Notes under the pieces: model-generated | Seen by the model: the letters and a program-made list of their open reading frames with translations, nothing else | Told to the model about the DNA's origin: nothing | Database searches by the model: none | From: Anaerolineaceae bacterium | GTDB taxonomy: Bacteria > Chloroflexota > Anaerolineae > Promineifilales > Promineifilaceae | Assembly (NCBI GenBank): GCA_002699125.1 | Contig: PABI01000119.1 | Location: 1 to 64,000 of the forward strand | Direction: 5' to 3' | Length of the DNA: 64,000 bases | Translations under genes and position numbers: made by a program | Shown here: piece after piece, positions 1 to 64,000 of the stretch | Position numbering within the stretch: the first letter of the stretch is position 1 | How the letters are laid out: every line of letters begins with the position of its first letter

Positions 1-83
1 ACGAGACATCTGTGTTTGAATTATGGCCTTTGACAATTGTCTCAAACCCTTAACTTGTAACCGATGCCATAAGCCAAAAGCAA

Positions 84-397
84 TGAAAGGGACAGGTCAA
101 CAGATCCCCTTGCCGCCCAGAGAGCAACGCAGCTGCTGCAAGCGTCGCCGGCAAACCCCGTTGATGACACCCTTGAGCCGATCGGTGAACGGTTATCGGT
201 AAATAGCGAGTACGGATAACCAAGTAATCAACTCCGGGTGCGCCCGTTACAGCGTCCAGGCTTTGGCGGTCTGTTGGCACAGATCGCTGGCCGCAAGAGG
301 TTTGCGCTAGAATATTCTGGCGTGAGCAAATTGGTGGTGGCACCACGAGCGCAAAATTTACGCCCGTCCTCCAAAGCGAGGGTGGGCGTTTTTTGTT
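84..397 (+). promoter_or_regulatory. T-box leader (Asp specifier) of aspartyl-tRNA synthetase
   Basis: This 5' leader should sense uncharged tRNA and control read-through into the synthetase gene. The base of stem I can be drawn: AAGGG (87-91) pairs with CCCTT (170-174) and TCAAC (97-101) with GTTGA (160-164). They enclose an internal loop whose 3' side carries GAC followed by A (166-169), an Asp codon in the specifier position. AGAGAG (119-124) fits the AG-bulge. The T-box core at 332-349 contains TGGCACC, and its TGGC can pair with the GCCA end of a tRNA with discriminator G, as in bacterial tRNA-Asp and tRNA-Asn. A terminator follows directly. The pairing was done by hand; no covariance model was run. 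The upstream edge is approximate. Confidence 0.8.
360..394 (+). terminator. Intrinsic terminator of the T-box leader
   Basis: A 12-bp stem, with two wobble pairs, joins ACGCCCGTCCTC (360-371) to GAGGGTGGGCGT (378-389) and is followed by a run of six T. It begins 10 nt after the T-box core, so the antiterminator and terminator folds can be mutually exclusive, as in transcription-attenuating T-boxes. Confidence 0.85.
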
Positions 398-400
398 GTA

Positions 401-422
401 GGTCAATTTTTAAAAATTGACC
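401..422. repeat. Palindromic microrepeat, copy 1
   Basis: A perfect inverted repeat with half-site GGTCAATTTTT lies between the T-box terminator and the ribosome binding site of the AspRS gene. A near-identical copy lies at 34385-34406, just before the HAD hydrolase gene. Both are preceded by GTA. It could fold in RNA or act as a DNA site; function unknown. Confidence 0.8.
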
Positions 423-436
423 CACAGGAAGGTTTT

Positions 437-1738
437 ATGAACACAATTCGAACGGTTGAAGCAAGCCGCCACGTCGGGCAGCCGGTGCGCCTGACGGGAT
501 GGCTGCACAACGTACGTCGCCTGGGTGGCGTCAGCTTTGTGGTACTGCGCGACGGTTGGGGCACCATCCAGGCCGTCACCGAAAGCGAGGCTGACCTGGC
601 CCCGATTGCTGAACTGAGCCTGGAGAGCGTCATCGCGCTGACGGGCACGGTGGTGGCCACGCCGCAAGCACCCGGTGGCGTCGAACTGCACCAGCCGCAA
701 ATTGAAGTGATCACCCCGGTGACGGAACCAGCACCCGTGCCTTTGCAGCAAAAACGCCTCAAGGCAGGGTTACCCACGCTGTTGGACCACGCCGTTGTGG
801 CCAACCGGCATCCAGCGCGGAGCGCGGTGTTTCGCCTGGCAGCGGGCGTCATGGCCGGTTTTCGCGCCACGCTAACGGCCGAACATTTCACCGAGATACA
901 ATCGCCCAAACTGGTAGCTTCAGCTACGGAAAGCGGGGCAAATGTATTTAAGCTGGAATATTTTGATGGACACGCCTTTCTGGCACAAAGCCCTCAATTT
1001 TATAAGCAGATCATGGTGGGCGTCTTTGCTCGTGTGTTTGAGGTGGGGCCAGTTTTTCGGGCCGAGCCGCACGACACGACGCGCCACGTGAATGAGTACG
1101 TGAGTCTGGACGTGGAGTTTGGCTTCATTGAGAACCATTTTACGGTGATGACAATGGTGCGGACAGTACTGGCGGGCATCTTCCAGACGTTGGCGACGGA
1201 GTACGAGGCGGAACTGGCGCTGCTGAAGGCGAATTTGCCGGAGGTGCCAGAAAAAATCCCGCATATTCATTTTGCCGAGGCGCAAGAGCTAATCTGGCAG
1301 CGGCATGGCGTGGATGTGCGGGGCGAGCCGGACCTGTCGCCGCAGGATGAAAGGTGGCTGGGCGAGTGGGCACAGCAGGAACACGGCAGTGACTTTTTGT
1401 TTGTGGTGGGGTATCCGATGGGGAAACGGCCGTTTTACACCCACCCTGATCTGCAAAACCCCGAATACTCAAACTCCTTCGACCTGCTGTTTCGCGGCAC
1501 GGAACTGATTACCGGCGGGCAGCGGCTGCACCTATATGCCGACTACCTGGCGGCGCTAGAGCAAGCCAAATTGCCGACGGAGCCATTTGAAACTTACCTG
1601 GAAGCGTTCCGCTACGGCATGCCGCCGCACGGCGGTTTTGCCATCGGGCTGGAGCGGCTTCTGATGCAGCTTCTAGGGCTGCCCAATTTGCGGCTGGCGA
1701 CGCTCTTTCCGCGTGACCAAAAGCGGCTAACGCCATGA
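437..1738 (+). CDS. aspS: Aspartyl-tRNA synthetase, archaeal/eukaryotic-type (possibly non-discriminating Asp/Asn)
   Basis: Charges tRNA-Asp with aspartate in the cytoplasm. At 433 residues it matches the short archaeal/eukaryotic AspRS, not the roughly 590-residue bacterial AspRS with its GAD insertion. An N-terminal OB-fold (about 1-105, with GWLHNVRRLGG) precedes a class II catalytic core. Motif 2 is the FRAEPHDTTRHVNEY region, and motif 3 is GFAIGLERL near the C-terminus, followed by the LFPRDQKRLTP ending typical of AspRS rather than AsnRS. ATG 437 follows AGGAAGG at a normal distance. The upstream T-box with an Asp specifier supports the call. Enzymes of this type are often non-discriminating and feed a GatCAB amidotransferase; that cannot be decided here. 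Confidence 0.93.
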   Translation: MNTIRTVEASRHVGQPVRLTGWLHNVRRLGGVSFVVLRDGWGTIQAVTESEADLAPIAELSLESVIALTGTVVATPQAPGGVELHQPQIEVITPVTEPAPVPLQQKRLKAGLPTLLDHAVVANRHPARSAVFRLAAGVMAGFRATLTAEHFTEIQSPKLVASATESGANVFKLEYFDGHAFLAQSPQFYKQIMVGVFARVFEVGPVFRAEPHDTTRHVNEYVSLDVEFGFIENHFTVMTMVRTVLAGIFQTLATEYEAELALLKANLPEVPEKIPHIHFAEAQELIWQRHGVDVRGEPDLSPQDERWLGEWAQQEHGSDFLFVVGYPMGKRPFYTHPDLQNPEYSNSFDLLFRGTELITGGQRLHLYADYLAALEQAKLPTEPFETYLEAFRYGMPPHGGFAIGLERLLMQLLGLPNLRLATLFPRDQKRLTP

Positions 1739-1808
1739 AACTTTGGAATGATGCTGGAGAAGAGTAGCCGCGCTTTCTTGAAACGCTTATGTGAAGTTGG
1801 CGCGGCTG

Positions 1809-3986
1809 CTAGCTCCCAAAGAAGAATCGCCAGATACGCTCTTTGATGGCAATCGATGCATCTTCGTTGCTGTACGCTTCGCGCTGCTGGTGGATGTTTT
1901 GCATGTTTTTCCTCATAATCGCGGCCAATTCATCAACCAGGTCAGGTCTGGCCTGGATGATGGGTTGATATTGTCGCTTGCCAATTTCATAAACCGTAGC
2001 GCTCTTCACCGCCCGTACGGTTGCCGTGCGGGGGGCACCGGTTAACAAAGACACTTCACCCACCACATCTCCTCGACTTTTGATGTCGATTACCTTGTCC
2101 ACGCCGTCAGTCTGGCGAATCAACACTTCCAGGCTGCCGCCCCCTACTAAAAACAGGGAGGAACCGGCTCGCCCCTCAATGATGATTCGCTCCATCGGCC
2201 CAAGTACAATCTCGCGCGCTGTATTGGCCAGTTGGCGGCGTTCGTCTGCGGTAAGCATCCGAAAAAGTGGGACTTCTGAAAGCAGCTCAAAAATCAATTC
2301 AGAAGAAACATTGAATTCTGTGGGCAACTTTACAATTGCTTCCAACGATTCAGTATATCCATCCCGGCGCTGCAATCGTTCCACCTGTCCAGTTTGTTTT
2401 TCCATATAGGCCTGCAAAAGACTCACCTGATAGGGAACACATTCTCTGCCGGTATAGTCCATCAAGCTGTGGTGTTTGGCCCATTCGGCCACCTCATTCA
2501 TCGAAGCCCTGTATTGGTTGCAAGCGGAAGCAAACAAGCCATCTTGATCGCCAACAAAGTTGGTGATCTGTCTTAATGAGGTTCCGGTAAGAGCGGTTCT
2601 GCCCTTTTGATGCCACAGGATAATCTCTTTTAGCGTGTTGTCTAAAAATCCCAGTTCGGGGAAAGCATCATCAGTTTTGCGGAGTACGGCACGCTCTGCA
2701 TCGCGAAAAACTCTGTGCCATGTTTCCTGGGCGTTGTATTCGTTCTTTCCGGCCAGGGCGATGGCATGTTTCAAATCATCATGATGAACTTGCAAAAAGG
2801 CAAGCGTCGCCTTTTTCTTTTGCAGCAGGTTCAGGCTGCAAACCGGACCGGTTTGGGGAACACCAAATCGGGGGAACGATATTTCCCGCAGCTGCCACAC
2901 TTTGCGCCACCCTCTTGGATTTAGTCGCGTGCGAATCTCAGCGAAAAAAGGGTGCTGTTCGTAAGCCGCCCGCTCCGCCGGGCTGAGTAGATCGCCCACG
3001 TCTTCTTTGACGGCTTCAAAAATGCCAATACAGGTTAGTAATTCCAGGTAAAGCCCGACGCGCATCAACCATTTGGGATCGGTCAGGTGGCGTTTTTTGT
3101 GAACGATGTCTTCGACCAGGGCATCTGTATAAAGGTCTGCCTTGTCTGAACCAATCTTCAAAACCGGAAACCAGGGATGGAAAGATACGTCTAAAGGCGC
3201 TACTCCGGCTCTTTGTGCCTGTTGCTCTGTGTCCGGCACGAGTAACCGTTCCACAATGCGCTGATACAGGGAGCCATACCGCCGTGTATCACAAACGTCT
3301 AATAAGGTGTGGGCGGCGGCAACAGGCACATCGTCGTGTATCAGCCGAATGGAGACATGCACAATCTGCGTGAACAGATGGCCAAAGGTGAAAGGGTCTG
3401 TGCCATCGGTGGCCGCAGCCCGCACTGTGTGGTCCAGTTCATCCCAAGACCAGTCGATAGGCAAAAAATCCTTTTCGGGCGATAAAGCTAAAACCAGATT
3501 GTGCCCGGCAATATCGCGTAAAGAGACGGTTTGCAGAACGGGATTTTCGCCTGGCACTTTTTTGAAGATCATCGGTTCAATTGGGCGCTTATTCCAACCT
3601 GGAATGGGGTATGTGTGCTGAGAATTGTCTGTCCCGGTGAAAGAAAGGGTCACATCGAGACGGAATGAATCACATGCTTCAGGCGAGTAATGATCCAGCC
3701 CGTTTAGTTCAAACAGGATATATGTTTTGTTTGTTTCAGGATCGGGGAAATTGCATATCATGCTGGTGTTATCGCTGGAGCCGAGGCCGGGATGGGCCGC
3801 TTCATCAATGGGGCGGCGGCCAGTGATGAACGAGACAATGCGGCAGGTGGGCAATGGTTTTTCTGGCGCTTGCTGGGCTTTCTGGCAAAGGCTTTGGAGC
3901 AAGCTTGTTTTTTGTTCCAGGTTCATGCCAAGCACATCTGCATTAAGGAGGTGGAGGAATTGTTGGAGGAAATCAGCTTCGCGCAT
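1809..3986 (-). CDS. Large protein with C-terminal cyclic nucleotide-binding domain
   Basis: The last 140 residues or so form a cNMP-binding domain: a LSEVPLFRML entry helix, the beta-roll, then GDVVGEVSLLTGAPRTATVRA, which is the phosphate-binding cassette (G-E-x-L then R-T-A). It then ends in a short helical tail, without a DNA-binding or catalytic domain. The first 570 residues match nothing I recognise; they contain a beta-rich region (about 70-200) and a long helical region, with no membrane segments or signal peptide. It is probably a cytosolic sensor or scaffold. It is divergent from the sigma-factor gene. The gene contains no ACGGCCGT octamer despite its 2.2 kb length, unlike most genes in the window. 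Confidence 0.75.
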   Translation of the reverse strand: MREADFLQQFLHLLNADVLGMNLEQKTSLLQSLCQKAQQAPEKPLPTCRIVSFITGRRPIDEAAHPGLGSSDNTSMICNFPDPETNKTYILFELNGLDHYSPEACDSFRLDVTLSFTGTDNSQHTYPIPGWNKRPIEPMIFKKVPGENPVLQTVSLRDIAGHNLVLALSPEKDFLPIDWSWDELDHTVRAAATDGTDPFTFGHLFTQIVHVSIRLIHDDVPVAAAHTLLDVCDTRRYGSLYQRIVERLLVPDTEQQAQRAGVAPLDVSFHPWFPVLKIGSDKADLYTDALVEDIVHKKRHLTDPKWLMRVGLYLELLTCIGIFEAVKEDVGDLLSPAERAAYEQHPFFAEIRTRLNPRGWRKVWQLREISFPRFGVPQTGPVCSLNLLQKKKATLAFLQVHHDDLKHAIALAGKNEYNAQETWHRVFRDAERAVLRKTDDAFPELGFLDNTLKEIILWHQKGRTALTGTSLRQITNFVGDQDGLFASACNQYRASMNEVAEWAKHHSLMDYTGRECVPYQVSLLQAYMEKQTGQVERLQRRDGYTESLEAIVKLPTEFNVSSELIFELLSEVPLFRMLTADERRQLANTAREIVLGPMERIIIEGRAGSSLFLVGGGSLEVLIRQTDGVDKVIDIKSRGDVVGEVSLLTGAPRTATVRAVKSATVYEIGKRQYQPIIQARPDLVDELAAIMRKNMQNIHQQREAYSNEDASIAIKERIWRFFFGS

Positions 3987-4154
3987 GGTTCAGAGTCCTT
4001 ACCTGAAGAAATATAAGTCTGTTCGGTATCCACAGATTATGATCGGTTTGGCCTAATCGGTGCAACAGTTTTGGATTTTTGGTAACTTTTGCGGGTGAAT
4101 TTGGGACTCTGTAGATAGAAGGCCTTCAAAATGATGAAATCAGGTTTAGGGTAG

Positions 4155-6176
4155 ATGAGTGATTATGTAAAGCTGGTTACGGCCGTTCAAAATGGCGACC
4201 GTTCCGCATTTGGCCAGTTGGTGGTGCAGTTTCAGGACATGGCCTACTTCACAGCCTTCCAGTTCCTGGGCCAGCAGCAGCAGGCGCAGGACGCGACTCA
4301 GGAAGCATTCTGGGAAGCGTACCGCTGCCTGCCCAATCTGCGCCAACCGCAGGCGTTCCCCGCCTGGCTGCGGCGCATCGTGCTGAAGCAGTGCGACCGG
4401 CTGACGCGCGGCCAGCGGGCCACGCTGCTGGCGCTGGACGACGCCCCGGATTTGGCCAGCGACCTCACCGGTCCAGAAGCGATGCTGGAGCAGTTACAGC
4501 GTCAGCAGACGGTTCAGGCAGCGGTGAATAACCTGCCAGAGATTTACCGGGAAGTGACGCGATTGTTTTATTTGAACGGCCGTTCCTACCAAGAGATCGC
4601 CTATCAACTCAATCTACCCCTTTCGACTGTCAAGAAGCGTCTTTACGACGCGCGACAACAGCTCAAGGAGAATATGAGTCCCATGACAAGCAAAGAATAC
4701 CGTCCTTCACAAGACGACAAGTTTAGTAATTGCATCACCTTTTTTATTGCTCTGAAAAATAACGATCTGATCCAGGTTCGGCAGTTGGTGCGGCGCGATC
4801 CGGACCTGCTCGCCACAAAAACCGAATGGGGCGTGGCTTCCGACGGCTGGTATTGGCCGCTGGGGATCACGGCGCTGCACTGGGCCGCCAGCACGGGCAA
4901 TCAGCCGCTTGCTGCGCTGCTGTTGGAAGCCGGCGCAGACGTGAACATACTGGATCATAATGGCGGTACGCCGCTGCACCGTGCGGTTCACATGGGTCAG
5001 ACTGAACTGGTCCGCTGGCTGCTGGAAAATGGGGCGGATCCGGCCATCAAGTCCAATCATCAGCAAACGGATTTGCATACGGCCGTTATCCGCAACCGGC
5101 CAAAAATTGTGAAACTGCTTCTAGATTATGGCAGCGCCCCCGCCAGCCAGGACAGCCAGGGGCGCACCCCGCTCGACTGGGCGCAGCTCAAAGGGTTAAC
5201 GACTATTGTTGAGATGTTGGGCGATACGGCCAAAGAAAGCACGCCTCAAGTCCAGCCAAGCAAAACGAAGCATATTTGGGAAACGGGTCTCAAAATCATC
5301 GACCTGATTGCCCCGTTTAAGTGGGGCGGGCGCAACGGCATCTTCACCCCATTATCCGGCATTGGCATTGACGTGCTGGTGGGCGAATTGATTCAGCGCA
5401 TGGCCACTTATTATCAGGGCAAAACGGTGCAGCTTGTGCTGGAGCGGGGTGATTTTAACAGCCAAAGTCGGATGTGGCAGTGGCGCAATCACGGCGTTGA
5501 GGCCGATGTGGACTTGTTTGCTTGTGACATCAACGATTCGGCAGCACGCAAACAGCACCTGGCGGCCCAAGCGGTGAAGCAGGTCCAGGCGATTGCCGTT
5601 GATCAACCCGTTCTTTTCATTATCGACACCGGTATCGTACCCACCGAAGACGTTATGTCAATATTTGCGGCGCTGGATGAGCTGGCCAACGTGACAGTGC
5701 TTTATGACGGCATCGAGAGTATTGGCGCAGAACCGGCGGCATTGGCTGATTTGGATACGGCCGTTACCTTCGACCGCCTCCGTGCCGGGGAAGGCTGGTG
5801 GCCGGCTATCGACATGCTGCGCTCGTACAGCCATCATTATGAGGATGATGAACACAGAACTTTGGCGGAAACGGCCGTGCGCCTGGCCCGTCGCTACGCC
5901 GATTTGCACCTCATATACAAAAATCAAGGGATGGCAGGGTTTGACATGGCCTACTACGGCGAAGCGGAACGCCAGGCCATCATTCGTGGGCGGCGGCTGC
6001 ATGGCTTTTTGTCTCAACCGCTTACCGTGGCCGAGCCGTGGTCGGGCACACCCGCTGCCTACGTGCCGCTGCCAGAAACACTGGCTACGGTACAGGCCAT
6101 CCTCAACGGCGATTTAGATGAAGTGCCAGAAGAGGAGTTGATGATGATTGGTCAGTGGAGTCCGGTTTGGACGTAG
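4155..6176 (+). CDS. ECF sigma factor fused to ankyrin repeats and a degenerate F1-ATPase beta-like domain
   Basis: One uninterrupted 673-residue frame holds three parts. Residues 1-175 are an ECF sigma factor: region 2 has DATQEAFWEAYRCLPN and region 4 has LPEIYREVTRLFYLNGRSYQEIA plus the LPLSTVKKRL helix. Residues 190-360 are ankyrin repeats (GITALHWAAS, GGTPLHRAV, GRTPLDWAQ). Residues 372-673 follow the F1-ATPase beta subunit in order: TGLKIIDLIAPFKWGG, a P-loop position, VLFIIDTG, and a near-canonical end (RRLHGFLSQPLTVAEPWSG, then LPETLATVQAILNGD and MIGQW). The Walker A site reads LSGIGIDV where GGAGVGKT is expected, so GK[ST] is lost and ATP hydrolysis is unlikely. I infer a sigma factor with a built-in regulatory or partner-binding module. 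No anti-sigma gene is adjacent. Confidence 0.88.
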   Translation: MSDYVKLVTAVQNGDRSAFGQLVVQFQDMAYFTAFQFLGQQQQAQDATQEAFWEAYRCLPNLRQPQAFPAWLRRIVLKQCDRLTRGQRATLLALDDAPDLASDLTGPEAMLEQLQRQQTVQAAVNNLPEIYREVTRLFYLNGRSYQEIAYQLNLPLSTVKKRLYDARQQLKENMSPMTSKEYRPSQDDKFSNCITFFIALKNNDLIQVRQLVRRDPDLLATKTEWGVASDGWYWPLGITALHWAASTGNQPLAALLLEAGADVNILDHNGGTPLHRAVHMGQTELVRWLLENGADPAIKSNHQQTDLHTAVIRNRPKIVKLLLDYGSAPASQDSQGRTPLDWAQLKGLTTIVEMLGDTAKESTPQVQPSKTKHIWETGLKIIDLIAPFKWGGRNGIFTPLSGIGIDVLVGELIQRMATYYQGKTVQLVLERGDFNSQSRMWQWRNHGVEADVDLFACDINDSAARKQHLAAQAVKQVQAIAVDQPVLFIIDTGIVPTEDVMSIFAALDELANVTVLYDGIESIGAEPAALADLDTAVTFDRLRAGEGWWPAIDMLRSYSHHYEDDEHRTLAETAVRLARRYADLHLIYKNQGMAGFDMAYYGEAERQAIIRGRRLHGFLSQPLTVAEPWSGTPAAYVPLPETLATVQAILNGDLDEVPEEELMMIGQWSPVWT

Positions 6177-6207
6177 TTTAAAACTGGACATGAAAAATAA
6201 TTAGAAT

Positions 6208-6252
6208 GCTGATTAGCCTGATTTTAAGATCAGGAAAATCAGGTTAATCAGC
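6208..6252. repeat. Hairpin microrepeat (GATCAGGAAAATCAG family)
   Basis: Two 18-bp arms, 6208-6225 and 6235-6252, match at 17 of 18 positions around a 9-nt loop. It lies between convergent genes and may help end transcription. GATCAGGAAAATCAG recurs within another inverted repeat near 53948. Confidence 0.8.
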
Positions 6253-6282
6253 AAAATCTGCGTACCATTTTTGACTACCCTC

Positions 6283-8238
6283 TTACTTCATCGGCAGCAG
6301 CACAAACTCTGCACTATCCCCCGTGCGCAGATTTTGGCATGGGCCGGGGGTGCAGGTGGTGGGGTCGAACCAGCCTAGGCGCAGTTGGGTAGCTTCGTCA
6401 AGCGCGGGTGGGCTGAGGTGCTGCAAAATCAGATCGCCGGGCTGCCAGTGGGGGAACCAGAGGCCCTGCGGGTCGGGGGCGTCGAAGCGGTAAGTTTCGG
6501 CCAGCTGGCTTCCATCGGCGGCGAGGCTGTGGATGAATTGTTGGCGCGGGGCGGGGGTTACGGCCGTTACCCGCCACACCAACAGCAATTCCCCATCTTC
6601 AGCCCATTCATACCCCAACAACTTCAATTCCTCACCAAACTGAACATCCATCGTGTTTGCCAGTTGGATGGATGGTTGGTCGGGTAAAGTGTAGCTGGTG
6701 AAACGGCCGCTTGCCTCCACATCTGCCCCCCAACCCTGTAACTTTGCTTCCCAAAATGGATCGAGGGGGAGGTCAGACGGCCGTAACACCACCGCCGGCT
6801 CCGCATCGGGCAAAATAAGCGTGCCTTCTTGTGGGTCGAAGTGGCTTAGTGGTAGGCCATCGTTTTGGCGAAGTAGGGTCATCGTGGGGCCGTCCATCGT
6901 GCTGGGTGACCAGCCGGCAATGGACGCGGCGTTGAGGTCGGAACGGCCGTCCAAATAGTCCGTCATTTCCGTAAACGCCGCCTGCCATACAAACGGCACG
7001 TCGCCGCCGTTGGGCCACGTCTGGAAGATCAAAACAGATGTTCGGGCAGCATAAAATAGCAGCAGCGTCAAGACCAATATTTTGGAACTTCTTGTGGATA
7101 AGTCGTGGATAACTGTGGATAACTGCCCTAAACTGTGCATAACCAGGGCAGGAACCACGGTAAGTACAGGTAAAATCAAGATGCTGCGAATGTGGCTGGG
7201 GGCATTAATCGTAACAAGACTGGGCGTAACGGCCGTGCCCAACCAAAGCAGCAAAAAAGCATAGCGCGGCTGCCGCCAGCGCCACAGGCAAAGCAGCACC
7301 CCGGCATAAAATAGCAGCGCCACAACGGGCTCAAACACCGGGGCCGATGGCACCCCTTCGCGCCACAGCGGATCGCCAATAAAGCCAAACATTCCTAGCA
7401 ATTTGAGACCGTTGCTCAGCACCGGCTGAAAGTCGCCTGCCCGCAGCGCTTGCAGCGGTGCATCCACCTCGCTCAAACGAAATTCTGCACCAGGATTGGT
7501 TTGCAAGTAGATAACCAGCGGCGCAGCCACAGCGGCAAACAGCAGCACAAACAGCACAATCCCCCGCCACCGCTGCTTGAACGCACGCCAATGAAAAATA
7601 GCCAGATACGCCAGCCACAGTCCGTAAAAAATAGGCACGGCGCGGGCGGCCATGTAGGTGTGCAGGCTGAGACCGGCAAAAATGCCTGACAAGGTGAAGG
7701 GAGCGAATGACCGGGTGACAAGGTGACCGGGTGACAAGGTGACATTGTCAGGCGGGGTCACGTTGTCATCCCACGCTTTCCACCAAAAATAGGCAGATAA
7801 TCCGGCAACTAATGGTAAGGAAATGGCGCGCAGGGCGAGACGGCCGTAAAAAACAGGCCAAAACAACACCGCCAACAATCCAGCAGCGGTAAGTGCTACA
7901 TTTCTACCAAACAGCTTCCGCGCCAGGGCAAAGGTGACGGCCACACCCAGCAAACCGCAAAAGGCGGCAGGCAGGCGCAGCGCCAAAACATTATCGCCAA
8001 GCAGGGCAACAAAGCCGGATTGCAGGTAATGGAAGCCCGCCTCATGCCCGTAAGCGCGGGTGAAGTAAATGGCGTGTTCGCCCGCCAAAATAGAGCGGTC
8101 GATGAGCCAGTTGGCCACCTCGTCGTGGGTGATGCCGGGCGGAGAGAGGTTGTTCAACCCAACCAGTCGCAGCGCAGCGCCAGCGAGCAGCAGAAAAGTC
8201 ATGATCCAAACGGGCTGGCGTTTTGAAGTGAAATTCAT
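6283..8238 (-). CDS. GT-C family membrane glycosyltransferase (PMT/ArnT/GT39-like)
   Basis: Integral membrane enzyme expected to transfer a sugar from a polyprenyl-phosphate donor on the outer face of the membrane. After a first membrane helix (about 10-28) the first external loop carries GITHDEVANW, matching the conserved acidic Asp-Glu of the PMT/ArnT superfamily. About ten further hydrophobic segments follow to residue 420, then a soluble C-terminal domain of roughly 230 residues. The acceptor is unknown. The start overlaps the end of the upstream permease gene by 4 nt, suggesting co-transcription, though the functions look unrelated. Codons for residues 156-180 contain a tandem microrepeat (unit GGTGACAAGGTGACC). 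Confidence 0.8.
   Translation of the reverse strand: MNFTSKRQPVWIMTFLLLAGAALRLVGLNNLSPPGITHDEVANWLIDRSILAGEHAIYFTRAYGHEAGFHYLQSGFVALLGDNVLALRLPAAFCGLLGVAVTFALARKLFGRNVALTAAGLLAVLFWPVFYGRLALRAISLPLVAGLSAYFWWKAWDDNVTPPDNVTLSPGHLVTRSFAPFTLSGIFAGLSLHTYMAARAVPIFYGLWLAYLAIFHWRAFKQRWRGIVLFVLLFAAVAAPLVIYLQTNPGAEFRLSEVDAPLQALRAGDFQPVLSNGLKLLGMFGFIGDPLWREGVPSAPVFEPVVALLFYAGVLLCLWRWRQPRYAFLLLWLGTAVTPSLVTINAPSHIRSILILPVLTVVPALVMHSLGQLSTVIHDLSTRSSKILVLTLLLFYAARTSVLIFQTWPNGGDVPFVWQAAFTEMTDYLDGRSDLNAASIAGWSPSTMDGPTMTLLRQNDGLPLSHFDPQEGTLILPDAEPAVVLRPSDLPLDPFWEAKLQGWGADVEASGRFTSYTLPDQPSIQLANTMDVQFGEELKLLGYEWAEDGELLLVWRVTAVTPAPRQQFIHSLAADGSQLAETYRFDAPDPQGLWFPHWQPGDLILQHLSPPALDEATQLRLGWFDPTTCTPGPCQNLRTGDSAEFVLLPMK
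7704..7748. repeat. Tandem microrepeat inside the GT-C glycosyltransferase gene
   Basis: Imperfect tandem copies built on TGACCGGGTGACAAGG, followed by an inverted-looking GACATTGTC stretch. On the coding strand they encode an Asn/Pro/Gly/His-rich loop between predicted membrane helices. This is a low-complexity insertion tolerated in frame. Confidence 0.7.
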
Positions 8239-10310
8239 GTTTTTACCGAGCTGCGCGCCGCCGTGGCCAGCAGCAACCGGTCAATCACCACCGCCAGAAT
8301 GACAATGGCCAGCCCCGCCTCAATGCCCTGACCCAGCTGATTGCGCGTCAGTCCTTCAACAGCTTCCAATCCCAATCCGGCCCCGCCGACCATCCCGGCA
8401 ATGACCACCATCGCCAAAACCATCATCACCGTCTGGTTGATGCCGGTCATGATCGAGGGCAGGGCCAGCGGCAGCTGGACCTTGGCTAAAAGCTGCCAGC
8501 TTGTGGAGCCAAACGCCTGGGCGGCTTCCACCGCCTCCGGGCTGGCCTGGCGGATGCCCAAATTGGTCAGGCGAATCGCCGGCGGCAGCGCGTACAGCAC
8601 CGAGGCCATGATCCCCGGCACGCGCCCGACGTTGAACAACATCACCACCGGCACCAGGTAGACGAAAGCAGGGATGGTTTGCAAAAAGTCGAGGATGGGG
8701 CGCAAAACGGCCGCAACCATATCACGCTTTGCCGCCCAGATACCCAGTGGAATGGCAATCAACAGCGAGAAGAAAACGGCCACAATCACCTGGCTCAGGG
8801 TCACCATCGCCAATTCCCACATTCCTAATAAACCGATGGCAAAGAGGACGGCCGTTCCGCCCAACGCCAGGCGCCAGCCCGAGACCCAATAACCCAGCAG
8901 CCCCACCAGCAAAATGATTACCGGCCAGGAAAGCTGCTCTTGCAGCAGCCGGTCCAGCGGATCGAGCAGTTGGATGATGATGAAGTTGCTCAACGGCCGT
9001 GTGCCCAGCAAAAACGGCCCCACCTGCTGCTCAAACAAATTGTCGCGCATCCAGATGACGGCCGTATCCACCGGCCCTTGAATGCCCCACCGCCAACTCT
9101 CAGGAAAAGTGATCCAACCCAGCGCCCGCCCCAGCCAGAGCAGCCCGCCCAGCAGCAGCAGGCTGGCCAACAGGTAGGCGTGTCGCCGCACAAAATCCGA
9201 GCGGCTGAGCCGGGCGAATCGGGCCAAGAAACGGCCGCCGCCTACGTACAGCCAATCCAGCCCTTCTTCCAATCGAGCAATGAGCCGGTTGGCTTGCCAG
9301 GATTTGGGGAAAAGACGGCCGTTTTCCACCATTGCTCCTGTTCGATTGCGCACCGAAAACGCCTCGCTCAGCCGGTCCAGCAGCACTGCTAGAAAGACAA
9401 TCGCCAGGCCCGCTTCCAGCGCCAATCCCACGCGAATGCTGCGCAGTGCATCCAGCACCACTTTGCCCAGGCCGCCCGCGCCAATCAGCGCCGCAATCAC
9501 CACGATGCCCAACGCCATCATGATCGTCTGGTTGACCCCGGCCATGATAGTGGGTAGGGCCAGCGGCAGCTGCACCTTAAACAAGATCTGGCGCGGCGTG
9601 GCCCCAAACGAGCGGGCCGCTTCAACCGTTTCTACCGGCACCTCGCGGATACCCAGGGTTGTCAGCCGGATGGCCGGCGGCAGGGCGTAGATGACGGTGG
9701 CAATAGCGCTGGGCACGCGAGCATAGCCAAAAAAGAGCACGATAGGCAGCAGGTAGACAAACGAGGGCATCGTCTGCATCGCGTCGAGGAACGGCCGTAA
9801 TCCCTGCTCCACCTTTTCATTACGCGCCGCCCAAATCCCCAGCGGAATGCCAATCAGCAACGAAATGAGGACGGCAACGGTCATGAGCGCCAGGGTTTGC
9901 ATACTTTCCGGCCACAAGCCGACCAATCCCATGAAAAGCAGGCAAAAGGTAGCCAGCAGTGCCAGGCGCAGGTTGGCCGCTTTTTGCGCCAGCAGAAAAA
10001 CCGCTGCCAGCAGCACCGGCCAGGGCAGCCAGAGCAAAAATGTTTCCACGCGGCGCAGGGCAAAATCTAAGCCACCGCTGATGGGATCAAAAAAGTAAAG
10101 AAAAATGGGGTGGATGGTCTGGTTGCGATTGGCCCACTGTTTGAAAGCGTCGATAGGTTGCCGAAGCTGCACGTCCCACGCTTCGGGGAAGAGGCTGAGG
10201 TCGGTCAGCCAATGGTGGACCAACAGCAGTGCCGCCAGCAAAACGAGACCGAGGAGAAGATACGGCCGTTTCCCACCTTGTCTCATTCTTCCCTCAACCT
10301 GCATAACCAC
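8235..10310 (-). CDS. proW: Glycine betaine/proline-type ABC transporter, two permease domains fused
   Basis: Membrane subunit of an osmoprotectant-type (ProU/OpuA) importer. The 691 residues hold two homologous ProW-like halves: each has an N-terminal hydrophobic portion and then a core of about five helices with the EAA-type loop (EAARSFGATPRQILFKVQLPLA near 230; EAAQAFGSTSWQLLAKVQLPLA near 575). The usual ProW has one such core in 280-350 residues, so this is a tandem fusion that could supply both halves of the channel. The ATPase gene lies 103 nt upstream on the same strand. No periplasmic binding protein is encoded nearby, and no binding domain is fused. Confidence 0.9.
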   Translation of the reverse strand: MVMQVEGRMRQGGKRPYLLLGLVLLAALLLVHHWLTDLSLFPEAWDVQLRQPIDAFKQWANRNQTIHPIFLYFFDPISGGLDFALRRVETFLLWLPWPVLLAAVFLLAQKAANLRLALLATFCLLFMGLVGLWPESMQTLALMTVAVLISLLIGIPLGIWAARNEKVEQGLRPFLDAMQTMPSFVYLLPIVLFFGYARVPSAIATVIYALPPAIRLTTLGIREVPVETVEAARSFGATPRQILFKVQLPLALPTIMAGVNQTIMMALGIVVIAALIGAGGLGKVVLDALRSIRVGLALEAGLAIVFLAVLLDRLSEAFSVRNRTGAMVENGRLFPKSWQANRLIARLEEGLDWLYVGGGRFLARFARLSRSDFVRRHAYLLASLLLLGGLLWLGRALGWITFPESWRWGIQGPVDTAVIWMRDNLFEQQVGPFLLGTRPLSNFIIIQLLDPLDRLLQEQLSWPVIILLVGLLGYWVSGWRLALGGTAVLFAIGLLGMWELAMVTLSQVIVAVFFSLLIAIPLGIWAAKRDMVAAVLRPILDFLQTIPAFVYLVPVVMLFNVGRVPGIMASVLYALPPAIRLTNLGIRQASPEAVEAAQAFGSTSWQLLAKVQLPLALPSIMTGINQTVMMVLAMVVIAGMVGGAGLGLEAVEGLTRNQLGQGIEAGLAIVILAVVIDRLLLATAARSSVKT

Positions 10311-10329
10311 CTTCGCCTGAAAGAGATAT

Positions 10330-10395
10330 ACCGCGGAGGGCGCGGAGATCGCGGAGCTTTTTTTTCTTCTCTGCGTTCTCCGCGTTCTCCGCGGT
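10330..10395. repeat. Microrepeat, CCGCGGAGGGCGCGGAGA family, inverted pair
   Basis: Tandem-like CCGCGGAGGGCGCGGAGA on one side and CTCCGCGTTCTCCGCGG on the other form a long imperfect hairpin between the ATPase and permease genes. Relatives lie at 15136-15193 and inside the Hsp70-like gene near 51638. Confidence 0.8.
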
Positions 10396-10413
10396 GAAAA
10401 ATAAACGCATTGC

Positions 10414-11448
10414 TCAATTGCCTTCTGACAGCGCCTGCAAAACGGCCGTACGGTTCACCATACCAATCACACAGCCTTCATCATCCAGCACCACCAGTGG
10501 ATCGTCGGAAACGGCCGTCAGGCCAATGAGCTGCTCCAGGTTGGTGTCCGCATGAACCGAGACGTGATCGCTGCCGGAGTCCGTGGCGGCCACCGTCATG
10601 ATCGTTTTGGCGGTGAGAATCTTCACGCGGGGTACGTCGCGGGTGAATTCGCGCACGTAATCGTTGACCGGATGGGCCACAATTTCTTCCGGCTTGCCCA
10701 GCTGTACAATCTCGCCATCTTTCATGATGGCAATGTGGTGGCCCAGCTTGATCGCTTCCAAAAAGTCATGGGTGATAAAGACCAACGTTTTGTTGAGCCT
10801 TTTTTGCAGCCGCAGCAGCTCATCCTGCATCTCGCGCCGGATGAGCGGGTCCAGGGCACTGAACGGCTCGTCGCACAGCAAAATTTCTGGATCGACGGCC
10901 AGGGCGCGGGCCAGCCCCACCCGCTGCTGCATCCCGCCGCTGAGTTCGTGCGGGTAGTGCTGCTCCCAGCCCTTCAGCCCCACCATCTCCAGCACCTGCC
11001 GGGCATGGTCGTACCGCGGCGCTTTTTTAATGCCCTGGATTTCCAGACCGTAGCTCACATTGTCTAAAATGGTGCGGTGGGGGAAGAGGCCAAAGCGTTG
11101 GAACACCATGCTCATCTTGTGGCGGCGCAGTTCGCGCAGCTGGGTGGCGTCAAATTCCACCACGTTTTCACCATCAACGATGATTTCGCCTTCGCTGGGT
11201 TCGATCAGCCGGGAGAGGCAGCGAATGAGCGTCGATTTGCCGCTGCCGGAGAGGCCCATCACCACAAAAATCTCACCCGGCCGCACGTCAAACGAGACGT
11301 CTCGCACGGCAATGACGTGGCCTGTTTGGGCCAAAATGTCGGCACGCGAGAGGCCCTGGTTGAGTAACGGCCGTACCCCTCCCGGATTCGGCCCAAAAAT
11401 CTTCCACACCTTGCGGCACGAGATAGTGTATTGTGGCTCATTCTTCAC
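10414..11448 (-). CDS. proV: Glycine betaine/proline-type ABC transporter ATP-binding protein with CBS domain
   Basis: ATPase subunit that powers the ProW-like permease. Walker A GLSGSGKST (near 69), signature LSGGMQQRVGLARALA, Walker B EILLCDEPFSALDP and an H-loop (FITHDF) are all present. The N-terminal extension with VWKIFGPNP is characteristic of ProV/OpuAA. A CBS module fills the last 70 residues or so; in this family such domains sense ionic strength or nucleotides. The best start is GTG at 11448-11446. No ATG or good ribosome binding site is near, and this GTG is part of a GTGAAAAGTGA-type microrepeat, so the exact start is uncertain. Confidence 0.93.
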   Translation of the reverse strand: MKNEPQYTISCRKVWKIFGPNPGGVRPLLNQGLSRADILAQTGHVIAVRDVSFDVRPGEIFVVMGLSGSGKSTLIRCLSRLIEPSEGEIIVDGENVVEFDATQLRELRRHKMSMVFQRFGLFPHRTILDNVSYGLEIQGIKKAPRYDHARQVLEMVGLKGWEQHYPHELSGGMQQRVGLARALAVDPEILLCDEPFSALDPLIRREMQDELLRLQKRLNKTLVFITHDFLEAIKLGHHIAIMKDGEIVQLGKPEEIVAHPVNDYVREFTRDVPRVKILTAKTIMTVAATDSGSDHVSVHADTNLEQLIGLTAVSDDPLVVLDDEGCVIGMVNRTAVLQALSEGN

Positions 11449-11480
11449 GTTTCACTGCTCACTTTTCACTTTTCACTGCT
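11444..11480. repeat. Microrepeat of CACTTTTCACTTTTCACT type
   Basis: Tandem imperfect copies of TTTCACT (GTGAAAA on the other strand) lie immediately upstream of, and include, the proV start codon. The same family recurs at 49168-49222. Confidence 0.75.
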
Positions 11481-11528
11481 TACCTCTCAATAGTTTACCC
11501 ATCTTACCCCAATTTAGCATCGCTTAGC

Positions 11529-11556
11529 TTGTGCCAAAATGGGGAGGGTATATAAT
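11529..11556 (+). promoter_or_regulatory. Promoter for a probably leaderless plsC transcript
   Basis: TTGTGC (11529-11534) and TATAAT (11551-11556) are 16 bp apart. The predicted start of transcription, about 7 nt after the -10 box, coincides with ATG 11563. This favours a leaderless mRNA and argues against ATG 11539, which lies inside the promoter. Confidence 0.6.
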
Positions 11557-11562
11557 TTTGCT

Positions 11563-12261
11563 ATGTTTCTCAAAATCCTTCGTCTCGTGTCTCGTTTTAT
11601 CTTGCGCATCATTGCCCGAATTGAGGTGCAAAATTTGGATCGCATTCCGGCCAGCGGTGGCTGCCTGGCGGTGAGCAACCATTTGGGGCGGCTGGATGCG
11701 ATGTTGGCTGTCGTTTTGGCCACGCGGGATGATGTGATTTTGATGATTGCCGAGAAATACCGAGCATATCGGTTTTGGCGTTGGATGGTGCGCCGGCTGG
11801 ATGCGCTCTGGCTGGACCGGCACAATCCCGACTTTCGCGCCCTGCGCGAAGTGCAAAGGCGGCTAAAGGCAGGCCAGATTGCGGCCGTTGCCCCCGAAGG
11901 CACGCGCAGCCCCACCGTTCAGATGCAGCCGGGCAAGCCGGGGGCAGCGTACCTGGCGGCGAAAACAGGCGTGCCCATCATTCCCATGTCGATTGTCGGT
12001 ACGGAGGATAAAGAAGTGGTCCGGCGGCTGCGGCGCTTCCGCCGGTTGGACATCACCATTCGCGTGGGCGAGCCATTCACGCTGCCGATGATACCGCGCC
12101 AAAACCGGGACGAATTTTTGCAGCAAAGCACCGATGAGATGATGTGCCATATTGCTGCCCTGCTGCCGCCCAAATACCGGGGCGTTTATGCAGAGCACCC
12201 CCGGCTGCAAGAATTACTGGACGCGAAAACTGATTTGCTAGAAAAGGAGATTGGCGATTAG
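11563..12261 (+). CDS. plsC: 1-acyl-sn-glycerol-3-phosphate acyltransferase (PlsC-like)
   Basis: Acylates lysophosphatidic acid, or a related lysolipid, at the inner membrane face. The catalytic NHxxxxD motif appears as NHLGRLD, and the phosphate-binding block as VAPEGTRSP; a hydrophobic N-terminus fits membrane association. At about 232 residues the length is usual. I prefer ATG 11563 over ATG 11539 because a TATAAT box lies between them. The last codons (EIGD and stop) and the sequence after them belong to a GAGATTGG microrepeat that forms a hairpin before the next gene. Family membership is clear; the exact acceptor is not. Confidence 0.85.
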   Translation: MFLKILRLVSRFILRIIARIEVQNLDRIPASGGCLAVSNHLGRLDAMLAVVLATRDDVILMIAEKYRAYRFWRWMVRRLDALWLDRHNPDFRALREVQRRLKAGQIAAVAPEGTRSPTVQMQPGKPGAAYLAAKTGVPIIPMSIVGTEDKEVVRRLRRFRRLDITIRVGEPFTLPMIPRQNRDEFLQQSTDEMMCHIAALLPPKYRGVYAEHPRLQELLDAKTDLLEKEIGD

Positions 12262-12310
12262 AGATTGGAGATTGTGAGAGTGATTGAATCTCCAATCTCC
12301 AGTCTCCAAT
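12246..12310. repeat. Microrepeat hairpin of GAGATTGGAGATT type
   Basis: GAGATTGGAGATT on one side and AATCTCCAATCTCC on the other form an inverted repeat. It spans the end of the acyltransferase gene and the leader of the glycosyltransferase gene. It may act as an attenuator or terminator; there is no good T-run. Confidence 0.7.
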
Positions 12311-12319
12311 CTTTCCCCA

Positions 12320-13465
12320 ATGCGCATTGCAATGGTTGGGCCGTTTGGTCTGCACCCCAATAAGACGATGGCCAGTCGGGCGCTGGGGTTGGCACGGCCG
12401 TTCGTCCAGCAAGGCCACGCCATCCAAATTTTCATGCCCCCCTGGCAAACCCCGGACGAAGCCGACAAAAGCTGGCAGGTTGATGGCGTAGATCTGCGCT
12501 ATGTGCCGCTGCGCGGCGGCATGGTGGGCATCACCCAACGATTGGTGCGCGAACTGCTCGATTGGCAGCCGGACGTGGTGCACTGCTTCAAGCCGAAGGC
12601 GTACAGCGGCCTGGTGGCCTGGTGGTTGTGGCAGTTTCATCGCTCCCGTCTGCGTCTCATCATGGACACGGACGATTGGGAAGGCTGGGGCGGCTGGAAT
12701 GAACTGGCTCCGTACTCGCCGCTGCAAAAGCGCTTTTTTGCCTGGCAGGAACAGTGGGGGATGCGTCACTGCCACGCGCTTACTGTCGCCAGCCGCGCGT
12801 TGCAAACCCTGGCCTGGGGCATAGGCCTGCCGCCGGAGCAGGTGGTTTATGTGCCGAATGGTCCCGGTATTCAGTATTCGGTAATCAGTAATCAGTCAGC
12901 AGTCAGCAGTCAGCCGACGGTGTTGGTTTATAGTCGGTTGTTTGAATTTGATACGGGGCGGTTGGTGGAAATATTGCGCGGGGTGTGGACGGCCGTTCCC
13001 CAGTTACGCATTCTCATGGTTGGGGCGGGTTTGTATGAAGCGGATGCCGCCAATTTTCGTCAGCAGGCGGAGGCGGTGGGGATTTGGCAGGCCATTGAGG
13101 ATGCCGGTTGGGTGGAACTGGACAAGTTGCCGGCGCTGCTGGCCCAGGCGCACGTTGGCCTTTACCTGATGGAAGACACGCTGCTCAACCGCACCAAATG
13201 CCCGGTGAAGCTGGCGGATATGCTGGCCGTGGGCGTGCCGGTGGTGGCCGAAGCGGTGGGGCAGGTGACGGAATATGTGGTGAACGGCCATACCGGCACA
13301 ACGTTCCCGTCTGGCGACGTGGCAGGCATCACCAACGAACTCATCGACCTGCTGCAAAATCCCGCACGGCAGGCTCACCTGGCCGACGGAGCCAAAACCC
13401 ACATTGCTGAACATTTCCGCTGGGAGCGCTTGGCTGAGCGGCTGCTGCCCATCTATAAGGGTTAA
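12320..13465 (+). CDS. Glycosyltransferase family 4 (GT-B) protein
   Basis: Probable retaining sugar transferase acting on a lipid or polysaccharide acceptor. MRIAMVGPFG is the first Rossmann strand with its glycine-rich turn, and the C-terminal half has KLADMLAVGVPVVAEAVGQVTEYVVNG, the nucleotide-sugar-binding region with the conserved Glu. The total of 381 residues is typical. ATG 12320 is chosen because the frame upstream is microrepeat sequence without an ATG. Residues 183-199, in the linker between the two Rossmann domains just after VPNG, are encoded by a TAATCAGTAATCAGTCAGCAG microrepeat. The gene follows plsC by 58 nt, so a lipid-glycan role is possible. Confidence 0.85.
   Translation: MRIAMVGPFGLHPNKTMASRALGLARPFVQQGHAIQIFMPPWQTPDEADKSWQVDGVDLRYVPLRGGMVGITQRLVRELLDWQPDVVHCFKPKAYSGLVAWWLWQFHRSRLRLIMDTDDWEGWGGWNELAPYSPLQKRFFAWQEQWGMRHCHALTVASRALQTLAWGIGLPPEQVVYVPNGPGIQYSVISNQSAVSSQPTVLVYSRLFEFDTGRLVEILRGVWTAVPQLRILMVGAGLYEADAANFRQQAEAVGIWQAIEDAGWVELDKLPALLAQAHVGLYLMEDTLLNRTKCPVKLADMLAVGVPVVAEAVGQVTEYVVNGHTGTTFPSGDVAGITNELIDLLQNPARQAHLADGAKTHIAEHFRWERLAERLLPIYKG
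12868..12914. repeat. TAATCAGTAATCAGTCAGC microrepeat inside a GT4 gene
   Basis: Direct copies of TAATCAG and GTCAGCA run through the reading frame and encode a Ser/Asn/Gln-rich stretch (ISNQSAVSSQ) in the interdomain linker. Related sequence lies between aroA and aroE at 37348-37393. Confidence 0.75.
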
Positions 13466-13603
13466 TCAATTAACCTTGGCCTAAAGCCGGCACGTTTTGC
13501 ACCCAATTTGCACCTCTTTTGTAGTTCGATAAACGCATAATCGATTACACTTAATTACTTTTATTAAGGAGATGAAGTATCGAAAGAATCAAGGAAGCTG
13601 AAT

Positions 13604-13984
13604 ATGGCCTGGAAAATTCTGGCAGTCGATGATGACAAAGGAATGCGAATCCTCTTGCGGGCAACTTTAGAGCGAAAAGGATTCCAGGTAGTAGAAGCGT
13701 CCAACGGGGAAGCCGCCGTAGAACAAGTTTTTGCCTCACCACCCGACCTCATTCTGATGGATGTGATGATGCCCCGGATGGACGGGTTCACCGCCTGCCA
13801 GATCATACGCAGTACCGAAAGCACAGCACATATCCCCGTGATCTTGTTAAGTGCCCTCTCTTCTGGCCAGCACAAAGATAAAGGCCTGGAATCAGGAGCC
13901 AACCTCTATTTAACAAAACCAGTGCCCCCTTCTATTTTGGTCGAAACGGTGAATGGCGTTTTGCGAGACACTTACATCAACTAG
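13604..13984 (+). CDS. Stand-alone response regulator receiver domain (CheY-like)
   Basis: Single-domain phosphoacceptor for a two-component pathway. It has the acidic pair in AVDDDKG (near 8-10), the phosphorylated Asp in LILMDVMMPRMDG (near 53), the Ser of LLSALSS and the switch Lys in YLTKPVPP (near 106). At 126 residues there is no room for an output domain. ATG 13604 follows AAGGAAGC. No histidine kinase is adjacent; the cNMP-histidine kinase (31.8 kb) and the hybrid kinase (59.6 kb) are possible partners, but nothing in the sequence links them. Confidence 0.92.
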   Translation: MAWKILAVDDDKGMRILLRATLERKGFQVVEASNGEAAVEQVFASPPDLILMDVMMPRMDGFTACQIIRSTESTAHIPVILLSALSSGQHKDKGLESGANLYLTKPVPPSILVETVNGVLRDTYIN

Positions 13985-14126
13985 CATTGAACCAATTCAG
14001 TGTGCTTTAGTATTCGGTAAATATCTGCGCCACGCGCCTGCGGCATCGTTTACACTACAGGCTGATGGTCACATTCAGGGACCACTTTCCTCAGCAATCC
14101 ACCCATACCCTGTCCCACTAAAATTA

Positions 14127-14158
14127 TTGCCACAATAAACCATCCCCTGTTGTGGCAA
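14127..14158. promoter_or_regulatory. Inverted repeat upstream of the secreted beta-propeller gene
   Basis: Perfect 9-bp arms TTGCCACAA (14127-14135) and TTGTGGCAA (14150-14158) are separated by 14 nt and end 28 nt before the start codon. It could be an operator or a leader hairpin. The remaining DNA from 13985 to 14126 shows nothing else I can name. Confidence 0.55.
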
Positions 14159-14186
14159 ATGAACCATACGTGAAGGAGTAAAACCG

Positions 14187-15101
14187 ATGAAGAAGTTAAT
14201 ACGAAACGTTGTTGGCCTGATCTTGCTGACTTTGTTGACACTTGCCGTCGCCAGCCCGGCTGCGGCTCAAAGATACCCGGAGGTAATTCCACTGCCCAAC
14301 GGCTTCCAGCCGGAAGGCATCGTCGTAGGTGAAGGCAATACAGCTTACGCTGGTTCGCTGGCCGATGGCGACATTTACACCGTTGATTTGAGCACGGGTG
14401 CTGGTGAAATTTTGCTAGAAGGTCCTGGCACGCCGGCCGTTGGTCTGGATTTTGACAGACGGACAGGTTACCTGTTTGTTTCTGGCGGTCCAAATGGCGA
14501 CGGCCGTATCTACAACACCCACACCGGCGACCTGGTAACCAGCTATGATTTCGCTGGCGGTTTTGTTAACGATGTGATCGTGACGCCCCATGCCGCCTAC
14601 TTTACCGATTCCTTTATGCCTGTACTGTACAAAGTGGATCTGGACGATTCTGGCACGCCCGGTGCAGACTCGACATTATCCTTGAGTGGTGATTTTGTCT
14701 TTGTTCCTGGCGGATTTAATACCAACGGCATTGTGGCCACCCCCAACGGCAACGCCCTCATCATCGTGCACTCCAGCCGAGGCGAACTGTACAAGGTTGA
14801 TCCCCAAACCGGCGAAGCGACCCTTATTGACCTGGGTGGCGAAAATGTGAACAGTGGCGATGGCCTGGTGCTGGTGGCGCGCAAGCTGTTTGTCGTGCAA
14901 AACAGCCTCAACCAGATTGCTGAATTTCATCTGAGCCGTAATTATACAGCCGCTTCCCTGCGGCAAATCATCACGGATGATGATTTCGACATTCCCACGA
15001 CGGCCGATAATCAGGGTGCTCGCCTCTACGCGGTAAACGCCCGTTTCGGCACCACACCCGGACCGGACGTTGAATACGACATTGTCCGTGTAAGTCCGTA
15101 A
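14187..15101 (+). CDS. Secreted SMP-30/NHL-like beta-propeller protein
   Basis: Exported protein of 304 residues. It starts with a signal peptide (MKKLIRNVVGLILLTLLTLA, cleavage likely after ASPAAA near 28). The mature part has repeated beta-propeller blades (EGIVVGEGNTAYAGSLADGD, VGLDFDRRTGYLFVSGG, NDVIVTPHAAYFTDS, NGIVATPNG), resembling SMP-30/gluconolactonase-like proteins in which such blades bind a metal or small sugar. A clear ribosome binding site (GAAGGAG) precedes ATG 14187. Catalysis cannot be judged, so this is a fold-level call. It stands alone between a receiver gene and a convergent nucleoside hydrolase gene. Confidence 0.75.
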   Translation: MKKLIRNVVGLILLTLLTLAVASPAAAQRYPEVIPLPNGFQPEGIVVGEGNTAYAGSLADGDIYTVDLSTGAGEILLEGPGTPAVGLDFDRRTGYLFVSGGPNGDGRIYNTHTGDLVTSYDFAGGFVNDVIVTPHAAYFTDSFMPVLYKVDLDDSGTPGADSTLSLSGDFVFVPGGFNTNGIVATPNGNALIIVHSSRGELYKVDPQTGEATLIDLGGENVNSGDGLVLVARKLFVVQNSLNQIAEFHLSRNYTAASLRQIITDDDFDIPTTADNQGARLYAVNARFGTTPGPDVEYDIVRVSP

Positions 15102-15135
15102 ACCGTAGTCTGTATTGGGTCCACTAAAAAATTGA

Positions 15136-15193
15136 GCCGCGGAGGACGCGGAGAGCACGGAGAAAACTCAGCGTTCTCTGCGCTCTCTGCGGT
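15136..15193. repeat. Microrepeat hairpin, CCGCGGAGGACGCGGAGAGC family
   Basis: CCGCGGAGGACGCGGAGAGC is mirrored by GCGTTCTCTGCGCTCTCTGCGG, making a long imperfect hairpin between convergent genes. It is related to the copy at 10330-10395. Confidence 0.8.
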
Positions 15194-15225
15194 AAATTTT
15201 GATAGCATCAACTGTATCCTGTTTT

Positions 15226-16164
15226 TTAGCGTAGGCCCTGTTCCATGAGAGCAAAGAAGCGATCGGTATCAATTTCCAGGATGATGTTGGTGTTGGCGGA
15301 ACGGCCGTTTCTCTCACCCCAATCCACCGTCGTCTGACCCCGCGTATACATTCCTGTTAACTCTACCGAAACGTGCCGCTTTTCTGCTTTGGTGACGATG
15401 CCTGGCTCCAGGGCCACGGCCATTGCCAGCGGATCCGCACCATACATCATGCGGCGTCCGGCCAGTTGGGCCGTGAATTGAAGCGTTTTGGCTGAAATTG
15501 CCTGGTAGAATCTGGATTTTGGCGTGTTTAGCGCCATCCATCGCTGCAAAACTGCTTCAGGGATGGCGTGTCGCACGGTGGCTTCCCAATCAACCAACTC
15601 AACGAGCTTCCCCTGCTGTTCCCATCCGGCAAAAACCACATGCGCCGCTTCCGGATCGTGATAAATGTTAAACTCGGCCGAAACGTTGCGCGTATTGCCG
15701 CGGGCGGTGACCGCACCACCCATCACGACGAGCCGTTTTAGCTTGGTCGGCAATGCTGGGTCCAGCTTGAGCGCCACGGCGATGTTGGTCAGCGGGCCGA
15801 TGGCTACCAGCGTGTATTCGCCAGGCGCTTCATTGGCCAGCCGCAGCAATGCCAGCGCGGCGTGTTCCCCCTCCGCCCGGCGCGATTTTGGCGTGAAACC
15901 TGCGTCGCCCAGACCATCCTGCCCATGCACCACGGCCGCATCTTCTTGAGCCATGACTAACGGCCGTCCACATCCAGGAAAAACCGGAATCTCTTGCTCA
16001 ATCATCTCCACCAAAGTAAGGCTGTTGCGCACGGTGTGTTCCAGCCCCACGTTGCCACCCACCACCAAAATGGCAGCGATGGTAACCTGGGGATGGGCCG
16101 CAGCCATCAGGATGGCCTGGGCGTCATCAACGCCAGGGTCTGTATCGATGATCAATTTTTCCAT
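15226..16164 (-). CDS. Inosine-uridine-preferring nucleoside hydrolase
   Basis: Cleaves the N-glycosidic bond of ribonucleosides to base and ribose in salvage. The N-terminal DTDPGVDDA motif supplies the calcium-binding Asp cluster of the IUNH family, VAIGPLTNIAVAL is the second conserved block, and the distal part (MMYGADPLAMAVALEP) carries the last metal-binding Asp. The 312 residues match the family. It lies downstream of ribokinase on the same strand with a terminator-like hairpin between. Together they form a logical pair: the hydrolase frees ribose and the kinase phosphorylates it. Substrate preference cannot be read from the sequence. Confidence 0.92.
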   Translation of the reverse strand: MEKLIIDTDPGVDDAQAILMAAAHPQVTIAAILVVGGNVGLEHTVRNSLTLVEMIEQEIPVFPGCGRPLVMAQEDAAVVHGQDGLGDAGFTPKSRRAEGEHAALALLRLANEAPGEYTLVAIGPLTNIAVALKLDPALPTKLKRLVVMGGAVTARGNTRNVSAEFNIYHDPEAAHVVFAGWEQQGKLVELVDWEATVRHAIPEAVLQRWMALNTPKSRFYQAISAKTLQFTAQLAGRRMMYGADPLAMAVALEPGIVTKAEKRHVSVELTGMYTRGQTTVDWGERNGRSANTNIILEIDTDRFFALMEQGLR

Positions 16165-16187
16165 GAGCGCTCTTTCTCCTTCAAATA

Positions 16188-16247
16188 AAAAAACCTCCCG
16201 CAGGTTTTATTGATAGCCATCGTCCTGGCAGAAGCCTGCGGGAGGTT
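16188..16247 (-). terminator. Intrinsic terminator or repeat between ribokinase and nucleoside hydrolase genes
   Basis: Thirteen-bp perfect arms AACCTCCCGCAGG (16192-16204) and CCTGCGGGAGGTT (16235-16247) enclose a 30-nt loop. Read on the minus strand the stem ends in a run of seven T, so it can terminate ribokinase transcription. It may only partly block read-through into the hydrolase gene. Confidence 0.7.
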
Positions 16248-16256
16248 GCTCAAGCG

Positions 16257-17171
16257 TTAGTTTTGCGCCAGCAATTTCATCAGTTCGGCGCGGGTGGGCA
16301 TGGCGGAACTGGCTCCCGCTTTGGTGGTGGCCAGCGCGCCGGTGGCTGCCCCCCAACGAATGGCCTCGGCCAACGGCCGTTTCTCCGCCAGCGCCACTGC
16401 CAAGCCGCCGTTAAACGCATCCCCCGCTGCCACCGTGTCAATGGCTTTGACAGGAAATGGTTCCACAAAGCCAGATTCCTGGCTAGATTGGTAGTAAACA
16501 CCTTGAGCGCCGAGTTTGATAACGGCCGTTTCCACCCCACGTTCGCGCAAAATTGAGGCCGCCTGAGCCGCTTCCGCTTGGTTCGTGGGGCGAAAGCCAA
16601 CCAGCACCTCTGCCTCCAGCTCGTTGGGCGTAAGGATGTGGCACAGTTGGTAAGCTTCTGCCGGCAGCGGTTTGGCCGGGGCCGGATCAAGGATGACTAG
16701 CGCGCCCGCTTCCCTGGCTGCCTGTGCCGCCGCCAATGAAATGTCCAGCGGGCTTTCCAACTGGAGCAGCAACACTTTGGCTGTGCGCAACGCTTCACGG
16801 CAGCGGGTCACCTCGCGGGCATCGTGGGCCATATTGGCCCCAGAAATGACAATGATGCTGTTCTCCGCCTGGGCATCGACGTTGATGACGGCGAGCCCGG
16901 TACTGCTGTCTGGATCAACCAGGATGCCGCTGATATCTACAGGTTCGTCAGCAATCAAATCTATCACACCCCGGCCAAAAGCGTCCTCCCCTACGCGACC
17001 AATGAATTGCGTCGTCGTGCCCAGGCGTCCAGCGGCCACTGCCTGGTTAAATCCCTTGCCACCCGGCACGGTGATAAAATTACTGCCGAACAACGTTTCG
17101 CCCGGTGCGGGGAGACGGGGAACATAAGTCGTTAAATCCATATTGATACTGCCAAGCACAACAACACTCAT
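16257..17171 (-). CDS. rbsK: Ribokinase
   Basis: Phosphorylates D-ribose at O5 with ATP. It is a PfkB-family protein of about 304 residues: the N-terminal GSINMDLTTYVPRLPAPGET and GGKGFNQAVAAGRLG bind sugar, and the C-terminal DTVAAGDAFNGGLAVAL is the second PfkB signature with the catalytic Asp (GAGDxF appears as AAGDAF). I chose the ATG at 17171, not the one at 17183, because GGAGGT lies between them at ideal spacing. The nucleoside hydrolase downstream would provide ribose. Confidence 0.93.
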   Translation of the reverse strand: MSVVVLGSINMDLTTYVPRLPAPGETLFGSNFITVPGGKGFNQAVAAGRLGTTTQFIGRVGEDAFGRGVIDLIADEPVDISGILVDPDSSTGLAVINVDAQAENSIIVISGANMAHDAREVTRCREALRTAKVLLLQLESPLDISLAAAQAAREAGALVILDPAPAKPLPAEAYQLCHILTPNELEAEVLVGFRPTNQAEAAQAASILRERGVETAVIKLGAQGVYYQSSQESGFVEPFPVKAIDTVAAGDAFNGGLAVALAEKRPLAEAIRWGAATGALATTKAGASSAMPTRAELMKLLAQN

Positions 17172-17235
17172 TTTTACCTCCATGCAGGTTCAATATTTTA
17201 CACGAAGCTGGAGATATGCCGGTTAATTGCTGGAA

Positions 17236-17308
17236 TGGGACACAGATTTACACTGATGACACTGATTTATGCTTTTATCTGTGCAAATCTGTGTTCATCT
17301 GTGTCCTA
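17236..17308. repeat. Microrepeat hairpin of ACACAGATTTACACTGAT type
   Basis: ACACAGATTTACACTGATGA is mirrored by AAATCTGTGTTCATCTGTGT about 30 nt later. It forms a long imperfect hairpin in the divergent spacer between ribokinase and the YigZ-family gene. Shorter related sequence (AATCTGTG, AAATCTGTGG) is found inside the Hsp70-like gene near 51690-51722. Confidence 0.75.
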
Positions 17309-17346
17309 TTTTCGAAGGAGATGTTGAGAAGCGTTACAATAGCACC

Positions 17347-18009
17347 ATGTCAAAACGTTACCCTATCCCCGCAGCCGAAACGCGGACCGAAATTGAAGTC
17401 AAGAATTCGCGGTTTATCACCACGGCCGTTCCCACTTTCACCGTCGAAGAAGCCAGAGAATTTATTGCGCGCATCAAAGCCGAATTTAGCGATGCCACCC
17501 ACAATGTGCCTGCTTTTTTGGTGGGCTTTGGCAACAGCGTCACGGCCCACTGCAACGATGATGGCGAACCGTCCGGCACGGCGGGACGGCCGATTTTGGC
17601 CGTGCTGCAAGGAAGCGGATTGGGCGATATTGCCGTCGTCGTAACGCGTTACTACGGTGGTACCAAGCTGGGCACCGGCGGCCTGGTGCGGGCCTACAGC
17701 GATGCTACCAAAGCAGTGCTGGACATCCTGCCCCACGCCGAGAAGGTGCCTACCCACACGGCGCTGCTGGCGCTGCCCTATGATTTGCTGGAGCGGGTGC
17801 GATTGTTAGTGGAGGCTTGGAACGGCCGTATCCTTGATGAACAATTCGCCGCCGACATTACCATGACGATGCAGTTCACCACAGATCAGTTCCCTGGCTT
17901 TCAGGATGCGCTGCGCGAGCTGTCTCACGGCGCTTTGGCCGCCGAAATTATTGAGACCAACGAAGACACAATCATGCCCCTGGGCACATTTGCCGATGAA
18001 GCCGAATAA
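17347..18009 (+). CDS. yigZ: YigZ/IMPACT family protein
   Basis: The protein has the N-terminal UPF0029/Impact domain (IEVKNSRFITTAVPTFTVEEA, then DDGEPSGTAGRPIL and VVTRYYGGTKLGTGGLVRAY, the family hallmark) and the C-terminal DUF1949 domain. In eukaryotes the family touches translational control; in bacteria its role is unclear. The 220 residues match the family. A -10-like TACAAT (17335-17340) ends 6 nt before ATG 17347, suggesting a leaderless transcript and excluding in-frame starts farther upstream, which lie in microrepeat sequence. Confidence 0.9.
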   Translation: MSKRYPIPAAETRTEIEVKNSRFITTAVPTFTVEEAREFIARIKAEFSDATHNVPAFLVGFGNSVTAHCNDDGEPSGTAGRPILAVLQGSGLGDIAVVVTRYYGGTKLGTGGLVRAYSDATKAVLDILPHAEKVPTHTALLALPYDLLERVRLLVEAWNGRILDEQFAADITMTMQFTTDQFPGFQDALRELSHGALAAEIIETNEDTIMPLGTFADEAE

Positions 18010-18053
18010 ATGAGACCTCCATAAGATGCCACCGGAATGGCACGTTGGTCATC

Positions 18054-18083
18054 TTGACTTACGAGGCGCAAAAAGTGTATGCT
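18054..18083 (+). promoter_or_regulatory. Sigma-70-type promoter with no obvious gene
   Basis: TTGACT (18054-18059) and TATGCT (18078-18083) are 18 bp apart. The predicted start of transcription is near 18090. No protein gene follows before the terminator at 18322. Confidence 0.5.
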
Positions 18084-18089
18084 GTTGGC

Positions 18090-18355
18090 ACGTTATGAAT
18101 GGCCATTTCAAAAACGTGAGTCACATTTATATTAAAAGTTTCATTTAGTCAGAAAGGAGGTAGTTTATAGTTTTGGAATACCTTACAGAAACTCACCGGC
18201 TGACTGGGAACTGCACCAAATAGGGCTACTGGCAGTACAAACAGAGCCAACATATCTAGTGAAATAGTATTGGCCGTTTTTAGTTAGCCGCTATTTTATT
18301 AACCAAAAAACAGATTACACCAAGCGACCCTGAAATTTCAGGGTCGCTTTTTTGA
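18090..18355 (+). ncRNA. Candidate small RNA of unknown family
   Basis: About 265 nt lie between a plausible promoter and a very strong intrinsic terminator, without a convincing reading frame. The best coding option is a 16-codon frame from TTG 18174 behind AAGGAGG (18156-18162), which could be a leader peptide. I looked for hallmarks of tmRNA, RNase P RNA, SRP RNA and common riboswitches and saw none. The downstream gene is on the opposite strand, so this is not a leader of it. It could also be the 3' untranslated end of the YigZ-family transcript. Confidence 0.4.
18322..18354 (+). terminator. Strong intrinsic terminator
   Basis: A perfect 28-nt palindrome (18322-18349; arm AAGCGACCCTGAAA) is followed by T residues. 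It ends either the candidate small RNA or the YigZ-family transcript. The symmetric T/A runs also allow use on the minus strand. Confidence 0.85.
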
Positions 18356-18357
18356 TC

Positions 18358-18412
18358 TGTAGCCGCGGATTCTTTCCGCGCTCTTTGCTGCGCAGTAAGA
18401 AACTGCGGCTAC
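18358..18412. repeat. Inverted microrepeat of GTAGCCGCGGATTCTT type
   Basis: GTAGCCGCGGATTCTT (18359-18374) matches the complement of AAGAAACTGCGGCTAC (18397-18412) at 14 of 16 positions. It overlaps the stop codon of the FAD/Fe-S oxidoreductase gene. Confidence 0.7.
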
Positions 18413-21348
18413 TTAATCGCTGCGCGTAAAACTTCTGCCGGATGCAGCACCTGCCGCCCTGCACCATGTTTAATTTGCTGGCGGCAGCTTACCCCGGCTG
18501 CGACCAGAATTGTCTCTGGTGCAGCGGCGCGCATGGCCGGCAGCAGGCGGCGCTCCGCCATTTTTAGCGAAACGTCATAATGCTCTGCCTCGTAACCAAA
18601 CGAGCCAGCCATCCCGCAGCAGCTGCTGTCAACCTCTTCCAGCGTGTAGTTGGGCGGCAGGGTCAGGGCGCGGTGGGCTGGTTTGGTACCGATGAGCGCC
18701 TTTTGGTGGCAATGACCGTGCAGCACCAGATGGCGTTTTTCGTCGGTGAAATTCAAGTTGAGTTTGCCGCTGTCGGCCAGTTCAGCGATGAACTCCTCAA
18801 AGCTGCGACACTGCCCGGCTACCAGGGCCACACGCTTGTCATTGGGCAGCAGCGATTCGTAATCATCGGTGAGGGCGGAGAGGTCGCTGGGTTCCAGGAA
18901 GATGATGGGCAGTCCCTGTTCGGCCAGCGGCGCGAGGTGATCCAGGACTTGTTGGGCAATTGTGCGTGCTTTGTCTACTAAACCTTTAGAGAAAGACGGC
19001 CGTCCACAATCCGTCACCCCTGGCAAAACCACCTCAAACCCAGCCGCCTCCAACAATTCCGTAGCGGCAATGGCAATGTGTGGGTAATTGAAGGTGGAAA
19101 ATGTATCGTTGAACAACACGATTTGTTGTAGGGGCGCATCGCGATGCGCCCCTACCGGGGTGTGCTTGTTGAACCAATCCGTAAACGACTGCCGGGCAAA
19201 ATGGGGCAAACTGCGCCTGGCCGAAATCCCTAGCGTGCGCTCCATCCCCTGGCGAATGAGGCCATTGCCTAAAGTCCAGTTGGCCAGCGGTGCCAGCGGC
19301 CCACTGCCCAAACGGCTGAGCGGGGTGATGTTGGCAAACAGCCGGTCGCGCAGCGGCGTGCCGTGGGCGTCGTGGTATTGGGCCAGAAACTCCGTCTTGA
19401 TTTTGGCCATGTCAACTGAGGAGGGACATTCCGCTTTGCACGCCTTGCAGCTGACGCACAGCTCCATGACTTGATACATGCGTTCGCTGGTGAACTCGCT
19501 GGGCGGCAGATGGCCGCTCATCGCAGCGCGCAGGGCGTTGGCCCGGCCGCGCGTGGCGTGCTCTTCTTCGCGGACGGCCATAAAGCTGGGGCACATGGTG
19601 CCGGTGGTGCGCTTGCGGCAAATCCCGGCCCCATTGCACATCTCCACAGCACGATCAAACCCGTGATCGCTGCTGAAATCGAGATGGGGCGTGATGGGGA
19701 TGACCTGATAGCTCTCGCCAAAGCGCAGATTTTCGGTCATTGGCCCGGCGTTGACGACGGTGCCGGGATTGAGGATATTGTGCGGATCAAAAATCTGCTT
19801 CACCTGCTGGTAAAGTTGGTACAAATCAGGGCCAAAGAACTTTTCGTTAAGCCAGCTGCGCGCCCGACCGTCACCATGTTCGCTGGAGAAAGAGCCACCG
19901 TAGCCACGCAGCAAATCGACCGAGAACTCCGTGATGGCAGGCAGTTTGGCCACTTCGGTCGCCTTTTTGGTGTTGATAAGCGGCCGTATGTGAATGCAGC
20001 CGGCGCTGGCGTGGGCATAGTAGGCGACGTTGGTGCCGATGTCGTTGCAAAACTGCTCGACTTTGGTGACATACTCGGACAAATGCTCGACAGGAACGGC
20101 CGCATCCTCAATAAACGGAATTGGCTTGTGGTCGCCTTTGATGCTCATCATCAGCCCCAGGCCAACTTTGCGCACGGTCCAGACGTCGGTTTGCTGTTGG
20201 GGGGTGGTGGCGCGGGAGACGGCCGTAAAATTCACCATCTGCGCTTTGAGGTGGCGCTCCAAATTGTCCATCTTGGCCGTCAATTCTGCTTCGCTCTCGC
20301 CATAAAACTCGGTGATGAGGACGCAGTTGGGCGTGCCCTGGACGAAGGTCGAGAGCAGCCGGGCGTACTCCGGTACGTCGCGACACATGGTAAGGCCCAA
20401 ATTATCCAGCAGCTCTACGGCAGAGGGGCCAACTTCTAGCATGAGCGGAACGGCCGTTAACGCCTCCGGCAGGCTGTTGAAATGCACAATCGCCAAGGCG
20501 GTGTGCGTGGGCAGCGGCACCAGGTTCAGCTTCAATTCGGTGATAACGCCCAGGCCGCCCTCTGCGCCGCACACAATTTTGGCCAGATTGAATCGGTCAT
20601 CGTAGGGCCAGCGGTAGGTGGGACGGCCGTTCGCTACCGGCACCAGTCTGTCTAAATTGTAGCCGCCACAGCGCCGCCAGTGGCGCGGTGTGCCACTGCG
20701 AATGATTTCCTGGTTAGCGGCATCCTGGGTGAGGGCGTGCATCTGGCGATAGATGTCCCCTTCCAGGCCGCTTATTTGCGTGTGTTGCAGGAGAACGGCC
20801 GATTCCAGCGGACCAAAGTGGGTCATCGTGCCATCACTCAAAATCACTTCCATCTCTAGGACGTGATCGGCCGTCATGCCGTACATGATTGAGTGGCTGC
20901 CGGTGGAGTTGTTGGAGACGATGCCACCCATCGCCGCCCGGTTGCTGCTGGCCGGATCGGGGCCAAATTGCAGGCCGTACTTTCGCAAATAAATGTTCAG
21001 CGCATCCAGGACAATCCCCGGCTGCACCCGCACCCACATCTCCTCCTGGTTCACCTCCAGCACCTGATCCAGGTAGCGAGTGAAGTCCATCACCAGGGCG
21101 CGGTTGACCGCCTGTCCGGCCAGGCTGCTGCCCCCGGTGCGCGGCAGAAGGGGCACGTGGTGTTTGGCCGCCAGCTCTACCGCCGCCTGCACATCTTCCA
21201 CTGTTTGCGGCAGCAGGACGCCGTGCGGCTTCACCTGGTAAATCGAGGCGTCGGTACTGTACAGGATGCGGCTGTACTCATCCGTGCGCAGCGCGCCGGT
21301 GGTGCGTTTGCTTAATTCGTTCAGGAAATCAAAAAGTGCTTCGCTCAT
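18409..21348 (-). CDS. ydiJ: FAD-linked oxidase/Fe-S oxidoreductase fusion (YdiJ/D-2-hydroxyacid dehydrogenase type)
   Basis: A fused 979-residue enzyme expected to oxidise a 2-hydroxyacid (lactate, glycolate or 2-hydroxyglutarate type) and pass electrons on. Residues 1-500 are the FAD-binding oxidase: the PCMH-fold segment has LLPRTGGSSLAGQAV and MGGIVSNNSTGSHSIMYG. A ferredoxin-like region (about 570-680) holds two cysteine clusters, including CVSCKACKAECPSS. The C-terminal part has CCG-type cysteine motifs (HGHCHQKAL, SSCCGMAGSFG), as in GlpC and YdiJ. The start at 21348 overlaps the NACHT gene by 20 nt. Residues about 731-740 are encoded by a 28-bp palindromic microrepeat. The substrate is not predictable. 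Confidence 0.9.
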   Translation of the reverse strand: MSEALFDFLNELSKRTTGALRTDEYSRILYSTDASIYQVKPHGVLLPQTVEDVQAAVELAAKHHVPLLPRTGGSSLAGQAVNRALVMDFTRYLDQVLEVNQEEMWVRVQPGIVLDALNIYLRKYGLQFGPDPASSNRAAMGGIVSNNSTGSHSIMYGMTADHVLEMEVILSDGTMTHFGPLESAVLLQHTQISGLEGDIYRQMHALTQDAANQEIIRSGTPRHWRRCGGYNLDRLVPVANGRPTYRWPYDDRFNLAKIVCGAEGGLGVITELKLNLVPLPTHTALAIVHFNSLPEALTAVPLMLEVGPSAVELLDNLGLTMCRDVPEYARLLSTFVQGTPNCVLITEFYGESEAELTAKMDNLERHLKAQMVNFTAVSRATTPQQQTDVWTVRKVGLGLMMSIKGDHKPIPFIEDAAVPVEHLSEYVTKVEQFCNDIGTNVAYYAHASAGCIHIRPLINTKKATEVAKLPAITEFSVDLLRGYGGSFSSEHGDGRARSWLNEKFFGPDLYQLYQQVKQIFDPHNILNPGTVVNAGPMTENLRFGESYQVIPITPHLDFSSDHGFDRAVEMCNGAGICRKRTTGTMCPSFMAVREEEHATRGRANALRAAMSGHLPPSEFTSERMYQVMELCVSCKACKAECPSSVDMAKIKTEFLAQYHDAHGTPLRDRLFANITPLSRLGSGPLAPLANWTLGNGLIRQGMERTLGISARRSLPHFARQSFTDWFNKHTPVGAHRDAPLQQIVLFNDTFSTFNYPHIAIAATELLEAAGFEVVLPGVTDCGRPSFSKGLVDKARTIAQQVLDHLAPLAEQGLPIIFLEPSDLSALTDDYESLLPNDKRVALVAGQCRSFEEFIAELADSGKLNLNFTDEKRHLVLHGHCHQKALIGTKPAHRALTLPPNYTLEEVDSSCCGMAGSFGYEAEHYDVSLKMAERRLLPAMRAAAPETILVAAGVSCRQQIKHGAGRQVLHPAEVLRAAIK
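19128..19155. repeat. Perfect 28-bp palindrome inside the FAD/Fe-S oxidoreductase gene
   Basis: The half-site is GTAGGGGCGCATCG followed by its exact complement. On the coding strand it is read in frame as VGAHRDAP, in a loop between the iron-sulfur and CCG regions. It looks like a dispersed element tolerated within a gene. Confidence 0.85.
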
Positions 21349-23440
21349 ACTCAGTCTTACCTTTATTACTTGGATGCAAGGAGGCGAAGTAATCTAATAA
21401 AGTTCGATGAATAAATATCCAACCATCTCCAACTCGCCGTAGAAATATGCGTTCCGACATCGCATCTAAATAGCTGGTAAGTGCCGAGATTTGAAAAGGA
21501 TATGGAATCACATCAAAACGGTCTAGTAACCAACGCAGAGAATAAAATTGAATTAGAACACTCCAAACCTCTAATAAAATTCCTAGCAAGAGTGCAGACA
21601 AAGCTAGTAGTAATATAGCTACTAAACTTACTTGAAGCATGGAATTTGAATAAGTAGGAGGCTCGATTAAAACAACACCTGCCAGAAAAATGATTAACAA
21701 TAAGAATGAGATTCTAAAGAAGAGACGACGAGTATTGCGTAAAAGTTTCCTCGGGCTAGAGTCTAATGAATTCATTAAATGCTTTTGAATTGCCGATTCT
21801 AAAGGTGTGATGTTTCTTTTTCTCGACACAAGAAATATGCTCAGAATGCTTGAAAGTATCCCAAAGATTACTCCAAAAAGCGTTCCTACAAACGTTTTAA
21901 CGACAAGAAAACTAACAGTAGCAAACAGCATTCCAGAAACACATCTATTGATCCAGATATACCGTTGTCGTAAACTTGTTTCTGGTAGCCATGTTGGTGT
22001 TAACCCCTCAATAAAAAAAATCGTCTGATCGTGATTTCTCATCCCGTAGGCTAAGTTCGTTAGCCAGTTTAATGCTTGTGTTTGATCATAATTGCTATTT
22101 GCTAAAATTGGATGGCGTTTGAACATTTCAGCAACATAATGGCAGTATAAATGATCTTGCCAGGCGGCTTCTGTGTTAAGTTGGTTTAAGTTTTCTTGAT
22201 TTAATCCCCGATAAGCCAGGGTAATGACGCTTAAAAAGAGTGGGGTCTGCGTCAATTTTTGCAGCGTTTCATCCCTTTGCCACAGTTTGTAGGCTGACTC
22301 AAGCGCCAACTCTGGTCGCTGAAAGTAAGCGTCTACCTGGGCCTTGTCCAGCGGCAGGATGTGAATACCCATGCCCAGGTTCAGCCTATTCTGCAGCGCT
22401 TCATATTCTGCAGCTCGGCAGCAAACGACTAGCCCGCCGCTGTGCTGCTCACTGAACAAATTAATCGCCTGTACACAGGAATCACGTGCCACTTCCGCCA
22501 CTTCATCCAGCCCGTCTAACAAGTAAATAAGCTGGTTATTTTGAATGATAGCCTGCCCTACCTCCCGCGAAAGCTGGTATTGCTGCCACAACTCTTCTAC
22601 CAACCATTCCACTATCGGTTTCTTCTCATTTGCCCAGGATGAAAGGTTTATCACTACAGGTGTCAATAACGTGGCATTTTCCTGAACAGCGTTTAGCAAG
22701 CTTTCCGCCAACTGGAGTAACGTCATCGTCTTGCCGCTTCCCGGTTCCCCTAAGATGAGCAAACTTCCAAAGTCGGTAAAAAGCTGCGGCACCTCTTTTT
22801 CAACCGGCTTGACGGCTTGCCCTGGCACGTAAGCCACTTTGCGCGTCAGAGCATGGGGTTCAAGCGTCAAATTCAATTCAAGGGCAATCTCGTCTGTCAC
22901 TGACTGTTTCAATACCCCATCAATCCAGGTAGCCTGCACATTACGCCGTAAGTTATAAAAATTTTGCAGCGTGTTTGGTATAGGCCATTTCACATGTGGG
23001 CGTTCCTGCTGGAGTGCAGCCATCAACTTATTTAGCTGTCCTCGGCGCTCGGCATAAGCCAGCAATGAAGCTGCCTTTGTGTCTATTGTGTCGCCACTTA
23101 AGGCATCATAACGAACGCCCACATCTAGGCACAAAACGCGAAGTTCCTCTAACGAAAACAAGTTTGTAATTTGTCGGCGGAGGGGACCAAAGGCGGGGGT
23201 TTCTGCCAGGGCTATCTCGCTGCTGGCTGGGGGCTGCACATTGTTTGGGCGGCTGAGCCAAGCAGAAATTGCAGAGGCAACCGAGAACACAGCAAAAAAG
23301 AGGACATTTAGTGGTTCAAAGCTGCCCGGCTCGCTGCGAATCCATTGAACGAGCGTGTAAATAATGGCAACCACGGTTAGCACCAGAAAAATCGTGGTCA
23401 GGTTCCGTAATCGGTTGCGCCAGGCAGGTGTTAATTTCAT
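21329..23440 (-). CDS. NACHT-domain STAND NTPase with effector-associated death-like domain and membrane segments
   Basis: The 703 residues read, in order: two membrane helices (about 13-33 and 43-62); a small helical domain (about 88-150; LEELRVLCLDVGVRYDALSG then ERRGQLNKLMAALQQERP) matching effector-associated/death-like adaptor domains of bacterial conflict systems; and a NACHT ATPase (Walker A GEPGSGKT at 231-238; Walker B LIYLLDGLDE near 305). The C-terminal part (about 500-640) has several hydrophobic helices instead of the usual sensor repeats. Related bacterial NACHT proteins can act in anti-phage defence, which is my inference here. The gene is AT-richer than its neighbours and has no ACGGCCGT octamer, suggesting recent acquisition. 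Confidence 0.85.
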   Translation of the reverse strand: MKLTPAWRNRLRNLTTIFLVLTVVAIIYTLVQWIRSEPGSFEPLNVLFFAVFSVASAISAWLSRPNNVQPPASSEIALAETPAFGPLRRQITNLFSLEELRVLCLDVGVRYDALSGDTIDTKAASLLAYAERRGQLNKLMAALQQERPHVKWPIPNTLQNFYNLRRNVQATWIDGVLKQSVTDEIALELNLTLEPHALTRKVAYVPGQAVKPVEKEVPQLFTDFGSLLILGEPGSGKTMTLLQLAESLLNAVQENATLLTPVVINLSSWANEKKPIVEWLVEELWQQYQLSREVGQAIIQNNQLIYLLDGLDEVAEVARDSCVQAINLFSEQHSGGLVVCCRAAEYEALQNRLNLGMGIHILPLDKAQVDAYFQRPELALESAYKLWQRDETLQKLTQTPLFLSVITLAYRGLNQENLNQLNTEAAWQDHLYCHYVAEMFKRHPILANSNYDQTQALNWLTNLAYGMRNHDQTIFFIEGLTPTWLPETSLRQRYIWINRCVSGMLFATVSFLVVKTFVGTLFGVIFGILSSILSIFLVSRKRNITPLESAIQKHLMNSLDSSPRKLLRNTRRLFFRISFLLLIIFLAGVVLIEPPTYSNSMLQVSLVAILLLALSALLLGILLEVWSVLIQFYSLRWLLDRFDVIPYPFQISALTSYLDAMSERIFLRRVGDGWIFIHRTLLDYFASLHPSNKGKTEYERSTF

Positions 23441-23451
23441 GTGAGCAAATT

Positions 23452-23484
23452 TAAGTGACAGGCACTTTTGAAGTGCCTGTCACT
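23452..23484. repeat. Perfect hairpin microrepeat
   Basis: Perfect 15-bp arms with sequence AAGTGACAGGCACTT flank a 3-nt loop. It lies between the aminotransferase and NACHT genes. It lacks a T-run on either side, so it is more likely a repeat element than a terminator. Confidence 0.8.
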
Positions 23485-23495
23485 TCATATCGACG

Positions 23496-24641
23496 CTACA
23501 AAATCTCTTTCAACGCAGCCAAAAGCATGGTGACGTTTTCCTGGCGGCTGTTGAAGCCCATGAGCCCGACGCGCCACACTTTGCCCGCCAGCTGGCCAAA
23601 GCCACCGGCCACCTCAATGTTGTACTCGTTCAGCAGCCGCCCGGCGACCGCTTTGGCGTCCACGCCATCGGGGACGCTGACGGTGGTGAGGGCGGGGATG
23701 CGCAGGGCAGTGTCTTTAACGTGGCAGCTCAGCCCCATCGCTTCCAGACCGTCCCAGAACAGCTCGGCGTTGGCCTGATGGCGCGCCCAGCGCTCATTCA
23801 GCCCTTCTTCCACGATGAGGCGCAGCCCTTCGCGCAGGGCGTACATGCTGTTGATGGGCGCGGTGTGGTGGTAGCTGCGCGTTTTGCCGTCCCAATAGTT
23901 GGCCAGCGTGGTCATGTCCAGGTACCAGTTGGGCACCTTGCCCTGCCGCCGATCCAGTTTGGCCAGGGCGCGCTCACTCAGGCTAAATGGGGAGGCACCG
24001 GGCGGGCAGCTCAACCCTTTTTGTGAGCAGCTGTAAGCGGCATCCACGCCCCATTCGTCCAAAAAGATAGGGGTGGTTGCCAGACTGGTGACGGTGTCGA
24101 TAAGGAGCAGGCAGTTGTGGGCGCGGCACAGTTCGGCGACGCCACCCATTGGCTGGAGCGCGCCGGTGGAGGTTTCGGCGTGGACCAGGGCGAGGATGGC
24201 CGGTTTGTGTTCGTCCAGTGCAGTGCGGATGTCGTCCAGAGATAGAACTTCGCCCCACGGCCGTTCCACCCGTCGCACATCTGCCCCGTACCGCCCCGCC
24301 ATATCCACCAGCCGCTCACCAAAGTAACCAATGACGCCGACCAGCACCACGTCGCCCGGCTCAACGAGGTTGGCCAGGGTCGCTTCCATCGCCGCGCTGC
24401 CGGTGCCGCTGACAGGCAGCGTAAACGGATTGCTGGTTTGCCAAGTGTAGCGCAGCATTTCCTGAATCTCGTTCATCACGCCAATGAAGGCGGGGTCCAG
24501 ATGGCCAATCTGCTGGTTGCTGATGGCTTGCAGCACACGGGGATGGGCGTTAGACGGGCCTGGTCCTAACAGTAGGCGCGGCGGCATGTTGAGCTGTCCA
24601 GTTTGCAGACGGTGGGTTTCATTTACGGAATAAGTTTTCAT
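23496..24641 (-). CDS. Class V aminotransferase (alanine-glyoxylate/serine-pyruvate type)
   Basis: PLP enzyme of 381 residues transferring an amino group between alanine or serine and glyoxylate or pyruvate. It has the early LLLGPGPSNAHPRVL block, SGTGSAAMEA for cofactor phosphate contacts, a Glu-containing VHAETSTG block, and the Schiff-base Lys in YSCSQKGLSCPPG. Chosen start: ATG at 24641 with AAGGAAGAG just upstream. A longer in-frame start at 24854 would add 71 residues of non-conserved sequence encoded by repeat-bearing intergenic DNA and is rejected. A role beside the 2-hydroxyacid oxidase in glyoxylate metabolism is possible but not shown. Confidence 0.9.
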   Translation of the reverse strand: MKTYSVNETHRLQTGQLNMPPRLLLGPGPSNAHPRVLQAISNQQIGHLDPAFIGVMNEIQEMLRYTWQTSNPFTLPVSGTGSAAMEATLANLVEPGDVVLVGVIGYFGERLVDMAGRYGADVRRVERPWGEVLSLDDIRTALDEHKPAILALVHAETSTGALQPMGGVAELCRAHNCLLLIDTVTSLATTPIFLDEWGVDAAYSCSQKGLSCPPGASPFSLSERALAKLDRRQGKVPNWYLDMTTLANYWDGKTRSYHHTAPINSMYALREGLRLIVEEGLNERWARHQANAELFWDGLEAMGLSCHVKDTALRIPALTTVSVPDGVDAKAVAGRLLNEYNIEVAGGFGQLAGKVWRVGLMGFNSRQENVTMLLAALKEIL

Positions 24642-24677
24642 GGCTCTTCCTTTGATTTTGCTTTTTTCATCTTGATA

Positions 24678-24915
24678 AGATTGGCCCAATCTAGCAGGCT
24701 TGTCCTGAGCATTGCCAAGGATTGGGCCAATCTCTGAAGACAGTTTGAGGAACAAGAATGGCGCGATCATACGTCGCACGGGGGGATTTTTCAAGAGAGT
24801 TGGTGCCGTTCCGATAATTGGATGTTTGTGTCGGAATTTATTACGAAGAAACAAAGACAGGAAGGAACAAAGAAAACGAAAAGCTTTGTCTCTCCGTTTC
24901 TTTGTTCCTTTGTAT
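24678..24915. repeat. Two microrepeat pairs in the aminotransferase-kinase spacer
   Basis: The 293-nt spacer (24642-24934) has no gene. AGATTGGCCCAATCT (24678-24692) is mirrored by AGGATTGGGCCAATCT (24718-24733), enclosing GGCTTGTCCTGAGC, a sequence close to one at 55698-55712. Further on, AAACAAAGACAGGAAGGAAC is mirrored by GTTTCTTTGTTCCTTTGT (24848-24915), a long imperfect hairpin just after the kinase stop codon that could terminate its transcript. Confidence 0.65.
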
Positions 24916-24934
24916 TAAATACGCCAACGGTTTA

Positions 24935-27900
24935 TTAAGGGGTAGGTGTGGCCGTGGGAAACACAATCGGCGGGATAATTGGCTGCAAGGTAACCACAAC
25001 CGGCGGGAAAATGGGGAAGACGACCAGCCCGTCGTTCAGGCACGGTTCGGGGAAGTCGGCCCCGGCGCGGTGGCCGCACCAGGCAAAGTCGCCGTCGTTG
25101 AAGTTGCCGTTGAACCGCTCGCCGTTTTCCAGGGCGAAGAATTGCATATCGCCGCTGCTGTTGTTGCGGCTCCAGGTACCGTTGAGGGTGGTGCCGTTGG
25201 CCATAGCTTCAATTTCGCCGCTGCCGCCAGCGTAGGTGCCTTCTACTTCCCTGCCGTCTTGGGTCAGGCTGACCGTGCCGCAGTTGGCCGGACCACAGTC
25301 GGTGGTCCAGTTGCCGTACCAGGTGGCTACGCCACAGGGGTTGGGTTCCGGTTCACCGTCACGATAGCCGCACCATGCGGCCGTTTTATTCCAGTTACCG
25401 ATCCAGTTTTGCCCATTATCACTCAACCAGAAGTCAATCGAGCCATTTTCGCCGCCAAAAGACCAGGTGCCCGTGAGTCGATTGTCCTCAATGATGCCTA
25501 CAATGGTGCCGTTGCCGGCGGCAAAGGTGCCGGAGACCGTTTCTTCACCCTCGTTGTGGTTCAAGGTAACGCTGCCACAGTCCAGAAATTCGCAGCTGCT
25601 GAGCCAGACCCCGTCCCACACGCCGGGTGGTATAGGAGTGTTGGTAAAGGTGGGCGTGGCGCTGGGTGTAGGCGTGTCGGTGGGCGTGGCGGTAAAGGTC
25701 GGCGTGCCGGTTGGCAAGACAGTTTCGGTGGGTGTGGGTGTAGCGGTGGCTGTGTCGGTTGGCGTCGGCGTAGGTAGTTCGCCAGGGGCCGGATCTTCGT
25801 TGTCGGGCAGGCCGTCGCCGTCGGTATCGACGTTGTTGGGGTCGGTGCCGTTCTGCACTTCCTCGCCGTCTAACAAAGTGTCCCCATCGCTGTCCGGATT
25901 ATTGGGATCGGTTTCGTAAACGTTGACTTCTTCGCCATCACTGAGACCGTCACCGTCGGTGTCTGGATTATTGGGATCGGTATCGTAGATATTGACTTCA
26001 TCGCCATCGTTGAGGCCGTCGCCATCAGTGTCGGGGTTATTGGGGTCGGTGTTGTGAATATCGATTTCATCACCGTCAGTCAGGCCGTCCCCATCGCTGT
26101 CGCCGCCAAGCCGGGCGGCTTCGGTTTGGGTGGCAACGATGGCGGCCTGGGCAACGGCCGTTGCCGTCGCATCTCGCCCTCGTTCACTGTAGGTTGCGTA
26201 AACCACCGCCAGAGAGATGCACAAAATGACCAGCAAGATGCCAAAAACGGGCAGCAACCAGCCGGGAAGCATCGGTTTGGTGGTGAGCTGTCCCTGGAGC
26301 GATTGGGTTTCTGGTCCGCTGCTTACCTGGATGGTGAACGGATCGGTGCGACTGTTGCCGGTAAACGGCCGCTGCGCGCTGCTCACCTGAAAATCGACTG
26401 TGTCGCTGCCACCAGCAGGCACCGTGATTTGCTGGTTGGGTTCCTCAAACTGCACGGTCTTGGCCCCATCGCCACCGCTGAGCCTGTAGGTTGAATCAAA
26501 ATTGCCGTCGTTGCGCACCAACACGCGGCAGACGCCGTTGTTGGTAATTTCGCGCGGGCGCATGTCGATGGCAAATTGGGTAAACGGCCGTATCTGCACC
26601 GTCCCGGAAACGGCCGCTTGCTCCGATGGGCTGCTCTGCGACACCACTACCAGCCGGTAGCGATGTTGCCCCGAACGAGCGCTGCTGTTTTGCGGGGGAT
26701 GAATGGTGACAGGCAGGGAGCTTTGCGCGCCCGGTTGCAGCTGAATGGCGTCATCGGGCAGCGTAACCCAACTGGGCGGTAATCCTTCCAGCTTAAGCGT
26801 GAAATGGTCGACGGCGCTGCCCTGGTTGAGCAATTCGACCTGAATTTCGGCCGTTTGGCCGGGTGAAATTTCTGTGTTGGTGGGATGGACCACCAGGCTG
26901 AGCCGCCCGGTGCTGCTTTGCATGAGCGTGCTGCCCGGCGGGCGGCTGATAGGCGTGGCGCTGGGCGCCTGATAGCTGGGCCGCGGCGCTGTTACCAGCG
27001 GATCCGTTTTGGCCGCGGCACTGCCTTCCAGCTGAATGAAAAAGGGACCGATGCGCAAGGTTTGCCCTTTGGCCCACGGCTCGGGCAGTTCGGGCAGTAG
27101 CTTGTTTTCGTCCAAAAAAGTGCCATTGGTGCTGCCCAAATCGGTAATGAGCCAGCCGCTGGGCGTGTACTCCAGCCGGGCATGATGGCGCGAAATGCCT
27201 TCAGCAGGCAGAGAAATGTCACATGATTCAGAACGACCGAGCAAAACCGGATCGGTGCCCAATTTATAGGTGCGCGGCGATTCCCCCTTTTGGCTGATGA
27301 CCAGCCGTTCGTTGGGACTGCTGGTAGCCGCGGCGGCCATTTGCGACGGCCGTTCCACAATCATCTCTTCATGCAGTTGGGTCATGACGCTGACAATCGT
27401 TTCTTGGGCAGTGTTGGCAAAAACCGTGACGTCTTGTTCCGTCAGGCCGGTGGTGGCCCGACGTAGGGCAGCAGCAAATGCTTCGGCCGTCTGGTACCGT
27501 TCTTCCGGCTTTTTGGCAATGGATTTGATGATGACGTTTTGCACAGCCACGGGCAGACCGGGCTGGATGTGGCGCGGCGGCGGCGGCGTCTCGTGCATGT
27601 GCTTCATCACCGCGTCGGTGGGTGTTTTTATGTCAAATGGCAGGCGGCCGGTAGCCAGCTGGTAGAGCACCACGCCGAGGGAATAAATGTCGGAACGGCC
27701 GTCCAGCGTCGAGGAAGCCAATGCCTGCTCTGGGGACATGTAAGGCAGCGTGCCCATAAAGGTGCCGGATTGGGTTTCGATGCCGCCTTCCAGCAGCTTG
27801 GCCAGGCCAAAATCGGTCACTTTGGCGCGGATGGGCAGCTCATCCGGCCGATCTGGCTGGTCCAGCCGGGTGATCAAAATATTGTCCGGCTTGATGTCGC

Positions 27901-28312
27901 GATGCACCACACCCAATCGGTGAGCATAACCCAACGCGTCGGCTACCTGGGCAATGATATTGAGCGATTCGCTTAACTCCATCACCTGCCGCCGCTGCGC
28001 CAGCTGCTTGATATACGCCCCCAGGCTCAGCCCACGGACAAACTCCATGACAATGCTGAGATAAGCCGGGCTGCTGGAAAAGTTGTAGATAGCCACGATG
28101 TTGGGATGGTTGAGGCGGGCAGCAGCCTGGGCTTCTTGCAAAAATCGCTGCCTGAATTCCGGCTGGCTGGCAAACTGGCGGTGCATGATTTTTAGCGCCA
28201 CGGGCCGGGCCAGGCTGGTATCCAGCGCCCGATAGACGGCCCCCATGCCCCCTTCACCCAACAGCGCTTCAATGCGATATTGGTCTATCTGTTTTCCAAT
28301 TAATTCGTCCAT
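24935..28312 (-). CDS. Receptor-type Ser/Thr protein kinase with FHA domain and extracellular calcium-binding repeats
   Basis: The 1125 residues start with a Hanks-type kinase (about 12-275): GEGGMGAVY glycine loop, catalytic HRDIKPDNI, metal-binding DFG and MSPEQA. An FHA domain (about 365-440; GRSESCDIS, then SRHHARLEY and STNGTF) binds phosphothreonine. A beta-sandwich region follows, then a membrane helix (about 680-705). Outside lie five or so thrombospondin type-3-like repeats ([12 protein letters not shown], about 736-837), a Thr/Pro-rich linker, two copies of a Trp/Cys-containing beta domain ([34 protein letters not shown]) and a Thr/Pro tail. The likely job is sensing a wall or calcium state. 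A paralogue lies immediately upstream. Confidence 0.92.
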
Positions 28313-28370
28313 AGGCGTGAGTATCCGTCACAGGGGCGGTTTGTGTCAATAAATTTAGTTACATTCTGGT

Positions 28371-31300
28371 TTACGGCAAAAGGTAGGTGACTTCGAGGGT
28401 GGGTGCTGTACGGACGACATACAGATCGGCAACGGAGTCCCCATTGCTTTCTGTTTCAAAGCCGAGGCGCAGGCTGAGCTGGTTTTGTCCCTGGATGAGA
28501 GCGTCTTCTACATCAAAGGTGACATCAATGTCGCTGGGTGAAGCAGCTTCACAGCTGATGAAAAAGCCAGGGGCATCGTAGGCGGTATTGTCCGGCGGCT
28601 GGCTGACTTCGACAAAGTCAATTTGCAGGCAGCCCAGGGCGTCAAATGGTACACCTTCGAGGGTAGGATCGGCGAAGCGGAGGAAAGCGGTGCGAATGAC
28701 GGCATCTGAGGGAATGTCTGCCAGGGAAAAGGTGAGCAGGCCGCGCACGGCCGTTCCATCCACCAAATCACCGGCCTGGGGCCATTCGCCAGGGCCGCTT
28801 TCAACATCACCGTCACTGGTGAGCCAGCCGGACTGATCGGCATTGAGCGGAATTTCGACGGTGGTTTCATCATCGCTGGGGGCCAGGGTGATCGGCGGGC
28901 TGAGGGTGGCAACAGGATCATGTTCAGTGTGATCTTCCGTGGTGGGGTTGGTTTGGGTAACGGCCGTATTCCCCGATTGGAATTGCAGTGGGTCGGTGCC
29001 GTTGGCGATTTCCTGGCCATCAGACACGCCATCCAGATCGGTATCGGCCAGGGTGGGGTCTGTGTTGTGCTGTTCCACCTCGGCCCGATCCATCAGGCCG
29101 TCATTGTCGGTGTCCAGCAGCAGCGGGTTAGTGCCGTGAATATTAATCTCCTCACCGTCCAGCAGGCCATCGCCATCGCTGTCTTCGTTGAACGGGTCGG
29201 AGCCAATGACAACTTCCCGCTCGCCGGTCAGTCCGTCGTTGTCGTCATCGCCCGCCAATTGGGCGGCAGTGAGCGGCGGCGATTCAACTGAACCATCATT
29301 CGGGAGCGCGGTGGGCGGGATTTCCACCGTATTTTCGCGATTGCCCAGTACAGAATTGAGCACCACAGCGATTAGCAGCAAGACCATGAGCAGCTGAATG
29401 AGCGGCAGCACCCAGGCCGGAAAGCGCGGACGCACTTCCAAATGGCCCAGCTTGTTTTGGTGCAGACCGTTGCTGCTGCGAATTTCTACTTCAAAGGGAA
29501 TCTGGCGCACCCGGCCGAAAAACGGCCGTTTCTTGCGGTGGGTAATGCGGTAAGCGGTGGTGCCGGTGCTGCCCGGTTCCAAGCGCAGCGGCTGCTCGTC
29601 GCCAAAAAATTGCAGCTTGCCCGCCGGGTCCTGCGCCGTGAGCTGCACCGTGCTGTGCACGTTGCCATCATTGCGCACCATCACACGGCAGGTGCCGCCA
29701 TCTTCCACGTGCGCCGGCCAGATGCTGAGCTCAAACTGTTCTTCGGGCAAAATGGTGAGCTGGCCCTGAAGGACGGCCGTTTCCACCGGCGGCCCCTCAG
29801 CGTGCAGCATCAATTGAAAGGGATGTTGTCCAGCCAGGAAAGGCTGCTCCACTGCAGGCAGTTGAAACGTAAGCGGCACGGTGGCCCGCGCACCGGGCGT
29901 CATCGAAACTGTATCCTGGGCCAGCGTGGCAATCTCCTGCAAACCCGTCAGGCTAATTTTGACCACCAGCATGCTGCTGCTCTGGTTGAATAGATCAATT
30001 TGTAAATTTGTTTGCTCACCGGGAGCCAGCGTTGCCTGGGTAGGGTTGAGCGCCACGCTGAAGTTACTGTGACTGGCCTGTACCTGGCTGCCCTCGGCGG
30101 CCACCTGGAACAGCTCCGTCACTGGCTCGGCGGGCGTTTGCTCCTCCGGATTGGCTTCAATCTCATCGGCGAGCTGCCATTGCAGAAAGTAGGGGCCAAT
30201 TTGCAGCTTTTCGCCAGGCTGCCACAGTTCTGGCTTTTGCGGATTGATTTTACGGCCGTCATAAAACGTACCGCCGCGACTGTCCACATCCACAATGCGC
30301 CAGCCGTTGCCCACCTGCTCCAGCCGGGCATGGTGGCGCGAAACGTCCAGCGAAGAGAGCACGATGTCATTGTCTGCGGCCCGGCCAACGGTGATTTTGG
30401 CTTTGTTCATGCCAAAGTGGCGCGGAGCGCGACCCTGCCCGGTGATAATTATTTGATCGCCAATGGCCGGTGGCGGCGAGGCGCGCAAAATCGTGGGTGG
30501 AGGAGGCTCCTGGCCAGGTTCGCTCTCTGATTGAGGGGCTTTCTGACCCAGCGGCAGTACTGGCGTGGCGTCTTCCGGTTCCTTATCCGGTTGTGGCGGG
30601 GATGCGGTGGGAACGGCCGTTTCTTCCAAAGAAGTCAGCGGCGGCCGAACGGGGGCGGCTGTTTGGTCCTCAGCCAGCAGGGTGCGTAAATCGACCACGG
30701 TGGCTTTAGGGGCAAACAGCGTTGTGTCTGCGGCCGTCAGTCGGCTGGCGGCCCGGCGCAGGTCATCGCCCAGCTGCTCGGCCATCTGGTAACGCTCTGC
30801 CAGGCTGGGGGCAGTGGCTTTGGCCACAATGTTGGCGATGTCGGCCGGAACGCCGGGGCGCAATTCACGCAGCGGCTGTTGGGAATCGGGCAACGGCGCA
30901 AATTGCGCACCGGCAATAAGCTGGTACAGAATGACGCCTAAACTGTAAATATCGGACCGGCCGTCCACCGTTTGCCCTGCCTGACGCTCGGGAGAAAGGT
31001 AAGGTAGGTAACGGCGCAAGGGGCGGGCCATTTCCGGCGTGAGCCCTTCGGGAATGCCGGAATCGGGAATGGGGGAGAGGCCAAAGTCAGCCAGCATTGC
31101 TTTGAGGGCCGGATCGCCGGAGCGTAACGGCCGTTCCAGCAGCTTGAGCAAAATATTGCCCGGCTTCAAATCACCATGCAGCACCCCGGCCTGGTGCGCA
31201 TAGCCCAGCCCTTCGGCAATTTGGGCGACGATGTGCAGCGTTTCATCCAGCCGCAGCACGCGATCGCCCTGGGCCAGCAGCCCCAGCACGCGCTCTAGAC

Positions 31301-31586
31301 TAATGCCGTCTACATGGGCTGTCACCAAATAAAGATGGCCGTTTTGCTGCCCAAAATTGTAAAAAGGGACGATGGCCGGGTGGGATAGTCGGGAAGCGGC
31401 CTGGGCTGCCTGCAAAATTTGCTGTTGGCGCGCAGGCTGTTTGGTAAGGCTGGGTTTGATCAGTTTAAGCGCTACCAGGCGCTCCAGGTTGAGATCGGTG
31501 GCGCGGTAGACAGTGCCGCTGCTGCCGCTGCCAATGTGGGCCTCAATTTTGTATTGTTCTAGCTGTTGACCTATGTAGGTGTCCAT
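28371..31586 (-). CDS. Receptor-type Ser/Thr kinase with FHA, calcium-binding repeats and DNRLRE-like domain
   Basis: Paralogue of the downstream kinase, 1071 residues: kinase (about 12-275), FHA (about 385-455; SRHHARLEQ), beta-sandwich segments, membrane helix near 732, thrombospondin type-3-like repeats (about 779-870; DSDGDGLLDGEE) and a C-terminal DNRLRE-like beta domain (about 905-1071). The glycine loop is GSGSSGTVY, and the catalytic loop reads HGDLKPGNI, so the usual HRD Arg is Gly. Such non-RD kinases generally do not need activation-loop phosphorylation. Lys (LKLIKP), catalytic Asp and DFG are intact, so activity is plausible. The genes are 58 nt apart and probably co-transcribed. 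Confidence 0.92.
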   Translation of the reverse strand: MDTYIGQQLEQYKIEAHIGSGSSGTVYRATDLNLERLVALKLIKPSLTKQPARQQQILQAAQAASRLSHPAIVPFYNFGQQNGHLYLVTAHVDGISLERVLGLLAQGDRVLRLDETLHIVAQIAEGLGYAHQAGVLHGDLKPGNILLKLLERPLRSGDPALKAMLADFGLSPIPDSGIPEGLTPEMARPLRRYLPYLSPERQAGQTVDGRSDIYSLGVILYQLIAGAQFAPLPDSQQPLRELRPGVPADIANIVAKATAPSLAERYQMAEQLGDDLRRAASRLTAADTTLFAPKATVVDLRTLLAEDQTAAPVRPPLTSLEETAVPTASPPQPDKEPEDATPVLPLGQKAPQSESEPGQEPPPPTILRASPPPAIGDQIIITGQGRAPRHFGMNKAKITVGRAADNDIVLSSLDVSRHHARLEQVGNGWRIVDVDSRGGTFYDGRKINPQKPELWQPGEKLQIGPYFLQWQLADEIEANPEEQTPAEPVTELFQVAAEGSQVQASHSNFSVALNPTQATLAPGEQTNLQIDLFNQSSSMLVVKISLTGLQEIATLAQDTVSMTPGARATVPLTFQLPAVEQPFLAGQHPFQLMLHAEGPPVETAVLQGQLTILPEEQFELSIWPAHVEDGGTCRVMVRNDGNVHSTVQLTAQDPAGKLQFFGDEQPLRLEPGSTGTTAYRITHRKKRPFFGRVRQIPFEVEIRSSNGLHQNKLGHLEVRPRFPAWVLPLIQLLMVLLLIAVVLNSVLGNRENTVEIPPTALPNDGSVESPPLTAAQLAGDDDNDGLTGEREVVIGSDPFNEDSDGDGLLDGEEINIHGTNPLLLDTDNDGLMDRAEVEQHNTDPTLADTDLDGVSDGQEIANGTDPLQFQSGNTAVTQTNPTTEDHTEHDPVATLSPPITLAPSDDETTVEIPLNADQSGWLTSDGDVESGPGEWPQAGDLVDGTAVRGLLTFSLADIPSDAVIRTAFLRFADPTLEGVPFDALGCLQIDFVEVSQPPDNTAYDAPGFFISCEAASPSDIDVTFDVEDALIQGQNQLSLRLGFETESNGDSVADLYVVRTAPTLEVTYLLP

Positions 31587-31843
31587 ATCTTGTTATGCGG
31601 CAATTATGTGCCGAAAAGGCAGTCAAATCAATCGACGATAGTCACGTTGGTACAGTTTTTTGTTTGTAGTATAGATTCTACCAGAGGTGAAACCATGCAA
31701 GGCACGTGAAAATGTTATAGGACGAAAATCCTGTTAAAAACGGCCGTTTCCAGTGAACGCCCCGTAAAAAAATAATCATCACGCCCAAAACCCATGCTAG
31801 AATGCAGCCAGCGTGAGCAAGCAAGTATTGAAGTACAACAAGT

Positions 31844-33047
31844 GATGGTGACCATGACAACCCAAACAACTGTAAAAATTGACGAAGCAACCCTCAATCT
31901 TTTACAAACAGCTTTTCCCGATCTCAGCCGCAACAACATCGAAACATTAAGCCAGGCCGGCGTTTATGAAGAATATCCGGCCTGCGTCGATGTTTGTCAG
32001 GAGGGTGAAGAAGGCACCACCCTGTTCATTCTGGATCAGGGCCAGGTGGATATTATCGTCCATGCCAGCGACAACCAGGAAATTTTGGTCGATACGATTG
32101 GTCCTGGCTCCTATTTTGGCGAGATGGCCTTTTTAGGCGAAACGACGCGCATGGCTACCATTCGCACCCGCGTTCCCTGCCGCTTGCTCTCTATCGAAGA
32201 AGCAGATTTTATGGCGATTGCCCAGGCCAACCCCAGCCTGCTGCGCACGCTGCTGCGGCAAATCATTGGCCACATCCGCCGCACCGACCGGGCTGTGATT
32301 AATGAGCTAAATGTGAAAAATGCGGCGCTGCGCAAAACGTATGCCGAGTTGGAAGAGCAGGAAGCTTTGCGCACCCAGTTTATTGCCACCCTCTCCCACG
32401 AACTACGCACGCCGCTTACTTCTATCAAAGGCTACCTGAGCCTGATCAACGGTGGCGCGATGAAGGGCGATTCCCTGAAGATGGCACTGGATTCGATTAC
32501 GCGCAACGTGAACAAAATGGTGGGCCACACCAACGACCTGCTGATTTTGTACGAGATGCACCCGAAACGGCCGTCCTTCGAATACCTCGCCGTGGCAGAC
32601 GTGCTGATTGAAGCACTCAACTCCGCGCGCAGCGTGCTGAATGACCACGCCACCCCCGTCACCATCGAGATTGATCCTGATGTACCCCAGGTTTATGCCG
32701 ACCGGCGCGGCCTGACCCTGGCTTTGCGGGCACTGCTGGAAAATGCGTTTAAATATTCGCCGCCAAGCGCTCCGGTCGCCGTGCATGTCTCTACGGTAGG
32801 CATCGATGAGATCACGATTGCCGTTGCTGACAAAGGCGTTGGCATTGCTGAGGCAGATCAGACCCGCCTGTTTGAGCCATTTTTCCGCCTGGAGAAAGAA
32901 GAGGGCTCGTCAACGCTTTATCCTGGGCTGGGCATTGGTTTAACGATTGCCAAATTTGTGATGGACCGGCACGACGGCCGTATCACAATCAACAGCACCC
33001 CTGATGTTGGCAGCACCTTTACCTTACATCTTCCCCGAACTGGATAA
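31844..33047 (+). CDS. Soluble sensor histidine kinase with N-terminal cNMP-binding domain
   Basis: About 400 residues. A cyclic-nucleotide-binding domain (VDTIGPGSYFGEMAFLGETTRMATI carries the phosphate-binding cassette) leads through a coiled-coil-like helix to a HisKA domain with SHELRTPLTSI (phosphorylated His) and an HATPase_c domain (ENAFKYSP, DKGVGI, GLGIGLTI). There is no membrane segment, so it senses a cytoplasmic signal. No receiver is adjacent; the orphan receiver at 13.6 kb is one conceivable partner. Start choice is uncertain: no candidate ATG (31794, 31844, 31854) has a good ribosome site. A weak TAGAAT box overlaps 31794, so a later start is preferred. Confidence 0.88.
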
Positions 33048-33147
33048 CAAACTGGCGCATGGTGTCGCGCAAAATGTGGATGAGTGGTTTGTCGCCGTCT
33101 AAACGGCCGTGATACACAATCGCCTCACAAATTTCAATCAATCTCAT
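33019..33147 (-). pseudogene. Short antisense frame, possible gene remnant
   Basis: A 42-codon frame (MRLIEICEAIVYHGRLDGDK at its start) runs into the 3' end of the histidine kinase gene on the opposite strand. A second short frame beginning MVTQRIQQIEAYAEQMM lies upstream at about 33160-33225, also on the minus strand. Both have natural-looking composition but no ribosome site. They may be debris of a lost gene in the 315-nt spacer 33048-33362, or chance. Confidence 0.25.
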
Positions 33148-33312
33148 CTGGGGGAAACAACTCGTTTTAAGGCCCAGTCATCATCTGTTCGGCGTACGCT
33201 TCAATTTGCTGAATTCGTTGCGTTACCATGTTTTTCTCTGTCTCAGGACAACAGGCAACCAGCCGCACCATTCCTATAGTCCCGGTTGTCTCGTTGTCTG
33301 TTTAAGCTGTGT

Positions 33313-33318
33313 TATAAT
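33313..33318 (+). promoter_or_regulatory. -10 box of the DUF368 gene
   Basis: TATAAT lies 44 nt before ATG 33363. No -35 hexamer at the usual spacing is convincing; the TTGTCT copies upstream sit at 13 and 21 bp. Confidence 0.4.
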
Positions 33319-33362
33319 CCCGCTTTTGTGTGAGTAAAATTCAATATTTTAAAGAGAACAAT

Positions 33363-34385
33363 ATGCAAAAAACGACTATACAAGAAACGGCCGTATCCAC
33401 CAAAAAACAGCGCACCATTCCTGAATACCTGGGTATCGTCGCCCGCGGCATCTGCATGGGCGCTTCAGACATCGTCCCCGGCGTGTCAGGTGGCACGATG
33501 GCCTTCATCCTCGGTATCTACGAAGAGCTCGTTGATTCCATCCGCACCATTGGCCGCCCCAACTTCCTGCAGGCCGTCCTCAAGTTTCGTCTCAAGCAAG
33601 TTTTTCAGATTCTTAACTGGGAGTTCCTGCTTTCCATAGCTATTGGCATTCTCATTGCCATTATTACCCTTTCCAGTGCGCTTGAATCTCTGCTCCTAAA
33701 CCAGCCCGTTTACTTGTGGAGCTTCTTTTTTGGCCTGGTGCTCGCTTCCGTTTTAGTGGTAAGCAAGCGGATAAAACAGTGGCAGCCGGTCCTTTTTGCC
33801 GTTTTGTTGGTGGGTGCGGTGGGCGCTTATCTGCTGGTAGGCCTGGTGCCGGTGCAAACGCCAAACGACTGGTGGTTTCTCATTCTCAGCGGCGCGGTAG
33901 CCAGTTGTGCCCTCATTTTGCCCGGCGTTTCTGGTGCTTTTTTGCTCGTGCTGCTGGGCAAATACCAGTATGTCTTGGGGGCCGTAAACGATTTGCGCGG
34001 TGGTGATTTGAATGCGGCCGTTCCCATCATCTTCGTCGGCATCGGTGCCGTTATTGGCCTGGTTACCTTTGCCCAATTCCTGAGCTGGCTCTTCAAACAG
34101 TACCACGATCTCACCGTAGCTCTGCTCATTGGCCTGATGGTCGGCAGCCTGCGCAAAATCTGGCCCTGGAAAATGGACCTGGACTGGCTGCGCGACGCTT
34201 TGGGCAATTTTGTGCTGGACAGTGAAGGGCACCGGCTTGTGATCAAGCAGGCCAACGTATTGCCCGATTTTAGCAGCAGTGCTGGCCTCACCGAATTTGC
34301 GCTTGCCCTTGCATTGGCGCTCGTTGGCATCGGTGTTATCCTCTTTATTGATCGTCTTGCCGCCCGCATGGAAACCAACCCGTAG
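33363..34385 (+). CDS. DUF368 membrane protein (polyprenyl-phosphate translocase family, PopT-like)
   Basis: Integral membrane protein of about 340 residues, expected to return undecaprenyl phosphate (the lipid carrier for cell-wall and glycan precursors) across the membrane; DUF368 members were recently assigned that role. The hallmark GICMGASDIVPGVSGGTMAF lies near residue 30, and the half-repeat ALILPGVSGAFLLVLLGKYQ lies in the second half, as expected for the inverted-repeat fold. At least eight hydrophobic segments follow one another. ATG 33363 follows AAAGAGA. The HAD and SEC-C genes follow on the same strand. A link with the glycosyltransferases in the window through the same lipid carrier is plausible. 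Confidence 0.88.
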   Translation: MQKTTIQETAVSTKKQRTIPEYLGIVARGICMGASDIVPGVSGGTMAFILGIYEELVDSIRTIGRPNFLQAVLKFRLKQVFQILNWEFLLSIAIGILIAIITLSSALESLLLNQPVYLWSFFFGLVLASVLVVSKRIKQWQPVLFAVLLVGAVGAYLLVGLVPVQTPNDWWFLILSGAVASCALILPGVSGAFLLVLLGKYQYVLGAVNDLRGGDLNAAVPIIFVGIGAVIGLVTFAQFLSWLFKQYHDLTVALLIGLMVGSLRKIWPWKMDLDWLRDALGNFVLDSEGHRLVIKQANVLPDFSSSAGLTEFALALALALVGIGVILFIDRLAARMETNP

Positions 34386-34406
34386 GTCAATTTTAAAAAA
34401 TTGACC
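34385..34406. repeat. Palindromic microrepeat, copy 2
   Basis: GGTCAATTTT followed by its near-exact complement starts at the stop codon of the DUF368 gene and ends 28 nt before the HAD gene. It differs from the 401-422 copy by one base at the centre. Confidence 0.8.
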
Positions 34407-34433
34407 GGCAGTTCTGAACGCAAAAGAAATACT

Positions 34434-35201
34434 ATGACCCACCGCGAAAATCAACGTATCAAAGCCGTTCTGTTTGATATGGACGACACCCTGATCGATT
34501 GGTCAGGGCTGGAGGAAAGCATGGCGGCTGTGGAAACAGCACACATGCAAAACGTCTACCATTATCTTGTGGCATCAGGACACACCTTGCCCCCCTTTGA
34601 AGATTTTTGGAACCAGTTCCGCGAAACCTTAATTCAAGCCTGGACCGAAGCCAAAAAAGAGTGGACCATGGTGTCCTTTGCCCAGGTCATGCAAGATTCC
34701 CTCATCGCTTGCGGCCTGGACGCAGCGCAGTTGGATATAGATGCTGTATTGCGCGCCTATGATTGGAACACCGTGCCCGGTGTTGTGCCTTTCGAGGACA
34801 CATTGCCCGTATTGGACCAGCTCAAAAACGCTGGTTACAAAATTGGTCTCATCACCAACGCCATACAGCCCATGTGGATGCGTGATGTAGAGCTGCGTGC
34901 CTACGGCATCCTGGACTATTTAGACGTGCGGCTTACCTCTGGCGATGTCGGTTTTATGAAACCGCATCCTAATATTTATTGGCATGCATTAGAATTGCTG
35001 GATGTCCAACCAGAAGAGGCCGTCTTTGTTGGCGACCGTCCAGCCAACGATATTGCCGGGGCTAACGAAGCAGGCATCACCAGCGTGCTGATGTCGCCGC
35101 CCCATCTGGAACGCGAACTAAACAGCGTACGGCCGAATTACACAATCGCCAATCTTACAGAACTGCTACCTATTTTAGAGAAACTAGAAGGTGACTCATG
35201 A
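34434..35201 (+). CDS. HAD-superfamily hydrolase
   Basis: Probable small-molecule phosphatase of 255 residues. Motif I is LFDMDDTLID with the nucleophilic Asp and the acid-base Asp two positions on; motif II is the Thr in LITNA; motif III is the Lys in GFMKPHPNIY; motif IV is VGDRPANDI. A helical cap lies between motifs I and II, so this is a class I HAD enzyme of the HAD-IA type. The start was put at ATG 34434; the frame upstream crosses the palindromic repeat. It overlaps the next gene by 4 nt (ATGA), indicating translational coupling. The substrate is unknown. Confidence 0.9.
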   Translation: MTHRENQRIKAVLFDMDDTLIDWSGLEESMAAVETAHMQNVYHYLVASGHTLPPFEDFWNQFRETLIQAWTEAKKEWTMVSFAQVMQDSLIACGLDAAQLDIDAVLRAYDWNTVPGVVPFEDTLPVLDQLKNAGYKIGLITNAIQPMWMRDVELRAYGILDYLDVRLTSGDVGFMKPHPNIYWHALELLDVQPEEAVFVGDRPANDIAGANEAGITSVLMSPPHLERELNSVRPNYTIANLTELLPILEKLEGDS

Positions 35202-36019
35202 GTAAACCCGGAAGAAATGATCCCTGTTACTGTGGCAGCGGCCTCAAATACAAAAAATGCCACATGAAAGAAGACCAGGAGGCCGAAAAGGAACGCAGCC
35301 ACATTCAGCGTGCTGCCGGCTTCATTCGGCGCGACCTGCTTAAATTTGCCCGCGATGAGCGCTTTGCCGAAGATTTTGCCACTGCCCTGCCGATCTACTG
35401 GAATGAGTATTACGACGCGGCCAACGCCGAGCAAATGAGCCAGGCCGAAGCGCTGCGCTTCTTCGACTGGTTTGTATTCGATTACACCTTGGCCGATGGT
35501 CGGCGACTGATCGAGCTTTACGCTGAGGAACAGATGACAGATTTATCCTCGCATCAGCAACAAGTTGCCGCCGACTGGTTGAATGCCGGTCCGGCCACAC
35601 TTTATGAGCTTATAGCTTACGAAGGGCAGAAATTGCAGCTGCGCGACTACTTCACGGACGAAACATTTGAGGTGTACGAGGGTGGTGGACGCGGCAATGT
35701 TGAGGTGGGTGAATTGATCCTCACTCGTCTGGTTTCCGTGGCAGATCGTTTAGAATTTAGCACGACTTCTGCTTACCTACCCCACGCTGAAATCACCGAC
35801 GTCAAAGAAAAGATCGAGGCGGCCAAAGAAGCCTATCTGGCAGAACAACCCGATGCCAGCCACGCGGAATTTATGTACAAACACAGTCACCTGTTGGTGC
35901 GCCATGCCCTGCTGGAAGCCAAAAACCAGGGCCGCCCCCCCGTCGCCCGTCTGGATGCGGATCGCAGCGATAAGAAAACGCAAAAAATCGCTCAGGGCAT
36001 GGCCCGCTTCAAACGATGA
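35198..36019 (+). CDS. SEC-C motif protein of unknown function
   Basis: The N-terminus (GRNDPCYCGSGLKYKKCH) is a SEC-C zinc-binding motif, known from the SecA C-terminus and from many stand-alone proteins, where it can bind ribosomes or SecB-like partners. The remaining 245 residues are mixed helix and strand with no domain I recognise and no membrane segment. It is coupled by ATGA overlaps to the HAD gene before it and to aroA after it. The context (hydrolase, then shikimate enzymes) does not reveal a role. Confidence 0.75.
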   Translation: MSKPGRNDPCYCGSGLKYKKCHMKEDQEAEKERSHIQRAAGFIRRDLLKFARDERFAEDFATALPIYWNEYYDAANAEQMSQAEALRFFDWFVFDYTLADGRRLIELYAEEQMTDLSSHQQQVAADWLNAGPATLYELIAYEGQKLQLRDYFTDETFEVYEGGGRGNVEVGELILTRLVSVADRLEFSTTSAYLPHAEITDVKEKIEAAKEAYLAEQPDASHAEFMYKHSHLLVRHALLEAKNQGRPPVARLDADRSDKKTQKIAQGMARFKR

Positions 36020-37350
36020 GCAAACAGTTACTGGTTCGCCCGCAAAAAACACCGCTGCAAGGTGTCATCTCGGTGCCCGGTGACAAGTCGATTAGCCACC
36101 GGGCGGTGATGCTGGCCTCGCTGGCTGAAGGCACCAGCTACATTCGCCGCTGGCTGCCGGCGGGGGATACGCTGGCGACTTTGCAGATCATCCAGGACTT
36201 GGGCGTTTCCGTGCAGATTGACAAGCGGTCCGACATTGCCTGGGATTTAACCATTGAAGGACGCGGGCTGCACGGTTGGCAAGCGCCAGACAAACCGCTG
36301 GACTGCCGCAACGCCGGGACAGGGATGCGCCTGCTGGCCGGACTGCTGGCCGGACAAAACTTCGCCAGCGTGCTGGACGGCAGCAACCAGCTGCGCCAGC
36401 GCCCCATGCGCCGCATCACCGATCCGCTGGGCGAGATGGGGGCGAATATTGTGGCCGAAAACGGCCGTGCTCCCCTCACCATCACCCCCGCCAAGCTGCA
36501 CGGTATTGAATACCGCATGAACGTGGCCAGCGCCCAGGTAAAAAGCGCCATTTTGCTGGCCGGGCTGTATGCTCAGGGCGAGACCCGCGTTTACCAGCCC
36601 GGCCCGGCGCGCGATCACACGGAGCGGATGCTGCAAGCGATGGGTGTTCCCATTCGCATTGAAGGCGATTGGGTGATTTTGCCTGCGGCGCCGGATGGGG
36701 GATGGCGGTTACGGCCGTTAGACCTCACCGTCCCTGCCGATCCCTCCTCAGCCGCTTTTCCCCTGGTGGCCGCCGCCATCGTGCCCCATTCACAAATCAC
36801 CATCGCTGGCGTGGGCCTAAATGAGACCCGCACCGGCATTCTGGACATGCTGCAAGCGATGGGGGCGGATCTCACCGTGCACAACGAACATCTCAGCGGC
36901 GGCGAGCGGCTGGGCGACCTGTCCGTCTCTTTTAGCGAGCTGCACAGCACCAAAGTAAATGGTGAGACCGTGGTGCGCGGCATCGACGAGCTGCCTGTTT
37001 GGGCCGTGGCCACCACTCAGGCCGCCGGCGTCAGCCAGGTAAGCGATGCCGCCGAGCTGCGCGTGAAGGAAGTAGACCGCATCTCCGTGCTGGCCGGCGA
37101 GCTGCGCAAGCTGGGCGTGGAGATGATGGAAAGCCCCGATGGTTTTTCGGTGGCTGGCCCAATGCGGCTGTTTGGCGGCGAGGTAGACAGCCACGACGAT
37201 CACCGGCTGGGCATGTCGCTGGCCGTGGCCGGACTGATCACCCACGGCCTTACCCTGGTACACGACGCCGGCTGCATCGCCGACAGCTTCCCCGGCTTTG
37301 TCGAAATGATGCAATCCCTCGGCGCGAATATGGAATGGATAGAGCAGTAA
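36016..37350 (+). CDS. aroA: 3-phosphoshikimate 1-carboxyvinyltransferase (EPSP synthase)
   Basis: Joins shikimate-3-phosphate and phosphoenolpyruvate in the chorismate pathway. It has VPGDKSISHRAVMLASLAEG (substrate-binding Lys-Ser near 23-24), DCRNAGTGMRLLAGLLAG (the NAGT motif), GSNQLRQRPMRRI, and RVKEVDRISVLAGEL with DSHDDHRLGMSLAV near the end. The length of 444 fits. It overlaps the SEC-C gene by 4 nt and precedes aroE, so four genes (HAD, SEC-C, aroA, aroE) probably form one transcription unit. The stop codon lies within the start of a TAATCAGT microrepeat. Confidence 0.96.
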   Translation: MSKQLLVRPQKTPLQGVISVPGDKSISHRAVMLASLAEGTSYIRRWLPAGDTLATLQIIQDLGVSVQIDKRSDIAWDLTIEGRGLHGWQAPDKPLDCRNAGTGMRLLAGLLAGQNFASVLDGSNQLRQRPMRRITDPLGEMGANIVAENGRAPLTITPAKLHGIEYRMNVASAQVKSAILLAGLYAQGETRVYQPGPARDHTERMLQAMGVPIRIEGDWVILPAAPDGGWRLRPLDLTVPADPSSAAFPLVAAAIVPHSQITIAGVGLNETRTGILDMLQAMGADLTVHNEHLSGGERLGDLSVSFSELHSTKVNGETVVRGIDELPVWAVATTQAAGVSQVSDAAELRVKEVDRISVLAGELRKLGVEMMESPDGFSVAGPMRLFGGEVDSHDDHRLGMSLAVAGLITHGLTLVHDAGCIADSFPGFVEMMQSLGANMEWIEQ

Positions 37351-37393
37351 TCAGTAGATCAGTAATCGGTGATCCGATTACCGATTACCGAAA
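37348..37393. repeat. TAATCAGTAGATCAGTAATC microrepeat between aroA and aroE
   Basis: Direct copies of CAGTAATC are followed by GTAATCGG-TGAT-CCGATTAC, an 8-bp stem with a 4-nt loop. It includes the aroA stop codon and leaves only two bases before the aroE ATG, so the aroE ribosome site is masked or absent. Confidence 0.75.
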
Positions 37394-37395
37394 AA

Positions 37396-38253
37396 ATGAT
37401 CCCGATCAACGGCAAGACCCAACTCATCGGCCTTATTGGCTGGCCGGTTTCCCACAGCTTTAGCCCGGCAATGCACAATGCGGCAGCGCAGGCGCTGGGG
37501 TTGAACTGGGCCTACGTGCCGCTGCCGGTTGCCCCGGAAAATGTGACAACGGCCGTTTCCGGCCTACATGCCCTCGGTTTTCGTGGCGTTAACGTGACCG
37601 TGCCACACAAGCAAGCCGTCATGCCGCTGCTGGATGAGCTGGAACCGGGGGCACAGGCGATTGGCGCGGTGAACACGATTGTAGTGGGGGATGACGGCCG
37701 TCTCACCGGACACAACACCGACTGGTCTGGCTTTCTGGCCGACTTGCAGGCGCACCATGTTTCTGTCGCTGAGCGAGATTGTTTGCTGCTGGGTGCCGGT
37801 GGTTCGGCCCGCGCCGTGGCTTATGGATTGGCCAGATCGGGGGCGCGGGTACATATTTTGGCGCGGCGGGTGGCTCAGGCGGAGCAGTTGATTGAAGATT
37901 TACGGCCGTATCTCTCCCAGGCACAGCTCGCCAGCCACCCCCCTAGCGCACTGGCCAACGTCACCCCCACCCTCACCACCCCGCTGATTATCAACAGCAC
38001 GCCGCTGGGGATGACACCCAACAAGACCAGTTCTCCCTGGCCTGCAGAGATAGCCTTCCCCGATGAAGCCACAGTATACGACCTCGTTTACAATCCGCGC
38101 CAAACCCAATTGATGCAGCAGGCGAACGCGGCTGGCTGCCAGGCAATCAACGGCTTGGGGATGCTGGTGCAGCAGGGGGCCAAAGCGTTCACCTTATGGA
38201 CGGGTGTGGAGCCGGATACGGCCGTTATGGCCGCAGCTATCGAACAAGTTTAA
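37396..38253 (+). CDS. aroE: Shikimate dehydrogenase
   Basis: Reduces 3-dehydroshikimate with NADPH, two steps before EPSP synthase. It has LIGWPVSHSFSPAMHN (substrate serines), NVTVPHKQAVMPLLDE (catalytic Lys), AVNTIV, GHNTDWSGFLADL (catalytic Asp) and the nucleotide-binding LLGAGGSARAVAYGL. About 285 residues, normal for the family. I chose ATG 37396; an in-frame GTG at 37369 would place repeat-encoded residues at the N-terminus. Initiation may rely on coupling with aroA because no clear ribosome site is visible. Confidence 0.95.
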   Translation: MIPINGKTQLIGLIGWPVSHSFSPAMHNAAAQALGLNWAYVPLPVAPENVTTAVSGLHALGFRGVNVTVPHKQAVMPLLDELEPGAQAIGAVNTIVVGDDGRLTGHNTDWSGFLADLQAHHVSVAERDCLLLGAGGSARAVAYGLARSGARVHILARRVAQAEQLIEDLRPYLSQAQLASHPPSALANVTPTLTTPLIINSTPLGMTPNKTSSPWPAEIAFPDEATVYDLVYNPRQTQLMQQANAAGCQAINGLGMLVQQGAKAFTLWTGVEPDTAVMAAAIEQV

Positions 38254-38266
38254 CAAGGAGGCAATT

Positions 38267-39049
38267 ATGAAACGCGTTTTGGTGATAACGGCCGTTTTAC
38301 TCACCGCTCTATTCAGCCTCGCCACCCTGCTTCGCCCTTTGCAAACCGTCTCTTCAGCCCCACAGGCTACCACGCTGCTGTATGACAGCAGTCTGGGCAC
38401 GCTCCCCAGCGAGCAAAATTTTGGCTGGCAGGCGATCAATCCACAGCCCCCCTTTCACATACTGGCCAGCCAAACATACAGCGCGCCCGTAACCGTGCTG
38501 AGCACCACCAGCCAGTTGAGTGAATATGCCGGCTACCCCGTCAGCCAGACAATCATGCCTACACTCACCCGTACAGCCGGCTTCCAGCTCACCTTTGATC
38601 TACGCGTTATCTCTGAAAGCCACGGCAGCAGCAATGACCGGGCTGGCTTTAACGTCATTTTGCTCAGCGAAGATTTGCATGGGATTGAAATGGCCTTTTG
38701 GCAGAATGAGATTTGGGTACAGGAAGGCAACGGCACGCAGCTGTTTACCCACGCGGAGGGGGTTGCCTACGACACAACCGATGCGCTTACCACCTACAAG
38801 CTCACCATTTTCAATGACATTTACCTGTTGACCGCCAACGATATGTTCCTGCTCAGTGGCGACCTGCGCCAATACACCGATTGGGTGCCGCCCTTCGGCA
38901 TAACAATCGACCCTTATGAGCAGCCCAATCAGCTGTTTTTAGGCGATGATACCTCATCGGCAGGGGCAGAGGTGTGGCTGGGGGATGTGCTTATTCAAGA
39001 CGATGCGCTCAACCAAACGCTGCTTTTACCAATTATTGTCAATCAGTAA
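38267..39049 (+). CDS. Secreted protein of unknown function
   Basis: The 260-residue protein starts with a signal sequence (MKRVLVITAVLLTALFSLAT) behind an excellent AAGGAGG site, 13 nt after the aroE stop codon. The mature part is beta-rich, with features of a concanavalin-like or LamG-like sandwich (FQLTFDLRVISES, GFNVILLSEDLHGIEMAFWQ), but I cannot name a family. It ends in LLLPIIVNQ, a short hydrophobic tail like the LPLV-type ends seen on secreted proteins of Chloroflexota, possibly a sorting or anchoring tag (inference). It may be transcribed with aroE although the function is unrelated. Confidence 0.7.
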   Translation: MKRVLVITAVLLTALFSLATLLRPLQTVSSAPQATTLLYDSSLGTLPSEQNFGWQAINPQPPFHILASQTYSAPVTVLSTTSQLSEYAGYPVSQTIMPTLTRTAGFQLTFDLRVISESHGSSNDRAGFNVILLSEDLHGIEMAFWQNEIWVQEGNGTQLFTHAEGVAYDTTDALTTYKLTIFNDIYLLTANDMFLLSGDLRQYTDWVPPFGITIDPYEQPNQLFLGDDTSSAGAEVWLGDVLIQDDALNQTLLLPIIVNQ

Positions 39050-39077
39050 ATTCGTCTGAATGCTGAACTGACATCGG

Positions 39078-39911
39078 TCATGGCTGAGCCGTGCGCAAGT
39101 GCCATTGACCTCGGGTAGCAAAGGCCACATCCCGAGCCAGCGCCTGGGCTGATTGATAACGGTCTTCCGGGGATTTAGCCATTGCCCGGCCAATAATCTC
39201 ATCCCACATGGCCGGCAGCTCGGCAATAACGCTGCACACGCTGGGGATGGGCGCGTGAATGTGGGCCGAAGCGGTACGCGAAGGGGTGGCGGCTTTGAAG
39301 GGATGCCGTCCGGTCAGAATGAGGTAGAGGATAACGCCCAAGGAATAGATGTCGGAACGGCCGTCTACCCGCAAGCGCTGTGCCTGTTCAGGACTCATAT
39401 ACTCCGGTGTGCCCACCAGCAGCGTCCCCGTAATGCCCGATTTACGCTGCGTAAATTTAGCCAGGCCAAAATCTGTTAAAAACGCCTCATGCGTTTGGTT
39501 AAACAAAATATTCGAAGGCTTTACATCACGATGGACAATGCCCACCTTGTGGGCAGCATCCAATCCCTCGGCAATGCGTCCCATCAGGTCGGTCAGCTCC
39601 TGCCGCGTCAGGCCACGGCGCATGAGCCGGCTCTTTAGCGAACCATTGGGCATATGGCGCATCACAATGTATGGCTGTACGCCATGCAGACCAAAATCAT
39701 AGATGGGAACAATGGTGGGGTGTTCCAAAGAAGCAATGGCTTCTGCTTCCTGGTAAAAAAAGTCGAGGAAAAGCGGATCCTGGGTTAGCTCATACGCCAA
39801 AATCTTAATAGCGATATGCCGCTTGATAAACGGATCTCGCGCCAGATACACAGACGCCATTTCGCCATTGCCTAACTCCTCAATAATTTCATATCGGCCT
39901 ATTTTTGCCAT
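39078..39911 (-). CDS. Soluble single-domain Ser/Thr protein kinase
   Basis: A Hanks-type kinase of 277 residues with little else: an ELGNGEMASVYLARD glycine loop, Lys in IAIKIL, HRDVKPSNILF catalytic loop, DFG in LTDFGLAKF, and MSPEQA. There is no membrane helix, FHA or extracellular part, so it acts in the cytoplasm, unlike the other three kinases here. It faces the small membrane protein and the kinase-phosphatase gene on the opposite strand. The closest relative in the window by motif is the kinase part of the 40.6-43.6 kb fusion. Substrates are unknown. Confidence 0.9.
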   Translation of the reverse strand: MAKIGRYEIIEELGNGEMASVYLARDPFIKRHIAIKILAYELTQDPLFLDFFYQEAEAIASLEHPTIVPIYDFGLHGVQPYIVMRHMPNGSLKSRLMRRGLTRQELTDLMGRIAEGLDAAHKVGIVHRDVKPSNILFNQTHEAFLTDFGLAKFTQRKSGITGTLLVGTPEYMSPEQAQRLRVDGRSDIYSLGVILYLILTGRHPFKAATPSRTASAHIHAPIPSVCSVIAELPAMWDEIIGRAMAKSPEDRYQSAQALARDVAFATRGQWHLRTAQP

Positions 39912-40130
39912 TGATCATTATTTTGCTATCTCGTCATCTTACAGAGCCATCCTATCAAATCGACTCTGGTGACGATATAGGACATTCTTCCGCCACTATC
40001 TTTTATGGGACGATTGTTAGCTGTCTATCGGCCAGCTGGCAGTTTTTGAAATGCCAATTTGCGTATGATATGGGTATGCTGTTTATGTAACGGCCGTTTC
40101 GTGTTTGTCCTTGCAAATTGGAGGTGGGTG

Positions 40131-40337
40131 ATGCTATCTACCGTTAATCCCCTGCTTGTTTTATGGGGCATTATTATGGTTACGGGCGTGTTGTTCTTTT
40201 GGCGTTTTTTGCGTTTTGCCTTATCAACTTGTGACGCCGATAATACGACGCACGGGTTGGCACATCTATTTTGCCTACTCCTGCTGTTAGCAGGTTTAGC
40301 CTTAGGCGTGATGATTAATAACATACCGGTACATTAA
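40131..40337 (+). CDS. Small two-helix membrane protein
   Basis: A 68-residue protein with two hydrophobic helices (about 8-30 and 46-64) separated by a short polar loop with one Cys and two His. ATG 40131 is preceded by GGAGGTG at good spacing. An in-frame ATG at 40059 would add residues without a ribosome site and across an ACGGCCGT octamer. No family recognised. Its stop codon directly precedes a dispersed repeat element. Confidence 0.55.
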   Translation: MLSTVNPLLVLWGIIMVTGVLFFWRFLRFALSTCDADNTTHGLAHLFCLLLLLAGLALGVMINNIPVH

Positions 40338-40408
40338 GCAAATCACAAAAAAACTTTCAAAACAGAAGGCACGGTTTCTTCTGATTTGCTTAAGTAAAAG
40401 CCAAATGT
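40334..40408. repeat. Dispersed repeat element, about 75 bp, copy 1
   Basis: TTAAGCAAATCACAAAA, then about 35 nt of variable sequence, then GATTTGCTTAAGTAAAAGCC. The ends AGCAAATCA and TGATTTGCT are inverted, so it can fold. A second copy with the same order lies on the minus strand at about 54890-54967, over the end of the DUF2089 gene. The rest of the spacer to 40576 is AT-rich, with a -10-like TACAAT near 40509 that may serve the next gene. Confidence 0.75.
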
Positions 40409-40576
40409 GCGAGTAACTTAATTCATAAACCTGTTTGGCTCTTACAAAAAGTGTAATGGTTTTTCTTAATAGTACAATAAGCTGCGCCCATACTTTTTTA
40501 TTCTTTGTTACAATAGCTTCATTGTTTGCGCCTGTAACGCTTCTTGTCCGTGTGCCTAAAATGAACTGTCGGCTGC

Positions 40577-43500
40577 ATGAATTCATCTAACGCTGAAAGA
40601 TTACCTGCTCAAATTGGTCGGTATCAGATCAATGATTTGCTAGGCCGTGGCGGCATGGCGGTGGTTTACCTTGCCTTCGATCCGTACATCGAACGGCAGG
40701 TGGCCATTAAGGTATTGCTGAAAGATCGCAGCTACGACGATAGTTTGCGCTCCCGTTTTAAGCGGGAAAGCCGTATGGTGGCCTCACTCAACCATCCGGC
40801 TATTGTGCCCGTGTACGATTTTGGTGAAGAGGATGAACAACCTTATTTGGTCATGCGCTACATGGAGGGCGGCTCGCTGCGGGAACGCCTAAAACAGGCG
40901 CCGCTCACTCTGGCGACCGTGGCCGCTATCCTCAACCAGATTGCGCCGGCGCTGGACACCACCCATTCACACAATATTATTCACCGCGATTTAAAGCCAT
41001 CGAACATCTTGTTTGACAGCAATGACAAAGCGTACCTGGCCGATTTTGGCCTGGCCAAGTTTGCCGAAGGCACCTTCACCACGCTGACGCGCAGCGATGG
41101 CATGGTAGGTACGCCGGCTTACATGAGCCCGGAGCAAATTCGAGCGCAGGCCCACCTGGACGGCCGTACCGATATTTACGCGCTAGGGGTCATTCTGTTT
41201 GAAATGCTGGCCGGCAAGCTGCCCTTTACCGCCGACAGCCGTTTGCCCGTGGCGCTCATGCATTTGTCTGACCCCGTGCCCGACGTCACCATGCTGAACC
41301 CCAGCCTGCCTAAATCAATTGGCCAGATTATTTCCCGCGCGATGGCCAAAAGCCGGGAAGACCGCTTTGCCACGGCCTCCGATCTGACCATTCCCTTTGT
41401 AGAAGCCGCGCAAATAGAGACGCTGCCGCCAGTGGAATTCCCCAACGCACCACCCATTATTCTCCAGCCGGAATCAGAGAGCGGCAGCTCTTCAATTAGT
41501 GGCTTTGCCGACGTGAGCGAGGATGACGGAAAAGAGCCGCTGCCCGAGTGGCTGCAAGCGTGGCTGGCCGGCTGTGGTACCAAACAAGATATTGGCCGGT
41601 CGCGCACGCGGGGCACGCTGGAAGACCGGCTGCGCGTAGGGCCGGTGCAAACTGGCGGCGGCCTGCATTTGCTGGTAGCCATCGTCGCCGATGGCGGCAG
41701 CAGCCAGCAGCACGGCCATCTGGCCGCCGAGTTGGCCATCACCGAACTGTTTAGCCAGATCGAACAGGCGGAAACGGCCGTTCCCCACGAAATCCCAGAA
41801 ATGCTGCATCAAGCCCTGCAAAAAACCAACCGCACCCTATTTTCCGTGTCGCAGCAGCACCGTGAGCCGTTGGTGATGCAGTCGATGGTGGCCCTGGTAG
41901 CTATCCATGAAAATCGCCTCTATATGGCCCACGTGGGCAACGGCCGTATCTATCTGCTGCGGCAGCGCCGCCTGCATCGGCTCACCCGCAATCTGCCCCC
42001 GGCATCTGCCGCCCACAATGGGCAGGCGCACGCCAACGGCAGCCACAGCCACCACAGCAGCGCCATTGGCCTGGCGCCAGAGCTGCACATCGATCTTGGC
42101 CTGTACCTGAGCAATAATGAGAATGAAACGGCCGCACGGCAAAATCAGGGCCTGCTGCTGCAAGCCAACGACCGTTTGCTGCTTTGCTCCGACGGTCTCG
42201 TCACGCCCAACGGGCGGCGACGCCGGTACCGTCGACTGCGTCGGGTCATCTCGGAACATCCACCGGCAGAAGCGGCCAAAATTCTGGTGCAGGATGCGCT
42301 GGATCGCAGCGTGCCGGACAATGTGACGGCCGTGGTTTTGCAGGCACCAGGCACCGTTCTTCACGTACCGGTGTATTTGAAACGGCCGTTTCAGATGGCC
42401 GCGGCCGCGTTTTCCACGGTTGCGCTGATTGTTCTGCTGCTGCTCATGTCTAACCGTACGCAGCCCGACGGTGTTTTTGTACAACCCGGCACGGCGACGC
42501 AAATTGCCCAAATTATTGAGGGGCTCACGGCAACGGCCGTCAATGGTCCCACGCAGGTTCCGCCCACAGAAATTGCCCCGCTCATTGCCCCGGCAGATGT
42601 ACCGGACCCCGGTTTTGCCGTTATTTTTGCGGCCGGAGAAGGGGCTCAGTTCCGCCCCAGCGGCACCACAGAGTGGCAGCCAGCCCGGTCGGGTGACCTG
42701 GTACGCATTGGGCCAGATGCAGCCATTCAATCCGGCAGCGACCGCATGGGGGTGGTGCTGTCTGACGGCGCAGAGTTTTACCTGGCGGCTGAGGCGGAGC
42801 TGATGCTGAACGGGGTCAACCGGGCCGATGATGAAAATAGCGCAACCAAGGTGTCTTTGCAGTACGGCCGTATGCTCATCCATTACAAAAATGCCGATCC
42901 CCACGACTTTGAGCTGGACGCGCCCTCTGAGGCGATGGCGCTGCTCTCTACAGCCAACAATGTGGCGGGGGTGATTTATGATGGGGAGACGGCCGTATTA
43001 GAGATGGACTGCTTCACGGGCAGCTGCCGCCTGCGCAACAATCTAAACCGCCAATTGCTGCTGCCCACCGGGCGCTACGGCGTTGTTGCCGGTGCCAACA
43101 TTACCACCCGCAGCACCGCCCGCGTTATGCTCTACTGCGATTTGGCCCCCACGCTGGTCGCCTGCCCTACGCCCACGCCGCCACCCACACAAACCTTGCC
43201 CCCCATCGTGCAAACAGTGATTGCCGCCACAGAAACGGCCAACGCTCAAACCGCCACACCGACGCCAAGCCTCACGCCATCCAACACGCCATCGCCCAGC
43301 CCGTCACCCTCCGTAACGCCGCTGCCCACAGTAACGCCACAACCTGGCGCAACCAGCACCAGCGCAGCCCAGCCGCCGAGCAGCACGCCGGCACCTACCG
43401 TTGTTCCCGGCGGCACAACACCCTCGTCCACGCCGAGACCTACAAACACGCCCAGACCCACAGCCAGGCCCAGCAGTACGCCTACGTCGGTAATATTGCC

Positions 43501-43639
43501 ATCACTCACACCACTGCCGCCAAGCAGCACGCCCATTCCCCCTTCTAGTACACCTGCTCCGCCAACAAGCACACCCGCTCCGCCGTTCACGGCTACGCCG
43601 CTGCCTACTTTTACCCCAACCAAAAACCCAAACACCTGA
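40577..43639 (+). CDS. Ser/Thr kinase-PP2C phosphatase-FecR-like receptor fusion
   Basis: One 1020-residue chain carries opposing activities. Residues 13-275 are a kinase (GRGGMAVVYLAFD, HRDLKPSNILF, DFG). Residues 331-590 are PP2C-like: VAIVADGGS replaces the usual VxDGMGG, and LLLCSDGLVT and DNVTAVVL carry metal-binding Asp residues. The N-terminal NED motif reads LED, so metal binding may be altered. After a membrane helix (about 600-622) comes a FecR-like beta domain (about 680-860: VLSDGAEFYLAAEAEL) and a Thr/Pro/Ser tail of 140 residues, probably glycosylated or spanning the wall. I infer a receptor able to add and remove phosphate from shared targets. Confidence 0.88.
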   Translation: MNSSNAERLPAQIGRYQINDLLGRGGMAVVYLAFDPYIERQVAIKVLLKDRSYDDSLRSRFKRESRMVASLNHPAIVPVYDFGEEDEQPYLVMRYMEGGSLRERLKQAPLTLATVAAILNQIAPALDTTHSHNIIHRDLKPSNILFDSNDKAYLADFGLAKFAEGTFTTLTRSDGMVGTPAYMSPEQIRAQAHLDGRTDIYALGVILFEMLAGKLPFTADSRLPVALMHLSDPVPDVTMLNPSLPKSIGQIISRAMAKSREDRFATASDLTIPFVEAAQIETLPPVEFPNAPPIILQPESESGSSSISGFADVSEDDGKEPLPEWLQAWLAGCGTKQDIGRSRTRGTLEDRLRVGPVQTGGGLHLLVAIVADGGSSQQHGHLAAELAITELFSQIEQAETAVPHEIPEMLHQALQKTNRTLFSVSQQHREPLVMQSMVALVAIHENRLYMAHVGNGRIYLLRQRRLHRLTRNLPPASAAHNGQAHANGSHSHHSSAIGLAPELHIDLGLYLSNNENETAARQNQGLLLQANDRLLLCSDGLVTPNGRRRRYRRLRRVISEHPPAEAAKILVQDALDRSVPDNVTAVVLQAPGTVLHVPVYLKRPFQMAAAAFSTVALIVLLLLMSNRTQPDGVFVQPGTATQIAQIIEGLTATAVNGPTQVPPTEIAPLIAPADVPDPGFAVIFAAGEGAQFRPSGTTEWQPARSGDLVRIGPDAAIQSGSDRMGVVLSDGAEFYLAAEAELMLNGVNRADDENSATKVSLQYGRMLIHYKNADPHDFELDAPSEAMALLSTANNVAGVIYDGETAVLEMDCFTGSCRLRNNLNRQLLLPTGRYGVVAGANITTRSTARVMLYCDLAPTLVACPTPTPPPTQTLPPIVQTVIAATETANAQTATPTPSLTPSNTPSPSPSPSVTPLPTVTPQPGATSTSAAQPPSSTPAPTVVPGGTTPSSTPRPTNTPRPTARPSSTPTSVILPSLTPLPPSSTPIPPSSTPAPPTSTPAPPFTATPLPTFTPTKNPNT

Positions 43640-43772
43640 TTTTATGGTGTGGATACAATCTCATGATCAAACTGCACGCCATCTGCTATAATGGGCAAAA
43701 GTTGAGAATTGTGCTGTTGAAAACTGAGTTATTTCGGTAATTATAGAAAGAACTGGCAAGGATATTTTGATT

Positions 43773-44003
43773 ATGCATGATCGAATTGAATTAAATCCAA
43801 TGGTTTGTCATGGAAAACCTGTCATCAAAGGTACCAGAGTTATGGTCTCGACCATTTTAGGGGCCCTTTCTGCTGGAGATTCAATGGAGATGATTCTGGA
43901 AGATTATCCAAATATCACGCGGGAAGATATCACTGCTGCACTTGCCTTTGCCAGTGAACTGAGCCAATTTGAAGATATCCCATATCAGTTGAACCAGGCA
44001 TGA
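43773..44003 (+). CDS. DUF433 antitoxin
   Basis: A 76-residue DUF433 protein (NPMVCHGKPVIKGTRVMVSTIL, then LEDYPNITREDITAALAFA), a winged-helix-like domain common as the antitoxin beside PIN-like toxins. ATG 43773 follows AAGGA; a TTG two codons earlier is less likely. A TATAAT box lies at 43687-43692. It overlaps the toxin gene by 4 nt. The pair is AT-rich and free of ACGGCCGT octamers, consistent with a mobile toxin-antitoxin module. Confidence 0.9.
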   Translation: MHDRIELNPMVCHGKPVIKGTRVMVSTILGALSAGDSMEMILEDYPNITREDITAALAFASELSQFEDIPYQLNQA

Positions 44004-44356
44004 ACTTTCTGCTTGACAAAAACTTCCCAAAATCAGCCGAAAAATTACTGACCGAGTTAGGACATCGCGTCAGTGATATAAGAGGTACAGAGCAACAGGG
44101 AGCTAATGATTTTCAGCTATTTGAATTGGCCCAACAACGAGAAGCAATTTTACTTACAACTGATAGAGATTTTTATCACACTGTTCCGTTGGTACACGCA
44201 AATCACTATGGGGTAGTTGTCATTGCTCTAAAACAACCTAACCGAAAAGCAATTCTTGCAAGACTGCGCTGGGTTGTTTCCCAACCTATAATTGATACGA
44301 TACAAAACACTGTTATTTTGTTACGCGACCATACCTACCGAATCCGTAGAACTTAA
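44000..44356 (+). CDS. DUF5615 PIN-like toxin
   Basis: A 118-residue PIN-like protein: the N-terminal FLLDKNFP carries the first acidic residue, LLTTDRDFY the central Asp pair, as in DUF5615/Mut7-C-type nucleases. It is probably an RNase restrained by the DUF433 partner. Its start overlaps the antitoxin stop (ATGA), the usual antitoxin-first arrangement. Nothing looks truncated. Confidence 0.88.
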   Translation: MNFLLDKNFPKSAEKLLTELGHRVSDIRGTEQQGANDFQLFELAQQREAILLTTDRDFYHTVPLVHANHYGVVVIALKQPNRKAILARLRWVVSQPIIDTIQNTVILLRDHTYRIRRT

Positions 44357-44406
44357 CTCCGGATAATCCCCAACCTTACGAAACAATCAAAATGCTGGAG
44401 ACAAAA

Positions 44407-44919
44407 ATGAACCGCAACAATCTGATCTACCTGCTTACGCTGTCTGTGTTACTTGGCCTGGGGCTTGCCGCTTGTTTTGGCCGCACCACGCCGCCGGGGC
44501 CAGATATGGCCGGGGGTGGCTACGAATCTGCCACTTATGAATACTTTCATTGGCGAGAAGGCCTGAATATTTTGATCTGGCATGATGCCATCGCTTCCAG
44601 CACCTGCAACAGCAGTGGTTCCACCAGTTCAGATACGCACCTGGTGCAATGTCAGGCAGTGTCTGAAGATGGATTTGAGCTCTTCTGGCAACTTGAGACA
44701 ACCGACGGCCGTTCCGCCCAATTCACCATCAACAACCAACCAATCGACCTGGCAGACGGCACCGTCTTCCTCATCACCACGGCCGAAGATCAACTGAACA
44801 TTCAGCAGTTAGAGCGCGACCTATCCGGCGTCAACGCCGAACACCAGAGCATCACGGATTTTAGCCTGAATGATCCTGAGATCGACCAGTTTATTCAATC
44901 TACAGCCCCAGAAGAATAA
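44407..44919 (+). CDS. Lipoprotein of unknown function
   Basis: The 170-residue protein has a lipoprotein signal: hydrophobic stretch LIYLLTLSVLLGLGLAAC with the modified Cys near 23. The mature part is rich in Ser, Thr and Asp, with two further cysteines (SSTCNSS; HLVQCQA) that could form a disulfide. No family recognised. It is 8 nt upstream of the EamA transporter gene and likely co-transcribed with it. ATG 44407 chosen; five codons of upstream frame lack a ribosome site. Confidence 0.7.
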   Translation: MNRNNLIYLLTLSVLLGLGLAACFGRTTPPGPDMAGGGYESATYEYFHWREGLNILIWHDAIASSTCNSSGSTSSDTHLVQCQAVSEDGFELFWQLETTDGRSAQFTINNQPIDLADGTVFLITTAEDQLNIQQLERDLSGVNAEHQSITDFSLNDPEIDQFIQSTAPEE

Positions 44920-44927
44920 GCCGCTTT

Positions 44928-45842
44928 ATGAGTTTCATTGCGGCCGTTTTGATCGTCACCTCGGCATTTATGCACGCCGGCTGGAACTATGTCAGCAAGC
45001 GGCAAAATCCTTCGCTGGCTTACTTTTTTGTAACGGCCGTTTCCGCCACCCTGCTCATCTCCCCTGTCCTCATCTTCCACCGCCAGGTTGTGTCCCTGAT
45101 CCCATTCTCGGTTTGGGCTTTGGTCATTGGCACTGGCCTGTCGCAGATGATCTACTTTATTGGCCTGGCCGGCGCCTATCGCCGGGGCGACCTCTCCCTC
45201 GCCTACCCGCTGGCCCGGGCACTGCCCGTACTGCTGGTGGCTGCTATCAGCTTTCTGCTAGGCAACGGCAGCGCTATCAGCCAGATCAGCTTGTTCGGCA
45301 TGGTGCTGATTACCGCCGGCTGCATCATTTTGCCCTTACCCCACTTCAAAAAAGTCAGGCTGCGCGACTATGTGGATGTGGTTTATCTGATGGCACTGCT
45401 GGCCGCCGTGGGCACCACCGGCTACACCATGCTGGATGACCAGGCACTGCGGCAGCTGCGCGGCATTGCAGCGCTGCCGTTAACCAACAGTGAAATCACG
45501 CTGCTGTTTATTCCGCTGCAAACGGGGAGTACGGCCGTTATGCTGGGCCTGGGTACATTGCTGTACCCAACAGAACGACGCCAGCTGGGGCCAATTCTGA
45601 ATAATCGAACGATGGTCACTTCCGCCATCCTGACCGGCGTGGCGATTATGAGCACCTATGGTCTGGTATTAGCAGCCATGGCCTACGTCAGCGACGTGAG
45701 CTATGTGGCCGCTTTTCGCCAGTTGAGCATTCCCATTGGGGCAGTTTTAGGGCTTACTTTGCAGCAAGAACCCCGGTATTTGCCAAAGCTGCTAGGCATC
45801 GGAATTGTCTCAGTTGGACTGGTGCTGGTAGGCTTGGGTTAA
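44928..45842 (+). CDS. EamA/DMT-family transporter
   Basis: Ten predicted membrane helices in 304 residues, arranged as two EamA halves of about 140 (first half with HAGWNYVSKRQNPSLAYFF and YPLARALPVLLVA; second half with FRQLSIPIGAVLGLTLQQEP, a conserved EamA end). Such transporters export amino acids, nucleotides or other metabolites; the substrate is not predictable. The gene follows the lipoprotein gene closely. Confidence 0.88.
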   Translation: MSFIAAVLIVTSAFMHAGWNYVSKRQNPSLAYFFVTAVSATLLISPVLIFHRQVVSLIPFSVWALVIGTGLSQMIYFIGLAGAYRRGDLSLAYPLARALPVLLVAAISFLLGNGSAISQISLFGMVLITAGCIILPLPHFKKVRLRDYVDVVYLMALLAAVGTTGYTMLDDQALRQLRGIAALPLTNSEITLLFIPLQTGSTAVMLGLGTLLYPTERRQLGPILNNRTMVTSAILTGVAIMSTYGLVLAAMAYVSDVSYVAAFRQLSIPIGAVLGLTLQQEPRYLPKLLGIGIVSVGLVLVGLG

Positions 45843-45864
45843 TAGGAAATTTGGGCGGTAGCCG

Positions 45865-45892
45865 TTGACAGACAAGGGTTGCTTGCTAGAAT
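45865..45892 (+). promoter_or_regulatory. Promoter of the BLUF gene
   Basis: TTGACA (45865-45870) and TAGAAT (45887-45892) are 16 bp apart. ATG 45926 follows about 27 nt after the expected transcription start, with AAGGA in between. The BLUF gene thus seems to be a single-gene unit. Confidence 0.65.
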
Positions 45893-45925
45893 GAACCGAA
45901 ACTAATTTGTACAAGGAAAAACCTT

Positions 45926-46348
45926 ATGCTTTCAATCGTCTATGCCAGTTCGGCCGTTCGTCTGTTTACCCGCTCAGAACTTGTTGATCTATTAGAGGTT
46001 AGCCATACAGCCAACAACACACATGGCATCACCGGCATGTTGCTATATCGAGGCGGCAACTTTATTCAGGTCATCGAGGGGGAAAACGAAGAAGTTTTGC
46101 AGCTATACGAAAACATCAAGGCCGATCCACGCCACAAAGACGTGACCCTGCTGACGCAAGACCCTATCACCACCCGCCAATTCCCCGATTGGAGCATGGG
46201 GTTTAGGAATTTAGACAAGATGACGGAGGAAGAGCTGGCAGGTTATTCAGACTTTCTGGACAATGATTTTAGCCCGGCGTTTTTCAAGGACAAGCCCACC
46301 CGCGCCTACATTTTGCTGCTAAGCTTCAAAGATTCAATGACCGACTAG
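45926..46348 (+). CDS. BLUF-domain blue-light sensor
   Basis: A stand-alone BLUF photoreceptor of 140 residues that should bind FAD. The key residues are present: Tyr6 (SIVYASSA), Asn30/31 ahead of GITGMLLY, Gln48 (FIQVIEG), and Trp89/Met91 (DWSMGF). The C-terminal 40 residues form the usual capping helices; no output domain is fused, so signalling must go through a partner protein. The adjacent genes (EamA transporter, PEP carboxylase) give no hint. No other photoreceptor or photosystem gene is in the window. Confidence 0.95.
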   Translation: MLSIVYASSAVRLFTRSELVDLLEVSHTANNTHGITGMLLYRGGNFIQVIEGENEEVLQLYENIKADPRHKDVTLLTQDPITTRQFPDWSMGFRNLDKMTEEELAGYSDFLDNDFSPAFFKDKPTRAYILLLSFKDSMTD

Positions 46349-46356
46349 GTCAGCCA

Positions 46357-49146
46357 TTACCCCGTATTTTTCAGCCCTGAAGCAATTCCGTTAATCGTTA
46401 AAAAGATGGCATGCAGCAGCTGCTGCGCTTTGGGGCTGTCTTTTTCCGGCAAGAAGCGCAGCCGGCGCAGCAAGGCCACCTGCACAAAGTTCAGTGGATC
46501 AACGTAAGGATTGCGCTGCCGCACCGAGCGCTGCAAAACCGGATCGTTATCCAACAGCTCCCGCTGGCCCGTCACCCGCAAAATCCAGTTCACCGTGCGG
46601 GTAAACGAACTCTCGATCTCGCCAAAAATTTTCGCCCGAATTTCCTCATCCTCCACCAGATTGGCATACAGCCGGGCAATGCCCATGTCGGCTTTGGCCA
46701 GGGAGACCTGGGCATTATCGATCACCACCTGGAAGAAGGGCCACTGTTTGTACATCTCTTGCAGGCGGCGCAGCTGTTCTGGCGATTGGTTGCCATACGC
46801 TTCCAGCGCCTCGCCCACGCCATACCAGCCGGGCAGCACGTGGCGGCTTTGCATCCAGCTAAAACCCCAGGGGATGGCTCGCAAACTATCAAACGTGGCT
46901 TTGGCGGTACGGCGCGAGGGCCGACTACCAATGCGCATCTGGCTAATTTCGGTGATGGGCGTGGCCGCGCCCCAATATTCGAGCAGTTCCGGCGTTTCGT
47001 AGATGAGGTTGCGGTACGTTTTGTAAGAAACGGCCGCTAATTCATCCATCGCCTCGCGCCAATCATCCTGCGGCCGGGTGATGCCGCCGTGCCGGGGATC
47101 GACGCTGGCCATCAGCGTGGCGTTGACCACCTGCTCCAGGTGCCGCCGGGCCACGGCGGGATGGCCATACCGTTCATCGATCACTTCGCCCTGTTCTGTA
47201 ACGCGGATACGGCCGTTCACCGAGCCGGGTGGCTGGGCCAAAATGGCCCGGTTGGCCGGACCCCCGCCGCGGGCAATCGTGCCGCCCCGGCCATGGAACA
47301 GCATGATGTTAACCTTGTGTTTAGCACACGCCTCGGCCAGCGCCTCCTGCGCCTGGTACAGTTCCCAATTGGCTGCCATGTAGCCTGCATCCTTATTGCT
47401 GTCCGAGTAACCAATCATGATCGTCTGATCCCGGTTCACTCGCTCCAGGTGTGGCGCATAGGCGGGATGATTAAACAGATCGGCCATGACGTCGGGGGCG
47501 TTGCGTAAATCTTCGCGGGTCTCAAACAAAGGCACAAAGGTCATGCCCTCATCTTCCCGGTTGGGGTCCAGGCAAAGGCCGTGCCACTTGGCCAGCAGAA
47601 GCGGCGCCAAAATATCCTCCGGGCCGTGGGTCATGCTCACGATGTAGGGACCGAGGAGCTCACGGCCGTAAAAATCAAACGCGCGGTACAAAATCTGGAA
47701 CAGCGTCAATGTTTCGTCCGCTTCCGCTGACAAATCGGTCAGCCCGCTTAAATCTGGGTTGGGCGAAGCCAGCAGATTGGACAAAATTTGGGCTCGTTCG
47801 GCCGGTTCCAGTTCGTCAAAGCTGTCGTGCAATTTTAGTTTGCGCAAGAGTTCGGCGAGAACGGCCGTATTAAATTCACTGTACTGCCGAATATCCAGCC
47901 GGGCCACGTGCAGACCAAATACCTGGGCCTGCCGCCGCATCTGCGCCAGATGATCGGCCGCCAGATCGCCTAGATGGCTCTCGCGCAGTGTCTTATCCAT
48001 CAGTTTGAGCGGTTCCAGCAGGTCACTCATGCTCTTCAGGCGCAGCGGCGGGTTCGATTGACCCTTCAGCCGGGCTACCATATCACCTGAGGCGGCCGTG
48101 GCCAGATCTTCCGCCAGCGATGCCGCCCACAGCCGGTATGGTTCGTTGGGATACCGATTCTGCAAAAAGGCAAGATGCTCTGATTTGTCCTTCACATCAG
48201 CCAGCGCGTCTAGAAACTCTTGCTGAATGGGGGTTAACGAGTCCGAAACCGTCAGGGAGCGGTTGAGCTGAGTGGCCGCTTCGCGATGCTGCACCACCGC
48301 CAGACCACGATGCAGCCGCAGCGTTTCAGCCGTGACGTCGGCCGTCACGTTGGGATTGCCATCCCGGTCGCCGCCAATCCAGGAACCGAAAGTAAGAAAC
48401 CGTTTAGGTGACGTGAGTGTGGGATAGTATTCGGCAATGGCCTGGGCCATACTGGCATACACTTCGGGAATGGTGTCCCAAATGGTGGTGTCCATGTAGT
48501 AGAGGCCGGTTTTTACTTCATCGGTGACGGTGATAACGGCCGTTCGCGTCCGGTTTGTCAGCCAGAGGGAAGTGACTTCAGCCGTGATGCTGGTCATCAG
48601 GTTGTCGTGTTCAGAAGGCAGTAAATCGCGCACGTGCAGTTCCGTCAGCGCACTGGAGATGCGCCGCAGTTTAGATAGCACCGTCCGGCGCTTGGCCTGG
48701 GTGGGATGGGCGGTAAAAACAAGCTCTACGTGCAGCTTGTCCAGCAGCTTGCCCATCTCGTATTCATCCACCCCTAGCTGGCGCAGTTGGGCCACGGCGG
48801 CAGCAATGGACTCCTTCAGCGGCTGGGGATGCGCTTTACGCTCCCGATCACGCAAAACCCGCACCCGATTTTGCTCCTCGGCCAGATTGACCAGCTCAAA
48901 ATAGTTGGCAAACGCTCGTGAGAGCAGCTCGGCTTTTTCTACGCTTAGCCCGTTGACAATTTGCTCCAAACGGGCATCAATCTCGGGATCAGCATCCATG
49001 CGCCGCGCTTTAGACAACGCCCGGACACCTTCTTCCATCTCGAACAGTTCAACCCCCGCCTGACGGCGAATCACCTGCCCTAAAATGTCACCCAGCAGGT
49101 GGATATCTTCGCTTAACTGTTTTTGGCTCTTCCTTTGTTTTGCCAT
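46357..49146 (-). CDS. ppc: Phosphoenolpyruvate carboxylase
   Basis: Carboxylates phosphoenolpyruvate to oxaloacetate to refill the citric acid cycle. The 929 residues carry VFTAHPTQAKRR (catalytic His), GSWIGGDRDGNPNV, the FHGRGGTIARGGGP loop and the C-terminal QRSVRQRNPYVDPLNFVQ with the closing NTG. Length and order are those of bacterial-type enzymes. It is convergent with the BLUF gene, with only 8 nt between, and lies downstream of the Nudix gene on the same strand with a microrepeat hairpin between them. Confidence 0.97.
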   Translation of the reverse strand: MAKQRKSQKQLSEDIHLLGDILGQVIRRQAGVELFEMEEGVRALSKARRMDADPEIDARLEQIVNGLSVEKAELLSRAFANYFELVNLAEEQNRVRVLRDRERKAHPQPLKESIAAAVAQLRQLGVDEYEMGKLLDKLHVELVFTAHPTQAKRRTVLSKLRRISSALTELHVRDLLPSEHDNLMTSITAEVTSLWLTNRTRTAVITVTDEVKTGLYYMDTTIWDTIPEVYASMAQAIAEYYPTLTSPKRFLTFGSWIGGDRDGNPNVTADVTAETLRLHRGLAVVQHREAATQLNRSLTVSDSLTPIQQEFLDALADVKDKSEHLAFLQNRYPNEPYRLWAASLAEDLATAASGDMVARLKGQSNPPLRLKSMSDLLEPLKLMDKTLRESHLGDLAADHLAQMRRQAQVFGLHVARLDIRQYSEFNTAVLAELLRKLKLHDSFDELEPAERAQILSNLLASPNPDLSGLTDLSAEADETLTLFQILYRAFDFYGRELLGPYIVSMTHGPEDILAPLLLAKWHGLCLDPNREDEGMTFVPLFETREDLRNAPDVMADLFNHPAYAPHLERVNRDQTIMIGYSDSNKDAGYMAANWELYQAQEALAEACAKHKVNIMLFHGRGGTIARGGGPANRAILAQPPGSVNGRIRVTEQGEVIDERYGHPAVARRHLEQVVNATLMASVDPRHGGITRPQDDWREAMDELAAVSYKTYRNLIYETPELLEYWGAATPITEISQMRIGSRPSRRTAKATFDSLRAIPWGFSWMQSRHVLPGWYGVGEALEAYGNQSPEQLRRLQEMYKQWPFFQVVIDNAQVSLAKADMGIARLYANLVEDEEIRAKIFGEIESSFTRTVNWILRVTGQRELLDNDPVLQRSVRQRNPYVDPLNFVQVALLRRLRFLPEKDSPKAQQLLHAIFLTINGIASGLKNTG

Positions 49147-49167
49147 ATCTTCCTAGTTTCTTTAGTA

Positions 49168-49222
49168 AAAAGTGATAAGTGAAAAATCCACTTTTTACTT
49201 TTCACTTATCACTCTTCACTCT
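49168..49222. repeat. Microrepeat hairpin of AAGTGATAAGTGAAAA type
   Basis: AAAAAGTGATAAGTGAAAAA is mirrored by TTTTTACTTTTCACTTATCA. It overlaps the 3' end of the Nudix gene (stop at 49209) and belongs to the same family as 11444-11480. Confidence 0.75.
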
Positions 49223-49763
49223 GCTTTTTATAGTTGTCATAATGATAGAAGGCGGCGACAACGAGGGAATGGGTGATACGGCCGTTGGCAATCAACCCTG
49301 GCACATCGGCCAGCGGCACCAGCTCCACTTCAATATCTTCTGAGCCATCAAGCTGAGGCGGCTGCTGGTAACGCGCGTTCAGCGCCAGGTATGTGCGGCA
49401 TTGGTTGTTCAAAAATGCCGGGTTCGGATCAACCGTGCCGATGTGGATAATTTCGTCGGCCGCGTAACCTGTTTCTTCCAGCAGCTCCCGCCGCACCGAT
49501 TCAGAAGGATCCTCGTCGCTGGCATCGACCATGCCGCCAGGAATCTCCAGCGTCACTTCGGCCGTACCGTGGCGGAATTGGTGAATCATCACCACCTGAT
49601 TATCCGGCGTCAGCGGCACCACGTTCACCCAGTCCGGCGACTCCAGCACAAAGAAACTGTGTTCCTTCCCCGTGCGCGGCGAACGCCGTGTGTCCCGCCG
49701 CATTTTGAAAATGCGGAAATTTGCAATCTCTTCGCTGTCGAGTTTTTCCCAATCTTCTACCAT
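49209..49763 (-). CDS. Nudix hydrolase, ADP-ribose pyrophosphatase-like
   Basis: Probable house-cleaning hydrolase for ADP-ribose or a related nucleotide sugar, 184 residues. The Nudix box is PGGMVDASDEDPSESVRREL followed by LEETGY; it has one residue more than the standard G-x5-E spacing, but RE-x2-EE-x-G is intact. An N-terminal strand block and DWVNVVPLT precede it, as in the ADP-ribose pyrophosphatase group. The last codons overlap a microrepeat hairpin. It lies upstream of ppc on the same strand. Confidence 0.9.
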   Translation of the reverse strand: MVEDWEKLDSEEIANFRIFKMRRDTRRSPRTGKEHSFFVLESPDWVNVVPLTPDNQVVMIHQFRHGTAEVTLEIPGGMVDASDEDPSESVRRELLEETGYAADEIIHIGTVDPNPAFLNNQCRTYLALNARYQQPPQLDGSEDIEVELVPLADVPGLIANGRITHSLVVAAFYHYDNYKKQSEE

Positions 49764-49796
49764 AACTCTTGTTTATACGGCAATTCGTCTTTGCTA

Positions 49797-50053
49797 ACAA
49801 CACGAACCTAAAAGCAAATCACGAATGGCACGAATTGACGAATGAAACGAATAAAAGCAGTAAAACAGTCGTGTTATTCGTTTATTCGTCTGATTCGTGA
49901 TTCAAAATTTGACGAAATTACGGGGCACGTTTAGACTGGTTGATTCGGTCAGCAGAGTCACGCTAAATGGCAAACAATCTATGAAAACAAATAAATGTTG
50001 CCAGTCAAAGACCTTCCTCTGCGCCTCAGCGTCTCTGCGTTAAAAATTCTTTT
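49797..50053. repeat. Microrepeats in the Nudix-Hsp70 divergent spacer
   Basis: The 310-nt spacer has no gene. CACGAATGGCACGAATTGAC, followed by GAATGAAACGAAT, is mirrored by TATTCGTTTATTCGTCTGATTCGTG (only partly quoted here: ATTCGTTTATTCG), giving an extended hairpin at about 49810-49895. Near 50018-50042 a CCTCTGCGCCTCAGCGTCTC stretch resembles the CCGCGGAGG family. Confidence 0.65.
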
Positions 50054-50073
50054 CAACCCAAAGGAGGTGAACC

Positions 50074-52509
50074 ATGATTGTGGGGATGGATTTTGGGACC
50101 ACAAATTCAGGGATGGCCGTGTATGACGGCCGTTCCGTAAACGTCTTACCCCTCGATCCAGCCAACAATAATCCGCGCGTCGCCCGCACTGCCCTCTACA
50201 TCACCAATGAGCAGCAAATTTACATTGGCCGCGACGCCCTGAACCGTTATTTCGAGCAAAATGTCGGCCGTCCTGTCAAAACCAAAAAAGTGTGGATTGG
50301 CGAGATTGAAATTCGCGGGGCCGACATGCACTACGTCACCGACGTCTACGTCTACGTCGATGTTTACTCCCCCGGGCGACTGCTGCTTTCCATCAAAACC
50401 AGCCTGCGTGATGCCGATTATCCCGGCACCGTCATCGGCCAACATTATTATTCGCTGGAAAATTTAATCGCCCTCTACCTCAACATCACCAAAACCCGCG
50501 CCGAGCAGCATCTGGGCCGGCCGCTGCGCCAGGTGGTGTTGGGCCGCCCCGTCCGCTTTGCCACCGACCCGGAAAAAGACCGGCTGGCCGAGGCGCGTCT
50601 GCTGCAAGCAGCGTTCCAGGCGGGCTACGAAACCGTCTACCTGCAGCGCGAACCCATCGCCGCCGCCTACAGCTACGAAGCCAGCATCGACACACCGCAA
50701 AACGTGCTTGTTTTTGACTTTGGCGGCGGTACGCTGGACCTGACGGTGATGCGCCTGGGCGAGCGCACCAGCCAGCGGGTGCTGGCCACCGGCGGTATCC
50801 CCGTGGCCGGTGATGTGTTTGACCAGAAGCTGGTACGGGCCAAGCTGCCGCGCCACTTTGGCCAGGGTAGCTATTTTGGACCACGGCACAAGGCGCTCAC
50901 CGTGCCCAACTGGATTTATGAATCGTTTTCCAGCTGGCAAACGATTTTGGAACTGCAAACGGCCGAAAACAAACAAATGCTGCGCGACATCGCCCAAACT
51001 GCCCAGCGCCGCTACCAGATCGAGGCGCTGGAAAGTTTGGTCTCCAGCAATTACGGCCTGCAAATGTTCGACATCGTGGAGCAGGCCAAGCGCAGGCTGT
51101 CGGAAAAGCGTGGGGCAACGATTACGCTGGAGGGGCCGGGCTTTAAGGTGCAGGAGTTTGTGACGCGCAGCGAGTTTGAAACGATCATCCGCGCTGAAAT
51201 ACAGGCGATCGACGCCCACATCGATGAAACGGTGGCCGCATCGGGGCTAAAACCGGAGCAGATCGACGCCGTGATTCGCACCGGCGGCTCCAGCCAGGTA
51301 CCTGCCTTCGACGAGATGCTGCAGCGCAAGTTCGGCCAGGAAAAGGTGCAGCGCGTGGACACGTTTAGCAGCGTCACCGCCGGGCTGGGCATCTTTGCCC
51401 AGGGATTGGAAGTGGGCACGGAGACCACGCAGGCGTTCACCGCTGCCGATGTGGCCCCGGCTGAGCCTGTCGAAACGAGCCGTCCCAAAGTGAGCCCGGC
51501 CAATATTGAAACGCTGCGGCGGCGCATCCAGGTGCAGGAAGGCGTGGTGGAGGCCGAATCGACTTTGTCAGAGCGGGCGTTGGTGGTGCTGGGTGAGGGG
51601 AAGGTGATAACGGCCGTTCCCCTCCCTAAAATTTTTAACCGCGGAGGGCGCGGAGAGCACAGAGAAGAAAGAGACCAGAGAGATGTTGACAAACAATCTG
51701 TGCAATCTGCGAAATCTGTGGATTTAAAAGATTTAGACTTGCCGAGCAGCGGGCAGCGGGCCATTACGGCCGATTGGGATGAGCAGCTGCTGATTTTGAC
51801 CTCGAAATACCGCTTTTTGCTGCTGACGCCGCGGCAATTAGCCGAACAGCAGGTGGCCAGGGTGACGCTCAACCAGGTGTTCCAGCTGGAAAAGCGGGAG
51901 GTGCTGTGTACGGTGGCCCGCTGGCGCGAGATTAAGCAGCAGGAGAAGCTGCTGCTGGTGACTTCGGCAGGGTTGGCACGGCCGTATCCCACCCGCGTCA
52001 TGATCGAAAGCATTGAAGCCCCCGTGCCGCTGATGTTCGATCAGCCGCTGCCCGGTGTGCCCATTTTTGCCGACGGGGCCGAGGGTGAAGAAACGTTACT
52101 TCTGCTGACGCGCGGCGGCAAGGGATTGCGTAGCCAGGTGGGCAGTTTGCGTGGTTCTGGCACCCAGCTCATGAACGTGGCCAAGGGGGATCGGGTAGAA
52201 ACGGCCGTTCTCTGCCAGCTCAACGACCCCATCCTGTTGATTACAGATGATGGCTACGGCCGTCAGCTCCTGGCCGAATGGATACCCCAGCCCGAAAAAG
52301 ACAACGACAAGGGCAAATCACAGGTGGCCCGGCGCAGCGATCTCATCGCCGCCGTGCCCAACCCGGAAGACACGCCCATTCATTTACTAACCTCACAACG
52401 GCTGCTTTTGCTGGCAAACGGCCGTCCCCCTTTAAACGACAGCAGCAAAACTTTTCCCCTGCTCAAGCTCAATAAAAAAGAGGCAGTCTATACGGTCCTG
52501 CCTCTTTAA
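50074..52509 (+). CDS. Hsp70-like (YegD-type) ATPase with a GyrA-CTD-like C-terminal domain
   Basis: Residues 1-450 are an actin-fold Hsp70 ATPase: phosphate-1 GMDFGTTNSGMAVYDG, phosphate-2 VFDFGGGTLDLTV and adenosine motif IRTGGSSQVPAF. The classical Hsp70 substrate domain is missing. Instead residues 560-811 carry repeated beta blades (ILTSKYRFLLLT, LLLVTSAGLARPY, LLLLTRGGKGLRSQ, PILLITDDGYGRQLLAEW) resembling the beta-pinwheel of the DNA gyrase A C-terminal domain, which wraps DNA. I infer that the tail binds nucleic acid or a protein partner. Residues 519-555 are encoded by microrepeat sequence (GRGEHREERDQRD region). ATG 50074 has a strong AAAGGAGGTG site. Confidence 0.85.
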   Translation: MIVGMDFGTTNSGMAVYDGRSVNVLPLDPANNNPRVARTALYITNEQQIYIGRDALNRYFEQNVGRPVKTKKVWIGEIEIRGADMHYVTDVYVYVDVYSPGRLLLSIKTSLRDADYPGTVIGQHYYSLENLIALYLNITKTRAEQHLGRPLRQVVLGRPVRFATDPEKDRLAEARLLQAAFQAGYETVYLQREPIAAAYSYEASIDTPQNVLVFDFGGGTLDLTVMRLGERTSQRVLATGGIPVAGDVFDQKLVRAKLPRHFGQGSYFGPRHKALTVPNWIYESFSSWQTILELQTAENKQMLRDIAQTAQRRYQIEALESLVSSNYGLQMFDIVEQAKRRLSEKRGATITLEGPGFKVQEFVTRSEFETIIRAEIQAIDAHIDETVAASGLKPEQIDAVIRTGGSSQVPAFDEMLQRKFGQEKVQRVDTFSSVTAGLGIFAQGLEVGTETTQAFTAADVAPAEPVETSRPKVSPANIETLRRRIQVQEGVVEAESTLSERALVVLGEGKVITAVPLPKIFNRGGRGEHREERDQRDVDKQSVQSAKSVDLKDLDLPSSGQRAITADWDEQLLILTSKYRFLLLTPRQLAEQQVARVTLNQVFQLEKREVLCTVARWREIKQQEKLLLVTSAGLARPYPTRVMIESIEAPVPLMFDQPLPGVPIFADGAEGEETLLLLTRGGKGLRSQVGSLRGSGTQLMNVAKGDRVETAVLCQLNDPILLITDDGYGRQLLAEWIPQPEKDNDKGKSQVARRSDLIAAVPNPEDTPIHLLTSQRLLLLANGRPPLNDSSKTFPLLKLNKKEAVYTVLPL
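51633..51736. repeat. Composite microrepeat inserted in the Hsp70-like gene
   Basis: Two unrelated microrepeat types sit side by side in frame: CCGCGGAGGGCGCGGAGAGC (as at 10331 and 15137) and then AATCTGTGCAATCTGCGAAA (similar to the 17236-17308 type). Together they encode a charged linker between the ATPase and pinwheel-like parts. Confidence 0.8.
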
Positions 52510-52685
52510 AAAATGCCGCAGCGGGCGCAGAGAAGAAGAGAAGGGGAGTTTCCTAACACCCGCCGCGGCGTCGGCAATGCTTTGTACTTACCCGAAAATT
52601 AGCCACAGAGTTCACAGAGATTTTTGAGATCGGTTTCAAGTTCTCTATCTTCTCTTTTTCCTCTGTGGCTCTTTCGGATGGATTC
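52510..52685. repeat. Microrepeats between convergent Hsp70-like and 29-residue-repeat genes
   Basis: GCCACAGAGTTCACAGAGAT (52601-52620) is mirrored by CTTTTTCCTCTGTGGC (52655-52670), forming a hairpin. Before it, GCCGCAGCGGGCGCAGAGAA resembles the CCGCGGAGG family. There is no gene here, and no other terminator is visible. Confidence 0.65.
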
Positions 52686-53879
52686 TTAATGATAAAGTTC
52701 CGGCGCGCCGTGAATCATCATCTCCACCAGCTCGTCGGCGGTGAGCGCGTCGCCCATCTTTTCCTTCATACGCTCGGTAAATTTGGGGGAGACGCCGTGG
52801 ATTTTCATGGTGACCAGATCATCAGCAGTGAGCGATTTGCCCAAAAGCGCCTGCATTCGCTGGGCAAACTGAGGGCGCACGCCGTGAATGCGCATGGTGA
52901 CGAGCGTTTCGGCCGTCACGTCAGGCAGATTCAGCTCCATAATGCCAGCCACAAACTGAGGATCAACGCCGTGGATGCGCATGGTAACCAATTGATCGGC
53001 ATCCAAATCGGGCAGGCTATAGCTGTGCATCGTTTTGATGAAATCGGCCGTGACATGATGAATGCCCATATTGATGATCGTGTCCAAATTAAACGGCCCC
53101 AAATCCGTAGCTTGTAGCTGCTGGATGAGGTCGGGGCGGATGTGGTGAATGCCCAGCTGCACAATCTGGTCAATGGTCAGATCGGTGAGACCCATGTTAC
53201 GTACTTCGCGGACGAGATTCGGCCGTACATTGTGAATGCCCAACTGGACCACATCGTCCACGCTTAAATCATCCAGCCCCAATTCGCGAATTTCCTGAAT
53301 CATCTCCGGGCGCACACGGTGAATGCTGAGCTGCACTACGTCGTCTACGGTCAGATCGGTCAGCCCCAATTCCTGCACCTGTCGCAAATAATCGGGACGC
53401 ACGTTGTGGACACCGAGCTGCACCACATCGTCCACCGTTAGATGAGTCAGCCCCAGGCTGCGTACCTCCACAATCAGCTCCGGACGCACACGATGAATGG
53501 CCATCTGCACGATATCGTCTACCGAAAGGTCGGTAAGTCCAACCTGATGCAGCTGGCGGATGTAGCCGGGGCGCACGTTGTGAATTTGCAGCTGCCACAG
53601 CTCATCTTCCGTCAAATCTTTCAGCCCAACCTGAGCCATTGCCTCCACAAATTGTGGCGTAATGCGCTGGTGGCGATGTTGGTGCTGGGGCTGTTGATTT
53701 TCCCAGCGGATAGGATTCACAAAGGCGGGTGACGTTACCAGTTTTGGCGGTGTTGGCGGCGTAGGTGGCATGGATTTCGCTTCGCTGGTAGCCAGGGCTT
53801 CCAGCAGCAAATTAGCTTCATCGGCCGATACTTTGCCTTCGGCCAGCATGGTTAAAATCATTTTGCGTTCGTCGTTCAT
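52686..53879 (-). CDS. 29-residue tandem-repeat protein with SHOCT-like N-terminus
   Basis: The 397-residue protein opens with a YvlB/LiaX-type SHOCT-like helical pair (ERKMILTMLAEGKVSADEAN, then LLLEAL). From residue 75 to the end run about eleven tandem repeats of exactly 29 residues with pattern V-R-P-x-hydrophobic (6 to 10 x) G-L-x-D-L-x-x-D-D-hydrophobic-V-x-hydrophobic-x-I-H. Each repeat should form two short helices, stacking into a solenoid. Similar GVxPxF repeats occur in bacterial stress and signalling proteins. No membrane segment or signal peptide. It follows a shorter paralogue and a DUF2089 regulator on the same strand. I infer a scaffold or sensor; no enzymatic residues stand out. 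Confidence 0.8.
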   Translation of the reverse strand: MNDERKMILTMLAEGKVSADEANLLLEALATSEAKSMPPTPPTPPKLVTSPAFVNPIRWENQQPQHQHRHQRITPQFVEAMAQVGLKDLTEDELWQLQIHNVRPGYIRQLHQVGLTDLSVDDIVQMAIHRVRPELIVEVRSLGLTHLTVDDVVQLGVHNVRPDYLRQVQELGLTDLTVDDVVQLSIHRVRPEMIQEIRELGLDDLSVDDVVQLGIHNVRPNLVREVRNMGLTDLTIDQIVQLGIHHIRPDLIQQLQATDLGPFNLDTIINMGIHHVTADFIKTMHSYSLPDLDADQLVTMRIHGVDPQFVAGIMELNLPDVTAETLVTMRIHGVRPQFAQRMQALLGKSLTADDLVTMKIHGVSPKFTERMKEKMGDALTADELVEMMIHGAPELYH

Positions 53880-53899
53880 TTTGATCTCCTCAAATAATA

Positions 53900-53972
53900 G
53901 GACGCTGATTTACCTGTACGCGAAGCGGTCGCCCTGCGACATTGCCCTGATCAGGAAAATCAGCGTTCTATT
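53900..53972. repeat. Inverted microrepeat with GATCAGGAAAATCAG
   Basis: GGACGCTGATTT (53901 on) is mirrored by AAAATCAGCGTTCT (53958-53971), and the interior contains GTCGCCCTGCGAC, itself a small hairpin. GATCAGGAAAATCAG is shared with 6229-6243. It lies upstream of the 397-residue repeat protein gene. Confidence 0.75.
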
Positions 53973-54029
53973 TTTTCATGGCTGTTAACATGCATTGTTT
54001 TTTGAAAGGGGCAATTTTGCAAAACTGCC

Positions 54030-54737
54030 CTACAGTAAGTGTATTGTTTCTTTTAACAGTTCATCATCCATGCCTTCGATGGCCATTTGCACAAAGGCAT
54101 CGCCGTCGAGTTCCTGGATGAAGTCGGTTTCTTTCATTTTTTGGATAAATTCTTCGTTGACGCCTTCAACGCCCATTTGCACGATGTGGTCACCGGTGAG
54201 ACCAGGCAAGTGCAAGCCACTCAGCGCGCGTAAAAAGTCAGGATCCACCCCTTCGATGCCCATCGTCACGATGTGATCGCCAGTCAGCTCCGGCAGTTCC
54301 ATGCCACGCAAAGCCTGTAAGAATTCGGGATCAACGCCTTCAATGCCCATTTGCATCATTTGGTCGCCGGTAAGGGGTAAATTTTCTAGCTGGGCAACGG
54401 CCGTAATAAACTCAGGATCTACCCCTTCAATGGCCATCGTCACGATGTGGTCACCGGTGAGGACTGTATGCGGCAGCTGCCGCACTGCCCGGATGAACGC
54501 CGGGTCTACGCCTTCGCGGTTAAGCTGGAGGATTTGCTCGGCGGTGAGTTTGGGGCTGGCGTGCAGCGGTTTGACCGGTTTGAGCGGGTCAAGCGGTGTG
54601 ATATTTTTGGCGGATGGGGATGATTGTGTGGTGGGTACGGCCGTTTCGCCCAAAGCGTCCAGCAGCAAATCTGCCTCATCCACCGTGATTTTTCCATTTT
54701 GCAACATCTCTAAAATCTGAGCTCGTTCTTCCTTCAT
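54030..54737 (-). CDS. Shorter 29-residue tandem-repeat protein with SHOCT-like N-terminus
   Basis: A paralogue of the downstream 397-residue protein: the N-terminal ERAQILEMLQNGKITVDEAD plus LLLDAL is the same SHOCT-like helical pair. After a Ser/Pro-rich linker come five 29-residue repeats of the form V-D-P-x-F-x-x-A-hydrophobic (x) L-T-G-D-H-I-V-T-M-x-I-E-G. The repeats here end in IEG where the other protein has IHN or IHG, so the two subfamilies have diverged as blocks. It lies between the DUF2089 gene and the longer paralogue, likely in one operon. Confidence 0.8.
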   Translation of the reverse strand: MKEERAQILEMLQNGKITVDEADLLLDALGETAVPTTQSSPSAKNITPLDPLKPVKPLHASPKLTAEQILQLNREGVDPAFIRAVRQLPHTVLTGDHIVTMAIEGVDPEFITAVAQLENLPLTGDQMMQMGIEGVDPEFLQALRGMELPELTGDHIVTMGIEGVDPDFLRALSGLHLPGLTGDHIVQMGVEGVNEEFIQKMKETDFIQELDGDAFVQMAIEGMDDELLKETIHLL

Positions 54738-54889
54738 GAGATTCTCCTTATTGTTATTTCAAACAGGCAGCAGGCACCGTCGGCCAGACGGCCATTGCCG
54801 CAAACGGATACTCAATTTTCTGTTTAAGGGTTGGCTGGTTGTTAGGCCGCTGGCTTTATGTAAAAGCTAATAAGATTGTTGATTAAGCC

Positions 54890-54967
54890 GATCTCAGATT
54901 TGGCTTTTACCTGAGCAAATCACTAGGACTATGCTTTCTATTCAAAACCCTTTTGTGATTTGCTTAA
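54890..54967. repeat. Dispersed repeat element, copy 2, over the end of the DUF2089 gene
   Basis: On the minus strand it reads TTAAGCAAATCACAAAAG, about 30 variable nt, then GTGATTTGCTCAGGTAAAAG followed by CCAAAT, matching 40334-40408 in order and orientation. It contributes the last eight or so codons and the stop codon of the DUF2089 gene. The spacer 54738-54889 shows further partial inverted sequence (GCTTTTAC copies) but no gene. Confidence 0.75.
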
Positions 54968-55348
54968 CTGTTTTAGCAGTTGGGCGGCTTCATTGACATC
55001 AATCTCGCCACGATCCACGCGCGCCAGAATTTCCTGACGGCTTTGGCGCAGCGCTTCTTCGGAGGCGGCTGGCTCTACATCCTTGTTCTCAAAGCCAAGT
55101 GCCTCTACAATTTCGTTCAGGCGATTGCGAATGGTCCAGTAAGACATGCCAATCTCGCGCTCCATCTCCTTGACGTTGCCCTTGTTTTTGACAAACAGTT
55201 CCAAAAAGTGGAGATTCTCCGGCGTGAGCTTGGAGAAAATATTTGGGGTAAACTCCCCCACAACCATGGTGCCACAGATACGGCAGGTTTGCTGGGTTAC
55301 GACCAGCTCACCGGCACAGGCAGGACATTTTTCCAACAGTTTGCGCAT
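54938..55348 (-). CDS. DUF2089 regulator with zinc ribbon and helix-turn-helix
   Basis: A 136-residue DUF2089 protein. Two CxxC pairs (CPACAGEL; CRICGTMV) form a zinc ribbon, followed by a helix-turn-helix-like region (LEREIGMSYWTIRNRLNEIV-type; observed MEREIGMSYWTIRNRLNEI) and a C-terminal SHOCT-like pair (RVDRGEIDVNEAAQLLKQL) akin to the N-termini of the two repeat proteins downstream. I infer a transcription regulator of this operon. A strong promoter with repeated CACCAAAAT sites lies just upstream, suggesting autoregulation. The final codons derive from a dispersed repeat element. Confidence 0.88.
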   Translation of the reverse strand: MRKLLEKCPACAGELVVTQQTCRICGTMVVGEFTPNIFSKLTPENLHFLELFVKNKGNVKEMEREIGMSYWTIRNRLNEIVEALGFENKDVEPAASEEALRQSRQEILARVDRGEIDVNEAAQLLKQLSKSQKGFE

Positions 55349-55403
55349 GAACTAAAATCCTTCTGGTATCAACTTTCGCTTCAAAAAATTGAACAATGTG
55401 GAC

Positions 55404-55432
55404 AATATACACAAAAATTTTGGTGGTGTCAA
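55404..55432 (-). promoter_or_regulatory. Strong promoter of the DUF2089-repeat protein operon
   Basis: On the minus strand TTGACA (55432-55427) and TATATT (55409-55404) are exactly 17 bp apart. Transcription should start near 55397, about 50 nt before ATG 55348, which is preceded by AAGGA. The spacer between the boxes contains CACCAAAATTTT, one of several similar sites. Confidence 0.8.
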
Positions 55433-55511
55433 CAATAATTTTGGTTTTTCACCAAAATAAGACAATATTTCATCAAAATTATTGGTTTATTTTGCATTTC
55501 TCACCAAATTT
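55415..55511. promoter_or_regulatory. Operator-like array of ATTTTGGTG/CACCAAAAT sites
   Basis: Related sites occur at 55416-55428 (ATTTTGGTGGTG), 55438-55458 (ATTTTGGT and ACCAAAAT as perfect arms around 5 nt), 55471-55485 (CATCAAAATTATTGG) and 55501-55511 (TCACCAAATTT). The first lies inside the promoter spacer and the others just upstream, the layout of a repressor or activator array. The rest of the 405-nt spacer up to 55753 is AT-rich near the array; an ATTAGACGATTGTCTAAT inverted repeat lies at 55626-55643 ahead of the ABC exporter genes. Confidence 0.6.
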
Positions 55512-55753
55512 GTCGCTTTTGGCTCTGATCTTTTAGAGGCTGATGATTGTGTCAGTGGCAATTAGGGGGCAATTGAAACAATGGGTGGACATTTACGGCG
55601 GGTTTGATATAAACTAATTTGTTCTATTAGACGATTGTCTAATCATGCGGAAACCCGTTGGTTTCCCAGCGAATACAGGATTGGGGGGAACGGCCACCTC
55701 GACAAGCTCAGCGCAAGCCGTTTCCTCACAACCTATCTTGGAGGACACGCTTT

Positions 55754-57535
55754 ATGAAGGAAGATGCAGTCTATCGACGATTGCTGGGGTATCTGAAGCC
55801 CTACTGGAAACAGCTCGTTATCGCCTACTTCTCCATGCTGTTTGCCACGTTGCTCAACTTGTTTGTGCCGCAAATCATCAAGGATGCCATTGACAACGGA
55901 CTGACAGAGGGCGAACCGCGCGCCCTGTTTGTGGCTGGCGGCATCATTTTGGGCATTGCCGTCGTGCGTGGGGCCGCTGGTTTTGGCCAGCTCTACTTCG
56001 GTGAATGGCTCACTCACCGCGTTTCCTACGATTTACGCAACCACTTTTACAACAGCGTGCAGGCCCTGCCCTTCAGCTTTCACGATCGCACCCTCACCGG
56101 CGACCTGATGAGCCGGGCCACCAGCGACATCACCGAAACGGAGCGTTTTGTGGGTATCGGCCTGATGGGGCTCATTTCCACCACCCTGCTGCTGGTTGGC
56201 GTTATCATCGCCATGCTGCTGGAATCCATACAGCTTTCCCTACTGGGTCTCATTCCGATTCCGCTGCTGGTATTTGCCACCATTCGTTTTGGCAACACGG
56301 TGCGCCCCATGTTCAAGCTGATTCAGGAGCAGATGGGCGTGCTCTCTTCCACCATGCAGGAGAGCATGACGGGCATCAACGTCGTCAAAGCATTTGCCCG
56401 CGAACCGCACGAGCTGGCCAAGTTTGACCACGAAAATGATGAATGGTTTGACCGTCGTTATGGCCTCATCAAGGTGTGGGCCGACAACTGGCCCCTGTTT
56501 ACTTTTTTGGTGGCGGCCTCCATCTTTTTGCTGCTCTGGTTTGGCGGTCCGGCAGCGCTGGAAGGAGACATTACGGTGGGTTCACTGTTTGCCCTCATTT
56601 CCTACGTGCTGATGTTAGGCGGGCCGGTGCAGCGGTTGGGCTTTTTGGTGAACCTGGCGGCGACGGCTGGGGCCAGCGCCAAGCGTGTTTTTGACATCAT
56701 CGACACGCCCAGCGAAATTGAAGAGCGGGAAGACGCCGTCTGGCTGGATCGCGTCGATGGTTCGGTCACGTTCCAGAGCGTCAATTTTGGTTACCGCGAA
56801 GACCTGAAAATTTTGAGCGACATCTCGTTCCATGCCGATCCGGGCCAGACGATTGCCTTGATTGGCCCGACCGGTTCCGGTAAATCAACGGTCACCAATT
56901 TAATTCCCCGCTTTTACGATCCCACGGCCGGCCAGATTCTGGTTGATGGCGTGGATATTCGCTCAGTGCAGGTGCAGTCGCTGCGCAAGCAAATTGGCAT
57001 TGTGCTGCAAGACCCGTTTTTGTTTAGCCAGACGGTGGCCGAGAATATCGCTTACGGCCGTCCCCATGCCACCCAAGATGAAATCATCGCCGCCGCCACC
57101 GCTGCCCGCGCCCACGGCTTCATTTCCGAGATGCCGGAAGGATACGATACGCGCGTGGGCGAACGAGGCGTGACGCTCAGCGGCGGGCAAAAGCAGCGCG
57201 TGGCCATCGCCCGGGCTCTGCTTACCGATCCCAGCATCCTGATTTTAGACGACTCCACCAGCAGTGTAGACACAGAAACTGAGCACCTCATCCAGGAAGC
57301 GCTGGCGGTGCTGATGGAAGGGCGCACCACGTTTGTGATTGCCCAACGGCTGCTGACGCTGAAGAGTGCCGACATGATTTTGGTGTTGGACCACGGCCGT
57401 ATCGTGCAGCGCGGCACCCATGACCAACTCCTGGCAGAAGGCGGCCTGTACCGCGAAATTTACGACTTGCAGCTAAAAGACCAGGAAGCGTTTGTGGCTC
57501 TGGAAGCGGAAATGGAGGCAAAATCTCGTGAGTAA
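55754..57535 (+). CDS. ABC exporter half-transporter, degenerate-site subunit
   Basis: A 593-residue fusion of a six-helix export domain and an ATPase. The ATPase has Walker A GPTGSGKST, signature LSGGQKQR and Walker B ILILDDSTSSVD, in which the catalytic Glu is Asp. In heterodimeric exporters (BmrCD, TM287/288) one subunit shows this change and forms the weak ATP site. ATG 55754 follows GGAGG; an in-frame frame upstream begins with non-conserved, repeat-like sequence and is left out. It overlaps the next gene, encoding the partner, by 8 nt. Substrate unknown; lipids or drugs are usual. Confidence 0.92.
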   Translation: MKEDAVYRRLLGYLKPYWKQLVIAYFSMLFATLLNLFVPQIIKDAIDNGLTEGEPRALFVAGGIILGIAVVRGAAGFGQLYFGEWLTHRVSYDLRNHFYNSVQALPFSFHDRTLTGDLMSRATSDITETERFVGIGLMGLISTTLLLVGVIIAMLLESIQLSLLGLIPIPLLVFATIRFGNTVRPMFKLIQEQMGVLSSTMQESMTGINVVKAFAREPHELAKFDHENDEWFDRRYGLIKVWADNWPLFTFLVAASIFLLLWFGGPAALEGDITVGSLFALISYVLMLGGPVQRLGFLVNLAATAGASAKRVFDIIDTPSEIEEREDAVWLDRVDGSVTFQSVNFGYREDLKILSDISFHADPGQTIALIGPTGSGKSTVTNLIPRFYDPTAGQILVDGVDIRSVQVQSLRKQIGIVLQDPFLFSQTVAENIAYGRPHATQDEIIAAATAARAHGFISEMPEGYDTRVGERGVTLSGGQKQRVAIARALLTDPSILILDDSTSSVDTETEHLIQEALAVLMEGRTTFVIAQRLLTLKSADMILVLDHGRIVQRGTHDQLLAEGGLYREIYDLQLKDQEAFVALEAEMEAKSRE

Positions 57536-59462
57536 TCAACAAAAGCAACAGCAAAACGGCAGGCGAAACGGCCGTTCCCGAGAAAGACAATTCGACCCCG
57601 GCATTAGCATTGAAGAACAAGAGCGACAAGATCGCGAAGAGCGCATTCGCGCCCTGCTGCGCGAAGATGATGACGATGATTTGATAGGCAAGGCGTATGA
57701 CGGCCGTCTCGTGCGGCGGTTGTTGGGCTATATGCGGCCGTACTTGCCCAAACTCATCGTGGCCATTGTGCTGATGGTCAGCAGTTCGCTGCTGGCCGTC
57801 GCCCAGCCGACCATCGTGGGCCGGGCCATCGACGACGGCATCCGGGCCGGATCGTTTAGCACGCTGCGGCTGTGGACCGGCATTTTTCTGGCTGCGGCCC
57901 TGGGTGAATGGATCACCAACCGGTTTCGCATCGCCATTATGGCTTACGTGGGCACCAAAGTGGTGGCCGATTACCGCAGCGATCTGTTCCGCCACCTGCA
58001 CACGCTGTCGCTGAACTTCCACAACAACTACAGCGTCGGACGCCTGATGAGCCGCCTCATCAGCGACGTAGGCGTGCTGCAAGATTTCATCACCTGGTCA
58101 ATCACCGGCCTGTTCCGCTCCTTTTTCACGCTGACCGGTATCATCATCGCCATGCTGATCTTAAACTGGCGGCTGGCGCTGGTAACCTTTGCCGTGCTGC
58201 CGCTGATGTTTGCCTTGACGAATTATTGGCGGGTGCGCGTGCGCGGCGCGTACCGGGCCACGCGGCAGCGGCTGTCACTCATCAACGGCTACCTGAATGA
58301 ATCCATTTCCGGCATTCGCGTGACCAAAAGCTTTATCCGCGAGAAGAAAAACAGCCAACATTTTGACGATCTCAACTACTCCTTCTTCGATGCCAACGTG
58401 GCCGCCAGCCGCCTGACGGCCACCTTTTTCCCTGGCGTCGATTTTATGGGCTCGCTGGCCACGGCGCTGGTGGTGGGCGTGGGCGGCTGGCTGGTGCTGG
58501 GCGACGCCCTCACCACCGGCACGTTGGTCGCTTTTGTCCTGTACATCGACCGCTTCTTTGACCCGATTCGCGAGCTGGCGCAGCGGTACAACACGTTCCA
58601 GGCCACGATGGCCGCCAGCGAGCGTGTCTTCCACCTGCTGGACACCCAGCCAGACCTGCTGGACATACCGGACGCAGTGGATTTACCGCCAGTCAAGGGA
58701 CGTGTGGAATTCAAAGATGTGAAGTTTAGCTACCAGGATGGCGTGCCGGTGCTGCAAGGCATTTCGCTAAATGCTGAGCCAGGGCAGCGCATTGCCTTGG
58801 TGGGTGAGACGGGTGCAGGCAAAAGCACGATTATCCGGCTCATCTCCCGCTTTTTCGACATCACCGATGGCTCGTTGCAGATTGACGGGCACGAGGTGAG
58901 CCAGGTGACGCAGGCGAGCTTGCGCAGCCAGCTGGGGATTGTGCTGCAAGATACGTTTTTGTTCACGGGTACCATTCAGGAGAATATTCGCTACGGCCGT
59001 CTTGATGCCACCGATGAAGAAGTGATTGCCGCGGCAACGGCCGTTGGCGCCGACGACTTTATCCGCAAAATGCCGGAAGGGTATCAGACCGAGGTGGGCG
59101 AAAACGGCGTCAACCTGAGCGTGGGACAGCGGCAGATCATCTCCTTTGCCCGCGCCCTGCTGGCCGATCCGCGCATTCTTATACTGGATGAAGCCACCAG
59201 CAGCGTGGACACCACCACAGAAAAAGTGATCCAGCAGGCGCTGGACCGCCTAATGGAAGGGCGCACCAGCTTTGTCATTGCCCACCGGCTGAGCACCATT
59301 GTGGGCGCAGACCAGATTGTGGTGCTGGATGATGGACAAATCGTCGAGCAAGGCACCCACGAAGAGCTGCTGGCGCAAAAAGGCCGTTACTACAATCTGT
59401 ACACGATGCAGTGGGCGGCCCAGGAGGCTCAGGATAGTTCGGGGCATTTTAGTCAAAATTAG
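57528..59462 (+). CDS. ABC exporter half-transporter, catalytic-site partner
   Basis: Partner of the upstream exporter, 644 residues from GTG 57528, which has GGAGG at good spacing and overlaps the previous stop by 8 nt. An N-terminal charged extension of about 60 residues (with a DDDDD run near 48) precedes the six-helix export domain. The ATPase has Walker A GETGAGKST, an unusual signature LSVGQRQ, and Walker B ILILDEATSSVD with the catalytic Glu intact. The division of a degenerate and a canonical Walker B between two coupled genes is the classic heterodimeric exporter pattern. Confidence 0.92.
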   Translation: MSNQQKQQQNGRRNGRSRERQFDPGISIEEQERQDREERIRALLREDDDDDLIGKAYDGRLVRRLLGYMRPYLPKLIVAIVLMVSSSLLAVAQPTIVGRAIDDGIRAGSFSTLRLWTGIFLAAALGEWITNRFRIAIMAYVGTKVVADYRSDLFRHLHTLSLNFHNNYSVGRLMSRLISDVGVLQDFITWSITGLFRSFFTLTGIIIAMLILNWRLALVTFAVLPLMFALTNYWRVRVRGAYRATRQRLSLINGYLNESISGIRVTKSFIREKKNSQHFDDLNYSFFDANVAASRLTATFFPGVDFMGSLATALVVGVGGWLVLGDALTTGTLVAFVLYIDRFFDPIRELAQRYNTFQATMAASERVFHLLDTQPDLLDIPDAVDLPPVKGRVEFKDVKFSYQDGVPVLQGISLNAEPGQRIALVGETGAGKSTIIRLISRFFDITDGSLQIDGHEVSQVTQASLRSQLGIVLQDTFLFTGTIQENIRYGRLDATDEEVIAAATAVGADDFIRKMPEGYQTEVGENGVNLSVGQRQIISFARALLADPRILILDEATSSVDTTTEKVIQQALDRLMEGRTSFVIAHRLSTIVGADQIVVLDDGQIVEQGTHEELLAQKGRYYNLYTMQWAAQEAQDSSGHFSQN

Positions 59463-59569
59463 GCATAAAGTCGCATACGTTTTGCTACCAGTAGTACCTA
59501 TGTAGAATCGAACCCCCTTTAAGCTTGCTGCTAAAATGGTTGTTACTGCAAGTAGATTTCATTTTCCCG

Positions 59570-62500
59570 ATGGGAGAGCCTGAGCAAACAACCATGACAC
59601 AAAAAACAATATCTGAACCGCTGTTGGACCAATCGCCAAAGGTTGATATTGAACCTCACTTGAATGGGGGAACGGCCGTTGCCCACACCCAGGCCGCAAT
59701 CAGCCAAAATGACCATCATGGCCTGTTTGACGCTATACCCGTTTCGCTGTGGAAAGAAGATTTTTCTAAAGTTAAGCAGTTTATCAATAAGCTGCACCAG
59801 GAAGGGATTTTCGATTTTCGGGCTTACTTTAATGCCCATCCGCAGGACGTAGCCCATTGTTTACGCCTTGTAAAGGTAAATGCCGTCAATCAGGCAGCCC
59901 TCAAACTGTACAAAGCCTCTAGCGAAATAGAGTTAATAAGCAGTTTAGAAAAGATTCTCGGTCCAGAATCGCCCACCCTCTTCAAAGAAGAGCTCATTCT
60001 TCTGGGGGAAGGCAAAACCTCATTTGAATGCGAAAGAGTTAACTACACGCTTGAGAACGAAAAAATAAACGTATTGGTCCGCTGGTCCGTTGCCCCAGGG
60101 TTTGAAGCAACACTCTCTCAAGTTTTTGTTTCAATTTTGGATCTTACCAGCCAGAAGCGCGCAGAAGATCAGCTGCGAAAGCAGTTACAAGAAGAAGAAC
60201 TGCTGCGACAGATTGTGGCTGTTAATCCTGCCGTCAATGAATTGAATGCCGCTCTGAATTCAATTTGTGAAAAGCTGGCAACTTTTTACGCAGTGCCCAG
60301 CGTCAGCTTTACGCTGCTGGACAAAGAAGCCATGCTGGCTGATGTGATTGGTGAATATCTGTCCCCGGAACTGTTGGAAAACAATGGGCAAGTTATTCCG
60401 CTGGCTAATATCGTGCCTATTGATAACTTGATACGACAAAAATCAGCAGAATTTATACCGAATGTGCAGGAGGCACCGCGCTTTGAACAGGTTGGGGATA
60501 TTTTGCAGGCGTTTGACAATCATTCTGCCCTACTTGTTCCGGTAGCTGCGGCCGAACCTTTTCAAGGATTATTGGCTTTTGACACGGTGCAGCCAGGGGA
60601 ATTCAGCCAGGACGATATTCAGTTTATTGAGCAGGTTGCCTCCCATATCGGCCAGATGTTGCAGCGGGTTCAGATGGAGCAAAAGTTACAAAAGCAGCAA
60701 GATTTTGCTCGTCAGGTAATGAACAACATGGGGCAAGGGCTGCTGGTGCTGCGGGCGGACCGGACAATTGAATTCTGCAATCCTGCTTTTGCCAATCTAG
60801 TGGGGTATGAACAAAAGGAGCTAGTTGGTCGCTCATTGATGGAACTGGTTAAGATTGACACGCAAACGGCCGTTGCCGAGCCAACTGAAGCGGAACGGGC
60901 TGCGCAAAAAAGCGTGCGCGAGCTTGAACTTGTTCACGCCGATGGCAGCGAAACTCATGTATTGCTTACCGGCGTGCCCCGCAACCAAACCATTGTAGAA
61001 GACGGCGCCATCTGTGTGGTAACCGATCTGTCTGCCCAGAAGAAGATTGAACATGCACTAGCCCAGGCACGGGATCAGGCCATTGAAGCCACGCGCCTGA
61101 AGTCTGAATTTTTGGCCAACATGAGCCATGAAATCCGTACGCCGCTTAATGCCGTTGTGGGCATGACCAGCTTGATGCTGGATTCGCCATTGACGCCGGA
61201 GCAGCAGGATTATGCCCAAACCATCCGCAGCAGCAGCGAAGTGCTGCTGGCTTTGATCAACGATATTCTCGACTTTTCTAAAATTGAGGCGGGCAAGCTG
61301 GAACTGGAGCAACGGCCGTTTTCCGTACGTGACTGTGTGGAAGAAGCACTGGACGTTGTCGTAACCAAAGCGTCTGAAAAAGGGTTGGAGCTGGCCTACC
61401 TTATTGAAGATGAAGTGCCCAATGAGATCCTTGGCGACGTCACCCGGGTGCGGCAAATATTGGTTAATCTGCTTAACAATGCCATCAAATTTACCAACGT
61501 GGGTGAAGTGGTTTTGTCCGTTTCCTGTGGCAAAGGTGAATGCCCCAATCCAACAACGGGGGAGGCAATTCTTCGCTTTTCTGTAAAAGACACCGGCATC
61601 GGCATTCCGCCAGCAAGATTGGACAGATTGTTTAAATCTTTCAGCCAGGTCGATGCCTCTACCACGCGAAAACATGGGGGCACCGGGCTGGGATTGGCCA
61701 TCAGCAAACAGCTAGCAGAAATGATGGGGGGGCAAATTTGGGTTGAAAGTGAGTATGAAAAAGGCTCAACGTTCCATTTCACCATTACCGCCAGGCCGGT
61801 CGCCTCCAAACGGCGTGTGTACACCCAAAGGTTAACACACCAACTGAAAGGCAAACGAGTGTTAATTGTTGATGACAACCAGACAAACTGCAAGATATTG
61901 GGCAAACAGACGACGTTGTGGGGCATGGTACCCACGGCCGTTTTATCTGGGGAAGAGGCATTAACCTTGCTACAAAAGGGGATGCCATTTGACCTGGCCA
62001 TCCTCGATATGCAGATGCCGGAAATGGATGGCATGATGTTGGCAGCCCAAATTCGCCAGCTGCACGACAAACAATCATTGCCTTTGGTTATGCTCAGCTC
62101 CATTGGCGCGCGGGATGAGTTCAAAGAAACGGACTATTTTGCCGCATTTTTGACCAAGCCCGCCAAGCAGCAATCGTTATTTGAAACGTTAACGGCCGTT
62201 TTGTCGGATACGGCCGTGCCCCATACAGCACTTCCCCAAAAATTAGAAATAGACCCCAACATGGGCAAAAATCATCCGCTGCGCATCTTGCTGGCCGAAG
62301 ACAATCTCGTCAACCAAAAAGTTGCCCTGCGCATCCTTGAACGCATGGGATACCGGGCCGATGTCGCCGGAGACGGGCTAGAAGTTTTAGAATCCTTACA
62401 GCGTCAACCGTATGATGTTGTCTTGATGGATGTTCAGATGCCATACATGGATGGCGTAGAAGCCACAGAGCAAATTCACGACATCTGGCCACCAGAAGAG

Positions 62501-62662
62501 CAGCCAGACGTTATCGCCATGACCGCAAATGCCCTCACCGGGGATCGTGAAAGATATTTGATGGCAGGCATGGACAACTACATCAGCAAACCTGTCCGCA
62601 TTCAGGAATTAATGGAAGCACTGGCTGCGGTCACCCCGCTTTCTGCCAAACACAAGAATTGA
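59570..62662 (+). CDS. Hybrid sensor histidine kinase (PAS-GAF-PAS-HisKA-HATPase-REC-REC)
   Basis: About 1030 residues without membrane segments. An N-terminal PAS-like region (SLWKEDFSKVKQFINKLHQE) is followed by a GAF-like domain (about 205-365), a second PAS (LRADRTIEFCNPAFANLVGYE), HisKA with SHEIRTPLNAVVG near residue 520, an HATPase (NNAIKFTN, DTGIGIP, GTGLGLAIS) and two receivers (Asp in LAILDMQMPEMDG and VVLMDVQMPYMDG). There is no Hpt domain, so phosphotransfer to a separate protein is expected. The start is uncertain: TTG 59525, ATG 59570 and ATG 59594 all lack a good ribosome site. No output regulator is adjacent. Confidence 0.9.
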   Translation: MGEPEQTTMTQKTISEPLLDQSPKVDIEPHLNGGTAVAHTQAAISQNDHHGLFDAIPVSLWKEDFSKVKQFINKLHQEGIFDFRAYFNAHPQDVAHCLRLVKVNAVNQAALKLYKASSEIELISSLEKILGPESPTLFKEELILLGEGKTSFECERVNYTLENEKINVLVRWSVAPGFEATLSQVFVSILDLTSQKRAEDQLRKQLQEEELLRQIVAVNPAVNELNAALNSICEKLATFYAVPSVSFTLLDKEAMLADVIGEYLSPELLENNGQVIPLANIVPIDNLIRQKSAEFIPNVQEAPRFEQVGDILQAFDNHSALLVPVAAAEPFQGLLAFDTVQPGEFSQDDIQFIEQVASHIGQMLQRVQMEQKLQKQQDFARQVMNNMGQGLLVLRADRTIEFCNPAFANLVGYEQKELVGRSLMELVKIDTQTAVAEPTEAERAAQKSVRELELVHADGSETHVLLTGVPRNQTIVEDGAICVVTDLSAQKKIEHALAQARDQAIEATRLKSEFLANMSHEIRTPLNAVVGMTSLMLDSPLTPEQQDYAQTIRSSSEVLLALINDILDFSKIEAGKLELEQRPFSVRDCVEEALDVVVTKASEKGLELAYLIEDEVPNEILGDVTRVRQILVNLLNNAIKFTNVGEVVLSVSCGKGECPNPTTGEAILRFSVKDTGIGIPPARLDRLFKSFSQVDASTTRKHGGTGLGLAISKQLAEMMGGQIWVESEYEKGSTFHFTITARPVASKRRVYTQRLTHQLKGKRVLIVDDNQTNCKILGKQTTLWGMVPTAVLSGEEALTLLQKGMPFDLAILDMQMPEMDGMMLAAQIRQLHDKQSLPLVMLSSIGARDEFKETDYFAAFLTKPAKQQSLFETLTAVLSDTAVPHTALPQKLEIDPNMGKNHPLRILLAEDNLVNQKVALRILERMGYRADVAGDGLEVLESLQRQPYDVVLMDVQMPYMDGVEATEQIHDIWPPEEQPDVIAMTANALTGDRERYLMAGMDNYISKPVRIQELMEALAAVTPLSAKHKN

Positions 62663-62684
62663 ACCATTGTGTAATCGGTAAGAA

Positions 62685-62719
62685 AAAAGCGCACCCAATT
62701 CTGAGTGCGCTTTTGTTTT
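62685..62719. terminator. Bidirectional intrinsic terminator
   Basis: Ten-bp perfect arms AAAAGCGCAC (62685-62694) and GTGCGCTTTT (62705-62714) with T-rich sequence on both strands. It separates the convergent hybrid kinase and LysM genes. Confidence 0.9.
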
Positions 62720-62744
62720 TATCAAAATAGCTGCTGAAAAATCG

Positions 62745-63770
62745 TTAACGGCCGGGGATTTCCAGCGTTTGCCCTACATAAATCACATAAGGTGAGGTTA
62801 AATTGTTAGCCTCAGCAATGGCCGGCCACGAAACCCCATACTGCAAAGAAATCAGGAAGAGCGTTTCGCCTGGTCTTACAATGTGAGAAAATGCCGGTGA
62901 TGGACCAGGAGCATCTACTGGAATTTTCAGCTCGCCACCAACCGAAATCACGTTGGGGTTTACCAGACCATTAGCTTCAGCAATTTGCACCCAGCTAATG
63001 CCAAATTTCAGGCCAATGCGGAACAAATTGTCGCCCGGCTGCACCACATACGTTGTTTCGGTGCCCGGTGAGGGTGTTGGCCCAGGATCCGTGGAGCCCG
63101 GCAGCGTCAAAACCTGGCCGACCCTTAGCACATTGGGGTTGGCTAAATTATTGGCGTTCGCAATGGTCATCCAGGAAATGCCATATTTAAGGCCAATGCG
63201 ATACAGGTTTTCGCCAGCGGCTACGGTATGTGTGGCCGGAATGGTAGCAGCGGTTGTTGTTTCACTGCTGGTTTCCTCGCTCGTTGTCGTATCTGTAGTG
63301 GTTTCTTCTGCGGCGGTGTCATCCGTAGCTGTGTCTTCCGTAGCGGTATCGCCAGTAGTGTCGGTGGTGGTGTCTGTTGTTGCATCGCCAGCACCCCCAC
63401 CAGCCTCGGCGCTGTCATCTGTCGTTGTGTCACCAACATCTGTGGCGGTATCGCCACCTTCGCCACTAGCCGCATCATCCGTTGTCGTGTCACCGGTATC
63501 ACCCGTGGCCGTATCATCGGTCGTTGTATCACCCGCAGCAGCATCACCTGTGGTTGTATCGCCGGTAGTTGTATCACCTGTGGTTGTGTCACCGGTGCCG
63601 TCAGTTGTGCTGTCTGTGCCACCACCAGCGTTGGGATCCTCAGTTTGGCCCGCCTGATCATCCGTCGCGCCATCATCTGAACCGCCGAGCGGCCGTTCAC
63701 AGGCCACAGCAAATAAGCTGAGCAAAATCAATATTGTTAACAAATTTAAGAAACGCCGCTGGGAAACCAT
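62745..63770 (-). CDS. LysM-repeat lipoprotein
   Basis: A 341-residue surface lipoprotein. The signal peptide ends in LFAVAC, so Cys near 24 is lipidated. Residues 30-190 are a Thr/Asp/Gly/Ala low-complexity spacer built on TTTGD and TTDD units, probably extended and possibly glycosylated. Three LysM domains follow (about 195-240, 247-292, 298-341; HTVAAGENLYRIGLKYGISW, VVQPGDNLFRIGLKFGISW, IVRPGETLFLISLQYGVSW), which bind peptidoglycan or other GlcNAc polymers. GGAGGT precedes the start by 6 nt. The repetitive spacer makes long empty frames on other strands. Confidence 0.92.
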   Translation of the reverse strand: MVSQRRFLNLLTILILLSLFAVACERPLGGSDDGATDDQAGQTEDPNAGGGTDSTTDGTGDTTTGDTTTGDTTTGDAAAGDTTTDDTATGDTGDTTTDDAASGEGGDTATDVGDTTTDDSAEAGGGAGDATTDTTTDTTGDTATEDTATDDTAAEETTTDTTTSEETSSETTTAATIPATHTVAAGENLYRIGLKYGISWMTIANANNLANPNVLRVGQVLTLPGSTDPGPTPSPGTETTYVVQPGDNLFRIGLKFGISWVQIAEANGLVNPNVISVGGELKIPVDAPGPSPAFSHIVRPGETLFLISLQYGVSWPAIAEANNLTSPYVIYVGQTLEIPGR

Positions 63771-64000
63771 CTCTTACCTCCAAAAAACGGACAATTGACT
63801 CATTTTGTATCGTGTGCGCCTTGAGTACAAATGAGCGGGCTGGTTTTGGAGGCTTTGCCTGAAAACCATCCCTTTACATTAACATAACCAATAATGTGCT
63901 AACTATAGCACGTTCCTTGCTTTACGTAAAGTTATTGATCCCTTTTCCCGAGCTTTTCCGCAGTCCAGACCCACCAGGCTTTTTGTAATAGCTCACGCCA
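63771..64000. other. Intergenic region at window end with a small hairpin
   Basis: No gene seen in the last 230 nt. GTGCTAACTATAGCAC (63896-63911) is a 6-bp-stem hairpin or operator-like site upstream of the LysM gene. A weak TTGTAC and TACAAA pair on the minus strand near 63805-63832 might be the LysM promoter, at 15-bp spacing. Confidence 0.4.

Follow-up and report, generated by a model that had tools for sequence, protein, structure and literature searches.

An ECF sigma factor joined through ankyrin repeats to a decayed F1-ATPase beta domain, a candidate built-in regulator

ECF sigma factors consist of sigma regions 2 and 4 only, without sigma 3, and members with regulatory tails are already known. 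Among the closest described systems, the ECF41 sigma factors (Ecf41Bli, M. tuberculosis SigJ) are characterized by a large regulatory extension fused at the C-terminus, no anti-sigma gene, a highly conserved promoter, and very few targets, essentially one target transcript (PMC3426412). The ECF42 and ECF57 groups carry a repeat-protein tail, TPR or WD40-like, that is thought to work by protein contact, as the ECF42 tails do (PMC8999054).

The protein described here, encoded in a 64,000-nucleotide stretch of a draft Anaerolineaceae genome (the window), resembles both groups and differs from each in its tail. Whereas the ECF41 extension is SnoaL-like and without ankyrin, and the ECF42 and ECF57 tails are of TPR or WD40 type, the window protein carries ankyrin repeats and then a pseudo-ATPase domain like F1 beta. 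The ECF41 target is a neighbouring COE gene, whereas here the sole strict promoter match is that of the sigma gene itself. Relatives of F1 beta outside ATP synthesis are also found among the F1-like paralogues (the Mycoplasma G1-ATPase/MMOB1670 and MSC_0618 families, FliI, and SctN), whose names mark them as ATPases that drive motility or export; none of them is known to be linked with a sigma factor, and their profiles scored behind AtpD in our comparison. We know of no ECF sigma factor with a rotary-ATPase subunit as its regulator, nothing relevant on ankyrin- or F1beta-bearing sigma factors was encountered in the literature searched, and so far as our searches went, a regulator derived from F1 beta is new. 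We regard it as reasonably probable that the window protein is an autoregulated ECF sigma factor with a built-in, catalytically dead regulator derived from F1 beta and joined to it via the ankyrin repeats.

Three-part architecture and homology to F1 beta

The gene is a 673-codon open reading frame at 4155-6176 (+), running from ATG to stop with no internal stop. Pfam and NCBIfam assigned the ECF sigma part to residues 1-175, in which Sigma-70 region 2 (residues 22-88; 4218-4418, +; PF04542, Sigma70_r2, E=2e-9) and region 4 (residues 119-170; 4509-4664, +; PF08281, Sigma70_r4_2, E=4e-13) were both found over the cut-off, as was TIGR02937 (7e-23), consistent with an ECF sigma factor. Ankyrin repeats follow at about residues 197-352 (4743-5210, +; PF12796, E=3e-26, and related families), and the pseudo-F1beta domain occupies about residues 372-668 (5268-6158, +; TIGR01039, 5.7e-33; hhalign probability 100). 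No SnoaL, TPR, or WD40 extension of the ECF41, ECF42, or ECF57 type was found in the window protein, the tail being made up of the ankyrin and F1beta-like parts. The continuous three-part frame proposed in a preliminary description of this DNA was borne out by the open reading frame and these matches.

The same description had likened the C-terminal part to ATP synthase beta, and profile searches agreed with it. Residues 370-673 matched the NCBIfam atpD profile best (TIGR01039, E=5.7e-33), with FliI second (5e-7) and no match to the F1 alpha subunit at E below 0.1 among the NCBIfam profiles. Against PDB sequences, F1 beta chains were matched at values down to 3e-27 and type III secretion ATPases only at ~0.004. 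A profile-profile comparison (hhalign) of eight orthologous domains with thirty F1 beta sequences of the same class gave a probability of 100 and E=3.4e-49 (for that single comparison) over 301 aligned columns, corresponding to beta ~128-458, and an 11-member pseudo-domain profile retrieved F1 beta in the PDB at 5e-82. PF00006 reached 20.6 bits in the window protein, below its own cut-off of 29.5, and was above its cut-off in the orthologues L026, L028, and L080. These matches identify the C-terminal part as a specifically beta-like F1-ATPase homologue.

The likeness to AtpD lies in the homologous nucleotide-binding and C-terminal domains, which aligned end to end with the window domain. In contrast to AtpD, the pseudo-F1beta domain is attached to a sigma factor and lacks the N-terminal beta-barrel (crown) domain, the alignment beginning at beta ~128; about 30 residues after Walker B are deleted, and the DELSEED motif is also gone. 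The beta-subunit order noted previously therefore holds for the remaining parts and not for the whole subunit. A 'GR..(N/D)..G.P(I/L)DK' motif, which precedes the nucleotide-binding domain in F1 beta, was retained in four of the orthologues (L012, L013, L026, and L027). Structure predictions were of low confidence, with a pLDDT of 52.5 for the whole chain (3 sequences) and 58.4 for the domain (5 sequences); no interdomain contacts were demonstrated in these low-pLDDT models, and the Foldseek match of the predicted domain to F1 beta is partly circular, F1 beta having been in the alignment.

Fused, split, and outlying relatives

Nine further genomes, belonging to three families, carry the three-domain fusion, with identities of about 36-61%: five in the window's own family (L009, L010, L011, L012, and L013; L010 and L023 are the same protein), three in a second (L026, L027, and L080), and one in a third (L028, a copy 5'-truncated at the contig end). 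In three genomes from two other classes (L074, L075, and L104), the F1beta-like part has a gene of its own, which lies next after the ECF-Ank gene. In L074 and L075 the two frames overlap at their stop and start codons, with a Shine-Dalgarno-like stretch ahead (GGAGGAAAGTAATG; AGGAACTATCATGA), an arrangement that is typical of translational coupling. When two functions share a single protein in one lineage and are encoded side by side in another, this is a classic sign of a working partnership. Since the pairing recurs in both forms, as one protein or as neighbour genes that overlap, the dead ATPase probably acts as the switch of the sigma factor.

In a codon comparison of the sister pair L026/L027, the sigma and ankyrin parts each had a dN/dS of about 0.15, and pseudo-F1beta one of about 0.13. 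By this measure the dead domain is under purifying selection as strong as that on the sigma part, which argues that it has been kept by selection. Over 700 different genomes from the phylum were surveyed, and 13 of them had the unit, fused or split; it is thus rare and patchy. This distribution, together with a host assembly that is a draft with 8.4% estimated contamination, would suit a functionless gene, either decaying or chimeric, or else a fault of the assembly. The low dN/dS and the preserved upstream motif speak against that account, and it is refuted by the open fusion in nine further independent assemblies, which also rule out the sequence error that the preliminary description had named as a possible source of the fusion.

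We further assessed whether the ankyrin arm could be the real sensor or regulator, with the F1beta part merely a spacer or dimerisation unit. ECF-Ank proteins without F1beta are encoded in the same class (L029-L036, L040, and L042), so that ankyrin alone can serve an ECF sigma factor. In three genomes, however, the F1beta-like part is a separate gene product beside ECF-Ank, its purifying selection is as strong as that of sigma, and one relative has F1beta without ankyrin, so we judge this explanation improbable. The relative concerned lies on a soil-metagenome contig (L107:449-2095) that is filed as viral, yet contains peptide-ABC genes; its ECF part is fused directly to pseudo-F1beta, which has a beta-barrel remnant.

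A more distant member was encountered on a Paenibacillus cellulositrophicus megaplasmid (L105:5995-7053; NZ_CP045296.1 540575-541633), where WP_152404100.1, annotated as hypothetical, has a C-terminal pseudo-F1beta part in which Walker A has become NMGQL and a comparable stretch is deleted. Its N-terminal region gave weak matches to Cro/C1-type HTH domains (E about 0.002, below cut-off). In the domain tree, all fourteen pseudo domains were set apart by one branch (99/99) adjoining F1 beta; the L107 and Paenibacillus domains drew a long-branch warning. In the unrooted sigma tree, one branch (93/90) set apart the nine fused copies and another (97/89) the three split copies. The separate-gene form is presumed to be ancestral. 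Tentatively, pseudo-F1beta might be a general signalling domain of transcription regulators, a family in at least two phyla. It would act as a sensor without hydrolysis, perhaps for adenine nucleotides, and would serve both a Cro/C1-like regulator and ECF sigma factors, the latter either fused or in trans.

Four further candidates (L076, L081, L102, and L106) were rejected as ordinary or alternate F1 beta with GGAGVGKT intact; the other matches of the same search were classed likewise from score and length. Viral contigs scanned with the query P0001 yielded no relative. It was also noted that one genus of the class (L029, L030, L032-L036, and L038) possesses ECF proteins of about 560 aa in all, with long ankyrin arrays and no F1beta. 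Judged by eye, another ECF tail in the class resembles a nucleotidyltransferase (L039:131-1327, -), and two others resemble TPR-type repeats (L031:1498-3519 and L037:1465-3543).

State of the nucleotide site

The catalytic residues were compared among 15 pseudo domains, with sites given in bovine beta numbering anchored on the motifs. In the window protein, Walker A is remodelled at residues 398-407 (5346-5375, +), which read TPLSGIGIDV in place of GG-AGVGKTV, so that GGAGVGKT has become TPLSGIGID with neither Lys nor Ser/Thr. Lys162 and Thr163 occur together in none of the fifteen; Lys162 alone is kept in L028, L074, L075, and L104, Thr163 alone in L107, and Asp replaces Thr163 throughout the window's own clade (window, L009, L010, and L011). 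The loss of GK[ST] reported earlier was therefore confirmed. The catalytic Glu188 is kept only in the three split proteins and is lost in all fused members, Arg189 and Arg260 are kept in no pseudo domain, and all three are altered in the window protein. Walker B Asp256 is kept in about half of the pseudo domains. On accepted F1 chemistry, hydrolysis is therefore ruled out.

The adenine side of the pocket appeared better preserved. Trp549 (5799-5801, +) stands at the adenine-stacking position of bovine beta Tyr345, where 14/15 pseudo domains have W or Y (His in L028), and Trp629 (6039-6041, +) stands at the Phe424 position of the adenine pocket, aromatic in 12/15. As read from these residues, the phosphate site of the fused form is decayed while its adenine-stacking position remains aromatic, and binding of an adenine compound by pseudo-F1beta is possible. 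The family offers a pseudoenzyme of which several stages survive: a separate, less decayed form, a fused form, and a fused form that is fully decayed.

The most attractive special case of the built-in regulator is an energy-state sensor, in which the pocket would hold an adenine compound (ATP, ADP, or another) that is not hydrolysed, and its occupancy would set sigma activity. The aromatic residues at both adenine positions are consistent with it, as are the absence of the Lys162-Thr163 pair throughout and the retention of Lys162, Glu188, and Asp256 together in the three separate-gene proteins. The window's clade, however, has Asp for the phosphate-binding Thr163 and no Lys, and the YPAxDP motif around the stacking position may persist for folding alone, L028 having His there; we consider the sensor rather unlikely, and less likely than the general regulator of which it is a case. 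Continued binding of an adenine compound in the pocket would tie transcription initiation directly to the energy currency of the cell.

The preliminary description had also suggested an F1-interacting module. On such an account, the domain would insert into or dock on ATP synthase, and a change in how F1 is assembled or turns over would free the sigma factor; this accords with homology to beta specifically and with a host genome that encodes an ordinary F1. This suggestion is weakened because the crown domain, DELSEED, and the post-Walker B stretch are missing and the catalytic-interface residues (Glu188, Arg189, and Arg260) are gone in the fused proteins, which makes docking very unlikely. 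The host genome, an 8.05-Mb draft that is 96% complete, encodes ordinary F1 alpha and beta plus V-type A and B subunits, and the window gene is therefore an additional paralogue. This assembly, G000, holds both F-type and V-type ATPase genes (contigs C73 and C150; L002, L003, L001, and L004); because of the contamination estimate, one of the two sets may be foreign.

Promoter motif, neighbourhood, and proposed control

A bipartite promoter-like motif, GTAACT-N15-GGGACT, with ECF-type -35 and -10 halves, was found at 4082-4108 (+), 46 nt upstream of the start codon. All 12 copies of the unit having upstream sequence carry GTA(A/T)C(C/T)-N15-GG(G/T)(A/T)CT with a constant spacer of 15 nt. The motif was absent upstream of the fetched ECF-Ank relatives without F1beta and of L107. 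ECF promoters have AAC in the -35 and usually CGT in the -10 (PMC3426412); the AAC is present here, whereas the -10 half GGGACT differs. A scan of the window for a GAAAC-GTC pattern gave hits at chance level.

The strict form, GTAACY-N15-GGGWCT, had one match in the 8.05-Mb host genome, ahead of the window gene, compared with 5 for the reversed-pattern control, and in thirteen genomes the remaining motif matches were generally at or below the control level. The simplest reading is that the sigma gene is autoregulated, with few or no other strict targets, position and conservation being what ties the motif to the predicted sigma specificity. Of the sigma regulon envisaged in the preliminary description, the motif scan thus made the own promoter stand out and named no other target. 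That this promoter is the only strict match in 8 Mb offers a clean experimental handle. It was also noted that an exact 10-bp palindrome, GAAGGCCTTC, lies just 3' of the -10 element (4118-4127) at the same place in the window, L009, L026, and L080, and that a different one, TAGACGTCTA, occurs at the equivalent place in L012 and L013, the others having none. The palindrome is possibly an operator or a start-site element.

For ten copies, a region of about 11-18 kb around each was compared with the window, and no conserved neighbours were found, only the unit itself being common across lineages; the exceptions were ABC ATPases and a few genes common to pairs of loci. No conserved anti-sigma gene was found beside the unit in the same comparison, which leaves the protein itself, its operon partner, or some other part of the cell as the source of control. 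Control of sigma by the C-terminal part, as first proposed, gains support from this result, the recurring fusion or adjacency, and the purifying selection.

For the built-in regulator that we favour, the pseudo-F1beta domain and ankyrin arm would set sigma activity via contact with sigma regions 2 and 4. The dead domain may keep these regions away from the polymerase or, alternatively, in a competent state; the state would flip once a ligand occupied what was the nucleotide pocket or a partner bound to the ankyrin surface. Active sigma would then transcribe its own gene as a positive-feedback switch, autoregulation sharpening the response. The regulatory role is suggested by the exchange between fusion and operon, by selection, and by analogy with ECF41 (PMC3426412) and ECF42 (PMC8999054).

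Two further genes of the window were recorded. The product of the divergent neighbour (1809-3986, -) is 725 aa long; a cyclic-nucleotide-binding domain lies at its C-terminus, and about 590 residues have no Pfam match. An ABC permease of 691 aa (8235-10310, -) has two tandem BPD_transp_1 domains and adjoins its ABC ATPase gene.
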